64,000 nucleotides of DNA, from positions 186,001 through 250,000 of the forward strand of contig NZ_JABURY010000006.1 of assembly GCF_014489845.1 (NCBI RefSeq). Reading direction: 5' to 3'. Below are positions 1 to 64,000 of this stretch, piece after piece. This DNA comes from Frischella japonica (GTDB lineage: Bacteria > Pseudomonadota > Gammaproteobacteria > Enterobacterales > Orbaceae). How positions within the stretch are numbered: position 1 is the stretch's first letter; each line of letters starts with the position of its first letter. The notes under the pieces are model-generated. The model was not told the origin of the DNA, made no database searches, and saw only the letters and a list, made by a program, of their open reading frames with translations. The position numbers were made by a program, and so were the translations under genes.

Positions 1-120
1 TAAAAATTAATAAATATACAATTTCCTTAAGTAAATATTACTAATGGTTTGACTAGATTTTATAAGACCATAAAAATACCTTAAGCTAAAATGATCTGAA
101 AAGTTGCTTTATTAATAATC
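1..120. other. AT-rich intergenic edge, no gene seen
   Basis: These bases lie downstream of the OPT transporter, which reads away from the right. I see no open frame, clear terminator or RNA gene in them; the neighbouring gene to the left is outside the window. Confidence 0.5.
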
Positions 121-2154
121 TTATATCACTCGATTTTTTATTGCCGATAAAGCACGACGAATAAATGCGATGCATATCACAATAAAGATCGTTAATCCCA
201 AAAATTGTTCAACCACACTCGTATGATTACCGAAAATAGCCTGCATAAAATGCGTTAAAGCTAATGGTGAACTATCGTTATCACTTGAGCTACTAATAAC
301 AATCACAATAGCTAAAATAACGCCAACTAGGGTTTCACCGACAATTAATCCTGAGGCGATGAGCGCACCTTTTTGTTCAACCTTGCGTTCATGTTGTGGA
401 TTATGGCTGATTTTGTTGGCTTGACGACGCACAAACCATGAAATTAAGGCGCCTATAAAAATAGGGGTAATAATTAATGGTGGTAAATAAATTCCCATCC
501 CAACGGCAAGTGCTGGTAGGCGAAATTTACTTTTAGTTAATCCAAGGCATAAATCAATAACAATAATCACTGCACCAATTGCAATGCCAATTAAGATCAT
601 GGTCCATTCCATTTGATCAGTAAAAATTCCTTTGGCGATGGTAGCAACTAGAGTGGCTTGCGGGGCAGCTAAAATTTGTTTTGGATCCATATTTGCTCGT
701 GGAGTAGCGCCACTGAATCCATAAGCATGGTAGAGAATATCTAACACTGGGGCTATGACAATTGCGCCAATGACGACACCAATTAACAATGCAATTTGTT
801 GGCGCCATGGTGTAGCTTTGACGAGGTATCCAGTTTTTAAATCTTGTAAATTATCATTAGATATGGTGGCAACAGCTAATACTGCACTAGTAGTGAACAG
901 TGCTAAAGCGGTAATAAAGTGTGAACCTTCTACGGTATTTAACATGCCATTGATTTCGCCTAAGCCAAGAAATAATAAAGCTATGACGGTAATCGCAATA
1001 ATACTAATTCCCGAAATTGGGCTAGCAGAAGAACCAACTAACCCCGCCATATAACCACAAGCTGCGGCAATCAAAAAACCCATAAAAAAAGCAAATAACA
1101 CTGAGCTGATGACTAATGTCCAGGCAATACCGGCTGATAATCCACTATCAGCAATAAAGGAATAAAAGGTAAAAAACAAAATCACCAACATACTAGCCAT
1201 AATGATTAAAATCGTTTTTGGCGACAAATCTTGTTCTGTCCGTTCGATTTTTTGATGGTGTTTTTCAGATTTTAGTGAAGTTAACGAACTTTTTAATCCT
1301 TGATATACTGGTTTGATTAAGGTTAATAACGTCCAGATCGCAGCAATCGAAATGGTACCAGCACCGATAAATCGCAGATCTTTTGACCATAAATCCATTG
1401 CAACATTCATTAATGAGGCATCAGTTGGATAATCTGTTAAGGAACTTAAAATTGGAATGGCAAAACACCATGAAATGATATTACCGATTAAAATAGCAAT
1501 TCCTGACATAATACCAACTAAATAGCCAGCACTTAATAATGCTAAAGAAAAACCAAGAGGGATTTGAAAAATTGATTTTCCGTAACTAAACCAATAAGCT
1601 GTACCATCAGCAATCACTTTAAAACCGTTGGTTAATAAACTAACGCCAGCAGCAATGGTTCCACCAAATATTATATCTTTCAAACCTTCATTATCCGCTT
1701 TAGCAACTTGATGATTATCGACATCACTGCCGGCTTTTAAGATTTCTGCGGCAGCCACACCTTCCGGAAAAGGGAGATCACTTTGTACTACCATGACTTG
1801 TCGTAACGGGATTGTAAATAAAACGCCAAGCATACCGCCAGAAGCACAAATAGCAAAGGTCAGCCAAAAAGGAAAGCTCTGCCAGTAACCGACCATTAAT
1901 AATGCCGGTAAAATAAAAATCATGGATGATAGAGTACCTGCCGCAGAAGCTTGCGTTTGTACCATATTATTTTCAAGAATCGAGGAACCAGGGAAAAAGC
2001 GTAATACCGCCATTGAAATTACCGCAGCCGGAATAGCAGAAGAGATGGTTAAACCCACCTTCAGCCCCAAATAAATATTTGATGCAGTAAAAATGACTGT
2101 AATAAAAGCTCCTAAGATCATGCCTCTTAGGGTAAGTTCTCGTAAATTATGCAT
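121..2154 (-). CDS. OPT family oligopeptide transporter
   Basis: A 677-residue polytopic inner-membrane protein with about fifteen hydrophobic segments. The N-terminus (MHNLRELTLRGMILGAFIT, then SNIYLGLKVGLTISSAIPAA) is typical of the OPT/YSL family, and FPEGVAAAEILKAG is the conserved loop found after the first helices of bacterial OPT proteins. The family imports oligopeptides or metal chelates by proton symport; the substrate here cannot be read from sequence. The length is normal for the family. It stands alone on the minus strand and diverges from mazG across a 314-bp gap. The start at 2154 is chosen because the family N-terminus begins there. Confidence 0.9.
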   Translation of the reverse strand: MHNLRELTLRGMILGAFITVIFTASNIYLGLKVGLTISSAIPAAVISMAVLRFFPGSSILENNMVQTQASAAGTLSSMIFILPALLMVGYWQSFPFWLTFAICASGGMLGVLFTIPLRQVMVVQSDLPFPEGVAAAEILKAGSDVDNHQVAKADNEGLKDIIFGGTIAAGVSLLTNGFKVIADGTAYWFSYGKSIFQIPLGFSLALLSAGYLVGIMSGIAILIGNIISWCFAIPILSSLTDYPTDASLMNVAMDLWSKDLRFIGAGTISIAAIWTLLTLIKPVYQGLKSSLTSLKSEKHHQKIERTEQDLSPKTILIIMASMLVILFFTFYSFIADSGLSAGIAWTLVISSVLFAFFMGFLIAAACGYMAGLVGSSASPISGISIIAITVIALLFLGLGEINGMLNTVEGSHFITALALFTTSAVLAVATISNDNLQDLKTGYLVKATPWRQQIALLIGVVIGAIVIAPVLDILYHAYGFSGATPRANMDPKQILAAPQATLVATIAKGIFTDQMEWTMILIGIAIGAVIIVIDLCLGLTKSKFRLPALAVGMGIYLPPLIITPIFIGALISWFVRRQANKISHNPQHERKVEQKGALIASGLIVGETLVGVILAIVIVISSSSDNDSSPLALTHFMQAIFGNHTSVVEQFLGLTIFIVICIAFIRRALSAIKNRVI

Positions 2155-2468
2155 AAGTTTATATCAATATCAATAAGTTAAGTTAATTAGTATACTATAA
2201 TTTTTTCTTCGTGAAAAACAACATGAGTTCGTGTATTTCTGTTGTGAAATTAGATTTAATATAATTATTGATTAATAATCAATATATTACAATTTATTGT
2301 TGTTACTGTTGAGGGAGTATTATTTTTATATTTAGTGAGAAATTTGTCTTTTAAACATTAATCATGTTACAAAATAATGATATTTGTTGATCGAGAATTC
2401 GGTTAATCTCGAATTTTTAGTCGCTATCAGTATAATAGCTTTTTAACAGCCATTTTTGAGAGGCTATT
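2155..2468. promoter_or_regulatory. Divergent OPT/mazG intergenic region
   Basis: This AT-rich region of 314 bp must hold the promoters of both flanking genes. A perfect TATAAT lies at 2431-2436, 33 bp before the mazG start, with no good -35 at 17 bp spacing. GAGAGG at 2458-2463 is the likely ribosome binding site of mazG. I see no RNA gene or repeat. Confidence 0.45.
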
Positions 2469-3248
2469 GTGCAATCCATTGAAAAATTAATTGCAATAAT
2501 GAAGCAATTGCGTGACCCTGCGACGGGATGTGAATGGGATCGGATTCAGACATTTGATTCGATCAAATCTTGTACTTTGGAGGAAACTTACGAGGTTTTG
2601 GATGCGATTGAACATAAAAATTATGCCGAACTTAAAAAAGAGTTAGGGGATTTACTGTTCCAAATAGTCTTTTATTCTGAATTAGCTGATGAACAAAACT
2701 TATTTAATTTTAATGATGTATGTCAGGCAATCAGTCACAAATTAATTCAACGTCACCCTCATATTTTTACGGATAATAAACAAAAAATTGCCTGGGAAAC
2801 ATTGAAACAGCAAGAACGTAATCATAAACAACAGTTTTCAATTCTCGATGATATTCCGGCGTCAATGCCAGCATTAATGCGAGCTGAAAAAGTGCAAAAA
2901 CGCTGTGCTGCGGTGGGTTTCGATTGGGATAACTTAGCACCAGTAATTGAAAAGGTGCAAGAGGAGTTAGATGAAGTTATCACTGAAGTACAACGCACGC
3001 CACCAATACAGCAAAATATTGAGGAAGAAGTTGGTGATTTATTATTTGCAACTGTTAATCTAGCTCGTCATTTAGGTTTGCGTTCGGAATTCACATTACA
3101 ACGAGCAATCGGTAAATTCACGCAGCGCTTTAAACAGGTTGAAGCGCATATACAAAATCGTCATCAATCATTAAGTGATGTTTCACTTGAAGAGATGGAA
3201 CAGATTTGGCAACAAATTAAGCAACGAGAAAAGCAGAATATAACTTAA
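2469..3248 (+). CDS. mazG: Nucleoside triphosphate pyrophosphohydrolase MazG
   Basis: A cytoplasmic all-alpha NTP pyrophosphatase of 259 residues (E. coli MazG has 263) that hydrolyses NTPs to NMP and pyrophosphate, cleaning nucleotide pools and modulating the stringent response. Two tandem MazG domains are visible. The N-terminal one carries LEETYEVLDAI and the ELGDLLFQIVFY helix near residues 37-70; the C-terminal one carries EELDEVI and EEVGDLLFATVNLARH. Acidic EExxE/ExxD residues for Mg2+ are present in both. The start is a GTG at 2469, supported by GAGAGG 6 bp upstream and by alignment to the E. coli N-terminus (RLRDP..GC.WD). The next gene follows after 10 bp, so the two are probably co-transcribed. 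Confidence 0.95.
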   Translation: MQSIEKLIAIMKQLRDPATGCEWDRIQTFDSIKSCTLEETYEVLDAIEHKNYAELKKELGDLLFQIVFYSELADEQNLFNFNDVCQAISHKLIQRHPHIFTDNKQKIAWETLKQQERNHKQQFSILDDIPASMPALMRAEKVQKRCAAVGFDWDNLAPVIEKVQEELDEVITEVQRTPPIQQNIEEEVGDLLFATVNLARHLGLRSEFTLQRAIGKFTQRFKQVEAHIQNRHQSLSDVSLEEMEQIWQQIKQREKQNIT

Positions 3249-3258
3249 GAGGTATTTT

Positions 3259-3699
3259 ATGTCGTTAGAAAATAATGAACTTTATCAGGAAATTCAAGCA
3301 TGGGCGCAAAATGCCGTATTTAATAGTCCCACCTGGAGTATCAATCAATTAGATTACTCGGAAAAAAGTATCAGTGTCATTGAAGTGATTTTAAGTGAAT
3401 TAGCAGAAAAAAATTTAATATTATCTGAAGAACAGGTCACAATGATTACGCAAGAGTATGGCTGCTATTTATTGTTAACGGCGTATAAATTATACGGTGG
3501 AGAATTTTTTTGGAATAGCGATAATGATCAGCCAATGTTGATTGTTGGTGAACCTGAAGCGACGATTGTATTATTGACATGGCAAAAGGTTCGAGGCCGA
3601 TTATTGGGAGATAAAGCTGATCATATTGCTTATTTTATGGAACAGTTTGGTAAAGAAGCAACGCATCCTGAGGCAGGTAAGCAATTAATCTTTATGTAA
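3259..3699 (+). CDS. Conserved-looking hypothetical protein downstream of mazG
   Basis: A 146-residue soluble protein that I do not recognise with certainty. It has no signal peptide or membrane segment. The first half is predicted helical (SISVIEVILSELAEKNL), followed by a compact stretch with GCYLLLTAYKLYGGEFFW and GEPEATIVLL that resembles small immunity or DUF-type folds. An AAGAGG motif at 3246-3251 precedes the ATG. It lies 10 bp after mazG and is followed by a 176-bp gap before ybjD, so it is probably the last gene of a mazG operon. Base composition matches its neighbours. No function is assigned. Confidence 0.75.
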   Translation: MSLENNELYQEIQAWAQNAVFNSPTWSINQLDYSEKSISVIEVILSELAEKNLILSEEQVTMITQEYGCYLLLTAYKLYGGEFFWNSDNDQPMLIVGEPEATIVLLTWQKVRGRLLGDKADHIAYFMEQFGKEATHPEAGKQLIFM

Positions 3700-3875
3700 T
3701 GGCTGAAAATTCATTATGCAGTATTACGTTACGCAGTATTTGATTAAATACATTATTGTTTCGTTTTAATTACATGTAGTTATACACTTAAATACATATT
3801 AAAAGGTATTTGTACAATTTCCATTAAGTTAGCTATGATATAGGCTTATATTATATTGAAAATAAGGCAACTTTA

Positions 3876-5498
3876 ATGTATTTATCTGAAGTTTATATAA
3901 ATGGTTTTAAAGGTATAAAACAGTTGACCTTAGCGTTGAATAAAGATGCGAATGTCATGATTGGTGAAAATCAATGGGGGCGTTCAAGTTTAATTAGTGC
4001 TTTAATGTTATTATCATTGGATAATTTATTTTATCAGTTTACCGAAAGTGATTTTTTCGATGATGAGCATTATCAGCCAAATACTGCAACTGTACGTTTT
4101 ATTTTTACCGAATTGGCTGATCATGAATTAGATACGCCAGCTTATCAAGCATTAAATGCTATTGCCTATCAAACAATGGATAAGCATAAATCTATTACTT
4201 ATCTTATTGAAGCAACTAAGGTAGAAAATGCCATTGTTACCAAACATGAATTATTAGATCAATATGGTAAGGTAATGACTCATGTTAATCAGCAAGATTT
4301 GATTACACAATTAATTAATCTTCATCCAGTGATGCGATTAAAAAATCCAGTTGATGATAGCTGTTTACCTGTTACCAATCAGCCACTTTCTGATTATTAT
4401 GTTAAGCAATTAGCAATGCAATTATCAGAGCGTGCTCAGCAGTTTTCTGCTGATGATTTAACCAAAAGTTTAGCAGCAGCAAAAGCATTGTTTGAATATT
4501 ATTTAGCTTATGATCCTTCACGCTTACGTTACAAGAAGCAATTTTGCCAATCACCAGCTAGTAATCAAGCTTGGGATTCTTTAGCTCGGCTAAATAATAT
4601 ACTTGATGATCTCGATGATCATTATACCCGAACAATGTTACTCGGCATTTTTGGATCTTTATTTCTGGCGCAAGAAGGGAAGCAATTAAACCAACAAGCT
4701 ACACCAATAATGATCCTTGAGGAACCAGAAAGTCAATTACACCCGATTATTTTATCGGTTGGATTTCGGTTACTAAAAAATTTTCCCGCGCAAAAGTTTA
4801 TTACCACTAATTCAAGTGATTTAGTGTCATTATTTTCATTAAACCATATTTATCATCTTATCCGTAAACCATCAGGTATTATTGCTATGCATACTGGTGA
4901 ACACGGATTAAGTCGTGATGACAATCGTAAAATTTTATTTCATATTCTATATCGTCGGGCATCAGCAGTGTTTGCGCGTTGTTGGTTACTTGTAGAAGGT
5001 GAAACGGAAGTTTGGCTATTAAGAGAACTTGCCGAACTCAGTGGTTATCATCTCAACACTGAAGGTATACAATTGATTGAGTTTGCTCAATGTGGACTAA
5101 AACCGTTAATCCGTTATGCGAATAAAATGGGTATTCATTGGTATGTGATCACTGATGGTGATGCGGCAGGCAAAAAATATGCCGATACGGTGCGCACACT
5201 ATGCCCAGAAGGAAGTGATATTCATCAGTTTTTGACAATATTGCCAGCACGGGATATCGAAAATTTTCTATTTGAACATGGATTTAGTCATGTTTACAAA
5301 CAGATTGGTTTTAACACTACTGAGCATATTGATATGCCAGTTAATCGTATTGTTCATAAAGCAATACGCAAAAGTTCTAAACCGGATTTAGCGATTGCAA
5401 TATGCGATGATGTCAGAAAGCGAGGCATGCAAACAATTCCTCATTTACTCACCCATACCTTTGCTAAAGTTATCCGTTCGGCTAAACAATTTTATTAA
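3876..5498 (+). CDS. ybjD: OLD family nuclease, YbjD-like (ATPase-TOPRIM)
   Basis: A 540-residue protein of the overcoming-lysogenization-defect (OLD) class, closest in style to E. coli YbjD. The N-terminal ATPase begins YINGFKGIKQLTL and has a Walker A of form GENQWGRSS near residue 30, with R in place of the usual K. LEEPESQLHP near residues 285-295 is the ABC-type signature/Walker B region. The C-terminal third carries a TOPRIM domain: LLVEGETEVWLL gives the catalytic glutamate and VITDGDAAGK the DxD pair. OLD proteins are nucleases linked to DNA metabolism and some phage defence, but YbjD itself has no settled role. A weak promoter (TATGAT, TATATT) lies 20-50 bp before the ATG. It is transcribed alone. 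Confidence 0.88.
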   Translation: MYLSEVYINGFKGIKQLTLALNKDANVMIGENQWGRSSLISALMLLSLDNLFYQFTESDFFDDEHYQPNTATVRFIFTELADHELDTPAYQALNAIAYQTMDKHKSITYLIEATKVENAIVTKHELLDQYGKVMTHVNQQDLITQLINLHPVMRLKNPVDDSCLPVTNQPLSDYYVKQLAMQLSERAQQFSADDLTKSLAAAKALFEYYLAYDPSRLRYKKQFCQSPASNQAWDSLARLNNILDDLDDHYTRTMLLGIFGSLFLAQEGKQLNQQATPIMILEEPESQLHPIILSVGFRLLKNFPAQKFITTNSSDLVSLFSLNHIYHLIRKPSGIIAMHTGEHGLSRDDNRKILFHILYRRASAVFARCWLLVEGETEVWLLRELAELSGYHLNTEGIQLIEFAQCGLKPLIRYANKMGIHWYVITDGDAAGKKYADTVRTLCPEGSDIHQFLTILPARDIENFLFEHGFSHVYKQIGFNTTEHIDMPVNRIVHKAIRKSSKPDLAIAICDDVRKRGMQTIPHLLTHTFAKVIRSAKQFY

Positions 5499-5527
5499 CA
5501 CGAGCACTTAAAAATAAAATTATTTGA

Positions 5528-5556
5528 TTGTGGCTATAGATCGGTTCTGTTATACT
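5528..5556 (+). promoter_or_regulatory. Predicted pyrG promoter
   Basis: TTGTGG at 5528-5533 and TATACT at 5551-5556 are 17 bp apart, a good sigma-70 fit. The start codon of pyrG at 5664 is about 100 bp further on, leaving a long leader. I did not find the cytidine-rich start-site pattern that would show reiterative-transcription control of the Bacillus type. Confidence 0.45.
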
Positions 5557-5630
5557 ACGCTCCCGTCTTGTTGATAATAATGTCTTGGTTAATTTCGTAT
5601 GTATATCGTTTAATAAACCGGCACTATTAA

Positions 5631-7292
<1,662 letters not shown>

Positions 7293-7329
7293 AGTTTGAG
7301 TTAAAATTTTATTATTAATTATGTCATAA

Positions 7330-8649
<1,320 letters not shown>

Positions 8650-8672
8650 TTATACTTAGTCCTGATTTTAAT

Positions 8673-8701
8673 AAAACCCACTGAAATTTCAGTGGGTTTT
8701 T
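8673..8701. terminator. Bidirectional terminator between eno and pagP
   Basis: A perfect inverted repeat: AAACCCACTGAAA followed directly by TTTCAGTGGGTTT, with T-runs on both strands. It can end eno on the plus strand and pagP on the minus strand. Confidence 0.9.
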
Positions 8702-8728
8702 ATTTTAGATTGTGATTATTCTTAATAT

Positions 8729-9274
8729 TTATAATTGCCAACGTAACCAAGTAAATAAAATATTACCCGTATTGTGTTTAATTCCAGGTACATAAGTACT
8801 TTGTATAGATAATCGATCATATTCTATTGAAGCTAATGGTAGTGGGGCAGGAAAAGGGATCCAGTTATAATCCCGTCGTGCTGTAATACCAATGGTATAG
8901 CCAATTCCAAAGCGTAATTTTTGGTTTTCGGTTGGGCGCCAATAGGTTTGATAGCCATAGCCAGCGAATGGTTCAATGACATTATGTGAATCTTGAAATT
9001 CCATGATATAAAGTGCATGCCAGTCACCATTTTTATCAAATCGATAAACACCAGCACCAATCCCCCAAGGTCGTTCATTATAACTATCGATTTTATCTTT
9101 ATCATAAGTGGCACGATTATGCCAAGTATTGGCTGGAATATAGAGTTCATATTGATCACTCTTCCACGTGTCGGTTAATGTTTGCTTGATATTTAGCCAT
9201 AAATCTGAAATATGGCTAGCATAGGTTGAAAAGGAACAAAATGTTAAAAGAAGTAATACGTAAACGTTTAACAT
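8729..9274 (-). CDS. pagP: Lipid A palmitoyltransferase PagP
   Basis: PagP is an outer-membrane beta-barrel enzyme that moves a palmitate from phospholipid to lipid A, giving resistance to cationic peptides. The 181-residue protein has a signal peptide (about residues 1-19, ending TYAS). The mature part shows the family signatures DLYIP-type YELYIPANTWHNR (catalytic His52), YNERPWGIGAG, and EFQDSHN with the Asp95-Ser96 pair. YGYQTYWRP and GYTIGITARRDYNWIPFP are also typical. The C-terminal LFTWLRWQL ends on an aromatic/hydrophobic residue pattern expected for barrel assembly. It is monocistronic, converging on eno. Confidence 0.95.
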   Translation of the reverse strand: MLNVYVLLLLTFCSFSTYASHISDLWLNIKQTLTDTWKSDQYELYIPANTWHNRATYDKDKIDSYNERPWGIGAGVYRFDKNGDWHALYIMEFQDSHNVIEPFAGYGYQTYWRPTENQKLRFGIGYTIGITARRDYNWIPFPAPLPLASIEYDRLSIQSTYVPGIKHNTGNILFTWLRWQL

Positions 9275-9553
9275 AATAAAATCTTCAATAAAATTAATAT
9301 CTTATTATTTATTTTAGGATGATTTTGTTGTTTATAAAAGTTAAATCTTAGCATTACTGTTAATTTTATTAATTAAATCAATAGGTTATTTTTAATTTCT
9401 TATGGTTGATTATTTTATAATTGATGCTTATATCAAAAAATAATATTGTATTAAATTATGATCACAGTATAGTTAAGCGATTATAATTTTTATAAGCATT
9501 TTTTGATTTACGTCATCCGCTTTGGTTAGACGGGCAGTTTAAATAGGTTTTAA

Positions 9554-10447
9554 ATGAATTATTCTACCAAACAGGTTGCATTACTAGCTAATGAGCTAAA
9601 CCTTAGCAATTTTCAACATTATCCTAGCCAATTAGCCTTACAGGCCTTATTAAAGGAAGTCTGTTTATCACCCAAACCGGGATTAGTAGACATGATGAAT
9701 AATGGTTCGCATCGCGACATGAACTTCAATACCTTTATTGCTAGTATTAAAGCAATATCTCAATGGTTTGATGATTTTTACCTTTATGGTTACCGATTAA
9801 AGCCACAACATCAATCTAATTTTCTGACGGGGATTCGACCAATAGGGTTAGCTTGCGAGCAGGCTATGTATCAAGCGACTAACGGTGTCAATACCCATAA
9901 AGGTGGGATCTTTGCCTTTGGATTATTACTTGGGGTCATCGGTTATTTACAACAGCAACAAAAACATTTAAATGTCGAGGTCATTTGCAATACTTTGGCC
10001 ACTTTTTGTCATGGTATTGTTGATAATGAGTTAGCGCGATCTAATTCAGCTCAAACCATGGGAGAACAACTTTTTATTCGACATCGTTTATCGGGAGCTC
10101 GTGGTGAAGCAGAATCTGGCTATGCCACAGTAAGACAAATATCATTACCTATTTATCATCAGATGCAACTAGCTGGTTTCGATGAGGAAACCAGCCTATT
10201 ACAAGCAATGTTACATTTGTTAGCCTTTAACCAAGACACTAATTTAGTATCAAGAGGCGGGCTTGAAGGACTTCATTTTGTGCAAAATACTGCACAAAAG
10301 TTAGTTAAACTAGGCGGAATAACTCATCAAAATGGCGATAATCATTTAATTGAATTTGATCAACAGTTAATTGCACGCAATTTAAGCCCTGGAGGCTCGG
10401 CAGATCTAATTGCCATAACTTGGTTTCTTGCCCAATACCAATATTAA
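9554..10447 (+). CDS. citG: Triphosphoribosyl-dephospho-CoA synthase CitG
   Basis: CitG condenses ATP with dephospho-CoA to give the precursor of the citrate lyase prosthetic group, which CitX then attaches to CitD. The 297-residue protein has LSPKPGLVDMMNNGSHRDMNF near residues 38-58 and VNTHKGGIFAFGLLLG near 115-130, both hallmarks of the CitG/MdcB family, and ends in RNLSPGGSADLIAITWFL. It is separated from the citC-X genes by the regulatory genes and the transporter and has its own 279-bp upstream region. It converges on citB with only 13 bp between stop codons. Confidence 0.95.
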   Translation: MNYSTKQVALLANELNLSNFQHYPSQLALQALLKEVCLSPKPGLVDMMNNGSHRDMNFNTFIASIKAISQWFDDFYLYGYRLKPQHQSNFLTGIRPIGLACEQAMYQATNGVNTHKGGIFAFGLLLGVIGYLQQQQKHLNVEVICNTLATFCHGIVDNELARSNSAQTMGEQLFIRHRLSGARGEAESGYATVRQISLPIYHQMQLAGFDEETSLLQAMLHLLAFNQDTNLVSRGGLEGLHFVQNTAQKLVKLGGITHQNGDNHLIEFDQQLIARNLSPGGSADLIAITWFLAQYQY

Positions 10448-10460
10448 TCAGAAACCACTT

Positions 10461-11162
10461 TTACTTATTAAGTTGCTTATATAATCTTTCTGGACGACCA
10501 ATTTTGCCGTGATTTATCTCGACAATTAACAATTTTGTTTGTACACAGTATTCTAAATATCTACGGGCAGTGGTTTTACTAATTCCCGTTTTTCTAACCA
10601 CATCCTCAACTGTTTGTGGTTCATCGCTTTGAGTAAATACATCTTTGACTTTTTGTAAGGTAATTTCTTCAATACCTTTAGAATGACGATTCATATCGAC
10701 AAAGTCTTTAGTTTGTAAATTGAATAATTCATCAATTCGACGCTGGTTAAGGTGTTGTTGAATGCTTTGTCGGTATAAAAACAATTGAAAACGTTCGAGC
10801 GAATGCTTTAATCGTTGATACGATACCGGTTTAATGAGATAGTCAAAAGCCCCGTAGCGTATCGCCTTGCTACAGGTTTCAATGTCACTCGCCGCAGTGA
10901 TAAAAATGACATAGCAATTTAGTTGATTATTAATAATATATTCAAATAATTCGATACCTTGACCATCTGGTAAAAAATTATCCAGTATAACCAGATTAGG
11001 TTTCAGTTTTTCAACCATCATTTTTGCATCCGTTAAGTTAGATGCAATGGCTAATGCTTTAACTTTCGGATCGCGTTGAATAAATTCAGCCGTTAATTCA
11101 GCTAATATTGGCTCATCTTCTACGATAAGTGCTTGTATAATATTATCATTTGCTTTATTCAT
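10461..11162 (-). CDS. citB: CitB-family response regulator
   Basis: A 233-residue response regulator, partner of the CitA kinase encoded just upstream on the same strand. The receiver domain has the acidic pair at E15/D16 (VEDEP), the phosphorylated Asp61 in LVILDNFLPDG and Lys111 in FDYLIKP. The C-terminal domain holds a helix-turn-helix, TVEDVVRKTGISKTTARRYLEY, as in the CitB/DcuR/DpiA class rather than the OmpR class. CitB regulators activate citrate fermentation genes under anaerobic citrate conditions. The likely targets are the divergent citS operon and citG. Confidence 0.92.
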   Translation of the reverse strand: MNKANDNIIQALIVEDEPILAELTAEFIQRDPKVKALAIASNLTDAKMMVEKLKPNLVILDNFLPDGQGIELFEYIINNQLNCYVIFITAASDIETCSKAIRYGAFDYLIKPVSYQRLKHSLERFQLFLYRQSIQQHLNQRRIDELFNLQTKDFVDMNRHSKGIEEITLQKVKDVFTQSDEPQTVEDVVRKTGISKTTARRYLEYCVQTKLLIVEINHGKIGRPERLYKQLNK

Positions 11163-11171
11163 GTTGTACTC

Positions 11172-12764
11172 TCAATATTTTGGTATAAAAACAGAGAAAA
11201 TGGTGCCATATGGTTCATTATTATCAAAAGTAATATACCCATTTGCTTTTTGGGTGAAAGTTGCTACAAGATGTAGCCCAATACCATGTTCTTTGGGGTT
11301 TTGTGAGGTAACTCCAGGTTGAAACATCGAATCACGAAGTTTGTCATCAATGCCACATCCTTGATCACTGACTTCTAATACGATTTCATCGGTTGCATCA
11401 CTTAAATATAACAGCACTGATTTATCACCTTGTTGATTTTTTAGGCAAGCATTAAAAGCGTTATCTAATAAGTTCCCTAAAATCGACATAAATTCTATTT
11501 CAGAGATTGTTGATGGTAACCTAGATAATTGACATGCAGGATCAAAGATTAGTTTTAATCCTAATTCATGGGATTTAGAAAATTTTCCGATTAATAAACC
11601 GCAGATGGCTGGAATTTTGAAATGTTGAGTAATAAAATCTAAACATTTTTGATTATCTATCGAATGTATCGTAATAAAATCTTGCGCTTCTTGGTAGCGT
11701 TTCATGTAAATTAAACCAGACAACGTTGCCATCCAGTTCAAATGTTCATGACGTAAAGCGCGTAAATTATCTACATATTGAGTAATTTGGGTTAATTGCG
11801 AACTTAATAAATTCACTTCATCGAATTTACGAAATGTAATCACCCACCCTTGAATTTTATCATCAACAATGACTCTCACGCGATTAGCGATCACTAAACA
11901 ATCATTAAAATGGCAGATATGATCATGCAAATCTTCCATCTGATTATTACTGTTATAAATAAAATCAGTTGCTTTTATAATATCAGATATATTATGATTA
12001 ACTAACTCTTTGTTATTATTAGTTATATTTAACATTTTACGGGCTGACTGATTGATATTTGTGATGTTATAATGGGTATCAATTGCAATGATGCCTTCAA
12101 AAATCGCTTCCATAATCGATTTTTGGCTCTTTACTAATAAGGCTATACTTTTAGGTTCAAGATTAAACATTTGTTTTTTAATTAACTTAGTGAAACATAA
12201 TGAGAAAATAAATAAAGCTAAAAATAATAACCCGCAAAAGATAATAAAAGGAATTAACCTTTCTCTATGTAATTGAGAAATGTTATCAACTAAGTACCCA
12301 ACGGAAACAATACCAATGACTTGATTATCATCATTGATTATTGGAGCTTTCCCTCGCAATGACGCCCCTAGTGAACCTTCTCGAATGGTGATAATACTAT
12401 TGCCACTCAATACTTCTTGATTATCTCCTCCTAACATCGGTACATATAATGGACTATTGGCTGTATGAAAAAGACGACGAGCTTGATTATCGCCAATTAC
12501 AATAAAACTCGCATCACTCTGTTTATAGATATCAGTGACCAATTGAGCAATCTTATCAGTATCTTTATTTTGAACATATTGGATAAGGCTTGGAATAACC
12601 GCTAATTCTTTAGCTTGAACTTGCGCTTTTTGACCTAAATTACGATAAAGATCAGTTTCTGTTAAGCTCCAGATATAACTTTGTAAAAGTGTTAATGAAA
12701 TGATCATTAATAGTAATAAAGATAAAAAAAGCTTTGTGGTGAATGAAAAACATTTCATTTTCAT
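11172..12764 (-). CDS. citA: Citrate sensor histidine kinase CitA
   Basis: A membrane sensor kinase of the CitA/DcuS class, about 530 residues from Met at 12764; a longer frame to 12815 adds 17 residues that look non-coding. Two transmembrane segments (near residues 10-32 and 170-190 of this start) flank a periplasmic PAS domain. In it RRLFHT and SLRGKAPI match the positions of the Arg/His and Arg/Lys citrate ligands known in Klebsiella CitA. A cytoplasmic PAS, the RHEHLN phospho-acceptor region, NLLDNAFNA, DQGCGI and HGIGLHLV (ATP lid) follow. It lies 9 bp upstream of citB and diverges from citS. Neither start has a clear ribosome binding site. Confidence 0.9.
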   Translation of the reverse strand: MKMKCFSFTTKLFLSLLLLMIISLTLLQSYIWSLTETDLYRNLGQKAQVQAKELAVIPSLIQYVQNKDTDKIAQLVTDIYKQSDASFIVIGDNQARRLFHTANSPLYVPMLGGDNQEVLSGNSIITIREGSLGASLRGKAPIINDDNQVIGIVSVGYLVDNISQLHRERLIPFIIFCGLLFLALFIFSLCFTKLIKKQMFNLEPKSIALLVKSQKSIMEAIFEGIIAIDTHYNITNINQSARKMLNITNNNKELVNHNISDIIKATDFIYNSNNQMEDLHDHICHFNDCLVIANRVRVIVDDKIQGWVITFRKFDEVNLLSSQLTQITQYVDNLRALRHEHLNWMATLSGLIYMKRYQEAQDFITIHSIDNQKCLDFITQHFKIPAICGLLIGKFSKSHELGLKLIFDPACQLSRLPSTISEIEFMSILGNLLDNAFNACLKNQQGDKSVLLYLSDATDEIVLEVSDQGCGIDDKLRDSMFQPGVTSQNPKEHGIGLHLVATFTQKANGYITFDNNEPYGTIFSVFIPKY

Positions 12765-12864
12765 CGTACAATAAAAACAATTGGTTATTGAATAAACATG
12801 CAGAAAGTCTAACATAGGATTGAAATTTATAAATCATTTAAGACCATAAAAACCACAAATTTTC

Positions 12865-12880
12865 TTTGATATAAGTCACA
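12865..12880. promoter_or_regulatory. Candidate CRP site between citA and citS
   Basis: TTTGA, six bases, then TCACA: nine of ten positions of the CRP consensus halves. It lies in the divergent citA-citS control region, about 70-90 bp before the citS start. Catabolite control of citrate fermentation by CRP is established in Klebsiella and E. coli; its use here is inferred. Confidence 0.5.
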
Positions 12881-12952
12881 GAATTTGTTAATTTTTTTTG
12901 CCACTATACGCGCCAATTAATCCTTAATCTTAAATCTTGGAGAATTTGACGT

Positions 12953-14305
12953 ATGATTGATAGTGGTTTGAAAAACAACACTAGTGAAAAGCAAAATTTT
13001 TGGCCATATGGCTGGTGGAAATTAATGGACAATTACAAAATTGGTGTAATACCACTGCCATTATTTATCATTGCAGGGCTAATGATTTTTGCTGAAGTAT
13101 TAGTAACAGGGAAATTACCGAGTGAAATTGTTGTTATGGTTGTAACCTGTGCTTTTTTTGGTTTCTTATGTGGTGAAATCGGTAAACGTTTACCAATCGT
13201 TGGGAAAATGGGGGCAGCAGCAATTTGTGCAACCTTTATTCCTTCTGCATTAGTTTATTATGGTATCCTTCCTCAACCTATCGTTGAAGCAACAACTAAG
13301 TTCTATAAAGATACCCATATTCTTTATTTATATATCTGTTGTATTATCGTGGGAAGTATTATGAACATGGATAAGCGCACGCTTATTCAAGGTTTTTTAA
13401 GAATCTTTGCTCCGATGCTTTGTGGTGAGATTGTTGGTATGGTTGTCGGTGTAACAGTCGGCTATATTCTTGGTTTAACACCTTTTGAAACATTCTTCTT
13501 CTTAGTATTACCTATTATGGCAGGTGGTGTTGGTGAAGGAGCTATTCCACTTTCTATTGGTTACGCTTCAATTTTAGGTATGGAGCAAGGTGATGCACTT
13601 GGTCGGGTTCTACCTATCGTTATGTTAGGTGGTTTAACTGGAATTATTTGTGGTGGTGTACTTAACCGTATTGGTAAAGTGTATCCGCATTTAACTGGTA
13701 ATGGTCGTTTACTACCGGCTGCAAAAGACGACGAAATGATGAACCAAAAAGGGGCTAAAACAGAAATGGCAATGGATGTTACCACTTTTGCCTCAGGAGT
13801 ATTATTAGCGGCTATTCTTTATATGGTTGGTATGATTGGTCATAAATTAGTTGGTCTTCCTGCACCAGTGGGGATGTTATTTGCAGCTGTATTTGTTAAA
13901 TTAATATCAGGTGTTTCACCAAAAGTATTGAGTGGTTCACAAGTTGTTTATAAGTTTTTCCAGACATCTGTGACGTATCCTATTCTATTTGCAGTAGGTG
14001 TGGCAATTACGCCATGGGAAAGAATTGTTGATGCTTTCACAATTACTAATTTAATTGTTATTGTTTGTACAGTAGTGAGCTTAGTTTCCACAGGTTTCTT
14101 TGTTTCCAAATTACTTGGTATGTACCCAGTAGATGCAGCAGTCATTTCATGTTGTCAAAGTGGTCAAGGTGGTACCGGTGATGTGGCAATTTTAACTGCA
14201 GCTGAACGTATGGAATTAATGCCATTTGCTCAAATTGCAACTCGTATCGGTGGTGCAATCAATGTTTCTGTGTCATTACTTATTCTCGGCAATTTCTTAG
14301 TATAG
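12953..14305 (+). CDS. citS: 2-hydroxycarboxylate (citrate) sodium symporter, CitS family
   Basis: A 450-residue inner-membrane transporter of the 2HCT family with about eleven membrane segments. Two signature re-entrant loops are visible: GGVGEGAIPLS (the GGxG motif of the first half) and GQGGTGDVAIL (second half). FFGFLCGEIGKRLPI near residues 65-80 matches the early conserved stretch of CitS. The family carries citrate, malate or lactate with Na+ or in exchange; the second loop (GQGGTGD) is also seen in citrate/malate-type members, so malate use is possible. Citrate is inferred from its place at the head of the citrate lyase genes. GGAG 12 bp before the ATG is the ribosome site. Confidence 0.9.
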   Translation: MIDSGLKNNTSEKQNFWPYGWWKLMDNYKIGVIPLPLFIIAGLMIFAEVLVTGKLPSEIVVMVVTCAFFGFLCGEIGKRLPIVGKMGAAAICATFIPSALVYYGILPQPIVEATTKFYKDTHILYLYICCIIVGSIMNMDKRTLIQGFLRIFAPMLCGEIVGMVVGVTVGYILGLTPFETFFFLVLPIMAGGVGEGAIPLSIGYASILGMEQGDALGRVLPIVMLGGLTGIICGGVLNRIGKVYPHLTGNGRLLPAAKDDEMMNQKGAKTEMAMDVTTFASGVLLAAILYMVGMIGHKLVGLPAPVGMLFAAVFVKLISGVSPKVLSGSQVVYKFFQTSVTYPILFAVGVAITPWERIVDAFTITNLIVIVCTVVSLVSTGFFVSKLLGMYPVDAAVISCCQSGQGGTGDVAILTAAERMELMPFAQIATRIGGAINVSVSLLILGNFLV

Positions 14306-14312
14306 ATTTTAC

Positions 14313-14360
14313 AATTCAAAATGCAACCTTAGTTTATACTAAGGTTGTCTATTTTGAATT
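14313..14360 (+). terminator. Long interrupted hairpin between citS and the FAH gene
   Basis: An outer 10-bp arm (AATTCAAAAT with ATTTTGAATT) encloses a perfect 10-bp stem (CAACCTTAGT, loop TTAT, ACTAAGGTTG). There is no strong T-tract after it. It may act as a partial terminator or as an mRNA stabiliser that sets citS expression apart from the downstream genes. Confidence 0.6.
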
Positions 14361-14397
14361 AGTTATATTTAGTATAAATAGCTTTTAAGGAGTTTTC

Positions 14398-15240
14398 ATG
14401 AAGCTTGTTAGTTATCTTGTCTCAGGGAGAGCAAGTTTTGGTCTTCTCACTAATAATGGTATTGTTGATTTAAAACAAAGATTCGGTGATAAATATGTCG
14501 ACCTAAAATCATTAATTAGTGATAGTGAAGGTTTAGCGCTTGCTAAAAACTATATAAATGAAGCGAGTGATATCAATGAGCAAGATATTACTTATTTACC
14601 TGTCATTCCAAATCCAAATAAGATTTTATGCGTTGGTATGAATTACGCCGAAAAACGTGCTGAATTTAATGAAACAAGTTCGGCTCCAACGTTGTTTGTT
14701 CGTTTTCCGGATTCACAAACTGGTCATAAAACCGATATTATTAAACCGGCCATTACTGAAGAACTCGATTACGAAGGTGAATTAGCGATTGTCATTGGTA
14801 AAACCGCTTTTCGTATTCAACCAGAAGAAGCTTTATCATATGTAGCGGGTTATAGTTGTTACATGGATGGTTCAATTCGCGATTGGCAGTATTCTTGGTT
14901 TACTGCTGGTAAAAACTGGCCAAGTACAGGTGCATTTGGTCCATGTTTAACTACTACTGATGAAATTCCTGATCCTAAAGTATTAACCTTAGCGACCTAT
15001 TTAAATGGTCAAGAAATGCAACGTGATTCAGTCAAGAACTTAGTTCATACCGTACCAGAATTGATTTCATATATCAGTACTTTCACCCGTTTATCACCGG
15101 GCGATGTAATTCTTACTGGGTCACCAGGTGGTGTAGGTAAAAAACGTAACCCACCTGTATTTATGAAAGATGGCGATAAAATTGAAGTTGAAATTACGGG
15201 GATTGGTCGTTTGACTAATTATGTGGTAGCAGAAAAGTAG
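14398..15240 (+). CDS. Fumarylacetoacetate hydrolase family protein (possible oxaloacetate decarboxylase)
   Basis: A 280-residue cytoplasmic enzyme of the FAH superfamily. The C-terminal catalytic domain is clear: ILCVGMNYAEKRAE (near residue 76), LDYEGELAIVIGK with the metal-binding Glu pair (near 122), YMDGSIRDWQ (near 158), then GPCLTTTDEIPDP and LTGSPGGVG. The N-terminal 70 residues are the short domain seen in many bacterial members. FAH proteins act as hydrolases, isomerases or, as in FAHD1, oxaloacetate decarboxylases. Its place between citS and citC, in a cluster lacking oadGAB, makes oxaloacetate decarboxylation the most economical guess. AAGGAG precedes the ATG and citC follows after 8 bp. 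Confidence 0.85.
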   Translation: MKLVSYLVSGRASFGLLTNNGIVDLKQRFGDKYVDLKSLISDSEGLALAKNYINEASDINEQDITYLPVIPNPNKILCVGMNYAEKRAEFNETSSAPTLFVRFPDSQTGHKTDIIKPAITEELDYEGELAIVIGKTAFRIQPEEALSYVAGYSCYMDGSIRDWQYSWFTAGKNWPSTGAFGPCLTTTDEIPDPKVLTLATYLNGQEMQRDSVKNLVHTVPELISYISTFTRLSPGDVILTGSPGGVGKKRNPPVFMKDGDKIEVEITGIGRLTNYVVAEK

Positions 15241-15248
15241 GTGGTATT

Positions 15249-16304
15249 ATGTATAGTTTAGTCGATTTTTCAGTTGTTGATATCTCTAAATCATTATCTG
15301 AGCGTGAACAAATCATACAATTGTTAACATTATCGGATCTAAACTTAGACCCTCAAGTTAACATTTTTATTGTCGCTAACATGGACGGTAAAATGGTGGC
15401 TTGTGCAGGTATTGATAATAATATCATTAAATGTGTTGCAATTGACCCAAATTATCGTGGTAATCAACTTAATCTAACATTGTTAGATCATGTGATTAAA
15501 TATGCCAATGAACAGGGTCATTTTCATCTGTTTTTATATACTAAACCTGAAAATATTGACTTTTTTAAAGGATGTGGATTTTATCCTATCGTTGAAATTA
15601 ATAATCTGGTTGTGTTAATGGAAAACACTCCAGTTGGGATTAAGCAGTACTGCAAACAGCTAAGCGAACAACGCCAAAACGGTGCTAAAATTGGTAGTGT
15701 GGTAATGAATGCTAATCCGTTTACTAAAGGCCACCAACATCTTTTAGAATATGCAGCCAGCCAATGTGACTGGTTACATGTTTTTGTGGTTAATGAGAAT
15801 GTGTCATTATTTCCGTTTGATGTACGTCTACAATTAGTAAAAGAAGGTGCTAAGCATTTAAAAAATATTACAGTGCATGCAAGTTCTTCATATATCATAT
15901 CAAGAGCGACATTTCCCACTTATTTTTTGAAAGATAATATTAAAATTGATTACGCCTACATGGGGATCGATTTATTAATTTTCCGTAATTATATTGCACC
16001 AGCGCTGAATATCACCTACCGTTTTGTTGGTACCGAACCCTATAGCCAAGTGACAAATGCTTATAATACTTCTATGCGCTATTGGTTACAGGATAAAGAC
16101 GTCAGTTCATATCCGGTCATTACATTAATTGAAATTCAGCGCATCCTTGAAGGAGAAGATATTATATCGGCTTCTTTAGTTAGAAAACTGCTCGCCGCTG
16201 AGCAATATGAGCAGGTTAAGCGATTAGTTCCGGATACAACTTGGAATTATCTAGAGGCAAATTTAGATTCAGTCAAAAAATTAATTCGTTCAAAAGGTAA
16301 CTAA
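15249..16304 (+). CDS. citC: [Citrate (pro-3S)-lyase] ligase CitC
   Basis: CitC acetylates the thiol of the citrate lyase prosthetic group with ATP and acetate, switching the enzyme on. The 351-residue protein has an N-terminal GNAT-like domain (residues about 1-120, including VAIDPNYRGNQLNLTLLDH) and a nucleotidyltransferase domain with VMNANPFTKGHQHLLEYAA, the HxGH-type ATP site. ISASLVRKLL near the C-terminus matches the ISxTxVR-like motif of the superfamily. It is followed with no gap by citD, so translation is probably coupled. Confidence 0.96.
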   Translation: MYSLVDFSVVDISKSLSEREQIIQLLTLSDLNLDPQVNIFIVANMDGKMVACAGIDNNIIKCVAIDPNYRGNQLNLTLLDHVIKYANEQGHFHLFLYTKPENIDFFKGCGFYPIVEINNLVVLMENTPVGIKQYCKQLSEQRQNGAKIGSVVMNANPFTKGHQHLLEYAASQCDWLHVFVVNENVSLFPFDVRLQLVKEGAKHLKNITVHASSSYIISRATFPTYFLKDNIKIDYAYMGIDLLIFRNYIAPALNITYRFVGTEPYSQVTNAYNTSMRYWLQDKDVSSYPVITLIEIQRILEGEDIISASLVRKLLAAEQYEQVKRLVPDTTWNYLEANLDSVKKLIRSKGN

Positions 16305-16595
16305 ATGAAAATTAAAAAAGATGCGATGGCTGGCACTCTCGAATCAAGTGATTTGTTAGTGAAAGTTAGTCCTAATACAGGAATCGAAATTGTTATTAAT
16401 AGCGATGTTAATAAACAATTCGGCGATCAAATACGTACTGTAGTTGATCAAACTTTAAATGATCTCAACGTCACTGATGGTTTAATTATTATTGATGATA
16501 AAGGAGCACTTGATTGCGCTATTAAAGCAAGAGTTCAGTGTGCCGTATTGCGTGGTGCAGAAGAAGAAAATTTAGATTGGAGTAAGTTACTATGA
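16305..16595 (+). CDS. citD: Citrate lyase gamma subunit (acyl carrier protein) CitD
   Basis: The 96-residue acyl carrier of citrate lyase. Ser14 in AGTLESSD is the expected attachment site of the phosphoribosyl-dephospho-CoA group, matching Klebsiella CitD. The ATG directly follows the citC stop codon, and the last four bases overlap the citE start (ATGA), so citC-D-E are translationally linked. Confidence 0.96.
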
Positions 16596-17479
16596 AAAAA
16601 ATACGTCGCAGTATGTTATTTCTGCCGGGTGCCAATGCCGCAATGTTATCAACTTCTTTTGTTTACAAACCTGATTCAATCATGTTTGACCTTGAAGATG
16701 CCGTTTCAATCAAAGAAAAAGATTCTGCTCGCTTGTTAGTTGCTCAAACACTACTATTACCGGTTTATCGAGAACATGGTATAGAAACAGTCGTTCGTAT
16801 CAATGCCCTTAACACGCCATTTGGTTTAAAAGACCTTGAAGCTGTAGTTAGAGCTGGTGTAGATGTAGTTCGTTTACCAATGACAAATAGCGCAGAAGAT
16901 ATCCATGAGTTAGAAGCACATGTTGAACGAATTGAAAAAGAGTGTGGTCGTGAAGTAGGTAGTACTAAATTAATGGCGGCTATCGAATCAGCTCTAGGTG
17001 TGGTCAATGCTGTTTCCATTGCTAAAGCTTCACCACGTTTAATTGGTATAGCGTTAGCGGCGTTCGACTATTTAGTTGATATGCAAACTGAGCGTGGGGA
17101 CGGCACGGAATTATTTTATGCACGCTGTGCTGTTTTACATGCAGCGCGAGTGGCGGGTATTGATGCATTTGACGTCGTTTACTCAAATGTTAATGATGAT
17201 GAAGGCTTCTTAAAAGAAGTTAGCTTAATCAAAAAATTAGGTTATAACGGTAAATCACTGATTAATCCAAGACAAATTGAGTTACTACATAATGCTTATG
17301 CGCCAACAGCGGCAGAAGTTGAAAATGCACAAAAAGTGGTTGAAGCAGCAGAAGAAGGAGAGAGAAAAGGCCTAGGCGTTATTTCTCTAAATGGCAAAAT
17401 GATTGATGCGCCGATTATTGCTCGTGCCAGAAAGGTTATTGAATTAGCTAAATATTCTGGTGTACGTAAAGAATTTTGA
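16592..17479 (+). CDS. citE: Citrate lyase beta subunit CitE
   Basis: The citryl-ACP lyase subunit, which splits citryl-CitD into oxaloacetate and acetyl-CitD. The 295-residue TIM-barrel protein carries [25 protein letters not shown] (near residues 27-37) and [10 protein letters not shown]; the later [16 protein letters not shown] and [13 protein letters not shown] segments are typical of CitE. Metal-binding Glu and Asp residues are present in the IESALG and AFDYLVD regions. It overlaps citD by 4 bp and is followed by citF after 12 bp. Confidence 0.97.
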
Positions 17480-17491
17480 TAGGATTGAAAA

Positions 17492-19021
17492 ATGACGACT
17501 TCTCTAAACAAAAAAATTGATGATTTGCTAAGACAGCATCCAGATCTCAAAAATATTACGCCATTTGTTGACGCTAATGCAACAACACCTTATTTAAAAG
17601 ATGAATCTAAATATACTCGTAAATTATGTGATTCTATTGAGCAAGCTATAAAAAAATGTGAATTACGCGATGGTATGACGATCTCTTTCCATCACGCATT
17701 CCGTGAAGGGGATAAGGTTATTAATAAAGTTGTGGAAACTATCAGCAACTTAGGTATTAAAAATTTAACCTTAGCATCTAGTTCATTATTAAGTTGTAAC
17801 TCTGCCTTGATTCCTCATATTGAAGCAGGGGTTATCACAAAAATTTATACGTCTGGTTTACGAGGCAAATTAGCTGATGCGATTTCTCACGGTTTAATGG
17901 AAAATCCAGTACATATCCATTCTCATGGTGGACGAGTAAAACTTATTCAAAGTGGGGAAATTAATATTGATATCGCATTTTTAGCTGTTTCAACTGCCGA
18001 TGAACAAGGTAATGCAAATGGTGTATCGGGTAAATCACAATGTGGTGCTTTGGGTTATGCTATGGTTGATGCGCAGTTTGCGAAAAAAGTAGTCTTGTTG
18101 ACTGAAGATATCGTTGGTTATCCAAATCATCCAGCAAGTATTCGCCAAGATCAAGTCGATTATATTGTCAAAGTGGATGAAGTTGGAGACCCAACTAAAA
18201 TCAGTGTTGGTGCAGCACGTATCACGAGTAATCCGCGCGAATTGATGATCGCACGTTATGCTGCCGATGTTATCGAATATTCTGGTTATTTCAAAGATGG
18301 TTTTTCAATTCAGACCGGTTCCGGTGCGTCTTCAACAGCGGCAACCCGATTCTTAGAAAATCGTATGCGAGCTAAAAATATCACTGCATCATTTGCATTA
18401 GGCGGTATTACAGCAAGTATTGTGGATTTACATGAAAAAGGGTTAGTTAAACGTTTATTAGATACGCAAAGCTTTGACGGCACAGCAGGACAATCTTTAG
18501 GTAAAAACCGAGATCATATCGAAGTCTCAACCAATGTCTATGCAAATCCTGCATCGAAAGGGGCGAGTGTGGATGAGTTGGATATTGTTATCCTTAGTGC
18601 ATTAGAAATCGATCTTGATTACAATGTTAACGTATTAACAGGTTCTGACGGTGTTATGCGCGGTGCATCTGGTGGTCACTGTGATACTGCAGCTGGCGCA
18701 AACTTAACCATTATTGTTGCTCCATTGATTCGTAGCCGTATACCAACTGTGATTAAGAAAGTAACGACACTTGTCACACCAGGTGAAAGCGTTGATGTGC
18801 TGGTTACCGATCATGGTATTGCTGTTAACCCTAACCGTCCAGAAATTGCTGAACGTTTAAAAGCAGCAAATTTACCAATTATGACCATTGAAGAGCTTTA
18901 TCAACGCGCAGTTTCTTTAACTGGTGAGCCTAAACCAATCGAATTTGAAGATAAAATCGTTGGGGTTGTCCACTTCCGAGATGGATCGGTTATTGATGTA
19001 GTTCGTCAAGTTAAAGATTAA
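17492..19021 (+). CDS. citF: Citrate lyase alpha subunit CitF
   Basis: The acetyl-ACP:citrate ACP-transferase subunit, 509 residues, which exchanges citrate for acetate on CitD. It belongs to the family I CoA-transferase fold. RDGMTISFHHAFREGDKV near residue 56 and GGITASIVDLHEKGLVKRL in the middle are diagnostic, as are GASGGHCDTAAGANLTIIV and VTDHGIAVNPNRPEIAERL near the C-terminus. GATAGGATTG precedes the ATG. An intrinsic terminator follows and separates it from citX. Confidence 0.97.
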   Translation: MTTSLNKKIDDLLRQHPDLKNITPFVDANATTPYLKDESKYTRKLCDSIEQAIKKCELRDGMTISFHHAFREGDKVINKVVETISNLGIKNLTLASSSLLSCNSALIPHIEAGVITKIYTSGLRGKLADAISHGLMENPVHIHSHGGRVKLIQSGEINIDIAFLAVSTADEQGNANGVSGKSQCGALGYAMVDAQFAKKVVLLTEDIVGYPNHPASIRQDQVDYIVKVDEVGDPTKISVGAARITSNPRELMIARYAADVIEYSGYFKDGFSIQTGSGASSTAATRFLENRMRAKNITASFALGGITASIVDLHEKGLVKRLLDTQSFDGTAGQSLGKNRDHIEVSTNVYANPASKGASVDELDIVILSALEIDLDYNVNVLTGSDGVMRGASGGHCDTAAGANLTIIVAPLIRSRIPTVIKKVTTLVTPGESVDVLVTDHGIAVNPNRPEIAERLKAANLPIMTIEELYQRAVSLTGEPKPIEFEDKIVGVVHFRDGSVIDVVRQVKD

Positions 19022-19034
19022 TTTTTTCAACAGG

Positions 19035-19089
19035 ATAACATCGAATTTTTATATGTGGTATAGTATATATTCGGTGTTATTTTTTATTT
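19035..19089 (+). terminator. Terminator or attenuator between citF and citX
   Basis: ATAACATCGAAT at 19035-19046 pairs with ATTCGGTGTTAT at 19069-19080 over 12 bp with one wobble, and a TTTTTATTT tract follows. citX starts 13 bp later, so it probably depends on read-through; less CitX than lyase subunits would be enough. Confidence 0.7.
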
Positions 19090-19101
19090 GAGAAAAAAAA
19101 T

Positions 19102-19647
19102 ATGTTGATTAATTTTCATGATGGATTACCTGTTAGTTTAGAGCAGGTTTTGCTAGCCAAAGAACAACGTGTTCAAAATCAGCAAACAGTTATCGCGCAA
19201 TACCAAGCGCCAATCATTTCATTAACATTAGTCATTCCCGGACCTGTCAAAAAAAGTCCAGCGGCCAAATTTCTTTTTGATCAAGCATTAAATGCCATTC
19301 ATCAAACATTATTAGCTAATGATTTACCGATAGTTTATGAGCAACATGAAGAAGCCATTACGGGTTTTGAGGCCATTATTGCCGTCACTTGTATTGCAAC
19401 TAAATTAAAACAATTGTGTATCGAAATCGAACACAATCATCCGTTAGGTCGTTTGTGGGATATCGATATTATTGATCCAGTCACCCAAATGAGTATTCCG
19501 CGCACTGGTTTTGAACTAAAACCAAGGAAATGTCTAATTTGTGGCGATAATGCCAAAGCATGTGGACGAGGTAGACGCCACTCAGTTGTAGAAATTTTCG
19601 AAGAAATGAAAAAAATCATCAACAACTATAATGCAAAGCAAATATAA
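19102..19647 (+). CDS. citX: Apo-citrate lyase phosphoribosyl-dephospho-CoA transferase CitX
   Basis: CitX transfers the prosthetic group made by CitG onto Ser14 of CitD. The 181-residue protein begins FHDGLPVSLEQVLLAKEQRV and has the family core LTLVIPGPVKKS, GRLWDIDIIDP and the C-terminal RKCLICGDNAKACGRGRRH. In E. coli citX and citG are adjacent and sometimes fused; here they are about 9 kb apart at opposite ends of the cluster. A run of A bases and no strong Shine-Dalgarno precede the ATG, in keeping with low expression. Confidence 0.95.
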   Translation: MLINFHDGLPVSLEQVLLAKEQRVQNQQTVIAQYQAPIISLTLVIPGPVKKSPAAKFLFDQALNAIHQTLLANDLPIVYEQHEEAITGFEAIIAVTCIATKLKQLCIEIEHNHPLGRLWDIDIIDPVTQMSIPRTGFELKPRKCLICGDNAKACGRGRRHSVVEIFEEMKKIINNYNAKQI

Positions 19648-19832
19648 CAGAATAATCTCATAAGATTATTGTTGCTACTTTATGGTTTAATCTATGACAA
19701 AGTGCAATATTCTCTGTATTTCATTTTAATATTTAACATTTAGCCAGTTAAATGGTGGTATTTTTATTGTTTGATAATAACTTATTGAATAATCTAAATA
19801 TAATGTTAAAAATAATAATTTGTTGAACAATA

Positions 19833-19858
19833 CTTGAAAATAATTTAACAGCACATAT
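19833..19858 (+). promoter_or_regulatory. Predicted sigma-32 promoter of clpB
   Basis: CTTGAAA at 19833-19839 matches the heat-shock -35 element exactly. GCACATAT at 19851-19858 matches five of the seven defined bases of the CCCCATNT -10 element, with 11 bp between. Transcription would start about 65 bp before clpB. Confidence 0.6.
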
Positions 19859-19930
19859 TTTAACATCAAGCAAGGGTTTAAATATTATTCACTATATTTA
19901 AACCAAAATATTGCAAGGGAGATAAATAAT

Positions 19931-22501
19931 ATGAGGTTAGATAAACTTACTAACAAGTTTCAACAAGCTTTAGCTGATGCACAATCATTAGCATTAGGTA
20001 AAGACAATCAATATATAGAACCTATTCATGTCCTTTCGGCGATGCTTAATCAAGATGGTAGCAGTGTAAAGCCTTTATTAGCGGCGGCAGGTGCTAATGT
20101 TACATCTTTACAACAAGAGTTAGCTCAAGCGATAGACCGATTACCACAAGTTCAAGGGGTAGGTGGTGAAATCATACCATCACAAGATTTTGTGCGCGTG
20201 TTAAATCTTTGTGACAAATTAGCGCAAAAAAGTGGTGATAGTTATATCTCGTCAGAACTCTTTATCCTGGCAGTTTTGGAAGACAAGGGGAGTCTTGGTG
20301 ATATTCTTAAAAAATCAGGTGTCACTAAAGAAAGATTTAATCAGGCAGTAAGCCAAGTGAGAGGAAGTGATAACGTGAATGATCCAAATGCGGAAGAACA
20401 ACGAGGCGCATTGAAAAAATACACTATCGATTTAACCGAACGTGCCGAACAAGGCAAACTCGATCCGGTTATTGGTCGGGATGAAGAGATTCGCCGTACT
20501 ATTCAAGTATTACAACGTCGTACCAAAAATAACCCAGTGTTAATTGGTGAACCTGGTGTTGGTAAAACAGCGATTGTTGAAGGACTGGCGCAACGAATTG
20601 TTAATCGCGAAGTGCCAGAAGGATTACGTAATAAACGTGTTTTATCTTTAGATATGGGCGCTTTAATTGCCGGGGCAAAATACCGAGGTGAATTTGAAGA
20701 ACGCTTAAAAGCGGTTTTAAAAGATTTAGCCAAAGAAGAAGGACGAATCATACTATTTATTGACGAAATCCACACCATGGTCGGTGCCGGTAAAAGTGAT
20801 GGTGCCATGGATGCTGGCAACATGTTAAAACCTGCTTTAGCCCGTGGTGAATTACATTGTGTTGGTGCGACTACCTTAGATGAATATCGTCAATATATTG
20901 AAAAAGATCCAGCATTAGAACGTCGTTTTCAAAAAGTGTATGTAGCGGAGCCTACCGTTGAAGATACTATTGCGATTTTGCGTGGTTTAAAAGAACGTTA
21001 TGAGCTGCATCATCATGTGCAGATCACCGATCCGGCAATTGTCGCAGCGGCAACATTATCGCATCGTTATATTTCGGATCGTATGTTACCGGATAAAGCA
21101 ATCGATTTAATCGATGAAGCGGCTTCAAGTATCCGTATGCAAATGGATTCGAAACCGGAGTCGTTAGATCGACTTGAACGACGTATTATTCAGCTTAAAC
21201 TTGAGCAACAAGCGCTTAAGAAAGAGTCTGATGATGCTAGTAAAAAACGACTTGAGATGCTAAATGATGAACTTGCTGAGAAAGAAAAAGAGTATGCGTC
21301 GCTTGAGGAAGAGTGGAAGTCAGAGAAGGCTGCAGTTTCGGGCACTCAGACTATTAAAGCCGAATTGGAAAAAGCTCGTACTGAAATAGAACAGGCACGC
21401 CGAGCTGGTGATTTGAACAAAATGTCCGAATTACAATATGGCAAAATTCCAGAACTTGAGAAAAAATTAGCTTCGGCAACACAGCTCGAAGGTAAAACTA
21501 TGAAGTTATTGCGTAACAAAGTGACCGATAACGAAATTGCCGAAGTGTTATCTAAAGCAACCGGTATTCCGGTTTCCAGAATGTTGGAAAGCGAAAAAGA
21601 TAAATTGCTGCACATGGAAGATGCGTTACATAAACGTGTGATTGGTCAAGAAGAAGCAGTAGTAGCAGTAGCTAATGCGATTCGTCGTAGTCGTGCCGGA
21701 CTTTCTGATCCGAACAAACCAATAGGATCTTTCTTATTCTTAGGTCCAACAGGTGTTGGTAAAACTGAGCTTTGTAAAGCACTGGCAAACTTTATGTTTG
21801 ATAGTGAAGATGCCATGGTGCGAATTGATATGTCTGAGTTTATGGAAAAACATTCAGTCGCTCGATTAATTGGTGCGCCTCCGGGCTATGTTGGTTATGA
21901 AGAGGGTGGCTATTTAACCGAAGCGGTAAGACGCCGACCTTATTCCGTCATTTTACTTGATGAAGTGGAAAAAGCGCATCCGGATGTCTTTAATATTTTA
22001 TTACAAGTATTAGATGACGGTCGCTTAACCGATGGGCAGGGTCGCACGGTTGATTTTCGTAATACCGTTATTATCATGACCTCTAACTTAGGTTCTGATT
22101 TAATTCAAGGTCAGGTTGAATTAAGCTATGATGAAATGAAAGCGTTAGTTATGACCGTTGTCACTAAACACTTTAGACCGGAATTTATCAATCGTATTGA
22201 CGAAACTGTGGTCTTCCACCCACTTGGTCAAGAAAACATTAAAGCGATTGCTAAAATTCAATTGGCACATGTTGAAAAACGCTTAGAGGAACGAGGCTAT
22301 CAATTGGAAATCTCTGATGCTGCATTAGAACAGCTTGCTAAAGTTGGCTTTGATCCAATTTATGGTGCAAGACCGTTAAAACGTGCAATTCAACAAGAGA
22401 TTGAAAATCCGTTAGCTCAACAAATTTTAGCCGGGAAATTAGTACCGGGTAAAACTATTCATCTGGATTTAGTCGGTGATAACATTGAAGCTAAGCAGTA
22501 A
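19931..22501 (+). CDS. clpB: ATP-dependent disaggregase ClpB
   Basis: A hexameric Hsp100 chaperone of 856 residues (E. coli 857) that works with DnaK to pull proteins out of aggregates. An N-terminal Clp repeat domain (1-145), AAA1 with Walker A GEPGVGKT (Lys212), the M-domain coiled coil (about 400-530, rich in E/K/L heptads) and AAA2 with GPTGVGKT (Lys611) are all present, as are [10 protein letters not shown]-like [10 protein letters not shown] and the C-terminal D2 small domain. AAGGGAG precedes the ATG. The internal GTG/ATG start for the short ClpB form was not resolved. A heat-shock promoter and a strong terminator bracket the gene. Confidence 0.98.
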
Positions 22502-22524
22502 TTTGTGTGTTGAATAATGAAAAT

Positions 22525-22559
22525 AAAAACCGGAAAACATCATGTTTTCCGGTTTTTTT
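22525..22559 (+). terminator. Intrinsic terminator of clpB
   Basis: AAAACCGGAAAACAT and ATGTTTTCCGGTTTT form a long perfect stem followed by a run of seven T. The mirrored A-run lets it also serve the convergent minus-strand gene. Confidence 0.9.
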
Positions 22560-22600
22560 ATTGGTAATGATTACCCGACAAAAAATCTTAACCAGCCAAC

Positions 22601-23203
22601 TTATAGAGGACTGACTTTAGTAAATTTAAAGATAAATTCAGGCTCTTTGACTTTACTGTCTAAAGTTAAACTTGATTCATAAATACAGATATTTCTATCT
22701 TTAAAGAAATTACCGGAAAATTTAACTTTTTGACCTTTCTTTAAGTTGGCAACAGCATCAAACAGTGGTGTAGCGGGTTGAATTAATGTTTTATGGTCAC
22801 TATCCGAAAGCCAATTATTCCAGGTTTTTAGATAAACATTTTTAGCTATTTCAATCTTCAAAATGCCCAGACCGTCTGAACTAGAACCAATTTCGCTTAC
22901 CTTTCCAATCCAATCTTCGACCGCTAATGGTCCCATATTGGCACAAATGGTTTTGCTTCTTTCCCTTAATGCACTACCTATTTGCATATCATTATCAGCT
23001 TTTTTGGCTTTATCAATAGCAAGTAACGATGCATTGATTAAAACGGTTTGATTAGCGGGGTATTGAATTTCCGGCTCAGACTCCTTTTTGCTCTCACTGT
23101 TATTACCGGCAAAAATGGCTAAGGCTAATAAAACTACTAAAACTACTGCGGCAATAACTATTTTTTGGGTCAAAGATATCTTCTTTTTAGTTGCGTCATT
23201 CAT
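22601..23203 (-). CDS. Membrane-anchored hypothetical protein
   Basis: About 200 residues. A short basic N-terminus is followed by one transmembrane helix (IVIAAVVLVVLLALAIFAG, roughly residues 13-31) and a soluble domain facing the periplasm or cytoplasm. That domain has a helical region with one Cys (SKTICANMGP) and a beta-rich half (VGEIGSSSDGLGILKIEIA-like segment, then KKGQKVKFSGNFF) that suggests an OB-like fold. Start: two ATGs are possible at 23209 and 23203; AAGGA lies 6 bp before the second, which I chose. The function is unknown and the neighbours give no hint. Confidence 0.75.
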   Translation of the reverse strand: MNDATKKKISLTQKIVIAAVVLVVLLALAIFAGNNSESKKESEPEIQYPANQTVLINASLLAIDKAKKADNDMQIGSALRERSKTICANMGPLAVEDWIGKVSEIGSSSDGLGILKIEIAKNVYLKTWNNWLSDSDHKTLIQPATPLFDAVANLKKGQKVKFSGNFFKDRNICIYESSLTLDSKVKEPEFIFKFTKVSPL

Positions 23204-23584
23204 AAACATTCCTTTTTAGTTTCATAAACTATAAAACAAAAGCTGATACAGTTTAGATGAATGAAATTTTTTCTACAATAAATTTTAGTAATCATGGTTA
23301 AGCATTTCATTTGTTTCACCATGCTCGATGTTGATGCTTTGTTATTGTTGGCGGTCAAACTTAGCTAGTTTGTTAACTTGTCGTGTAACTGAAATGCGAA
23401 ATCAATGCTAAGTTTTTAGGTGATAAAACCATAATCTAAAGAGCGTGTTGAAATTACTGCGTCAATAAAGGTTACAATCATTAACCAAAATAGATCAAGC
23501 ATCAATCTTGCAAAATATTGCATAAAATTGCATAATCAATCACGGTAATGATCTATCTCGTAAAATAAGTGAAAGGAAAAATGT
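23204..23584. promoter_or_regulatory. Divergent intergenic region with phased TTGCA repeats
   Basis: This AT-rich gap separates the membrane-anchored unknown from the Cof phosphatase. TTGCA occurs at 23508, 23518 and 23528, exactly 10 bp apart and so on one face of the helix, which may be a regulator-binding or bending site. GAAAGGAAAAATGT before 23585 holds the ribosome site. No ORF or RNA gene was seen. Confidence 0.4.
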
Positions 23585-24403
23585 ATGATTAAGTTAATTA
23601 TCAGTGATTTAGATGGTACTTTTTTAAATAATCAAGGTGATTATGATCGCCAGCTATTCACTAAAGTGTATCAACAAATAGCAAAACAGGATGTCCATTT
23701 TGTCGCTTGTACCGGTAAGCAGTGTGAACGGGTAGAAGAGCTGTTTGGTGATTATCGTGATAAAATTTGGATTGTTGGTGATAGTGCGACGGCAATTAAA
23801 TTTAATGGTGAGTTTATCTACCGCTCATTTTTAGCCAATCAATTAGGCCAACAAATTATTTCCACGCTCGAACAAGTTAATAAAAATCATGTCATTATTG
23901 CCTGTACTGCAAATGGTGCGGTCATTAAAGCCAATTTGCCGGAGCGGTTAAAACAAAAAGTACGACAATCTTATGCGGCAATGATTGAAGTTGATGATTT
24001 TAAAACTATTACTGATGATTTTATTAAAATTACCGTTTACGATGAAAACCAACAATGCCTGCAAACTCGCACCCATTTAACCCCTTATGATAACCAAGCC
24101 TACATTGTGGTATCTGAAGCAGCATGGATTGATATTACAGAACATAACGTGCATAAAGGTAATACCATTAAAAAATTACAACAACTATTAAATGTTGATT
24201 ATGGACAAACCATGGCATTTGGTGACGGTTATAACGATATTGAATTGCTCCAGCAGGCTCAATACAGCTTCGCTATGCGTAATGCTTTTGATGAAACCAA
24301 AGCGGTTGCTAGATTTATTACCGGTTATAATGATGAAAGTGCAGTATTAAAAACCATTCAACTTATGTTGGATTTGCAGGCTCAGCCAAAAGCAGAATCT
24401 TAA
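23585..24403 (+). CDS. Cof-type HAD-IIB phosphatase (YbiV/SupH-like)
   Basis: A 272-residue cytoplasmic sugar-phosphate phosphatase. Motif I is IISDLDGTFLN at residues 5-15 (nucleophile Asp and acid/base Asp), motif II lies in FVACTGKQ, and motif IV is MAFGDGYNDIELL, followed by FAMRNAFDETKAVARFIT, which is the usual Cof ending. The closest remembered relative is E. coli YbiV, active on erythrose-4-phosphate and similar sugars. An ATG four bases upstream runs into a stop after three codons, so the start at 23585 is firm. It converges on the DeoR regulator with 17 bp between. Confidence 0.92.
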   Translation: MIKLIISDLDGTFLNNQGDYDRQLFTKVYQQIAKQDVHFVACTGKQCERVEELFGDYRDKIWIVGDSATAIKFNGEFIYRSFLANQLGQQIISTLEQVNKNHVIIACTANGAVIKANLPERLKQKVRQSYAAMIEVDDFKTITDDFIKITVYDENQQCLQTRTHLTPYDNQAYIVVSEAAWIDITEHNVHKGNTIKKLQQLLNVDYGQTMAFGDGYNDIELLQQAQYSFAMRNAFDETKAVARFITGYNDESAVLKTIQLMLDLQAQPKAES

Positions 24404-24420
24404 GCTAAAAACGCAAGAAC

Positions 24421-25182
24421 TTAAACCAGCTCAATTTGTAAATTGACTTGTTCAAAGCCGTCAATTTTTGATTCACGGCTGGCAATAACAATATCAATAT
24501 CTTCACAAGTTGCCACTTTATAGCGTGCAACTTGCAACATTTTATCGGCAATTACCGCAGCGATTACCTCGTTACTTTGCGCAATCAGCTCTTTTTTAAA
24601 GCAAGCATCTTCATAATAAACCGCACTTAGCCCAGCTTGCGGATCGAGTCCACAAACGCCAATAAAAGTTTGATCAAAAATCATATTACGAATTTGATTG
24701 ACGGTATCGGCACCCATGGTGCTGCCGGTTTGTGGATTAACTTTGCCACCGACTAAAATCAGTTCACCTTTGTTACGGCTACTTAACACGGTGGCAATTT
24801 GCGGGGAATTGGTGATAATGGTTAAATCCATATCTTGAGGAATGTAACTTGCCATAGCAAGATAAGTCGAGCCGGCATCGATAAAAATACAGGAATGGTT
24901 TTTAATCAACATAGCGCATCGTTTTGCGACTTTGGACTTTTCATCGACACTTTGTGTCATTCTGGTTTCGAAGCTTGCTGACTGTTTTAACTGACTGACC
25001 GCACCACCATACACACGCTTACAGATTCCGTTGCGAGCAAGTTTTTGCAAATCTCGCCGGATAGTGTGCTCTGACACACCAAGTTGCGTAATTAAATCAG
25101 CACTCACCACCCGGCCTTTTTCAGCTAATAACTGCTGAATGTATGCTTGTCGTTGTTCCGGAAAGGCATTAAAGTCAACCAT
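24421..25182 (-). CDS. DeoR family transcriptional regulator
   Basis: A 253-residue sugar-phosphate-responsive repressor. The N-terminal winged helix has RQAYIQQLLAEKGRVVSADL and the family recognition helix GVSEHTIRRDLQKLARNG, followed by KRVYGGAV. The C-terminal DeoR sensor domain (about 80-253) has IFIDAGSTYLAMASYIP, TIITNSPQIA and LILVGGKVNPQTGSTMG. It reads away from an 828-bp gene-free region and converges on the Cof phosphatase. The target operon is not evident in the window. Confidence 0.9.
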   Translation of the reverse strand: MVDFNAFPEQRQAYIQQLLAEKGRVVSADLITQLGVSEHTIRRDLQKLARNGICKRVYGGAVSQLKQSASFETRMTQSVDEKSKVAKRCAMLIKNHSCIFIDAGSTYLAMASYIPQDMDLTIITNSPQIATVLSSRNKGELILVGGKVNPQTGSTMGADTVNQIRNMIFDQTFIGVCGLDPQAGLSAVYYEDACFKKELIAQSNEVIAAVIADKMLQVARYKVATCEDIDIVIASRESKIDGFEQVNLQIELV

Positions 25183-26010
25183 TTATTTTTCCTTAACATT
25201 TATGATAATACTAATATCTGAAGAAATTTCCACTATGTTGTTACTATGACAAATGATTTTAATTAGCTGAATCATCATCAACGATTTCATTCTAAATCCT
25301 TTATATTGTTCTCTGATTAACACGATGAAATCAGAAATCTCCACATAATGTATTATATGTTTTATGCAAATTATTCAATAATGATTTTTACTTATCAAAT
25401 AAAATATTAATATTTTTTATATAAAAGAAAAAAGACTAGCTATAGCGTTCGCCATCTTGGGTATCGATAAAAATAATTATCATGAATAATATTAATTTTG
25501 AGATTATGTTATTTCTGGCAATAGCGGTTTTTATTATGGTTGGTTAGTATTATATGCATTTTCGTAATGATATTTTTATAGCAAATCCAAATAATTTTTA
25601 TATTTCATTTATTGGTATTTTTAGGTTGTTATTTAAAAAAACAACAATTTGCTTAGCGCATATTTGCTGTTAATAAACAAGTTAATAGTTTCAACTAACA
25701 TCATAAATTGAATTGAATGTTTACTGTAACAAAAAAATCTTGTTCAATTTCTATAAGTTATTCAGTAATGTGATAACCGATGCTAATAAAAATTTGTTTT
25801 AAAGATATTGAAGGTCACTTAACTAAATTAGATTTTTACCTAATGTAAAAGTTAATATCATCGTTATAAAATAGAAAATTTCCATAATTTCTTAATAACT
25901 TTTACTTGAATATAATTATAAATCAATTTTAATCATGAACATGAAGAGCCATAAATGTTAGGATTCGCATTCGAATCACACGACTTGGTTTGACTATCGC
26001 TAAGTGGTGA
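25183..26010. other. 828-bp gene-poor region upstream of deoR
   Basis: This very AT-rich stretch holds no ORF above 60 codons. Part of it must be the deoR promoter. A 21-codon frame at 25482-25547 encodes a hydrophobic peptide (EIMLFLAIAVFIMVG) but has no ribosome site. No tRNA, terminator-like hairpin of note or IS end was identified. It may be decayed DNA. Confidence 0.4.
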
Positions 26011-27066
26011 TCATTCTATTTCGCTAACGAAATAAGGTAGATCCCATGTACCACCGGCAAAACCACGACAAGATCCAGTAGTAAGATCTGATGAAAGCAA
26101 AAATTGCTGTCCATTCCATGTCCAATCTGTGCGACTCCAGCAATCCCCGACTCCTCGTGATTTATGTATTTCTGAGATTTCACCATTACTATAGTCGGTA
26201 CCATTCCGCGTAACAAATTTAATCTCATTCTTATTGGCGGGCGTACCTTTTGGGATAACCCAATACACTCCACCAGAATTGTAAGCTCCAAACCAACAAG
26301 AGGCAGCAAGTAAATCATTATCTTTGTTTAATGCAAATAGCTGGAATGAAGGTATGTCGCTATCTTCAGCAGATTTGGATAAATCAAAATCACAATCCGC
26401 TTCATTTTTATAATGTGTTTCAAAATCGGGGAAACGCCTTATCACTTCATCGAGCGTCAGTTTTTGACTTTGTTCAGGGCTGATCACCGCAGCTCTTTTA
26501 ATTATAGGGGCAGGAATAGATGGATAAACTTGGGACTCGTCTCTATTGCCCGTTTTTATAATTGCACCTATCGTACCAATGCGACCTTGCACTTCATCCA
26601 TCTTTAACATAACGGCGTTAAATCCCGCATTCGATAATCGCCATGTTTTATTATTTTGCTGAAAACTTACCGTTTTATCATTGCTTTTTAAGGCTGAAAT
26701 AATTGATGAAATTTGCTTTGGTCGTAATTCATAGGGGTCGTCATCCATTTTTACGGTACCTATTGCTTGATTATTGACTGCAACAGTTATAGGGGTATCA
26801 CTTAGCTGCTCGATTTCGTCATCATTTGTTCTGACGTAGCCACTCATTGATTGATTAGCACCCGCTTTACGTACTAATAAGATTGAAATACTTGAATTAT
26901 CTCCACTGGCTGGGTCTTGATAACCAAAGCCAACAGCACGACAAGTCAATGTGTTATCGCACACAATATGCCAATCTTTATGTTCAAAAAAGTTAACTTG
27001 ATTTGCCTGAGCATTAACCAAATTGATGAATAAAAACAATGATAAATAACTATAAAAACGCAGCAC
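26011..27066 (-). CDS. DUF1176 domain-containing exported protein
   Basis: A 351-residue protein with a signal peptide (LRFYSYLSLFLFINLVNA, cut near residue 19-21), so periplasmic or surface-facing. The mature part starts FFEHKDWHIVCDNTLTCRAVGF, with the paired Cys typical of DUF1176, and ends with SCRGFAGGTWDLPYFVSE, the family's C-terminal block. The function of DUF1176 proteins is not known. It is monocistronic and diverges from cas1 across 385 bp. Confidence 0.85.
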   Translation of the reverse strand: MLRFYSYLSLFLFINLVNAQANQVNFFEHKDWHIVCDNTLTCRAVGFGYQDPASGDNSSISILLVRKAGANQSMSGYVRTNDDEIEQLSDTPITVAVNNQAIGTVKMDDDPYELRPKQISSIISALKSNDKTVSFQQNNKTWRLSNAGFNAVMLKMDEVQGRIGTIGAIIKTGNRDESQVYPSIPAPIIKRAAVISPEQSQKLTLDEVIRRFPDFETHYKNEADCDFDLSKSAEDSDIPSFQLFALNKDNDLLAASCWFGAYNSGGVYWVIPKGTPANKNEIKFVTRNGTDYSNGEISEIHKSRGVGDCWSRTDWTWNGQQFLLSSDLTTGSCRGFAGGTWDLPYFVSEIE

Positions 27067-27451
27067 ATCAGTTTCCTATAAAATTCATCTTTCAGCTATC
27101 ATAACAGATAAAAATTAAGGTTTATAATTATATTTGGTATAAATTGAAGCTAAATCAAATTTTATCATTAACATACCCTTATTAGCTTGTATTTGATAAA
27201 TATCATTGCTAGTGAATCACCTTTTCTATTGAATGATCTTAGAAATAGAGGTTACTACCATCATCCTGATCATATAGTTTGATTTGACAGAGAATAGCCA
27301 ATTTTCATGCTAAACAAACATAACAAATACAGCACCAAGCAATTTTTTTAAAGTGCAATCTCCGATTATCAACGCTAAAAAACACTCGTCTTTTACCCAC
27401 AACAATGTTAATTTGTTATCAGAATTAGAATAAGGATTATGAGTTATTTTT
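27067..27451. promoter_or_regulatory. Divergent DUF1176/cas1 intergenic region
   Basis: The 385-bp gap must hold the promoter of cas1-cas2-3 and of the minus-strand DUF1176 gene. I checked both strands for the mini-CRISPR spacer target (CC followed by TATGA) and found none, so the self-target described below is not repeated here. AAGGAT at 27432-27437 is a weak ribosome site for cas1. Confidence 0.4.
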
Positions 27452-28405
27452 ATGGAAATGATCCATGCTACCGATCTCAAAACCATCTTTCATTCAAAAC
27501 GTGCCAACATTTATTACCTAGAGCATTGCCGTGTATTGGTTAATGGTGGGCGCGTTGAGTATGTTACCGATCAGGGGCAACAATCGCTTTATTGGAATAT
27601 TCCCATTGCTAATACTACTTGTATTTTGTTAGGAACCGGTACCTCTTTGACGCAAGCGGCAGTAAGAGAGCTTTCCCGCGCTGGCGTGATGATTGGGTTT
27701 TGTGGTGGTGGTGGAACGCCACTTTTTTCCTCTACCGAAGTTGAGTTTGCGTGTCAGTTTTTCTCTCCTCAAAGTGAATATCGTGCAACGGAATACCTAC
27801 AACGTTGGTGTCAATTTTGGTTTGACGATGAACGTAGATTGCAAGCGGCTAAAATGTTGCAACAAAGTCGCCTTGAAATCATTCGCGAGTGTTGGTCAAA
27901 GTTTGATTGGGCGATTGATCAAAGTCAATTAGACAGTATTATAAATGATGCAATAACGCAATTTGATAATATAAATAACAGTCAAGCATTGCTCGCAGCA
28001 GAAGGGCGTTTAAGTAAAACATTGTATGGTATGGCGAATCAATTAACGTTAAGCGATAATAAATTTAAACGTGAACAAGGTACCCGTGGTAAAAGCTATG
28101 ATCCGGCTAACCAATTTTTAGATCATGGCAACTACTTAGCTTATGGGCTTGGCGCAACCGCTTGTTGGGTGTTAGGATTACCGCATGGATTGGCGATTTT
28201 GCATGGTAAAACTCGGCGTGGTGGCTTGGTGTTTGATGCCGCTGATATTATTAAAGATGGCATAGTCTTACCGCAAGCTTTTTTGTCTGCAAAGCAAGGC
28301 GACAGTGAAAAAGCGTTTCGGCAAGCATGCATTTCACAATTTGCTCAGCTAGGCGCGTTAGATCGAATAATTGATACATTAAAACAGATAGCAGAAAAAG
28401 CATGA
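27452..28405 (+). CDS. cas1: Type I-F CRISPR integrase Cas1
   Basis: The 317-residue Cas1 of subtype I-F, which with the Cas2 part of Cas2-3 inserts new spacers. The N-terminus (DLKTIFHSKRANIYYLEHCR, VLVNGGRVEYVT) and CGGGGTPLFS are subtype-specific. Active-site residues are visible: Glu184 in AAEGRLSKTLYG, His251 in AILHGKTRRGG and Asp262/Asp265 in VFDAADIIKDG. The stop codon overlaps the cas2-3 start by 4 bp. No ribosome site of strength is seen, but the N-terminus matches the family from the ATG at 27452. Confidence 0.98.
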   Translation: MEMIHATDLKTIFHSKRANIYYLEHCRVLVNGGRVEYVTDQGQQSLYWNIPIANTTCILLGTGTSLTQAAVRELSRAGVMIGFCGGGGTPLFSSTEVEFACQFFSPQSEYRATEYLQRWCQFWFDDERRLQAAKMLQQSRLEIIRECWSKFDWAIDQSQLDSIINDAITQFDNINNSQALLAAEGRLSKTLYGMANQLTLSDNKFKREQGTRGKSYDPANQFLDHGNYLAYGLGATACWVLGLPHGLAILHGKTRRGGLVFDAADIIKDGIVLPQAFLSAKQGDSEKAFRQACISQFAQLGALDRIIDTLKQIAEKA

Positions 28406-31400
28406 ATATTTTATTAGTAAGCCAATGTAAAAAACGGGCATTAACCGAAACCAGACGAATTATTGATCAGTTTGCTGAGCGTTGTGGTGAACGGACATGG
28501 CAAACAGCAATGACCGAAGATGGATTACAAACCTTATATAAATTGTTGCGCAAAACGGCTCGCAAAAATACAGCCGTTGCTTGTTATTGGACTCATGGTA
28601 AAAATTTGACCGATCTTCTATGGATTGTTGGCGATCGTAGTCAATTTAATCAGCAAGGTCGAGTACCGACTAATCGTACTAAACGCAATATATTACAAAG
28701 TGGTAATGAAAGTAGTTGGCATTATGCAACAACGATTCAATTAATCACAACGATTGCCGGTTTATTACATGATCTTGGTAAAGCGACTATTGGTTTTCAA
28801 TCTAAATTACGCGCAACAGAGAAAGTGGCTGGCGATCCATACCGTCATGAATGGATTTCGTTACAATTATTTTTATTAATGATTCAAGACTGCTCAACAG
28901 ATCAAGCTGTTTTTGAACGTTTGGCAAATTTTTCTCAATATCAGCAGCAATACCCCAATTGGTATCAAAAACTTAACAAAACTGAAAAAACCGATCTGAT
29001 GCAGTGGCCTTTATTAACACAGTGGATAGCTTGGTTGATTGTATCGCATCACCGAATGCCATTTTTAATTGATTCATTAAATGGTGATAAAAATAAGAAA
29101 CAAACCAGAGATTTATATATTTCAGGTTTAAAAACAACCAGTTTTTATAAAACCCTTACCGCTGTTGAAAAATGGGTAAAAAATAGTTTTAGCCAACATC
29201 CTTCGCCTAATCAGTTTTGGCAACTTAAAAGCGATATAACGTTAAGTCAAGCATGGTTAAAAAAACTCAGCCGTTATGCTAATAAGGCGCTAACTCATCC
29301 ACCTTTAATGCAATTAACGAATATTGATGCCTTTTTATTGCATATGTCGCGTTTAAGCCTAATGGTGGCAGATCACAATTATTCAAGTTTATCTTTATCG
29401 AATGAAGAAGCAGATGAAAATCATGAAATTCTGATTGCTAACACTAATTATCTTAAAAAGGCGAAACAGTGTTTAGATGATCACCTTATTGGTGTTGCCA
29501 ATCTTTCTGCGCGTTTTGCGCGTTTACTACCGAAAATGGTTGATGAATTGCCAGCCATTAATCAACATAAACCTTTTACCAAACGGACGACTATCGATCG
29601 ATTTCAATGGCAAAATCATGCTTATGATATCGCTAAGCATTATCAATCATTAAGCGATGAACAAGGCTTTTTTGGTGTAAATATGGCATCCACTGGTTGC
29701 GGTAAAACGCTTGCCAATGGTCGAATTATGTATGCACTGGCGAATCCTAAACGTGGCGTTAGATTTACCATTGCCTTAGGTTTACGTGTTTTAACCTTGC
29801 AAACTGGTAAAGCGCTGCGAGAAAAACTACAGCTTGGCGATGAACATTTAGCGATCTTAGTTGGCGGGCGAGCAACGCAAACGTTATTTGAGTTAGAGAA
29901 TGAAGAAAAGTTACAAAAATCAAATTTAGAACAGCAGAGTATCTCAAAAGATAATTTAGAGCAAGAGGGTAGCGAATCGATAGAATCATTGGTCGATGAC
30001 TATGTTGATGTGGCAGAAAGTGGTATTGCGGATAGTGAATTAGGCACAATTGTTGAAAATAGCAAAGCTCGTCAACTAATTTATGCGCCGATTGTTACAT
30101 GTACTATTGATCATATTATTCAAGCCAGCGAATGCATACGAGGTGGCAAATATATTGCGCCGACCTTAAGGTTACTTACCTCAGATTTGATTTTAGATGA
30201 GCCTGATGATTTTGACCAAAATGACTTGCCAGCTTTGGCGCGGCTCGTTCATTTAGCCGGACTTTATGGGAGTAAAGTGTTATTGTCATCGGCAACTTTA
30301 ACGCCTGATTTAATTGCGGGTTTATTTGCGGCTTATCAAGCGGGACGAAAAATATGGAATCAAAACCATCAACGTAATAATGATTCGATCGTCTGTGGTT
30401 GGTTTGATGAGTATCAGCAATCAATTACGCAAATTTCAGATAATGCGGCATTTAGCCAACAACATCAGCTATTTGTTACTGAGCGCATTAATGAACTTGC
30501 TAAGGGCGAAGTGCGTCGTCAAGGACATATTTTAGAATTATTGGATTACCAGTATAAGAAACCAGAAAATGAAAAATTAAATTATGACTTACTAGCTAGT
30601 CAATTATTGAAACAAGCTTATCAATTTCATAAAAATTTTCATCAGACAAATATAAATTTCCAGAAAAAAATTAGTATAGGTTTAATACGCTTTGCTCATA
30701 CTGAAGATTTAATTGCCTTAACTAAACAGATTTATCAGCAAACTAAAATTCCTAAAAATACAGTATTTCATATTGTCGATTATCATGCTAGACAGTTATT
30801 ATTATTGCGTAACCAATTAGAGCAAAAGTTAGATAGAATTTTAAATCGTACTGATCCAAAAGCAATTTTTAAGCAACCAGAAATTATTGATGCGATCAAA
30901 GATAGTGAGCAAAAAAATCATATTTTTATTGTGATAGGTACGCCAGTAACCGAAGTCGGGCGAGACCATGATTACGATTGGGCCATTATTGAACCGTCAT
31001 CAATGCGTTCAATTATACAGTTAGTTGGTCGAGTATGGCGCCATCGCCCCAATAAAGTTGCTAAAAGCCCTAATGTTGCTATTTTAGGCAGTAATATTGA
31101 ATCAATTAAGCAGGGTGTGAACTATGGTGTCGGTTCAGCGTGTTTTTGTAAGCCTGGTTTTGAACAAAAACCTTTTTTACTTACGACACATCAAACCAAT
31201 AAATTAATACCGCAACAACAATTAGCAAATATTGATGCTACACCACGCATAACTAATTCAACACAAGATGAGTTTACCCTTGCCGAATTGGAGCATAAAG
31301 TGATGGCACATCTATTTGCGCTTAATGCACGAAATAGTAATTATGTTACGAGTTATTGGCAACCCGATTTAGCGCATCATCATTGTTCGCATTTACAATT

Positions 31401-31758
31401 AATTTCACCTTTTAGAATGCAAAATCATCAAGAAGATGAATTTATTTGCCAGCTTGATGAAGAGGGTGATTATTCGTTTAGCTATGCAGAGATTGCTTGG
31501 CAAACACCCAATGAACTTTGCCTAGATACGCAAAACAATCTAATTTCATATGATGACAGTTGGATATTCGATCATCCGTATATTCAACCTTGGTTAACTA
31601 ATACGGTGCAACAAGCGCTAGAAAAATTGGCAGACCATTTTCCCAATAAAAATCAATATCGATTAGCTAATGAATTTTGTAGCGTTACCTTAAACAGTCA
31701 ACATCGCTGGTATTTCCACCCATATTTTGGGTTTTATCAGATTAAAAATAGTGGTTAG
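28402..31758 (+). CDS. cas3: Type I-F Cas2-Cas3 fusion nuclease-helicase
   Basis: A 1118-residue fusion typical of subtype I-F. Residues about 1-95 are the Cas2-like part (MNILLVSQCKKRALTETRRI). The HD nuclease follows with HDLGK at 123-127, HEW near 150 and SHHRMPF near 215. The SF2 helicase has Walker A STGCGKT (Lys435), LDEPDD near 600 as the DExD box, SSATLTP (motif III), and motif VI as QLVGRVWRHR. It is recruited by the Csy complex to degrade target DNA and joins Cas1 for adaptation. It starts inside the last codon of cas1 (ATGA) and is intact. Confidence 0.98.
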   Translation: MNILLVSQCKKRALTETRRIIDQFAERCGERTWQTAMTEDGLQTLYKLLRKTARKNTAVACYWTHGKNLTDLLWIVGDRSQFNQQGRVPTNRTKRNILQSGNESSWHYATTIQLITTIAGLLHDLGKATIGFQSKLRATEKVAGDPYRHEWISLQLFLLMIQDCSTDQAVFERLANFSQYQQQYPNWYQKLNKTEKTDLMQWPLLTQWIAWLIVSHHRMPFLIDSLNGDKNKKQTRDLYISGLKTTSFYKTLTAVEKWVKNSFSQHPSPNQFWQLKSDITLSQAWLKKLSRYANKALTHPPLMQLTNIDAFLLHMSRLSLMVADHNYSSLSLSNEEADENHEILIANTNYLKKAKQCLDDHLIGVANLSARFARLLPKMVDELPAINQHKPFTKRTTIDRFQWQNHAYDIAKHYQSLSDEQGFFGVNMASTGCGKTLANGRIMYALANPKRGVRFTIALGLRVLTLQTGKALREKLQLGDEHLAILVGGRATQTLFELENEEKLQKSNLEQQSISKDNLEQEGSESIESLVDDYVDVAESGIADSELGTIVENSKARQLIYAPIVTCTIDHIIQASECIRGGKYIAPTLRLLTSDLILDEPDDFDQNDLPALARLVHLAGLYGSKVLLSSATLTPDLIAGLFAAYQAGRKIWNQNHQRNNDSIVCGWFDEYQQSITQISDNAAFSQQHQLFVTERINELAKGEVRRQGHILELLDYQYKKPENEKLNYDLLASQLLKQAYQFHKNFHQTNINFQKKISIGLIRFAHTEDLIALTKQIYQQTKIPKNTVFHIVDYHARQLLLLRNQLEQKLDRILNRTDPKAIFKQPEIIDAIKDSEQKNHIFIVIGTPVTEVGRDHDYDWAIIEPSSMRSIIQLVGRVWRHRPNKVAKSPNVAILGSNIESIKQGVNYGVGSACFCKPGFEQKPFLLTTHQTNKLIPQQQLANIDATPRITNSTQDEFTLAELEHKVMAHLFALNARNSNYVTSYWQPDLAHHHCSHLQLISPFRMQNHQEDEFICQLDEEGDYSFSYAEIAWQTPNELCLDTQNNLISYDDSWIFDHPYIQPWLTNTVQQALEKLADHFPNKNQYRLANEFCSVTLNSQHRWYFHPYFGFYQIKNSG

Positions 31759-31819
31759 TAAAATTTATATCCAAAAAATAAGTGTTGTACGCAAAATATC
31801 TAAACAAACTGGTTATAGC

Positions 31820-31848
31820 TAGATATAAATAGATAATTAAACTATACT
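31820..31848 (+). promoter_or_regulatory. Predicted promoter of the mini-CRISPR guide RNA
   Basis: TAGATA at 31820-31825 (four of six -35 positions) and TATACT at 31843-31848 (five of six -10 positions) are 17 bp apart. Transcription would start near 31855, at the first degenerate repeat, as expected for a short guide RNA made from its own promoter rather than from a long leader. Confidence 0.55.
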
Positions 31849-31851
31849 TGC

Positions 31852-31943
31852 ATTGACTGCCGAACAGGTAGCTTAGAAATATGATTGTTTGTTCAAATTT
31901 ATTAGAAGTAAGATAGTTTACCGCCGTGTAGGCGGTTTTTATT
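31852..31943 (+). CRISPR. Degenerate two-repeat mini-CRISPR (crRNA-like guide, CreA/CreR type)
   Basis: Two repeat-like units flank one 36-nt spacer (31880-31915). Unit A, 31852-31879, matches the CRISPR2 repeat at 22 of 28 positions; its Csy4 stem (CTGCC/GGTAG) is kept with one G-U pair and its 3' handle is CTTAGAAA. Unit B, 31916-31943, matches at 20 of 28; its stem (CCGCC/GGCGG) differs from the array stem by a paired T-to-C and A-to-G change, so pairing is conserved. Unit B runs into TTTTT and could also end transcription. The spacer matches 31961-31984 next to a CC PAM (separate entry). It is outside the main arrays and has no array leader. I infer a stable guide for Csy-mediated repression in cis. 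Confidence 0.85.
31926..31940 (+). terminator. Possible terminator formed by mini-CRISPR repeat B
   Basis: The repeat B hairpin (CCGCC, loop GTGTA, GGCGG, starting at 31921) ends directly in a T5 tract. This could end both the guide RNA and read-through from cas2-3. The stem is short for a terminator (five to six bp) but entirely G-C. Confidence 0.5.
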
Positions 31944-31956
31944 TCTTTATTTATTT

Positions 31957-31992
31957 CCCCTATGACTGTATATTCAGATTTATTTTTTTCTA
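31957..31992 (+). promoter_or_regulatory. Self-target of the mini-CRISPR spacer with CC PAM
   Basis: CCCC at 31957-31960 supplies the type I-F PAM (CC, 5' of the protospacer). From 31961 the sequence matches the mini-CRISPR spacer at positions 1-5, 7-9, 11, 13-16 and 18-24, with mismatches at 6, 10, 12 and 17; beyond 24 identity is lost. The Csy seed (1-5, 7-8) is perfect, and positions 6 and 12 are those flipped out of pairing in type I complexes. A TATATT -10-like element (31969-31974) lies inside the match. Partial pairing of this kind is expected to allow binding without Cas2-3 cleavage. Confidence 0.8.
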
Positions 31993-32020
31993 TTTTTTTT
32001 GATAAAAAATGATGACAAAC

Positions 32021-32048
32021 TTGTAATTTTTATTTTTTTGGTTAAAAT
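32021..32048 (+). promoter_or_regulatory. Predicted promoter of the 107-aa gene / csy operon
   Basis: TTGTAA at 32021-32026 and TAAAAT at 32043-32048 are 16 bp apart. It lies 29 bp beyond the end of a 32-nt R-loop on the self-target; the alternative TATATT at 31969 would be covered directly. Which one is used cannot be told from sequence. Confidence 0.4.
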
Positions 32049-32084
32049 ATAAAAAAACCCCAAATGCGCCAACATCTGAGGTTT
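32048..32084 (-). terminator. Hairpin with T-run on the minus strand upstream of the 107-aa gene
   Basis: Arms 32055-32066 and 32073-32084 enclose CGCCAA. On the minus strand all 12 positions pair (two G-U) and a T7 run follows; on the plus strand the same positions give two C-A mismatches. The asymmetry suggests the working RNA, if any, is antisense. Confidence 0.45.
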
Positions 32085-32121
32085 GAATTTTAACCCCACT
32101 ACCAAAAAGGAGTATAAAATT

Positions 32122-32445
32122 ATGAATAATGATAAATTATACATAATGAAAAATCAAATTCCGACTGATAAGTTAGTGTTAAATAAATTGCAAAATTTTG
32201 CAATAAGCACTTTGGCTGCTAATGATGAGTCTGTAATTTTTTTGCCGGAATCGGTTGAATACTTTTCAATTACAGAACTAATGAAAATATTAAATATTTC
32301 GACAACCAAAGAAATCGAATATTTAATTAAAAAATTAGAACTTAATCAACCTAAGTACCGATATCTTAATGCTACTAATAAGTGGCTGTATAGCAATAAA
32401 GCACTTAATTTATTAGCGTTATATATAAGATTTAAAGCATCATAA
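32122..32445 (+). CDS. Hypothetical 107-aa protein inside the cas locus, downstream of the guide target
   Basis: A small soluble protein I do not recognise. AAAAAGGAG ends 9 bp before the ATG at 32122; an in-frame TTG at 32083 was rejected because it lies upstream of this ribosome site. The middle (FSITELMKILNISTTKEIEYLIKKLE) reads as two helices around a turn and may be a helix-turn-helix; a basic, aromatic tail follows (KYRYLNATNKWLY, LYIRFKAS). It is not part of the standard I-F gene set. It sits between the self-target of the mini-CRISPR and an intrinsic terminator, so it is the gene most directly controlled by the guide. It may be a toxin in a CreTA-like module, or a regulator of csy genes. 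Either role is inference. Confidence 0.75.
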   Translation: MNNDKLYIMKNQIPTDKLVLNKLQNFAISTLAANDESVIFLPESVEYFSITELMKILNISTTKEIEYLIKKLELNQPKYRYLNATNKWLYSNKALNLLALYIRFKAS

Positions 32446-32457
32446 TTATGATTATTA

Positions 32458-32484
32458 AGGTCCATAATTTTTATGGACTTTTTT
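32458..32484 (+). terminator. Terminator or attenuator between the 107-aa gene and csy1
   Basis: GTCCATAA (32460-32467), a TTT loop and TTATGGAC (32471-32478) form an 8-bp stem followed by six T. Only 30 bp remain before the csy1 start, too little for a full promoter, so csy1 needs read-through or a promoter within the small gene. Confidence 0.75.
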
Positions 32485-32514
32485 CGTTTAATAAAAGGAA
32501 ATTAAGGAGGGCCA

Positions 32515-33894
32515 ATGGAAGATATTTCTTGGCAAGATATAAGAAAGGTTATTGTCGACTTTCTTCAGCAGCGGCTTACTAATAATGCTAATTATAAAAG
32601 TGAAGTGACAAAACTGGATAAAGCTAAGCAAGCAAATGATGTATCGGCAATTAATGAATCTCAACAAAAAATTAATGATTTAGTTAAACGATTCGATTTT
32701 GAAACTTGGATGGAAGATGCCGCAACCAGAAGAATTTCATGGATTACTATTGGAAGCCATATTAGCCGGGGTATTCACCCATCTAGCCCAGCTGATGATG
32801 TTAATTATTTTGCACAAAATCAACCGGTTACGTCAAATTATGTGTCGTCAGCGACACCATCAACTTTAAGTATTAATTGTTCTGGAAATGCTGCGGCACT
32901 TGATATCTTTTCTTTACTTAATCAGTTTGTAAAAGATGATTTAACATTATTGCAATTAATTATACAAAATCATCCTGCTATTTTGCCGGCGTTATCGGAT
33001 GATGAGCAAAAGGCAGCGGTTTATTTAGCTAATTTAAAAAAAGCGATTTTTAATAATTTTGATAATCCAAAAGCATCAGAACTTAATAAACAATTATATT
33101 GGCCAAATAGTCAAGATACTTATCTTTCAGGGGTTGATAATCATTACCGTCTGTTAATTCCGTTGTATCCATCATCATTATGTCACTTGGTTTATCAAAA
33201 AGTACAAACAAGATTTTCTGACGAGAATAAAAAGGCTCGAGAACAAAGAAGAATCAAAGGGATTGAACATCAATCTTATTTTTCGTTTCATCACTTAGCC
33301 GTGGTTAAGTTGGGGGGCAGCAATCCACAAGGTGTTAGTCAATTAACCTGTAATCAAGGTGGACGCAATTTTTTATTACCGTCAATGCCGCCTAAATTTG
33401 AAAAATCCCCTTTTCCAACAATTACTAAGGCGCAAGAAACCATTTTCACAAATTCAATGCAATATTTTTGTCGCTTTGGCTTTAGATTGTTGTTTGATAT
33501 GGTTCAAGCGCCCAAAAACAATGTTGAAGAGCGTGATAATCGCAAAGATGCTTTTGCCGTTATTTTATCGTTATTACTTAAATATGCCAGACACATTCAA
33601 AAAACCATGCCGGCGGGCTGGAGTCGTGATTACTCGCTCAAATTTAATCAAAAATTATGGTTAGATCCAAAGCGGTCTAATTTAGGCGGTGAGCAAGATT
33701 TTAAACAAAAGTATGATAAAGGTGAATGGATAGTTGAACTAGAAAAAGACTTTGCTTTTTGGATCCAAAATGCTTTAGTAAAAAAATTTGAAAATATTCA
33801 ACAGCAATTTAGTGATCCGGAATTTATGGAGTGGCGTAAAGAATTAAGCGCCGCTGTCAAAGCAAGTCAGCGTAAAAAGGAGGGGATCTTTTAA
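32515..33894 (+). CDS. csy1: Type I-F Cascade large subunit Csy1 (Cas8f)
   Basis: The 459-residue Cas8f binds the 5' handle of the crRNA with Csy2 and reads the CC PAM. Features of the family visible here are RGIHPSSPADDVNYFAQNQ near residues 83-101, DVASALDIFSLL-like AALDIFSLLNQFV, and GGSNPQGVSQLTCNQGGRNFLLPSMPP near 265-290, the conserved glycine-rich core, plus MPAGWSRDYSLKFNQKLWLDP. AAGGAGG precedes the ATG. The stop codon overlaps the csy2 start (TAATG). The protein is intact and of usual length. Confidence 0.97.
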   Translation: MEDISWQDIRKVIVDFLQQRLTNNANYKSEVTKLDKAKQANDVSAINESQQKINDLVKRFDFETWMEDAATRRISWITIGSHISRGIHPSSPADDVNYFAQNQPVTSNYVSSATPSTLSINCSGNAAALDIFSLLNQFVKDDLTLLQLIIQNHPAILPALSDDEQKAAVYLANLKKAIFNNFDNPKASELNKQLYWPNSQDTYLSGVDNHYRLLIPLYPSSLCHLVYQKVQTRFSDENKKAREQRRIKGIEHQSYFSFHHLAVVKLGGSNPQGVSQLTCNQGGRNFLLPSMPPKFEKSPFPTITKAQETIFTNSMQYFCRFGFRLLFDMVQAPKNNVEERDNRKDAFAVILSLLLKYARHIQKTMPAGWSRDYSLKFNQKLWLDPKRSNLGGEQDFKQKYDKGEWIVELEKDFAFWIQNALVKKFENIQQQFSDPEFMEWRKELSAAVKASQRKKEGIF

Positions 33895-34817
33895 TGGAAA
33901 CATTAAATTACTATCTGTTTTTTGATCATGTCAAAATTCATAATGCTAATGCGATATCCAGCCCATTAACCTACGGATTTCCCGCTATTTCGGGTTTTGT
34001 TGGTGCTATTCATGCATTAAACCGTAAAATTGAATCGACTGATCCTATTTATTTAGATGGAGTATTGATTGCTTGCCATGAGTGTGATGTACAAGTTTAT
34101 CGACCTAATGATTATAGTGATTATACTTTTCGATTAACCCGCAATCCAGTGGCTAAAAATGGTGATACCCGCGCAATTATCGAAGAGGGACGAGTGCATC
34201 TTGATGTTTCATTGCTGATTGAAGTAAAAATAGAAAATTTTGAAGCACTTTATGATGACGATCAAAAGAATGAATTTATTAATCAGATGAAACAAAAACT
34301 GTACCAACAGCGCATTGCTGGCGGTCATGTGTTAGAAATTGGTGATGCAAAATTAATTCCCTCTGATGCATCAGACGAAACATTAGCAAATTTGTTATTA
34401 CCTGCTTTTGTATTAGTTGAAGCACAGCAAGATCTGCAAGAGATCACAGCTGAGTTACAACAACAAGATCCTAATGCAACCGCGCTTGATGCTTTAATCG
34501 AAACAGCGATGTTGCATCATCATCCACAAGAGAAAGAACACTGGCAAACCACATCAGTCAAACAGGGGCGAGGTTGGTTAGTCCCGATACCATTAGGGTA
34601 TCAAGCAATATCACCGTTATTTGCTGCTGGTAAGTTGCAAGAAGCTCGGAGTAATGACCATCAATCACAATTTGTTGAATGTATTTATGGACTGGGTAAA
34701 TGGGTATTTCCATTGCGCTTAAAGGAAAACTTATCACAAGCGTTTTGGCGCTATCAATGCAGTACATTGCAATCAAATGGTGCAGAGATTTACATCATTA
34801 ATCAAAAAAATAATTAA
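33894..34817 (+). CDS. csy2: Type I-F Cascade subunit Csy2 (Cas5f)
   Basis: The 307-residue Cas5f, which forms a heterodimer with Csy1 at the crRNA 5' end. The N-terminal RAMP-like fold begins YYLFFDHVKIHNANAISSPLTYGFPA, with GFVGAIHALNRK as the family signature. GRGWLVPIPLGYQAISPL near residue 222 and FVECIYGLGKWVFPLRL near 262 are also characteristic. It overlaps csy1 by one base, so the two are translationally coupled, and csy3 follows after 33 bp. Confidence 0.97.
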   Translation: METLNYYLFFDHVKIHNANAISSPLTYGFPAISGFVGAIHALNRKIESTDPIYLDGVLIACHECDVQVYRPNDYSDYTFRLTRNPVAKNGDTRAIIEEGRVHLDVSLLIEVKIENFEALYDDDQKNEFINQMKQKLYQQRIAGGHVLEIGDAKLIPSDASDETLANLLLPAFVLVEAQQDLQEITAELQQQDPNATALDALIETAMLHHHPQEKEHWQTTSVKQGRGWLVPIPLGYQAISPLFAAGKLQEARSNDHQSQFVECIYGLGKWVFPLRLKENLSQAFWRYQCSTLQSNGAEIYIINQKNN

Positions 34818-34850
34818 ATAATTTTAAAGTTATACAATAAGGAATTTATT

Positions 34851-35879
34851 ATGAGTAAAAGTAAAATCACTACCGCATCCGTTTTAGCTTTTGAACGTAG
34901 TTTTGATATTTCTGATGCTGTTTTTTCACAGCCAAGTTCTGCGAATCCTAAAATATTATCTCCAATTCGATTAACCGAAAAATCAGTACGCGGAACCATT
35001 TCGAATCGCCTTAAAAATGCCATTGCTAGCGATCCCGCTAAATTAGATGCCGAAATTCAAAAAGCCAATTTACAAACCGTCGATGTTGCGGCCTTAGATG
35101 CCGATAAAGATACTTTAGTGGTAACATGGAGCTGTAAAGTGTTACCTTTTACCGGTAAACCATCAGTATGTAATGATGTTGAATATCAAGAACAGTTAAC
35201 AACGACAACTCAAGAATATATTAAAGATGTTGGCTTAAAAGCGTTAGCAAAACGATATGCCATTAATATTTTAAATGGTCGTTGGTTGTGGCGAAACCGT
35301 ATGGCAGCCGAGCAAATTAATATTATCGTGAGTTATCAAGCGCACAATGATAAAGATGAGGCTAAGATAATTGACGTTGCTAACGTTGATGCCAAAAATT
35401 ATCAGCTTAACAGTTTTGATTATGATAATAAATCTGTTCAAGCATTGACTGATCTTATTGAAGCAGGATTAGCCAATAAAAAATTTGTGATCTTTGATGT
35501 TACCGCAACACTAAAAATGGGCTTAGGACAAGAAGTTTACCCATCACAAGAATTAATTTTAGATACTGGTAAAGAAAAAAGCAAAGTGCTTTATGGCAAA
35601 AATGGTCAAGCAGCGATGCATTCTCAAAAAGTCAGTAATGCAATTCGTACTATCGATACCTGGTATGATGAAAAAGCGGAATTTCCAATTGCGATTGAAC
35701 CTTATGGTTCGGTAACCACTATGGGGCATGCTTTCCGCCAACCTAAACAAAAAATAGATTTTTATACTTTGTTTGATAACTGGGTTTTAAAAGGTGAGCA
35801 GCCAAGTTTGGAACAACAACATTATGTGATTGCCGTATTAATTCGTGGTGGTGTCTTTGGGGCGAGTGGTAAGGAGTAA
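34851..35879 (+). CDS. csy3: Type I-F Cascade backbone Csy3 (Cas7f)
   Basis: The 342-residue Cas7f, present in six copies along the 32-nt spacer in the standard complex, with a thumb that displaces every sixth base. Family features: TASVLAFERSFDISDAVFS at the N-terminus, KSVRGTISNRLK, RYAINILNGRWLWRNRM near 145-160, LKMGLGQEVYPSQE and KVLYGKNGQAAMHSQKVSNAIRTIDTWY. AAGGAATTTATT precedes the ATG. csy4 follows after 5 bp. A 36-nt spacer as in the mini-CRISPR could be held by extra Csy3 copies. Confidence 0.97.
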   Translation: MSKSKITTASVLAFERSFDISDAVFSQPSSANPKILSPIRLTEKSVRGTISNRLKNAIASDPAKLDAEIQKANLQTVDVAALDADKDTLVVTWSCKVLPFTGKPSVCNDVEYQEQLTTTTQEYIKDVGLKALAKRYAINILNGRWLWRNRMAAEQINIIVSYQAHNDKDEAKIIDVANVDAKNYQLNSFDYDNKSVQALTDLIEAGLANKKFVIFDVTATLKMGLGQEVYPSQELILDTGKEKSKVLYGKNGQAAMHSQKVSNAIRTIDTWYDEKAEFPIAIEPYGSVTTMGHAFRQPKQKIDFYTLFDNWVLKGEQPSLEQQHYVIAVLIRGGVFGASGKE

Positions 35880-35884
35880 GCAAT

Positions 35885-36454
35885 ATGCATACACACTATT
35901 TTGAACTGCGCGCCATACCACAAATTGAGATAACTGAAGTGCAGGTGATTAATCAAGTGATGCAAAAACTGCATCAAGTCTTGGTTAATTTTCAAGGTAA
36001 TATTGGTATTAGTTTTCCTTGTTATAATGTGCGCCGAACACTAGGTGGAATTATTCGCATTTTTGGTACTGAAGCCGAGTTACAGGAATTTAAAAGTGCG
36101 CTACAGCAACAGGCTGCCATTGCTGACTATGTATTGATTCTACCAATCACAGCCATACCAACTGAAGTTAAGGGCTATTTACGTTTAATTCGGGTTAATC
36201 CTAAAGGACAAAGTGCATTAAGACGTGCTGAAAAACGCTTAACCGCTCAGGGTAAATGGTCTAGCGATGTACAACAAAAAATGATAGAAAAATGGGGAAG
36301 CATTAATTTAACCTATCCTCATCTACATATAGATAGTCAAAGCACAGGTCAGCGCTTTATTATGTGGTTAAAGCAAGAAAGCGTTGCCGAGCCTGTAAAA
36401 GGTACATTTAATAGCTATGGACTCAGTAAAATAGCAACAGTTCCTTATTTTTAA
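35885..36454 (+). CDS. csy4: Type I-F crRNA endonuclease Csy4 (Cas6f)
   Basis: The 189-residue Csy4 cuts pre-crRNA after G20 of the repeat hairpin and stays bound. The general-base His is His30 in KLHQVLV (His29 in Pseudomonas), the catalytic Ser lies in HIDSQSTGQRF (Ser151/153), and Tyr178 in FNSYGLSK is the third conserved residue. The arginine-rich helix (ALRRAEKRL, about 111-119) that grips the RNA stem is present. It is the last gene of the csy operon; the CRISPR1 leader starts directly at its stop codon. Confidence 0.97.
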   Translation: MHTHYFELRAIPQIEITEVQVINQVMQKLHQVLVNFQGNIGISFPCYNVRRTLGGIIRIFGTEAELQEFKSALQQQAAIADYVLILPITAIPTEVKGYLRLIRVNPKGQSALRRAEKRLTAQGKWSSDVQQKMIEKWGSINLTYPHLHIDSQSTGQRFIMWLKQESVAEPVKGTFNSYGLSKIATVPYF

Positions 36455-36593
36455 ATTACCAGACCCTTTTTTTGAGGTTGTTTTTAACCTATTGATATTT
36501 ATTAAAATATCTAATATAGCGCAAAAAAGGGTCAAAATAAAAAAAAGTACTATAAGCTCTTTTACAATAAGGAAAACTAGCAAAAAAATTCTA
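36455..36593 (+). promoter_or_regulatory. Leader of CRISPR1
   Basis: GACCCTTTTTT at 36462-36472 and its exact reverse complement AAAAAAGGGTC at 36523-36533 bracket about 50 bp of AT-rich DNA. The CRISPR2 leader has the same pair and the same CCAGACCC start. CTTTTACAATAAGG near 36558 is also shared in looser form (CTTTTGCTAATAAGG in CRISPR2). These are likely adaptation and transcription elements. Confidence 0.75.
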
Positions 36594-37158
36594 GCTCAAT
36601 GCCGTATAGGTAGTTTAGAAATTTGATTGCCATCAGCATTGAACTTTGCTTATGCTCAATACCGTATAGGTAGTTTAGAAAAGTCACTTTCTCTGAATTC
36701 TTTTGTCATTGCTGCTCAATACCGTATAGGTAGTTTATAAATATATCATGATTATTATTAATTGCCGTTTGAGGCTCAATACCGTATAGGTAGTTTAGAA
36801 ATATGTTACCAAACAATTAAATAGTCTATTAAAGCTCAATACCGTATAGGTAGTTTAGAAACGTAGTATGGTGGAGATGTAACACAACAATTAGCTCAAT
36901 AGCGTATAGGTAGTTTAGAAAGCTATCATGTAGCCAGCCGTTGTTTCGCACCTGCTCAATACCGTATAGGTAGTTTAGAAAAGCAGTTTTAATAAATCTT
37001 CATTTGATGCATTACTCAATACCGTATAGGTAGTTTAGAAAAAAGAGGAGAAGATTAAACTATGAAACCAGGAGCTCAATACCGTATAGGTAGTTTAGAA
37101 ACTAAAAAAATAAACATAGTGATGAGAATTGCTTAATACTGTATAAATAGTTAAATAA
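36594..37158 (+). CRISPR. CRISPR1 array, type I-F variant repeat
   Basis: Nine repeats of 28 bp at 60-bp intervals from 36594 to 37101, each starting GCTCAAT (ACTCAAT in the eighth) and ending GGTAGTTTAGAAA or close to it, plus a decayed terminal copy at 37131-37158 (21 of 28). Spacers are 32 nt, the last 29. Against the CRISPR2 repeat the hairpin has a compensated G-C to A-T change at 8/18, but position 6 is A opposite G20, so the basal C-G pair of the Csy4 site is lost throughout. Repeats 1, 3 and 6 carry single changes. Spacer 8 holds GAGGAG and an ATG, suggesting a phage gene start. Direction is set by the leader and the decayed 3' end. Confidence 0.97.
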
Positions 37159-37433
37159 AATCATATTATCCTGCGTAAAACACATTTCAGTTTTACTGTT
37201 TCATTTAGATTTAAAAGATCATTACTACAACAGAATTTAATGATATATTAAATCATACTAAGCAATGTTTTATTAGCTATATCATTATGATTAATTTGAA
37301 AAAATAAGTAATTCGTTAAATTTATAATGTTAAGATTTAGTTGATGATTATTTTTAACTTTTAGCCGTATATGATAAAATTAATAAAAATTGGTTCGCCA
37401 ATGGTCGTTTGTCATTAAACTATTAGGTACATT
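37159..37433. other. Spacer region between CRISPR1 and ftsK
   Basis: This AT-rich region of 275 bp follows the decayed last repeat. It must contain the ftsK promoter; I see no further repeat remnants, RNA gene or clear terminator. Confidence 0.4.
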
Positions 37434-40220
37434 TTGAAAACATCAGATACTCCAGTTCAGCCATCAATGAAAAGAAATTTAACGTTTAAACTATTTGCTA
37501 TCGACGTGTTATTATTTTTCACGATTCTTGGTGCGATTTATTTAATATTGTCATTAATTTCGTTTTCGTCTGCTGATCCTGGCTGGTCTCAAACGGCTTG
37601 GTATGAGCCTATTCATAATTTAGGCGGCGAAGTCGGTGCTTATTTATCCGATGTTTTGCTACAATTTTTGGGATTTGTATCTTATACAATTCCGTTATTA
37701 ATCATCATATTTGTATTACAAATCAGAAAAAATCTCTATACACATTTTGAACAACACATAAACTATTTTAGTCTATCCTTTAGAATAATTGGTGTACTAG
37801 CCTTTCTTTTTTGTGCTGCTGGTTATCTATCTTTGAATATACAGGATTTAGATCAATTGCAATCAGGTGGTATTATTGGCGATATTGTAGCCGAAGAGAT
37901 GTTATCATTAACTGATCATTTTTCTGCTACGTTGATATTACTCACCATTAGTTTTGCAAGCATTACTTTATTAACGGGGCTTTCTTGGTTATCTATTGCC
38001 GATATAATTGGGGCTTTAATTGTGTATTTGACTACCCCCCTATTTGTGCTCATTTTGCAGAAGTTTAAACCATCTAAAGCGAAAAACTCAGTCACGACAA
38101 ATTATCATAACCAATCAGATTTTGCGATTGAATTAGATGACAATACGAGATGTGAAAGAAAATCAATTATTGACGATGAACCAATACCTTTTGCAGCCGA
38201 TGCGCAGAAAAATGAATTTAATTCAATGGATATGGATTACGATGATTTAGTTACTCATAGTGAAGAATTGACGAATTTTATTAATAAAAATGAACATGAG
38301 GCGATGATAGCACAGCAAACAACGATTCCATCTTTAAATCATGATGAACGTTATATGGCTTTAATTGATGAGAATAACCCACCGCCCCATTTTTCTCTTT
38401 CAGAAGATCATAATCATTCGAGTGAATTTTCAATTAATCCCGATTATTATTCACCACTTGTTACAATTGATTCCGCTGAAAATACGAATACTCAGCCCAT
38501 ATCTTCAGCAACTAAGTCAACATTACCGATTGATCTTGAGCGTTTTGTTATGCCTAAAGAGCCTTCTAATGAAGCTTATTCAATCAAACCTCATGCTGAA
38601 TCAAAAGAAATCGTTATTGATATGCCAACTGAAGAACACGAAAGAATAGCGACGAATCCGAGCAAAACGAATCTACACGATAGTTTAATTCATCCTTTAT
38701 TACAGAAAGATACTAAACCATTAGTGAAACCAACAACGCCGTTACCTTCACTTGATTTATTAACCGCACCACCAGTTAAGCAAATCGAAGTTGATCATAA
38801 TGCGTTAAAAATGACAGCAGCATTATTGGAAAAAAGTTTGGCTGATTTTAGAGTTAAAGCTCGGGTTGTCGGTTATTTACCCGGTCCGGTGATCACTCGT
38901 TTTGAGATTGAATTAGCGCCGGGGGTTAAGGCTGCACGGATTTCAACGCTTGATCGTGATTTAGCTCGTTCGCTATCAATGCCGTCAGTACGTGTAGTTG
39001 AGGTAATCCCTGGTAAACCTTATGTCGGTATTGAATTACCCAACAAACATCGTCAGACAGTATATTTTAGAGAAGTGTTGGATAGTCCACAGTTCAAAGA
39101 TGCGCAATCACCATTAACAGTTGTATTAGGTAAAGATATTGCAGGTCAATCAGTCGTGGCAGATTTAACTAAAATGCCACATCTATTAGTAGCTGGAACG
39201 ACCGGTTCAGGTAAGTCGGTTGGTGTTAATGCCATGATTCTTAGTATTTTATATAAATCGCAACCTGCAGATGCAAAATTTATTATGATTGACCCGAAAA
39301 TGTTAGAACTCTCCGTCTATCAAGGTATACCTCATCTGTTAACTGACGTCGTTACTGATATGAAAGATGCAGCTAATGCACTTAACTGGTGTGTTAATGA
39401 GATGGAAAAACGTTATCGGCTCATGTCAGCTTTAGGCGTGCGTAATATTACCGGCTATAACGATAAAATTAAGCAAGCTGAAGAAATGGGTAGACCAATT
39501 CCTGATCCACTGTGGAAACCAACCGATAGTATGGATATCGAGATGCCAACACTAGAAAAATTACCTTATATTGTTGTTATGGTCGATGAATTTGCTGATT
39601 TAATTATGGCGGTCGGAAAAAAAGTAGAAGAGTTAATTGCCCGTTTAGCACAAAAAGCACGAGCGGCAGGTATTCATCTGGTGTTAGCGACACAGCGTCC
39701 ATCAGTAGATGTTATTACAGGATTGATTAAGGCGAATATTCCAACGCGTATTGCCTTTACCGTATCAAGTAAGATTGATTCACGTACGATCCTTGATCAA
39801 ATGGGGGCTGAATCCTTATTAGGGATGGGGGATATGCTTTATCTCGCGCCAAACAGTTCAATTCCCATTCGGGTGCATGGCGCATTTGTTCGTGATGAAG
39901 AAGTACATAGTGTGGTACAAGACTGGAAAGCGCGTGGTATTCCGGCAAAATATATTGAAAATATTACTGCCGGGGGCGATGATGGTGACGGTAATAGTTT
40001 TGATAATAATGATGAGGAGCTTGACCCGTTATTTGATCAAGTGGTTGATTTTGTGGTTGAGAAACGTCGCGCTTCAATATCAAGTGTTCAGCGTCAATTT
40101 CGAATAGGTTATAACCGAGCAGCCAGAATTGTAGAACAAATGGAAGTACAAGGTATAGTCAGTGCGCCTAGTCACAATGGTAATCGGGAAGTATTGGCGC
40201 AACCAACGAATTTTGATTGA
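37434..40220 (+). CDS. ftsK: DNA translocase FtsK
   Basis: A septal DNA pump of 928 residues, shorter than E. coli FtsK (1329) because the linker is shorter. Four transmembrane helices occupy about residues 18-210. A low-complexity acidic linker follows to about 440. The motor has Walker [10 protein letters not shown] (Lys594), [10 protein letters not shown] (Walker B) and [13 protein letters not shown]. The C-terminal gamma winged helix ([24 protein letters not shown]) reads KOPS sites. Start: TTG at 37434 with AGG 7 bp upstream; ATG at 37467 would remove 11 residues. The order ftsK-lolA-rarA is as in E. coli, but lrp is absent upstream and the CRISPR locus takes its place. Confidence 0.96.
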
Positions 40221-40376
40221 ATGATTATCGGGTAAATGTAAGTAAAAATAGATATCATCAATTAATTTTAGCAATATTGGTTTGTTAAAGTATTCTTTTA
40301 TTTTAGCTGTATTTTACTTTTAATTTTAGCATTTTGATTTATGATACTAACTATATTTATAAATTAGGTAGCGAAT

Positions 40377-40976
40377 ATGAAAAGAATTTTGGTTTTATTA
40401 TGTGTATTTATCTCATGCTCGGTGTGGGCTGATGCTAAAGATCTTTTAAAAGAGCGATTAGCTAAGGTTGACAGTTTTTACGCTCAATTCAAACAAACAG
40501 TTACCACAGCGGATCAACAATTAATACAAGAAGGTCAAGGCGAATTATGGGTTAAACGCCCAAATTTGTTTAATTGGCAGATTAATGAACCCGATGAAAC
40601 GTCAATTATTTCTGACGGTTTAGATTTTTGGATGTATACTCCAGCCGTTGAACAATTAACGATCATGTCATTTAAGCAAGCCACAGACAATCGTTTACTT
40701 ATGTTGATCACTGATTCAAATAGCCCGGTTTGGCAAGATTATCGTGTTGAACGTAAACAGAACCAATTCACCTTGCTACCTACTGACAATAGTCAAAAAT
40801 CTTATATGATTAGTGTATTACCGACTGGAATGATAGCTGATTTTGCTATTATTGAAGAAGATGGTCAAAAAAGTGTTTATGAATTATCACATCAAACTTT
40901 AGGTCCGATTGATAATCAACGTTTTAGATTTATTGCGCCGCCAGGTACTACAATTGATGATCAACGTAATAATTAG
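40377..40976 (+). CDS. lolA: Outer-membrane lipoprotein carrier protein LolA
   Basis: Periplasmic chaperone that takes lipoproteins from LolCDE to LolB. The 199-residue precursor has a signal peptide (MKRILVLLCVFISCSVWA, cut before DAKD). The mature protein has FYAQFKQTV, GQGELWVKRPNLFNWQI and SDGLDFWMYTPAVEQLTI, the usual LolA core, and LGPIDNQRFRFIAPPGTTIDDQR at the end. TTAGGTAGCGA precedes the ATG. It follows ftsK by 156 bp and precedes rarA by 57 bp. Confidence 0.96.
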   Translation: MKRILVLLCVFISCSVWADAKDLLKERLAKVDSFYAQFKQTVTTADQQLIQEGQGELWVKRPNLFNWQINEPDETSIISDGLDFWMYTPAVEQLTIMSFKQATDNRLLMLITDSNSPVWQDYRVERKQNQFTLLPTDNSQKSYMISVLPTGMIADFAIIEEDGQKSVYELSHQTLGPIDNQRFRFIAPPGTTIDDQRNN

Positions 40977-41033
40977 GGCATTTATGGTAACTAAGTTAAC
41001 CAAAATCATTGCTGGCTAAAGGTTATAATTTAT

Positions 41034-42368
41034 ATGACAAGTTTTTCACTTGATTTTGCCGATGATTCATATAAACCTTTAGCAGCGCGAATGCGTCCGC
41101 GTAATTTGTCGGAATACATTGGTCAATCGCACCTAATGGCAACAGGTAAACCCCTACCAAAAGCGATTGCCGCAGGGCATCTGCACTCAATGATTTTATG
41201 GGGACCACCTGGAACAGGTAAAACTACGTTAGCAGAAATTATTGCTCATCATGCTAATGCTAAAGTTGAACGGCTTTCTGCCGTGACATCAGGTATAAAA
41301 GATATTCGAGAAGCAGTCGAGCGGGCTAAAAATAATCAACAAATGGGTTTTCGAACCATTTTATTTGTTGATGAAGTACATCGTTTTAATAAGAGTCAAC
41401 AAGATGCATTTTTACCCTTTGTTGAAGATGGTACGGTAACTTTTGTTGGTGCGACCACTGAAAACCCTTCCTTTGAATTGAATTCCGCGTTGCTGTCTCG
41501 AGCTCGTGTCTATCTACTCAAATCGTTGACAATTGATGAAATTGAGAAAATTTTGCAACAAGCCATGACGGATAAAGAGCGAGGTTATGGAGGGCAAGAT
41601 TTTATTCTACCTAATGAGACCCGACGGCAAATTGCTGAGTTTGTCGGTGGTGACGCCAGACGCGCATTAAATACGTTAGAAATTTTGGTCGATATGTCAG
41701 GTGATAAAAAAACTTTAACACCGGAATTATTAAAAGAGGTTGTTGGTGAGCGCAGTGCTCGATTTGATAATCAGGGTGATCGTTATTATGACCTTATTTC
41801 AGCTGTTCATAAGTCAATTCGTGGATCGGCTGCTGATGCTGCTTTGTATTGGTATGCTAGGATCATTAGTGCCGGCGGCGATCCGTTATATGTTGCCCGT
41901 CGGTTATTGGCAATCGCTTCTGAAGATATTGGAAATGCTGACCCTAGAGCTATGCAAGTGGCTTTGGCTGCATGGGACTGTTTTACCCGAGTTGGCCCAG
42001 CAGAAGGCGAACGGGCGATTGCACAAGCCATTGTTTATTTGGCTTGCGCACCTAAAAGTAATGCAGTTTATTTAGCATTTAATCAAGCAATGAAAGATGC
42101 ACAAAGTTTACCTGATTACGATGTACCGGAACATCTGCGCAATGCGCCGACTAAATTAATGAAAAAGTTGGGGTATGGTGAAGAGTATCGCTATGCCCAT
42201 GATGAGGTTAATGCCTATGCTGCTGGTGAAAATTATTTCCCACCAGAAATGGCTGATCATCTTTATTATCAACCAACCGACCGTGGTGCAGAACGGCAGT
42301 ATCGAGAAAAATTATCATGGTTGGCTGATTTAGATGCTAAGAGTACTCGGAAACGTTATAAGAAGTAA
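41034..42368 (+). CDS. rarA: Replication-associated recombination protein RarA
   Basis: A 444-residue AAA+ ATPase (MgsA/Mgs1 family) that acts at stalled forks. It starts [26 protein letters not shown]; Walker A is [10 protein letters not shown] near residues 58-67, Walker B/sensor region [19 protein letters not shown] near 110, and [22 protein letters not shown] is the sensor 1 and arginine-finger region. The C-terminal RarA tetramerisation part includes [22 protein letters not shown] and DIGNADPRA. It is the last gene before the CRISPR2 region. Confidence 0.97.
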
Positions 42369-43080
42369 AGGGCTATATTAATTAGTTGTTCTAGGCATTA
42401 ATCATGGAAAGGCAGTAGTTACGAATTCAAGGTCGGCAAGCCTCGGAATAATCCTTGCTTACCCCACAACAAAATGGTCACAGAGTTTATATGACGACCT
42501 TCTTTGAAATAATTGAGATTGTTGCGAATATTAATAATAACGATATATTTTAATTGAACATTTAACTAACGTCCGAGTTAGGGGATTTTGTGTCAAATCC
42601 ACCCGACAACCGCGCCAGAAGTCTTGGTTGCTGGATGATTCCGCTCGTTTTGCGATTTTCACTGATGAATCACCATTTATTGTCTATCCTATACGCTCAA
42701 GGTTTATTCAACTTCCATGCCTGAATATTTTATAAAAATTGCTTTACTCAGCAGTCGATAAGCGGGAAAGCTAAACAGCATTACGTCAATAACGGATTAA
42801 TAATTAAAAAAACGCCACAAAGCTATCCCAACCTGCAGCCAGAGGGTTTTCGTTCAAAAACCTTCAGGTTGCCTGAGCATCAGTAGCTATATATTACACT
42901 CTGCTTGAAACACCAAATGAATAGCATGATAAGTAAGAAAGTAATCTGTATATAATTCTAACAATAGCAGTAAATTAAAAAGATAAGAAACGGGTTTTTT
43001 AAACTATGGTGCGGTTTTGATATTACAAAATACAGAATCCGATCTCTTCTCTTATTAAAATAAAACATTTAAATACGCTA
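42369..43080. other. Gene-free region between rarA and CRISPR2, probable decayed sequence
   Basis: About 710 bp without an intact ORF but with base composition closer to coding DNA than most gaps here. On the minus strand, stretches such as KEGRHINSVTILLWGKQG (around 42440-42530) and RLSGGFDTKSPNSDV (around 42570-42625) read like translated remnants ending in stops. An imperfect hairpin with CAACCTG (42829-42835) and CAGGTTG (42865-42871) arms and inner GGTTTT/AAAACC pairing lies further right. It is probably the relic of an element; the type is not identified. Confidence 0.4.
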
Positions 43081-43217
43081 TTGCCAGACCCTTTTTTTTA
43101 GCTAAATTTAAAAATAAATATAATCAATAAGTTAAAACGTCTCTAAAAAAAGGGTTTTTGATTACTAAATTTAAGTTTGCCCTTTTGCTAATAAGGTTTA
43201 TAGTATGCTACGTTCTA
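43081..43217 (+). promoter_or_regulatory. Leader of CRISPR2
   Basis: CCAGACCCTTTTTTTT at 43084-43099 and AAAAAAAGGGT at 43145-43155 form the same inverted pair as in the CRISPR1 leader, with about 46 bp between. CTTTTGCTAATAAGG follows at 43182-43196. These shared blocks mark the transcription and spacer-insertion end of the array. Confidence 0.75.
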
Positions 43218-44205
43218 GTTCACTGCCGTATAGGCAGTTTAGAAATACCCCCCTTCAACAAAGCAATGGCATGAAAAGTTCACTGCCGTATAGGCAGTTT
43301 AGAAAATTTGCGGCCAGTACACATCATTTGCCATTGTGTTCACTGCCGTATAGGCAGTTTAGAAATAATGATGAAGAATCTGTGTTGAATAATTTATGTT
43401 CACTGCCGTATAGGCAGTTTAGAAATTGCCGGGACTGCAACTGGCGAATGGTCGGTAGTTCACTGCCGTATAGGCAGTTTAGAAAGTTAACTTCAGCGCT
43501 TGGGAATTGATAACGGAGTTCACTGCCGTATAGGCAGTTTAGAAAGCAAGGTGGGTTAAGTAAATACGCCATGATTAGTTCACTGCCGTATAGGCAGTTT
43601 AGAAAATTAGCCAAGCAGTAATCTTTAAACTTAATAAGTTCACTGCCGTATAGGCAGTTTAGAAATCCCAAATCCAAGCGTATGATGCATAATCCAAGTT
43701 CACTGCCGTATAGGCAGTTTAGAAAAGTAACCTTTAAAATTATCAAATGTTCCATTGGTTCACTGCCGTATAGGCAGTTTAGAAAAATCTACCTTTTTAG
43801 TAACATAACGAGCAACAGTTCACTGCCGTATAGGCAGTTTAGAAAATCCAAAAACAGTGCTGGGTCAATCCATTTTGGTTCACTGCCGTATAGGCAGTTT
43901 AGAAATAGCGCAGGAAAAGGTGATTTTTTCAAGCACCGTTCACTGCCGTATAGGCAGTTTAGAAAGCAGACGCGGGCGAGATGAGGGTAAACATTTAGTT
44001 CACTGCCGTATAGGCAGTTTAGAAAATATCCCTACGTATTTTTAACATACTGCGGGAGTTCACTGCCGTATAGGCAGTTTAGAAATCTAATTAACATTTC
44101 TAAAGAACGGTTATAATGTTCACTGCCGTATAGGCAGTTTAGAAATCAAGATAAACTAGAAGATCATATCAATTTTAGTTCACTGCCGTATAGGCAGCTA
44201 TAAAA
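43218..44205 (+). CRISPR. CRISPR2 array, type I-F
   Basis: Seventeen 28-bp repeats at an exact 60-bp period, starting at 43218 and ending at 44205, with sixteen 32-nt spacers. The repeat starts GTTCACTGCC and ends GGCAGTTTAGAAA; the stem CTGCC/GGCAG with loop GTATA is the canonical Csy4 hairpin. The first sixteen repeats are identical; the last ends GCTATAAAA, the usual decay at the leader-distal end. All spacers differ from one another, and I found no match to the rest of the window by eye. Uniform repeats suggest this is the array now in use. Confidence 0.99.
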
Positions 44206-44307
44206 ACCCAATATATATTGGTGATTGTGTTGTTAATCAGTTACAACTGCTTAACATTCTTAATATCACTCTAACAATGGTTATCCTTCACTTTATTGGG
44301 ATAATCG

Positions 44308-44335
44308 TTGCACTTCCGTGAAAAAAGAGTATAAT
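44308..44335 (+). promoter_or_regulatory. Predicted rpsP operon promoter
   Basis: A perfect TATAAT at 44330-44335 is preceded at 16 bp by TTGCAC (44308-44313). The rpsP start lies about 83 bp beyond the predicted start site. Confidence 0.6.
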
Positions 44336-44424
44336 TCTGGGGCTTTTATTTCTGTTTTGTCAGTAATTTCATTGGCAAACGGCGATAAATTAAGCAAGAA
44401 ACAATTTAATTTTAAGAGGAAGTT

Positions 44425-44673
44425 ATGGTAACTATTCGTTTAGCTCGTGGCGGTTCTAAGAAACGTCCATTTTATCAAGTCGTTGTGACTGATAGCCGTA
44501 ACCCACGTGATGGTCGTTTTATTGAGCGCGTAGGTTTCTTCAATCCAGTTGCTCAAGGTAACGCAGAAAAAGTACGTTTAGATCTTGATCGCGTAAATCA
44601 CTGGGTAGGTTTAGGTGCTACTATGTCTGATCGTGTTCGTTCACTTGTCAAACAAGCGCAAAAAGCGGCTTAA
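44425..44673 (+). CDS. rpsP: 30S ribosomal protein S16
   Basis: S16, 82 residues, is a primary-binding small-subunit protein needed for 30S assembly. [40 protein letters not shown] is the canonical first half in shortened view: [13 protein letters not shown] and [12 protein letters not shown] are diagnostic. AAGAGGAAGTT precedes the ATG. It heads the conserved rpsP-rimM-trmD-rplS operon. Confidence 0.98.
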
Positions 44674-44706
44674 TCATTTGTGAATAGCTGTTTAGGTAAT
44701 CCGTAG

Positions 44707-45234
44707 ATGAATACTGAAAATTTAATCATTGTTGGCAAACTTGGTTCAAGTTATGGCATTCGTGGTTGGCTAAGAGTATTTTCATTTACTGAAGAGCCAG
44801 ATAGTCTTTTTGATTATAAACCATGGTATATTCAACGTGCCGGTAAGTGGCAAGAAGTGGAAGTTGAAAGCTTCAAACCACATAATCAGGATACCATTGT
44901 CAAGCTGAAAGGTATTGACGACCGTGATGACGCTAACCTGTTAACAAATTTTGAAATTTATGTTAACGCGCAAGATCTCCCAAGTTTAGATGAGGGTGAT
45001 TTTTATTGGAAAGATCTTATCGGTTGTAAAGTGGTGACCATTAATGGTTATGATTTAGGTCAGGTAAGTGATCTAATGGAAACAGGTTCAAATGATGTAT
45101 TAGTGGTTAAAGCAAATTTAAAAGATGCGTTTGGTGCAAAAGAACGGTTGATCCCGTTTGTTGAAGAGCAATTTATTAAACAAGTTGACTTATCAACTAA
45201 ACAGATCACAGTAGATTGGGATCCTGCTTTTTAA
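44707..45234 (+). CDS. rimM: 16S rRNA processing protein RimM
   Basis: A 175-residue 30S maturation factor that binds S19 in the 30S head. The N-terminal beta-barrel begins [22 protein letters not shown], and the PRC-barrel half has [15 protein letters not shown] and the conserved [11 protein letters not shown] and [15 protein letters not shown] stretches. TTTAGGTAAT lies before the ATG. It follows rpsP by 33 bp and is followed after 64 bp by trmD. Confidence 0.97.
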
Positions 45235-45298
45235 TTTTTAGTTACAGGTTAGCTGTAATATAAAAATTAAGCATTATGATGGAATTGGGGAGCACAAT

Positions 45299-46051
45299 AT
45301 GAAAATTGGTATTATTAGCCTGTTTCCTGAAATGTTCCAAGCAATTACAGAATATGGTGTTACGAGCAGAGCTGTCAAAAACAATCTATTAGAAGTTAAA
45401 TATTGGAATCCGCGTGATTTTGCTTATGATAAGCATAAAACGGTTGATGATCGGCCGTACGGAGGTGGTCCAGGCATGTTAATGATGGTACAACCGTTAC
45501 GTGATGCGATTCGTGCTGCAAAAGCTCAGTTGGGTGAAGATAGCAAAGTTATTTATCTGTCTCCACAAGGGCGTAAACTCGAACAAAATGGAGTTTATGA
45601 GTTATCTAAACAAACTAAGATGATTCTTATTTGTGGTCGATACGAAGGCATAGATGAACGGATAATCCAATCTGAGATTGATGAAGAATGGTCAATCGGG
45701 GATTATGTGTTAAGTGGTGGCGAGTTGCCAGCAATGGTCATGATTGATTCGATCGCTAGGTTTATTCCTGGGGTATTAAATCATGAATCCTCAGCAGAGG
45801 AAGATTCATTTGCTAACGGTTTACTTGATTGTCCACACTATACCCGTCCGGAAGTGTTAGATGGTATGGCGGTGCCTGACGTATTAATGTCTGGTCACCA
45901 TGAAGAAATTCGTCGTTGGCGATTAAAGCAATCACTAGGGCGAACTTGGCTTAGAAGAGAAGATCTTCTATTAAATCTAGCTCTGACTGATGAAGAGCAA
46001 TGTTTATTAGCTGAATTCAAAACTGAATTTAATCATAAACAGTGCGACTAA
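45299..46051 (+). CDS. trmD: tRNA (guanine-N1-)-methyltransferase TrmD
   Basis: TrmD methylates G37 next to the anticodon, preventing +1 frameshifts. The 250-residue SPOUT enzyme has [13 protein letters not shown], the [13 protein letters not shown] substrate loop, the knotted SAM site [13 protein letters not shown] and [15 protein letters not shown], and [28 protein letters not shown] precedes the ATG. It lies between rimM and rplS as in E. coli. Confidence 0.98.
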
Positions 46052-46082
46052 AATTTCAGTGAACCTAGGGAAGAGAATTGAT

Positions 46083-46433
46083 ATGAAAAATGCAATTATT
46101 CAGCAATTAGAACAAGAACAAATGAAAAAGGACATTCCTGCTTTTCGTCCAGGTGATACTGTTGAAGTAAAAGTATGGGTTGTCGAAGGTAACAAAAAAC
46201 GTTTACAGGCTTACGAAGGGGTTGTTATTGCTATTCGTAACCGTGGATTACACTCTGCATTTACTGTACGTAAAATTTCGAACAACGAAGGCGTAGAACG
46301 TGTATTCCAAACTCATTCACCAATTGTTGACTCAATTACAGTGAAACGTCGTGGTCAAGTGCGTCAAGCTAAACTTTACTACTTACGTGAACTTCGTGGT
46401 AAAGCAGCACGTATCAAAGAACGTCTTGCTTAA
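46083..46433 (+). CDS. rplS: 50S ribosomal protein L19
   Basis: L19, 116 residues, sits at the 30S-50S interface. The start is the ATG at 46083, giving [17 protein letters not shown], preceded by AGGGAAGAG; an in-frame GTG at 46059 would add eight residues not found in the family. [33 protein letters not shown] and [19 protein letters not shown] complete a standard L19. Last gene of the operon. Confidence 0.98.
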
Positions 46434-46461
46434 TTACTTCGGTAAGTTGACAATGTTTAAT

Positions 46462-46479
46462 CAGCCACATTTGTGGCTG
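46462..46479 (+). terminator. Weak hairpin after rplS
   Basis: CAGCCACA and TGTGGCTG form an 8-bp perfect stem with a TT loop 28 bp after the rplS stop. Only GGTTGT follows, so the T-tract is poor and the call is tentative. Confidence 0.5.
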
Positions 46480-46775
46480 GTTGTAGCATGATTTCCATCC
46501 TCTTTTTTAGCTGTTTGATCACTTAATCCGCCAATCGCATTCAACAACAAAGCTGTTATTTTAAAATATTCAATGTTGCTCAGTCGCTTCTTAATAGATT
46601 TAATTGATATAAAAACTTAATCTATTTGGAATCTTAGACAAAAGATCGTTCTGTCACGGCGCCGTACAAAGTTGTTACAAAAACCAAACATTAAACCCAT
46701 AGTAAAAATTTCTAATTGGATAATAATAATCATCACTATTAAATGCATCTGATATAAAAATTTATGGAGTTTGTC
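46480..46775. other. Intergenic region before the class III aminotransferase
   Basis: AT-rich, without ORF or RNA gene. Together with the sequence to the rplS stop it makes a gap of about 340 bp, which must include the promoter for 46776-50219. GGAG at 46766-46769 is the ribosome site of the next gene. Confidence 0.4.
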
Positions 46776-48182
46776 ATGAGTAAAACAAGCGAACAAACAA
46801 ATAACCAATTACCAAGTGATGAACAATTATTAGCTGATGAAGCAAAATATTGTTCTTATGGTGATACCGTCCATTATGCCACCCCTGCTAAAATCTTCAC
46901 TGGTTGCGATGGTAGCTATATGTATGATCGTCACGGTACCGCATATCTTGATTTACAAATGTGGTATTCTGCATGTAATTTTGGTTATGCTAATAAACGT
47001 TTAGATGATGTATTAAAAAAACAAGTTGATACATTACCACAATGTGCTAGTCAGTACCTTCATCCAACAAAAATTGAATTAGCAAAAACGATCGCGCAAG
47101 ACATGGAACGTAAATTTGGTGAAAAAGGTCGCGTTCATTTTAATGTTGGTGGTTCACAATGTATTGAAGATTCATTAAAACTGGTACGTAATGCAAGTAA
47201 CGGTAAAAGCTTAATGTTTGCTTTCGAAGGGGGTTACCATGGTCGTACATTAGGTGCGTCATCTATTACCTCTAGCTACCGTTATCGTCGTCGTTATGGT
47301 CACTTTGGTGAACGTGCAATGTTTATTCCTTTCCCTTATCCGTTCCGCCGTCCAAAAGGTATGACAGCCGAAGAGTATGGTGAACACTGTGTTGCACAAT
47401 TTGCCCGTTTATTTGAAACTGAATATAACGGTGTATGGGATCCGAAAGCTAACCAATCTGAATATGCGGCATTCTATGTTGAACCATTACAAGGTACAGG
47501 TGGTTATGTTGTTCCACCACGTAACTTCTTCAAAGGTTTGAAGAAAGTTCTAGATCAATACGGTATCTTAATGGTTGTTGATGAAATTCAAATGGGCTTC
47601 TACCGTACAGGTAAACTTTGGTCGATTGAACACTTTGGTGTGACCCCAGATGTACTAGTGTTTGCTAAAGCATTAACAAATGGTCTTAACCCACTAGGTG
47701 GTATGTGGGCACGTGAGGAATTAATTAATCCACAGGTATTCCCAGTGGGTTCAACACACTCAACTTTTGCATCTAATCCACTTGGTACTGCATTAGGTCT
47801 TGAAGTTCTGAAAATGACACAAGAAACTGACTATGAAAGTATGGTCATGGAAAAAGGTGCGTACTTCTTAGAAGGCTTACGTGAGTTAGAGAAAAAACAT
47901 AAAGAGATCGGTGAAGTCGATGGTTTAGGTTTAGCACTGCGCGCTGAAATTTGTACCGAAGATGGTTTCACACCAAATAAACCATTGTTAGATAAAATGT
48001 TTGATATTGGGTTATTAGGTGATTTGGATTATAAAGGTCAAAAAATGGGTCTTATTCTTGATGTGGGAGGGTATTACAAAAACGTGATTACGTTTGCACC
48101 ATCACTTCATATCAGTAAAGCTGAAATTGACCAAGGGATTGAGTTGTTAGATCAACTTATCACGCGCGCTAAAAAAGCGTAA
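46776..48182 (+). CDS. Class III PLP-dependent aminotransferase
   Basis: A 468-residue fold-type I PLP enzyme. VHFNVGGSQCIEDSLKLVRNA (near residue 122) and FEGGYHGRTLGASSIT are the phosphate and ring-stacking regions, VVDEIQMGFYRTGKLW (near 270) holds the cofactor-binding Asp, and VFAKALTNGLNPLGG holds the Schiff-base Lys; GSTHSTFASNPLGTALGLE follows. It has the size of ornithine, omega-amino acid or 2,4-diaminobutyrate transaminases, but the substrate cannot be named. The start at 46776 has GGAG 6 bp upstream; a frame from 46764 adds four residues. It is followed by two plus-strand genes that are probably co-transcribed. Confidence 0.9.
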   Translation: MSKTSEQTNNQLPSDEQLLADEAKYCSYGDTVHYATPAKIFTGCDGSYMYDRHGTAYLDLQMWYSACNFGYANKRLDDVLKKQVDTLPQCASQYLHPTKIELAKTIAQDMERKFGEKGRVHFNVGGSQCIEDSLKLVRNASNGKSLMFAFEGGYHGRTLGASSITSSYRYRRRYGHFGERAMFIPFPYPFRRPKGMTAEEYGEHCVAQFARLFETEYNGVWDPKANQSEYAAFYVEPLQGTGGYVVPPRNFFKGLKKVLDQYGILMVVDEIQMGFYRTGKLWSIEHFGVTPDVLVFAKALTNGLNPLGGMWAREELINPQVFPVGSTHSTFASNPLGTALGLEVLKMTQETDYESMVMEKGAYFLEGLRELEKKHKEIGEVDGLGLALRAEICTEDGFTPNKPLLDKMFDIGLLGDLDYKGQKMGLILDVGGYYKNVITFAPSLHISKAEIDQGIELLDQLITRAKKA

Positions 48183-48234
48183 TTAGTTATTTCTTGAGTT
48201 GGGCGCAGTTTGCGCCCATTGACAGTAACGTAAT

Positions 48235-49287
48235 ATGAAATATCTTAATCAATTAGAACCAAACAGTTTAATTGCCCATTTTTTACAATATCCACCTCGT
48301 GATTTTAAGGCTTGGTTAACCGGTGAACAAGTACCAGTTTTTGAGGCAAATTTTGATTTGCTTACCACCGCCGAAGAGGATTTTAAAACGAAAGTTAATA
48401 AAATTCCATTCAAAAGATGGTGGCATAAACTGATTACCCCCAAAACATTATTCGTTGGTACAACGGTATCGGAATATGCACTGTTTAATGATCAAGTAAC
48501 GGCTTCGCTATTTGCTCAGTCTTTGAAGCAACAGTATGCTAAACATTACCCTCTGGTAATCGTCAAAGATATTCCTGATCTTTCGCCATTACAATCCGAT
48601 GCGGCTAATCTATATAATCAACAGGTGATTACGGCATTAAAGCAGCACGATTTTATCGAAGTTGAAGGACAAGCATTAGCTTGGGTGCCGATTGATTTTA
48701 CCGATATTGATGATTATATGTCGCGTCTTTCTTATCAGCGGCGTAAAAATTTCCGCCGGAAATTAAAAGCCAGACAACATTTAACCATTGATATCTTACA
48801 TTGTGGTGACGATTGTTTTTTTGATGAACAGGTATTAAAACAATATTATCAACTGTATTTAAATGTCTTTGCCCAGAGTGAAATTCATTTTGATCAGCTA
48901 ACGGCTGCATTTTTTAAGGCAATGTTACAAGATAACAGCGCTAACAGCCTAATTGTGACTTATTCTCACAATGGTCAATTAATTGGTTATAATATCTGTT
49001 TTATTGAAAATGGTGCATTGGTTGACAAATATATTGGTTTTGACTATCCAGCTGCGAGAAAATTTAACTTATATTATATTAGCTGGTTTTACAATTTAGA
49101 ATATGCTTTACAGCATGGTTTGAAACGTTATATTGCAGGTTGGACAGACCCAAAAGTCAAAAAAGAACTAGGGGCGAAATTTACATTCACCAAACAACTT
49201 GTTTATATTCGTAATCCGTTATTTAGAGCAATTTTAAAACGTTTATCTTCTCATTTTGAGGGCGATCGACATAATCTTACAAATTAA
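48235..49287 (+). CDS. FemAB-like acyl/aminoacyltransferase (peptidogalycan biosynthesis family)
   Basis: A 350-residue cytoplasmic protein of the GNAT/FemAB superfamily. The core includes LSYQRRKNFRRKLKARQHL near residue 165, FAQSEIHFDQLTAAFFKAML, then LIVTYSHNGQLIGYNICFI and DKYIGFDYPAARKFNLYYISW, matching the second acetyltransferase-like domain. AGWTDPKVKKELGAKF near the end is typical of the family. Relatives are annotated as peptidogalycan biosynthesis proteins without a proven reaction. It begins 52 bp after the aminotransferase, and the arginase-fold gene follows after 50 bp, suggesting a common pathway. Confidence 0.8.
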   Translation: MKYLNQLEPNSLIAHFLQYPPRDFKAWLTGEQVPVFEANFDLLTTAEEDFKTKVNKIPFKRWWHKLITPKTLFVGTTVSEYALFNDQVTASLFAQSLKQQYAKHYPLVIVKDIPDLSPLQSDAANLYNQQVITALKQHDFIEVEGQALAWVPIDFTDIDDYMSRLSYQRRKNFRRKLKARQHLTIDILHCGDDCFFDEQVLKQYYQLYLNVFAQSEIHFDQLTAAFFKAMLQDNSANSLIVTYSHNGQLIGYNICFIENGALVDKYIGFDYPAARKFNLYYISWFYNLEYALQHGLKRYIAGWTDPKVKKELGAKFTFTKQLVYIRNPLFRAILKRLSSHFEGDRHNLTN

Positions 49288-49337
49288 TAATAAAAAATAA
49301 TCATATTGTAAGATTGAATTTGAATGGAGTTTACAGT

Positions 49338-50219
49338 ATGCGTCACCCTGTTATTTTAAATTTTGATGATAGTATTGGTGAAATTGAGCAAAGTATAAAA
49401 ATAGATTTAACCGAATGGCAAGAATCAATCCGTTTTGGTTGCTCTTTTGCAAAATACAAAAAACTAGCCGCTAATATCTATGCCCAATTACCGGCGCAGA
49501 TTGGCACTGTATTGATGGGCAGTGGTGATTATCATCATATTAGTTTGATGCTAATTGAACGGTTAAAACAGCAATTAAAACCGAAACAACAGATTCAAGT
49601 GGTTATTTTTGATAATCATCCTGATAATATGCGATACCCATTTGGAATCCATTGTGGTTCATGGGTTAGTCATGCAGCTAAGCTGCCTTTTATTAGCCAT
49701 GTTCATGTAATAGGTATTACTTCCCCCGATATTGGGATATTCCATGCTTGGGAAAACCGTTTAACTCCCTTACTTAAAAATAAACTTACGTATTGGTGCA
49801 TGGATGTGAATGTTAATTGGGCAAAAAAATTAGGTATGAAAAATGCCTTTTTGAAATTTAATAGTCCTAATGAACTGATTACGGCTTTTATTGCTGAACA
49901 ATATCATGATACATCACCGGTTTATTTATCGATCGATAAAGATGTGTTAAGTGAAGAGGTGGTAAAAACTAATTGGGACCAAGGAAAGCTAAAACCTTAT
50001 CACCTGTATGATGTTATTGCTGCTTTAAACGACCGTATAATTGGTAGTGATATATGTGGAGAAATTTCTACATTTAAATATGCTAGTCGTTTTAAACAGT
50101 TTCTTAGTCAATTAGATCAACAACCGATGATTTCAGAATCGGATCTAAAAGCATATCAATCACAACAACAGGCATTAAATCTGGAGTTGCTGTCTTGCAT
50201 ATCACAACCAAACCGATAA
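49338..50219 (+). CDS. Arginase/ureohydrolase-fold protein
   Basis: A 293-residue protein with the metal-site motifs of the arginase-agmatinase-formiminoglutamase fold in altered form. GSGDYHHISLML near residue 64 stands for the first motif, VIFDNHPDN for the DAHxD motif (D, H and D retained), and LSIDKDVLSEE for the SxDxDxxDP motif. Some canonical ligands look replaced, so activity on arginine is not assured; a related amide or guanidino substrate is possible. The start at 49338 has GGAG 8 bp before it; the longer frame from 49314 was rejected. It ends a plus-strand group that converges with the DegT operon after a 380-bp gap. Confidence 0.75.
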   Translation: MRHPVILNFDDSIGEIEQSIKIDLTEWQESIRFGCSFAKYKKLAANIYAQLPAQIGTVLMGSGDYHHISLMLIERLKQQLKPKQQIQVVIFDNHPDNMRYPFGIHCGSWVSHAAKLPFISHVHVIGITSPDIGIFHAWENRLTPLLKNKLTYWCMDVNVNWAKKLGMKNAFLKFNSPNELITAFIAEQYHDTSPVYLSIDKDVLSEEVVKTNWDQGKLKPYHLYDVIAALNDRIIGSDICGEISTFKYASRFKQFLSQLDQQPMISESDLKAYQSQQQALNLELLSCISQPNR

Positions 50220-50599
50220 TATGCATAAGGTTTATCAGGTTGTGATGATTTAATGAGCAGATTGTCGGTTTAATACCTTCCGTTGTTTAATGTATTTTAT
50301 AACATATGCTGAATTTTCTGGTTAGATTTGAAGTGGTTGAAATAACATGTTGCGACTTGTCTAAAATAATATAGTAATAAGCACGATTTAGTAAACAACT
50401 GAACAAGAAAAAATTAATGTATACCTTACCTGACAAAAGACCGAGATGATAGTGATTTGCTGATAGCTAAGTTGAATAAGCTAACTGGATTAAGATTTTA
50501 GTAAATCCACATCTTTCAGTCATAAGTTAACTGATGATGAAATCAGTATTATCCAGTTAGGCTGACTATTAGCTCTGGATTTTTAGTCTGATTTCATTA
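50220..50599. other. Intergenic region between convergent gene groups
   Basis: The 380 bp hold no ORF. A short plus-strand frame near 50429-50500 reads TKDRDDSDLLIAKLNKL before a stop, faintly like a piece of an IS3-type transposase; this is too short to support. CTGATGATGAAATCAG-like inverted bases near 50531-50548 form a weak hairpin. I see nothing else. Confidence 0.35.
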
Positions 50600-51787
50600 T
50601 TAATTAACGTGTTTTTGGATCACCCGTAAAATTTGCTGAAATTGCAATTCGGTTAGCCATAAACTATTGGTTATGGTTAACATGGTTTGGGCAAAATTGG
50701 CTGCATTAGGCATAGAATGTGGTGGGATGATAGCATTCAAATATGTATAATTTGGTAAATCATAAATAAACAATCGACTTACCCCGAATGGGGATGCCCA
50801 GAGCTCATTTAATATATTGTCACGCTGTTGTTGAGTTGGCAGTTTTAACATAATAAACGGCCAAACAGCGGTGATGTTATCGCTGTTACTGCTTACGATA
50901 TGCAGATTAGGTAAGTCCTGTAATTGTTTGATGCGTGTTAGTGCCTGTTGGCGAGTTTGTTGTAAAAACTCAGGTAAACGATCCACAGCATGAGTTGCCA
51001 CATTTTGCCTAAAACGACTAACATGATGTAGTGGAATTGAAAAATCAAAATCATCACCAACAGCTTCTATTAATTGACCACGGTTTACTAATCGTCGTCT
51101 TACTTGACCGTAAACAAAATGTAAACCGAAGGGATTATAAAGTGCGGTATAGCCGAGTAGTTCAATAATTCTTTTTGCTTCAAAAAAAGGTCGTTGAGGG
51201 ATAATTTGTTGTGCGGTCTCTTGTAATTGTATAGCCAAGTTTTGATTTGATGCGCCTAATAAACCGCCCTCAAATAGCGTTAAGCCTTTACCTGCCGCTA
51301 AACTATAAAATACAATGTCGCCAGATTGACCAACATCGGCACCTAAGGCCTGTGCAGCGTCTTCAATCACTGTAATACCATAGGGTGTAGCTAATGCTTT
51401 AACTCGTTTAACATCGGCAACTTGCCCACCTAAATGGGTTGGGAGGATTGCTAATACCTGTTCATCTAGTATTTGTGTTAAGTGTTCGAAATCAAAATCA
51501 AACGTATTATGGCCTAAATCACAGAGTTTTATTTTTAAACCACAGTGATGAATAGCCAAAGCGACTAACGGGCAAGTATAAGCAGGAATAATCACATAAG
51601 GTTTATGAGGATAGCGTTGTTTCAGCGTGGTTAAAGCAATCACCAAAGCTGCGGTACCCGAACATGTTAATTGCATCGGTGGTAAATGCAACATTTGACT
51701 GATTTTAGCTGTTAATGTTGATTGCGTGGGTAACCAATCATGCCAACGAACCGGTAAACCAGCAGTAGGGGGATTCTCATACAACAA
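50600..51787 (-). CDS. DegT/DnrJ/EryC1/StrS family aminotransferase
   Basis: A 395-residue fold-type I aminotransferase of the sugar/secondary-metabolite class (ArnB, StrS). CSGTAALVIALTTL near residue 42 binds the phosphate, IPAYTCPLVALAI is the DegT core, THLGGQVADV and VIEDAAQALGADVG follow (near 115-150), and YSLAAGKGLTLFEGG holds the presumed PLP Lys near residue 166. The last 200 residues are more divergent and include QQTRQQALTRI. It is last in a tight five-gene minus-strand operon with two ArnEF-like transporters. The substrate is unknown. Confidence 0.85.
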   Translation of the reverse strand: MLYENPPTAGLPVRWHDWLPTQSTLTAKISQMLHLPPMQLTCSGTAALVIALTTLKQRYPHKPYVIIPAYTCPLVALAIHHCGLKIKLCDLGHNTFDFDFEHLTQILDEQVLAILPTHLGGQVADVKRVKALATPYGITVIEDAAQALGADVGQSGDIVFYSLAAGKGLTLFEGGLLGASNQNLAIQLQETAQQIIPQRPFFEAKRIIELLGYTALYNPFGLHFVYGQVRRRLVNRGQLIEAVGDDFDFSIPLHHVSRFRQNVATHAVDRLPEFLQQTRQQALTRIKQLQDLPNLHIVSSNSDNITAVWPFIMLKLPTQQQRDNILNELWASPFGVSRLFIYDLPNYTYLNAIIPPHSMPNAANFAQTMLTITNSLWLTELQFQQILRVIQKHVN

Positions 51788-51818
51788 TACGTTAACCTCG
51801 TTTATTAAATACTATTGA

Positions 51819-52208
51819 TTATGCTTGATCATTAGGTTGTAGCTTGTGTTCAGCAAGTGCTAAAAAGATAATGCCGATAATAATACATGCTGCACCCACT
51901 AATCTTAACCATTGCACTTCTTCATTAAATAACCAGATTGAAGCGAACATAACGGTTACCACTTCAAGATGAGATGCGGCAAATGCAGGACCAATCGGTG
52001 CTTTTTTTAACAGCAACATCCAAGTAAAAAAAGCACCGATATAACCTAATACAGCGGTATAAACCCAAGGATTGGTAAAAACACGTATAATCCAGTCAAT
52101 ACTCATTTCTAACGGTTTAGCATGTTCGGCAGTAAATTTAAAACTACATTGTCCTAATGTATCAAACAATAATAGAAAGAAAAAACCAATTAAATAAAAT
52201 TTACGCAT
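51819..52208 (-). CDS. Small EamA/SMR-type transporter subunit (second of a pair)
   Basis: A 129-residue inner-membrane protein with four helices, half the size of an EamA protein, as in SMR transporters and ArnE/ArnF. FDTLGQCSFKFTAEHAKPL in helix 1-2 mirrors its partner (TLDTLGQIAFKFSA). LLKKAPIGPAFAASHLEVVTVMFASIWLFNEEVQWLRL is the conserved second half. It overlaps the partner gene by one base (TAATG), indicating a heterodimer made in equal amounts. Confidence 0.85.
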   Translation of the reverse strand: MRKFYLIGFFFLLLFDTLGQCSFKFTAEHAKPLEMSIDWIIRVFTNPWVYTAVLGYIGAFFTWMLLLKKAPIGPAFAASHLEVVTVMFASIWLFNEEVQWLRLVGAACIIIGIIFLALAEHKLQPNDQA

Positions 52209-52573
52209 TACGAAACCCCCACTAGAATGACACCTATTGTAATAAATAACATGCCGAGCACGCGATGTAACGTGAGCATTTCTTTAAACAAAATACGTCC
52301 AACTATCATGACTGCTATGATATTAATTGAACCTAACAGAATTCCCTGTGATAAAGGAACTAACGTTAGAAATGCTAACCATAATAAAAATTCAGCAATA
52401 TAAGAACCGATCCCTATCCATAACCAATAGTTACGAAATAGATCAACCCAATAATACCAACCATTACGGTTTTGCGGTGCGGTAGCAGAAAATTTGAATG
52501 CAATTTGCCCTAAGGTATCCAAGGTAATATTAGCTACCCATAAACATAAAACTATAATCAAAGGGTTGATCAC
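52208..52573 (-). CDS. Small EamA/SMR-type transporter subunit (first of a pair)
   Basis: A 121-residue four-helix membrane protein, the upstream partner of 51819-52208. TLDTLGQIAFKFSATAP, then LLWLAFLTLVPLSQGILLGSINIIAVMIVGRILFKEMLTL and RVLGMLFITIGVILVG are typical of SMR/ArnE-like proteins. Such pairs move cationic drugs or flip undecaprenyl-phosphate-linked amino sugars. With a DegT aminotransferase in the same operon an ArnEF-like lipid-flipping role is a fair guess, unproven. Confidence 0.85.
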   Translation of the reverse strand: MINPLIIVLCLWVANITLDTLGQIAFKFSATAPQNRNGWYYWVDLFRNYWLWIGIGSYIAEFLLWLAFLTLVPLSQGILLGSINIIAVMIVGRILFKEMLTLHRVLGMLFITIGVILVGVS

Positions 52574-52600
52574 AATGAATTACTCCTGTTACTTTTATTG

Positions 52601-53440
52601 TCATTTAGGGGATGCTGCATATTGTTGCACTATTTTGTCAAAGAATGCCACTGCAGTATTAATAACATCGCGACGTTGACGATCAATCGTAATCATATGA
52701 TAACTTTCTTTTAGGCTAACAAACTTGGTTGGTGCATTAACCGTTTTTTCAATCATACGAGCATTAGTATTGATATTGGCAATGTCATCATGCTCGGCGT
52801 GCATAATTAAACAAGGTGAAGTGACTTGTGGCAGTTGCCGTTTAACCGTTTTAGCTAACAATTGCATTTCTGCTAATGCTGGGAAAGGGTTACCCGCTAA
52901 TCCAGCTGCTGCGCTGTCACCACTGAACATGCTTTCAACAATGGTTGCGCGAATGCGTTCATCTTTTAGCCCATAAGGTGGTTGTTCAATAAATGAACGT
53001 TTTTGAAATAAATGCAGTTTTTTCAATAGTGGTAGAATCGGGAAGAAAGTTTTCGAAAACCATGGCATACTCCAGCCATCATAGTAAAATGTAGCACCAA
53101 ATACACCCACGCCTTTAATTTGATCAGGATGATCAGCGGCTAATTTGAGTGATAATAGTGCTCCCATCGATAATCCACCGACAAATAAGCAACCACTCAG
53201 TTTGCTAGCTAAAAATTGCAAGGCATCTTCAACACTTTGATACCAATCTTGCCAAGTTGTACGGCATAAATCCGCCTCGTCACCACAGTGACCGGCTAAT
53301 TGCATGCAAAATACACTATAACCTGCTTTATTGAGTCCTTTAGCCAAAATCCGCATTTCTGTTGGAGTACCGGTTAAACCATGGATCAGTAATACACCAT
53401 TTTCGTTACCTGGTAGAAAGAAAGAGTTATCAGTAATCAT
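52601..53440 (-). CDS. Alpha/beta hydrolase (carboxylesterase-like)
   Basis: A 279-residue cytoplasmic alpha/beta hydrolase. VLLIHGLTGTPTEMRILAKGL near residue 17 supplies the oxyanion region, GGLSMGALLSLKLA near 93 the nucleophile elbow with Ser, and the acid/base residues lie in MHAEHDDIA (Asp) and ESYHMITID (His) near 215 and 245. The layout resembles monoacylglycerol lipase/carboxylesterase Est30-type enzymes. It begins 7 bp after the HAD phosphatase gene and precedes the transporter pair by 27 bp. Confidence 0.88.
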   Translation of the reverse strand: MITDNSFFLPGNENGVLLIHGLTGTPTEMRILAKGLNKAGYSVFCMQLAGHCGDEADLCRTTWQDWYQSVEDALQFLASKLSGCLFVGGLSMGALLSLKLAADHPDQIKGVGVFGATFYYDGWSMPWFSKTFFPILPLLKKLHLFQKRSFIEQPPYGLKDERIRATIVESMFSGDSAAAGLAGNPFPALAEMQLLAKTVKRQLPQVTSPCLIMHAEHDDIANINTNARMIEKTVNAPTKFVSLKESYHMITIDRQRRDVINTAVAFFDKIVQQYAASPK

Positions 53441-53447
53441 AAAGCAA

Positions 53448-54221
53448 TTAGTCCGTTAATGTAATAGCGATTTTGGAAAAAGAATGAGTTTGAGTAAAAC
53501 GAGGTAAAAGTCTAAGCACGTCATTAAAGTCCTGCATAGGATGATAAGCTATATGGTTTTCCTGACAATAGTTGATCAATTTACTTTTTGCAAATACCAC
53601 ATCGACTTTATTCGAAACACAAAAATCTGAAGCGCCGTCTCCCACATAAATGATTGAATTAGTTAGCGGTTGATGTTGTTTGACTAAAGCACATTTACAA
53701 TTACCGCTCCCTTTAACACATGCATTATTGGCATATGGAAACGCTAACCGCCAACCATGATCAAAATCATGTAATAAATGATTGGCATAGATGGGTAAAT
53801 CGTTTATACCATATTTTTTCAGAATATATTCAATGGCATAGTCCAGTCCATCACTAACGACTTTAACCGCAATCTGGTGCTGTTTGGCAAAGTTTAATAC
53901 ATCAATAAAATAGGGATCGATTTGGATACTATCCAACACTTCGTTGATTTCAGGTAGTGTTGCTTTCATTAAAGCAATTTGTTTGCCCATACACTCTTTT
54001 GAACTGATTTTGTCAGCTAACCAAAGTTCCTCAAGTTCTTGACAACCCGCCATGCCAAATTGTTCAAGTAAGGTGTCAGTAACATCTTTGTCGCTAATAG
54101 TTCCGTCAAAATCTGATAATATGATTGGTTGCGAGTTAGATCCTGCGCCATACAAAAGCCCTGAATGCAATGGTTCAGAAAAATGGTGTGCGTTTTTGGT
54201 AATTGTTAAGAATGTATTCAT
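53448..54221 (-). CDS. MtnX-like HAD-IB phosphatase
   Basis: A HAD-superfamily phosphatase of about 257 residues from Met at 54221; frames to 54239 or 54311 are possible, none with a good ribosome site. Motif I is IILSDFDGTISDKDVT, motif II VKVVSDGLDYAIEYIL, and motif III/IV IIYVGDGASDFCVSNKVDVVFAK. This is the pattern of the MtnX/SerB-like HAD-IB group, which dephosphorylates small phosphometabolites. It carries a Cys-rich insertion (CVKGSGNCKCALV) that could bind metal. As first gene of the operon with hydrolase, transporters and DegT enzyme it probably acts in their pathway. Confidence 0.85.
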   Translation of the reverse strand: MNTFLTITKNAHHFSEPLHSGLLYGAGSNSQPIILSDFDGTISDKDVTDTLLEQFGMAGCQELEELWLADKISSKECMGKQIALMKATLPEINEVLDSIQIDPYFIDVLNFAKQHQIAVKVVSDGLDYAIEYILKKYGINDLPIYANHLLHDFDHGWRLAFPYANNACVKGSGNCKCALVKQHQPLTNSIIYVGDGASDFCVSNKVDVVFAKSKLINYCQENHIAYHPMQDFNDVLRLLPRFTQTHSFSKIAITLTD

Positions 54222-54487
54222 TGTTGTACCACAATTCATTGTAAATAACTGATATCGTAATAACTCATTAAGTCGTTGTAGAAGTGAAGATAAGGTGAGT
54301 TGGAAAACCATTTCACATCACGCTGTGAATTCTAAACGAATAGCGCATATTAATATGTTGTTTTTTTGTATTGTTTTTGTAACAACGTTTAAAAACGCAC
54401 TAAAATCCCAATAATGGCTTAGAAAAATAGGTTGAGTCCGTTATAATAGATTTTATTTTTAAGTAAATCAAATAAATATGAGGTACT

Positions 54488-55225
54488 ATGAACGGTAATA
54501 TCTTGATTATTGAAGATGACGAACGCCTCGCTAATCTCATTGTTACTTATCTATCCAAGCACCAATATCAAGTAACTTGGTATGCCCGAGGGGATAGTGC
54601 TGAAGCAGAAATTGCTCGTTTAAATCCAGATATTGTTATCTTAGATGTGATGTTACCAGGGAAATCAGGATTTGATATTTGCCGGGATATCCAGTCATGG
54701 TATGAAGGATATGTACTTATAATGACAGCCAGTGAAGATAATCTTGATGAGATCATTGGCTTGGAACTCGGTGCTGATGACTATTTAGCCAAACCGGTGG
54801 AACCTCGTTTATTATTGGCACGTGTTCGGGCTTTATTACGTCGTCGACAAGCAGACAGTGGTGCCATGCATAAATCGCCGTCGGAAACCGTAGCGCCTAA
54901 AAATATTCTACGATATGGTCAATTACTAATTAATTTGGATCGTCATTTTGTTAGTTTAAATCAAAAAGAGATTAATCTGACGACGGCTGAATTTGAATTA
55001 TTATGTTTATTAGTGCGTAATGCAGGAACGATCTTATCACGTGATGATATTTATAGTCAGGTGCGTGGTATTGAATTTGACGGACTCGATCGTTCGATGG
55101 ATGCCCGTATATCTCGTTTACGACGTAAATTATCAAATGATGATGAAAGTAATAGTCAACAATTTATTAAAACTATTCGAGGCAAAGGTTACTTATTTAG
55201 TTATGAGGGAGAGACAGTTGTTTAA
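54488..55225 (+). CDS. rstA: OmpR-family response regulator, RstA-like
   Basis: A 245-residue regulator. The receiver has IIEDDERLANLI, the phosphorylated Asp in IVILDVMLPGKSGFDICRD (near residue 54) and Lys in ADDYLAKP. The winged helix has INLTTAEFELLCLL and GIEFDGLDRSMDARISRLRRKL, the latter especially close to RstA (YDGLDRSVDVAISRLRKKL in part). A TATAAT lies at 54442-54447. The gene overlaps the kinase gene by 23 bp. E. coli RstA is under PhoP control; no PhoP box was identified here. Confidence 0.88.
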   Translation: MNGNILIIEDDERLANLIVTYLSKHQYQVTWYARGDSAEAEIARLNPDIVILDVMLPGKSGFDICRDIQSWYEGYVLIMTASEDNLDEIIGLELGADDYLAKPVEPRLLLARVRALLRRRQADSGAMHKSPSETVAPKNILRYGQLLINLDRHFVSLNQKEINLTTAEFELLCLLVRNAGTILSRDDIYSQVRGIEFDGLDRSMDARISRLRRKLSNDDESNSQQFIKTIRGKGYLFSYEGETVV

Positions 55226-56576
55226 ATCACTCCAAAATAAAGAAAGTATTTATCCATTTTTTTTTAAACGTTCGTTAGTTTATTTAATTATTTTATTGTT
55301 CATTCAATCTTTTATTGCTTATGGATCGATTTTGTTGTTTGATATGCTACCCGAATCGTTAACCGGTGTGCCAAAAGAGCACGTTATTCAACGACAATTT
55401 CAAACCGGTTCAGCTAACTTAATTCGTTTGCAAATTAAAGAACATCCTGAACGTTCCGCGCAGCAAACACTTAAACAATTACAGCCTTTATTTAATTATC
55501 AGTTGATGCTGATACCAAGCACTACCCAATTAAGTGATACGGTAAAAGAATCTTTACAGCATCACGGTATTGGTTTTGATGATGATGACAATTATATTTA
55601 TGCTACTTTGGATGAGCATCAATTGTTAAAATTTGGACCGATGGCGTCAACGGATATTTTAGATGCGAATGTCATGTCTTTTTGGTTATATTTGATTTTA
55701 TGGTCAATATTGAGTTCAGTGGTATTTTTTATTATTTTTTATTTTGCATTTGCTCATTATTGGCGTGATACCGTGAATATTCGCCATACTGCTGAAGCCT
55801 TAACAGAAGGCAATTTAAAAGCACGGGTAAGACCGGCACAAACATGGTTATTTAAACCTTTATCAATAGTTCTTAATCGTATGGCGGCACAAATTGAACA
55901 ATTGGTTAATACTAATAAAACCATGAGTCATGCGATGGCTCATGAATTGCGTACGCCTTTAAGTCGAATTCGTTTTGAATTAAGTATGATGGAAGATGCA
56001 CAACATATTGAAGAAGTTGTACCTTATGTTGATGGAATTAAGCAGGATGTTGAAGAACTTGAGGATTTAATCAACATTAGTCTTAACTTTTTTAAGCTAC
56101 AACAAAATAAAATTATTCCTAATGTTATAAATGTGAATTTATCCACTTGGATCAGTAAATTATGTGATTCGTTAATCATGTTAAAACCGGAAAATTTTAC
56201 TTTTACTTATCAATGTGAGGCTATTGAATATCCTATTGATACTCGCTTAACCGATATTATTGTAAAAAATTTGGTTATGAATGCGTTTAAATATGCTAAC
56301 AGTAAAGCAGAATTAGCCATTTACCATAAAGATAATAAACTTTACATTGAAGTAGATGATGATGGAGCGGGGATTAGTCCAACTGAGCGACATAAAGTAT
56401 TTATTCCCTTTTCGCGCTTAGATACTAGTCGAACTCGTTCTACTGGCGGTTATGGTTTAGGTTTAGCTTATGTAAAATTAATTGCTGAAGCTCACAATGG
56501 CAGTGTATTTATTACCACCAGTGAATTAGGTGGGGCAAAATTTGTGGTGATTTTAAACCATGAACTAGAAGAATAA
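55203..56576 (+). CDS. rstB: Sensor histidine kinase, RstB-like
   Basis: About 457 residues from the ATG at 55203. A long upstream frame to 55020 overlaps rstA in another frame and was rejected; a TTG at 55218 directly after GAGGGAGAG is a serious alternative start. Two membrane helices (about 25-50 and 160-185) enclose a small periplasmic domain with PLFNYQLMLIPST. A HAMP segment, then the H-box MAHELRTPLSRIRFEL, N-box MNAFKYAN, DDDGAGI and SRTRSTGGYGLGLAYVKLIA follow, the last closely matching RstB. It pairs with the upstream regulator. Confidence 0.87.
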   Translation: MRERQLFKSLQNKESIYPFFFKRSLVYLIILLFIQSFIAYGSILLFDMLPESLTGVPKEHVIQRQFQTGSANLIRLQIKEHPERSAQQTLKQLQPLFNYQLMLIPSTTQLSDTVKESLQHHGIGFDDDDNYIYATLDEHQLLKFGPMASTDILDANVMSFWLYLILWSILSSVVFFIIFYFAFAHYWRDTVNIRHTAEALTEGNLKARVRPAQTWLFKPLSIVLNRMAAQIEQLVNTNKTMSHAMAHELRTPLSRIRFELSMMEDAQHIEEVVPYVDGIKQDVEELEDLINISLNFFKLQQNKIIPNVINVNLSTWISKLCDSLIMLKPENFTFTYQCEAIEYPIDTRLTDIIVKNLVMNAFKYANSKAELAIYHKDNKLYIEVDDDGAGISPTERHKVFIPFSRLDTSRTRSTGGYGLGLAYVKLIAEAHNGSVFITTSELGGAKFVVILNHELEE

Positions 56577-56619
56577 GGGGTATATTTTTCATTTTGGCAA
56601 AATATCTCAATTTAAACGC

Positions 56620-56652
56620 GTCACGTAAAATGGCATCATATTTTTACGTGAC
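56620..56652. terminator. Perfect 11-bp stem-loop between convergent rstB and yhiN
   Basis: GTCACGTAAAA (56620-56630) and TTTTACGTGAC (56642-56652) form a perfect stem with an 11-base loop between two convergent genes. There is no T-run on either side, so termination would be inefficient or Rho-dependent. Confidence 0.5.
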
Positions 56653-56665
56653 ATTGCTTATGTGG

Positions 56666-57883
56666 TTACTTTTTCTTAGAGCGATAACTAGTGACTAGTT
56701 CGCTGGCACAAGCAAACGCACTACTCCATGCCCATTGAAAATTATAGCCACCCAACCAACCGGTTACATCGACGACTTCGCCAATAAAATAGAGATTAGG
56801 TTCATTTTTGACCGCCATGGTTTTTGAAGACAAATAATTGGTATCGACTCCCCCTAATGTGACCTCAGCGGTACGATATCCTTCGGTACCATTTGGGGTA
56901 ATTTGCCAATCCGTTAATGCGGTTATCAGGCTTTGTTGTTGTTTGATATTGAGTTGCTTTAATGGTAAATCAACAATCATTTGCAATTGGATTAAACAAT
57001 CAATTAAACGCTTAGGTAAGAGTTTGGCTAATACCGTTTTTAATTGTTGATTGGCTGCTTGGTCACGTTGTTCGATAAAAAACGTTGGTAAATCAATATT
57101 TGGAAGTAAATTGATATGTATCGTTTCACCCATTTGCCAGTAGTTAGATAATTGTAATATCGCTGGGCCTGAGATACCTCGATGTGTAAACAGTATATTA
57201 CCTTTAAAACATTGCTGCTTTACCGCAACTTCTGCTTCAATGGCAATTCCTGTTAGCTTAGCTAAGTGATCTCGTAATGTTGGTTGTAAGGTAAAAGGGA
57301 CCAGTCCTGCTCGCACCGGAACAATCGGTACAGAAAATGATTCAGCAATTTTATAACCGATAGGCGTCGTTCCTAATTTAGGCATTGACAAACCACCGGT
57401 TGCGATTATGAGTTTGTCGGTATATATCATGCCTTTAGTGGTTGTTAGCTTAAACCCTGATGAGGTGGCAAAAACATCTAATAATTCGGTTTGCATACTA
57501 AAGTTAACCTGCCCAGATTGACATTCAGCTAATAACATGGCGACGATACTTTGTGCACCCTCATTACAAAATAGTTGACCTAGTTCTTTTTCATGATAAG
57601 CGATATCATGGCGCTGAACTAATTCGATAAAATCCCATTGGCTAAAACGTTTTAATGCAGATTTACAAAAATGCGGATTTTGAGATAAATAATGTTGTGA
57701 GTCAATGTTAAGATTAGTGAAATTACAATAGCCTCCACCCGACATTAAAATTTTTCGCCCAGGTTTTTTACCATTATCGATCACAGTAACATCAAAGCCT
57801 TGTTGTCCAAGTAAACTGGCACAGAATAAACCGGAAGCACCGGCACCAATAATGGTAATTTTAGGTAAGTGAGTATTTGACAT
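56666..57883 (-). CDS. yhiN: FAD-dependent oxidoreductase, YhiN/HI0933 family
   Basis: A 405-residue flavoprotein. The dinucleotide fold is at ITIIGAGASGLFCASLLGQQGFDVTVIDN near the N-terminus; GRKILMSGGGYCNFTNLN is the family signature. Later stretches are KLIIATGGLSMPKLGTTPIGYKIAESF, ILFTHRGISGPAILQLSNY, and the C-terminal VTLGGVDTNYL and VDVTGWLGGYNFQWAWSSAF, the second FAD site. The function is not proven; homologues are called aminoacetone oxidase family or BaiN-like. It is the third gene of the operon MHS transporter-pdxY-yhiN, 11 bp behind pdxY. Confidence 0.93.
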   Translation of the reverse strand: MSNTHLPKITIIGAGASGLFCASLLGQQGFDVTVIDNGKKPGRKILMSGGGYCNFTNLNIDSQHYLSQNPHFCKSALKRFSQWDFIELVQRHDIAYHEKELGQLFCNEGAQSIVAMLLAECQSGQVNFSMQTELLDVFATSSGFKLTTTKGMIYTDKLIIATGGLSMPKLGTTPIGYKIAESFSVPIVPVRAGLVPFTLQPTLRDHLAKLTGIAIEAEVAVKQQCFKGNILFTHRGISGPAILQLSNYWQMGETIHINLLPNIDLPTFFIEQRDQAANQQLKTVLAKLLPKRLIDCLIQLQMIVDLPLKQLNIKQQQSLITALTDWQITPNGTEGYRTAEVTLGGVDTNYLSSKTMAVKNEPNLYFIGEVVDVTGWLGGYNFQWAWSSAFACASELVTSYRSKKK

Positions 57884-57894
57884 AAGAAAATTCT

Positions 57895-58755
57895 TTAAAT
57901 AGGGAAAGCGCGAAAATGCATTTTGGGGTGTTTGATGTAATGCTGTGCTTTAATCATTTCAAGTTCCAAGCTATTGTGTTGTTTAGTTATATCTAACACA
58001 TCATTGGCAATATTGGCGGCTAATTCAAACGCCTCAAGTTCTGATTTGCCATTAACCAAATGGGCAGTAAAAGTGGCGCAGATTAAATCACCTACTCCTA
58101 ATGGTCGCCGAGTGAAATCATACAACGGTCGGGTAAGGTGATACATTTTTTGCTCAGTGGCTAAAATCATTTCAAATTCTTTGCTATTTTTTCCAGCATA
58201 TTGTAAATTTTTCACAATAATTTTCGCTCGATTTTGCGCTTTTAATTGCTCAATTGCGTTAATGACATCGGTAAAGTTGTGCAGTGTCTGTTGCGCTAAA
58301 ATCTGTAATTCAAGTAAATTAGGGGTAATATAATCAGCTAGTTTAATGGCGTGATTGCTGAAAAAATCGATGATATTTTGGGGTAAAGAACTGCCTTTAC
58401 TAATATCCCCCCCCATAACTGGATCACACACATATATTGCCTGTGGGTTATATTGTTTGATTTTTTTGACAGCGTGGTAAATTTCTTTACCTTGTTCGGC
58501 ACAGCCAATGTAGCCAGAAATGATCGCATCAATCGAGCCCAAGATTCCAATACTCTCTAGACTATTTATGATGCGTGAGATCTGTTTGTCACCTAATACA
58601 ATACCGTCATAATGTTGATAAACGGTATTGCTTGATAGTTGAACCGTATGGATTGGCATAACCTCTATACCAAGTAGTTGCATTGGGAAAGTGGCAACTT
58701 TATTACCTGCATAACCGTAAACTACATTAGATTGAATAGATAAAATTCGTTTCAT
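57895..58755 (-). CDS. pdxY: Pyridoxal kinase PdxY
   Basis: A 286-residue ribokinase-family enzyme that phosphorylates pyridoxal in the salvage of PLP. RILSIQSNVVYGYAGNKVATFPMQLLGIEV is the PdxY/PdxK N-terminus in abridged view: SNVVYGYAGN and FPMQLLGIEV are the identifying parts. YVCDPVMGGD near residue 107, ADYITPNLLELQIL near 140 and RPLGVGDLICATF near 215 with the catalytic Asp in GVGD complete the site. It lies 12 bp after the MHS transporter gene, which may thus carry a B6-related or unrelated substrate. Confidence 0.94.
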   Translation of the reverse strand: MKRILSIQSNVVYGYAGNKVATFPMQLLGIEVMPIHTVQLSSNTVYQHYDGIVLGDKQISRIINSLESIGILGSIDAIISGYIGCAEQGKEIYHAVKKIKQYNPQAIYVCDPVMGGDISKGSSLPQNIIDFFSNHAIKLADYITPNLLELQILAQQTLHNFTDVINAIEQLKAQNRAKIIVKNLQYAGKNSKEFEMILATEQKMYHLTRPLYDFTRRPLGVGDLICATFTAHLVNGKSELEAFELAANIANDVLDITKQHNSLELEMIKAQHYIKHPKMHFRAFPI

Positions 58756-58767
58756 GATTAAGCTTTG

Positions 58768-60048
58768 TTACTCTTCAAAATGATTAACACGATTTAATAA
58801 ATAAATACAGATGATCGAAACAATGCCTAAAGTGCTGTAAAAAAGCGCTAAAGGATACCACACAGTTTGATAGGTATATATCAAATAGCCACCAATCATT
58901 GGTATTAAGCTACCAAAAATTGCAGCACAACCTTGATAACTAATCGAAAGAGCTGTGTACCTAATTCTTACTGGGAATACATGACTTAAATAGCCGGCAA
59001 TGACACCATAAAAGCCACTATAACAGATGACCAAAATAGAAATACCAATAATAAAACTGTTTTGAGTACCATTATTAATAATTGGGAATAGTACAAACAT
59101 CGACAACATAGCCAATATAGCTGACAGAATTAAAAAATGGGCTGCTTTCATACGTTCTGAAAAATAAGCCATAAAAGGTTGGGTAATAAAATGTACAATG
59201 GCGACCCAAAATAAGGCATCTAAAATAACGTGCTTTTCAACGTGCAGTACCAATGTTGTATAACCAATCATCAAGGTGTTGGAAAAAATACCACTAAACG
59301 ATAAGATATTTGCACCGATCGCTAAAATTAATAACGGTAAAGCTTGCTTTATTACTTGAATCAATGGAGCAGATTCTCGCAGTTTAACGGCTGACAGTTG
59401 TTTTTCTGATTCAATAAAAACCGGTGATTCAGTTAAAGTTATGCGAGCAATAAAACCGATGATTAATAACACAAAACTGATTAAAAATGGGATGCGCCAA
59501 TATTGTGCATCAAACAGTAAATCTTGTGGTAATCGCATAATGTAAGAAAAAACTAATAATGCTAGTACATTGCCCGCTGGACTACCCCATTGCGCAAAGG
59601 AGGAAAAGAAATTTTTAAATCCCTTTGGTGCATGTTCTGTAGCCATTAATACTGCACCTCCCCATTCACCGCCAACCGCAATACCCTGTAATATGCGTAG
59701 CAGCACTAATAAAATGGGTGCAACAATACCTGCAGTTGCAAAAGTAGGTAATAAACCAACAGAGGTGGTGGCGATCCCCATTAACATTAAGGTTATAATC
59801 AACGATTTTTTGCGCCCCAAGCGGTCTCCTATGTGGCCAAAAATAATCGCACCTAACGGGCGGGCTAAAAAACCAATGGCAAAGGTAGCAAACGATCCTA
59901 AAATACCAATAAATTCATTATCGGCTGGGAAGAATAATTGGCTAAAGATTAGCACTGAAGCAAGGGCATAAATATAAAAATCGTACCATTCGATGGTGGT
60001 GCCGATAAAAGCAGCAAAAGCGACTTTTTTTGCGGAAGAGTGAGCCAT
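58768..60048 (-). CDS. MFS transporter, metabolite:proton symporter (MHS) family
   Basis: A 426-residue twelve-helix transporter. FAAFIGTTIEWYDFYIYALAS, GHIGDRLGRKKSLIITL and LRILQGIAVGGEWGGAVLMATEHAP are the MHS signatures (shikimate, proline/betaine, YhjE group). The motif GDRLGRK between helices 2 and 3 is intact. The substrate cannot be told from sequence. It is the first gene of a three-gene operon with pdxY and yhiN. The ribosome site is AGGAATTT just before the ATG on the minus strand. Confidence 0.9.
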   Translation of the reverse strand: MAHSSAKKVAFAAFIGTTIEWYDFYIYALASVLIFSQLFFPADNEFIGILGSFATFAIGFLARPLGAIIFGHIGDRLGRKKSLIITLMLMGIATTSVGLLPTFATAGIVAPILLVLLRILQGIAVGGEWGGAVLMATEHAPKGFKNFFSSFAQWGSPAGNVLALLVFSYIMRLPQDLLFDAQYWRIPFLISFVLLIIGFIARITLTESPVFIESEKQLSAVKLRESAPLIQVIKQALPLLILAIGANILSFSGIFSNTLMIGYTTLVLHVEKHVILDALFWVAIVHFITQPFMAYFSERMKAAHFLILSAILAMLSMFVLFPIINNGTQNSFIIGISILVICYSGFYGVIAGYLSHVFPVRIRYTALSISYQGCAAIFGSLIPMIGGYLIYTYQTVWYPLALFYSTLGIVSIICIYLLNRVNHFEE

Positions 60049-60281
60049 AAATTCCTCGATATAATTTGTGGATTGTATCTATCACTATTACAATGATAAT
60101 TAAGGGAATTATCAATTATTTATGCTTATCCAGTAAGATAAGATAGAGTGTATTGTATAACATGATAATGCGAATAATTGATTTCGGCGAGAGCTTTATT
60201 ACAAAATAGCAACATCTTCTATAAATTAGTAATGATTACGCCATTTTTTATTTAGCAATGTTATCAAAAGAATGTAACTAA

Positions 60282-60986
60282 CTATTTAGCATGACTTTGA
60301 ACACAAAATTTGGCGTTATCTTTATGATAAATGATCGTGGAAAAATCAAATGGTTCACCTGCACTGGTGTAAAAAATCTCATGCATGAATAGAGCTGTTG
60401 AGTCAACAGGTAATTTAAGATAGCTGGCGGTTGATTCATCGATGGTTAATAATTCGATATATTTATCAGAAAAACCAATATTAATTTGCCCAGTTTGGGT
60501 GATATACTCAAATATGGATCCTTTAGCAATTTCTTTATTTAAATAAGGAATTAATTTTTTGCGGTAATAAGAATGTTCTAATCCATAGATCTTACCGTCT
60601 GCATAACGTAAACGTTTGATGTAGTAAATTTCCTCGTCGCTATTGCAGTTTAAATTGGCTTGGATTTCTGTATTTGGACGAATAACATCGAATGCCAATA
60701 CTTGAGTAAAACCTGGTAAATCACCTAAGTCATCGGTAAAACCATGGCTGGTCGCTAGATTCAGATAACCTGACTTTTTACGCTGACGAACAAAGATGCC
60801 GCTCCCTTGAACTTGGTAAATCACACCTTGTCGCTCTAAACGTGCAAGCGCTTTAACAATCGTAGTACGACTGACTTGATATTGGTTAATTAACTCTTCG
60901 ATATTAGCTAACTGACTACCCTTAGGTAATTGTTGCTGATAAATTGAATCATAGATTTTTTGCGCAATATTCTGATATTTTAGCAT
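60282..60986 (-). CDS. GntR/HutC-family regulator of the beta-glucoside genes
   Basis: A 234-residue repressor. The N-terminal winged helix has YQNIAQKIYDSIYQQQLPKG, YQVSRTTIVKALARLERQG (recognition helix) and IYQVQGSGIFVRQ; the C-terminal UbiC-like domain (UTRA) has YIKRLRYADGKIYGLEHSYY and GFSDKYIELLTID. It is the TreR/BglR type that binds phosphosugars. It diverges from the bglF-like PTS gene across 180 bp holding a perfect palindrome, its likely operator. Confidence 0.92.
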   Translation of the reverse strand: MLKYQNIAQKIYDSIYQQQLPKGSQLANIEELINQYQVSRTTIVKALARLERQGVIYQVQGSGIFVRQRKKSGYLNLATSHGFTDDLGDLPGFTQVLAFDVIRPNTEIQANLNCNSDEEIYYIKRLRYADGKIYGLEHSYYRKKLIPYLNKEIAKGSIFEYITQTGQINIGFSDKYIELLTIDESTASYLKLPVDSTALFMHEIFYTSAGEPFDFSTIIYHKDNAKFCVQSHAK

Positions 60987-61082
60987 GGATATTCTCGCTA
61001 ACTGCGATTAATTATCGTAACAATACCACATTTTAATGGGCTCTTTAATAGATTAAAATTTTATTGCTTAAAAAGGATGATC

Positions 61083-61117
61083 GTGATCACAAACAATAAA
61101 ATTGTGAATTCACAATT
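61083..61117. promoter_or_regulatory. Candidate GntR operator in the bgl promoter
   Basis: AATTGTGAATTCACAATT at 61100-61117 is a perfect 18-bp palindrome, extended imperfectly by CAAACAATA and TATTTTGTTTG-like flanks. A second, 8-bp palindrome GTGATCAC lies at 61083-61090. The centre-to-centre arrangement between two divergent genes, one a GntR regulator, suggests autoregulation and PTS control. The TGTGA/TCACA halves are only 2 bp apart, so it is not a CRP site. Confidence 0.65.
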
Positions 61118-61166
61118 ATTTTGTTTGCGTTTAATATTTAGCCTTTCAGATTGAAAGGGCTAATGT

Positions 61167-64000
<2,834 letters not shown>

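Follow-up and report, generated by a model that had tools for sequence, protein, structure and literature searches.

A putative CreR-type mini-array in the type I-F CRISPR-Cas locus of Frischella japonica, with a guide matching DNA in front of its own csy operon

Frischella japonica is a bee-gut type bacterium in which a tiny built-in guide adjoins the CRISPR genes. In the window (the whole stretch of 64,000 nucleotides that was analysed), which contains a complete type I-F locus with genes assigned by Pfam and NCBIfam, two degenerate repeats enclose one spacer between cas2-3 and csy1, and this spacer matches a CC-flanked sequence lying between itself and csy1. The element is very probably a regulatory mini-array of the CreR type, through which the Csy complex represses its own operon. 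Table 1 lists the features concerned.

Table 1. Features of the mini-array and of the surrounding cas locus, in positions of the window
Feature	Position	Strand	Basis and remarks
cas1	27452-28405	+	Pfam/NCBIfam; upstream of mini-array, same I-F system
cas2-3	28402-31758	+	Pfam/NCBIfam; upstream of mini-array, same I-F system
Putative guide RNA promoter, TAGATA-17-TATACT	31820-31848	+	Consensus scan; start expected approximately at R1
R1, degenerate I-F repeat with Csy4-type hairpin	31852-31879	+	22/28 identical to repeat of 43.2-kb array (hand count)
5' handle CTTAGAAA, end of R1	31872-31879	+	Sequence
Guide (spacer), 36 nt; match carried by positions 1-24	31880-31915	+	Sequence
R2, degenerate repeat	31916-31943	+	20/28 identical to repeat of 43.2-kb array (hand count)
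R2 hairpin and T tract, intrinsic-terminator-like site	31920-31936 (hairpin)	+	Terminator scan, fold
PAM, CC	31959-31960	+	Sequence; CC in 18/20 loci, CT in 2
Self-target protospacer, 32 bp	31961-31992	+	Matched up to position 24, 20/24
Putative promoter of 107-aa gene and csy operon, TTGATA-17-TGTAAT	31999-32027	+	Sequence; prediction only
107-aa protein gene	32122-32445	+	Probably MerR-like winged-helix C-terminal domain; found only beside csy1
Terminator-like hairpin and T tract, between 107-aa gene and csy1	32457-32481	+	Terminator scan
csy1-csy2-csy3-csy4 (type I-F effector)	32515-36454	+	Pfam/NCBIfam; presumed repressor and regulated operon

The repeat identities and spacer length given in the original prediction were borne out by a recount over 31852-31943. 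Rfam model CRISPR-DR4 matched both repeats at 31.2 and 22.3 bits (below its gathering score of 35), the stretch 31852-31950 folds with a z of -3.75, and R2 is without a proper handle. This arrangement, two degenerate cognate repeats round a single spacer inside a cas locus, is that of CreR RNAs and regulatory mini-arrays. The ordinary repeat arrays of the window begin at about 36.6 kb (36599) and 43.2 kb (43223), and carry clearly different I-F repeats, starting GCTCAATACC and GTTCACTGCC, respectively.

The target that had been proposed directly after CC from 31961 was found as described, with mismatches to the guide at positions 6, 10, 12 and 17 and all seven seed positions paired (7/7); as had also been foreseen, there is no similarity to speak of past position 24. 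A spacer partly complementary to DNA upstream of the effector operon, with PAM and seed kept and the mismatches distal, corresponds to the CreR pattern. When the 572 bp from R2 to csy1 were shuffled 20,000 times with dinucleotides preserved and read on both strands, a match of 20/24 with full seed and CC was obtained 0 times, the same match with any PAM once, and a match of 15/24 with seed and CC nine times; a chance origin of the guide-target match is unlikely. A second target with seed and CC was found neither before cas1 nor elsewhere in the window, and a genome search with the 24-base pattern, allowing at most 3 mismatches, returned only the guide itself and the target at 31961, with no second target elsewhere.

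A survey of the family was made in 44 genomes of Orbaceae, one per species, which were searched for csy1. The gene is present in 23, and a mini-array with its own target lies before csy1 in 20 of these 23; 19 of the loci came from a scan of oriented DNA before csy1, and the twentieth (G012), in which a contig break parts the mini-array from the csy genes while guide and target share one contig, was found by an RNA model of guide promoter and R1. This model gave one strong match per genome in 20 genomes, all of them csy1-positive, and no strong match in the 21 csy1-negative genomes (four of which are only 59-81% complete); the remaining matches, possible orphan guide units, all fell below 40 bits in a search that used stricter filters. 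Co-occurrence of csy1 and mini-array gave a Fisher p of 1e-9, uncorrected for relatedness. Three csy1-positive genomes are without a mini-array (G011, G028 and G041): in G011 the gap from cas2-3 to csy1 is 114 bp, and in G028 an ordinary array precedes csy1. The 20 loci hold 16 distinct guides, and the PAM is CC in 18 and CT in 2. In 19 loci the spacer measures between 20 and 38 nt, a variability that would be expected if interference is not the purpose.

Several loci depart from the simple arrangement. Two guide units stand in tandem in L007 and L011 (488 and 823, for L007 in turned coordinates), both matching a single target at 594, at 20/24 and 18/24. One guide faces two CC-flanked targets in L013 (907 and 941, turned) and L021 (908 and 954), 34 and 46 bp apart, an arrangement suggestive of double binding. 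Upstream of the regulatory guide in L008 (733-820, turned) and in L091 there is one more repeat, its spacer about 32 nt long, so the mini-array may still acquire spacers. In genome G017 (L025/L026) the csy1 match is broken in two (residues 1-299 and 297-459), with mini-array and target retained.

The 107-aa gene bears on what is regulated. It occurs in 15 of the 44 family genomes, in csy1-positive ones only and never more than 80 bp from csy1, and a scan of GTDB contigs for its protein gave 11 loci, all in Gilliamella, the 11 named records being all titled as such. It sits between target and csy1 in 15 of the 20 mini-array loci; in the other five (L016, L017, L018, L020 and L023) there is no such gene, and guide and target are kept, the latter 131-141 bp before csy1. 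Since these five loci exist, csy1-4 would be the common target. An AlphaFold2 model of the protein from a 12-row alignment has a mean pLDDT of 71, with residues 51-100 modelled at about 90 as helix-helix-strand-strand-helix; its top PDB matches are mostly MerR-like (RacA, BmrR, SoxR) at E values of 0.05-0.1, with none at 0.001. Pfam MerR_1 matched 2 of 12 members, at a sub-threshold E of 0.017 that is no better than unrelated weak matches such as Frataxin_Cyay (0.0087). From the predicted fold, DNA binding by this protein is likely. Family and defence profile searches gave weak matches throughout and none to a toxin family, the PADLOC ones being of two homologues to mad1 (E 0.0025 and 0.0071) and one to PRTase_III-A.

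Two models had been offered in the original prediction, of which autoregulation of the CreR type fits these observations and an addiction module fits poorly. In the latter (an addiction or alarm device like CreTA or CrePA), the guide would hold down the 107-aa gene, the product of which would be harmful if Csy were lost or inhibited; the position of the gene between target and csy1 in most mini-array loci, its restriction within the family to the neighbourhood of csy1, and the terminator-like hairpin that parts it from csy1, by which it may respond most, are in keeping with this. In CreTA and CrePA systems the target is a toxin gene promoter, whereas here guide and target persist before csy1 in the five loci where no gene intervenes, and where the gene is present its predicted fold is MerR-like and DNA-binding, with no toxin family matched. 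On account of those five loci, addiction was for the most part set aside as improbable.

The hairpin between the 107-aa gene and csy1 is found in all 15 loci that carry the gene (window, L004-L014, L019, L021 and L025), with a T-rich tail in most and with stem letters that differ among them, and is a possible attenuator of the csy operon. In the scanned stretch of the window no plus-strand promoter was listed after 32048; taken together with the hairpin, this suggests that csy1-4 probably depend on read-through, and the hairpin means that the csy genes need either read-through or an undetected promoter. A further hairpin-forming stretch (CCCCAAATG to CATCTGAGG) occupies 32055-32084 in the leader of the 107-aa gene; similar stretches occur in several loci having the gene, and it reads as a minus-strand terminator. 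A palindromic operator for the 107-aa protein was sought after the -10 box in 19 loci, and 1 of 200 shuffles was as good in 3 loci and at least 14 of 200 in the other 16. It is possible, though on balance doubtful, that control is layered, with the Csy guide setting initiation, the MerR-like and Csy-locus-specific 107-aa regulator acting on the same promoter or leader, and the hairpin before csy1 serving as an attenuator that sets the share of transcripts reaching csy1-4.

The preferred reading, repression of the csy operon by Csy itself, also depends on where the target lies relative to the promoter. Promoter calls here are consensus matches in AT-rich DNA and thus predictions: in the window the TTGATA box (31999) starts 6 bp past the end of the 32-bp protospacer, and a general promoter scan instead lists TTGTAA-16-TAAAAT at 32021-32048, with TTGATA-17-TGTAAT absent from its list. 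Across the family the predicted -35 box overlaps or nearly abuts the target in 16 of 20 loci and in 14 it begins within the 32-bp protospacer itself, overlapping it by only 1-3 bp in six of these. Measured from the first base of the protospacer, the -35 box of the top candidate begins at 15-30 bp in 12 of 19 loci; in L008 the second-ranked candidate, at 31 bp, was used (the top one being at 44), and in G012 the box was read from the sequence at about 28 bp. In the window and L004 the distance is 38-39 bp, or 6-7 bp beyond the protospacer end, and for the top candidate in L016, L017, L018 and L020 it is 64-74 bp; of these four, L016 also has an equal-scoring candidate at 21 bp and L017 a weaker one there.

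It could be supposed that the same binding has another sign or another object, Csy activating the promoter from upstream of the -35 box, or mainly road-blocking read-through from cas2-3 and the guide unit. In six loci (the window, L004 and the four with distant candidates) the protospacer does end upstream of the top-ranked -35 box, but a -35 box that starts inside the protospacer, as in the majority of loci, should hinder RNA polymerase, and R2 is already terminator-like for any read-through; such a role is very unlikely.

For the guide itself, a scan of the region gave three promoter-like sites as compared with 5.4 in shuffles, so that the call of a guide promoter is weak on its own. In the 18 loci aligned upstream of R1 (L008, with its extra repeat in between, was left out), TATACT is present in 17 and TATAAT in one, and GCTAG in 17 and TGTAG in one. 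All 17 distinct rows pair the R1 hairpin in full, and at 2 of its 5 pairs both sides have changed; in covariation score and in paired fraction it exceeds 500 of 500 shuffles, and in the count of doubly changed pairs it does not stand out (225 of 500 shuffles reach the same count). The 5-bp stem of R2 is intact in all of 19 loci and is mostly trailed by T-rich sequence, except in L016, L017, L018 and L020, so R2 could serve to end guide transcription. Conservation extends to both the promoter-like motif and the R1 hairpin.

Whether spacer and target change together among relatives was the check named in the original prediction, and they do. In a swap test of 19 loci (all but G012), each of the 19 guides matches its own region at 15-21 of 24 positions with full seed, and 14 of 342 foreign combinations reach at least 15, eight of them between identical guides and six others. 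In the nearest relative, L004, whose csy1 is 92% identical, positions 7 and 8 have changed jointly, from TG in both guide and target in the window to AC in both in L004. Of the 105 pairs that the distinct guides form, the 54 differing at no more than nine of 18 positions were used to count joint changes that kept pairing; these pairs share members and history, and the counts are not independent events. Guide differences were joint and paired in 22 of 29 cases at position 10, 18 of 28 at position 11, 13 of 17 at 14, 23 of 31 at 15 and 14 of 17 at 17; in 5 of 10 at position 9, 10 of 18 at 13 and 13 of 29 at 16; and in 5 of 29 at position 12, 4 of 37 at 18, 0 of 19 at 21 and 2 of 36 at 23.

The mismatches themselves are unevenly distributed. 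Targets had been picked by a score rewarding total matches, seed and CC, or by requiring CC with positions 1-5 and 7-8, and in L008 and G012 they were identified visually; these rules are neutral among positions 9-24, and position 6 lies outside the seed rule. Among the 16 distinct guides, mismatches number seven at position 6 and none at positions 1-5 and 7-8, the latter partly by construction because the rules reward or require the seed; there are 1 at position 9, 2 at 10, 2 at 11, 12 at 12, 1 at 13, 4 each at 14, 15 and 16, 2 at 17, 9 at 18 and 9 at 19. Positions 12 and 18 are mismatched in 21 of 32 cases versus 20 of 128 at positions 9-11 and 13-17 (Fisher p 7e-8; permutation within each pair, p 5e-5), and position 12 alone, compared with 9-11, 13 and 14 in 15 guides, gives p 3.5e-6. 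Pairing fades at position 19, which is mismatched as often as 18, so only 6 and 12 are clean cases. The bases at these sixth positions have been described as flipped out, for type I-E Cascade in the account given in PMC5965380 and for class 1 effectors in that of PMC12774636. The pattern is taken as the apparent imprint of a Cascade-type R-loop under selection.

That the element is a relic, a decaying array fragment beside a chance or recently duplicated stretch, has in its favour the degeneracy of both repeats and the defective handle of R2, but is scarcely credible and was rejected in view of the shuffles, the 16 different guides whose targets co-vary and whose mismatches fall preferentially at every sixth base, the conserved promoter motif and paired hairpin, and the flanks, which a duplication would bring along: GAAA stands before the guide (TAAA in one case), CC or CT before the target.

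The following sequence of events would account for CreR-type autoregulation. A guide transcript would start at its own promoter just upstream of R1 and end at the R2 hairpin and terminator, and Csy4 cleavage in R1 would release a crRNA-like RNA with the handle CUUAGAAA. Loaded with this guide, the Csy complex would bind the protospacer that follows CC and lies immediately before the -35 box of the csy promoter; with pairing limited to about the first 24 positions, a full R-loop and cutting by Cas2-3 would not follow, and the complex would stay on the DNA and repress transcription of the 107-aa gene and csy1-4. The negative feedback would ease when Csy is scarce, occupied by immune crRNAs or blocked by an anti-CRISPR. 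The original prediction of repression by a Csy-guide complex at the promoter before the 107-aa gene and csy1-4 is supported by the covariation, the R-loop-like mismatches and the placement of the target at the predicted csy promoter. The sequences show the anatomy, the guide-target match, the covariation, the periodic mismatches, the co-occurrence with csy1 and the closeness to a predicted promoter; transcription, processing, binding and repression, together with the sign and the physiological purpose of the latter, are inferred.

Regulatory guide arrays of this kind are already known, as CreR RNAs and as regulatory mini-arrays. Shmakov et al. 2023 reportedly described the latter, with two repeat-like sequences round a spacer partly complementary to the cas8 promoter, and a type I-F1 mini-array is said to have been shown there to act as a regulatory guide; in these respects they resemble the mini-array of the window. 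The cas-regulating CreR RNAs (Liu et al. 2023, Cell Host Microbe), as presented in portions of the reviews PMC13131331, PMC12737573 and PMC12948488, are likewise crRNA-like RNAs in a cas locus with partial complementarity to a cas promoter, by which the effector represses its own operon; they differ in that the relevant portion of PMC13131331 names types I-B, I-E and V-A, not the I-F of the present locus, and in that here, in most members, target and csy1 are separated by the 107-aa gene and a terminator-like hairpin. CreTA and CrePA, in the outlines given by PMC12737573 and PMC13131331, similarly use a crRNA-like RNA to guide the effector to a promoter by a partial match and repress it, but direct it at a toxin gene, unlike the loci here in which no gene intervenes (5/20). 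The Racr solitary repeat RNAs sketched in PMC10651486 mimic CRISPR repeats and act on Cas proteins, type I-F included, but are phage-borne inhibitors, whereas the element in the window is chromosomal and has both guide and target. Among the papers searched, a set without the full texts of Shmakov et al. 2023 and Liu et al. 2023, none combines Gilliamella, CRISPR-Cas and crRNA, and in those that were examined neither the 107-aa protein nor the terminator-like hairpin upstream of csy1 was seen described.

Outside the family, a class-wide search gave a csy1 match in 34 of 369 genomes, from which 30 loci were fetched and 29 scanned (the window's own locus being left out), and a guide-target pair was found in none of these 29 loci of other families, within the first 1,700 bases of each. 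The same rules recover 17 of the 19 family loci, both misses having the CT PAM, and the scan is blind to mini-arrays elsewhere in the genome or with another handle or PAM; as far as these sequences indicate, self-targeting by a mini-array at this position is not common to I-F systems in general. Viral contigs, in two pattern scans, gave 2 and 0 matches and no phage copy; both matches show one and the same ordinary array, its repeats regularly spaced, and one match adjoins an apparent cas2-3 gene (judged by eye).

In summary, the family offers, for a single effector, 16 natural guides that co-evolve with their targets, together with a small uncharacterised protein tied to the same csy operon. 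The guides suggest that silencing by the I-F complex in the cell needs positions 1-5, 7-11, 13 and 17, less so 14-16, and that the complex ignores positions 6 and 12 and perhaps 18. It would further be predicted that csy expression in these gut symbionts rises in the presence of anti-CRISPRs or when immune crRNAs are in large excess.
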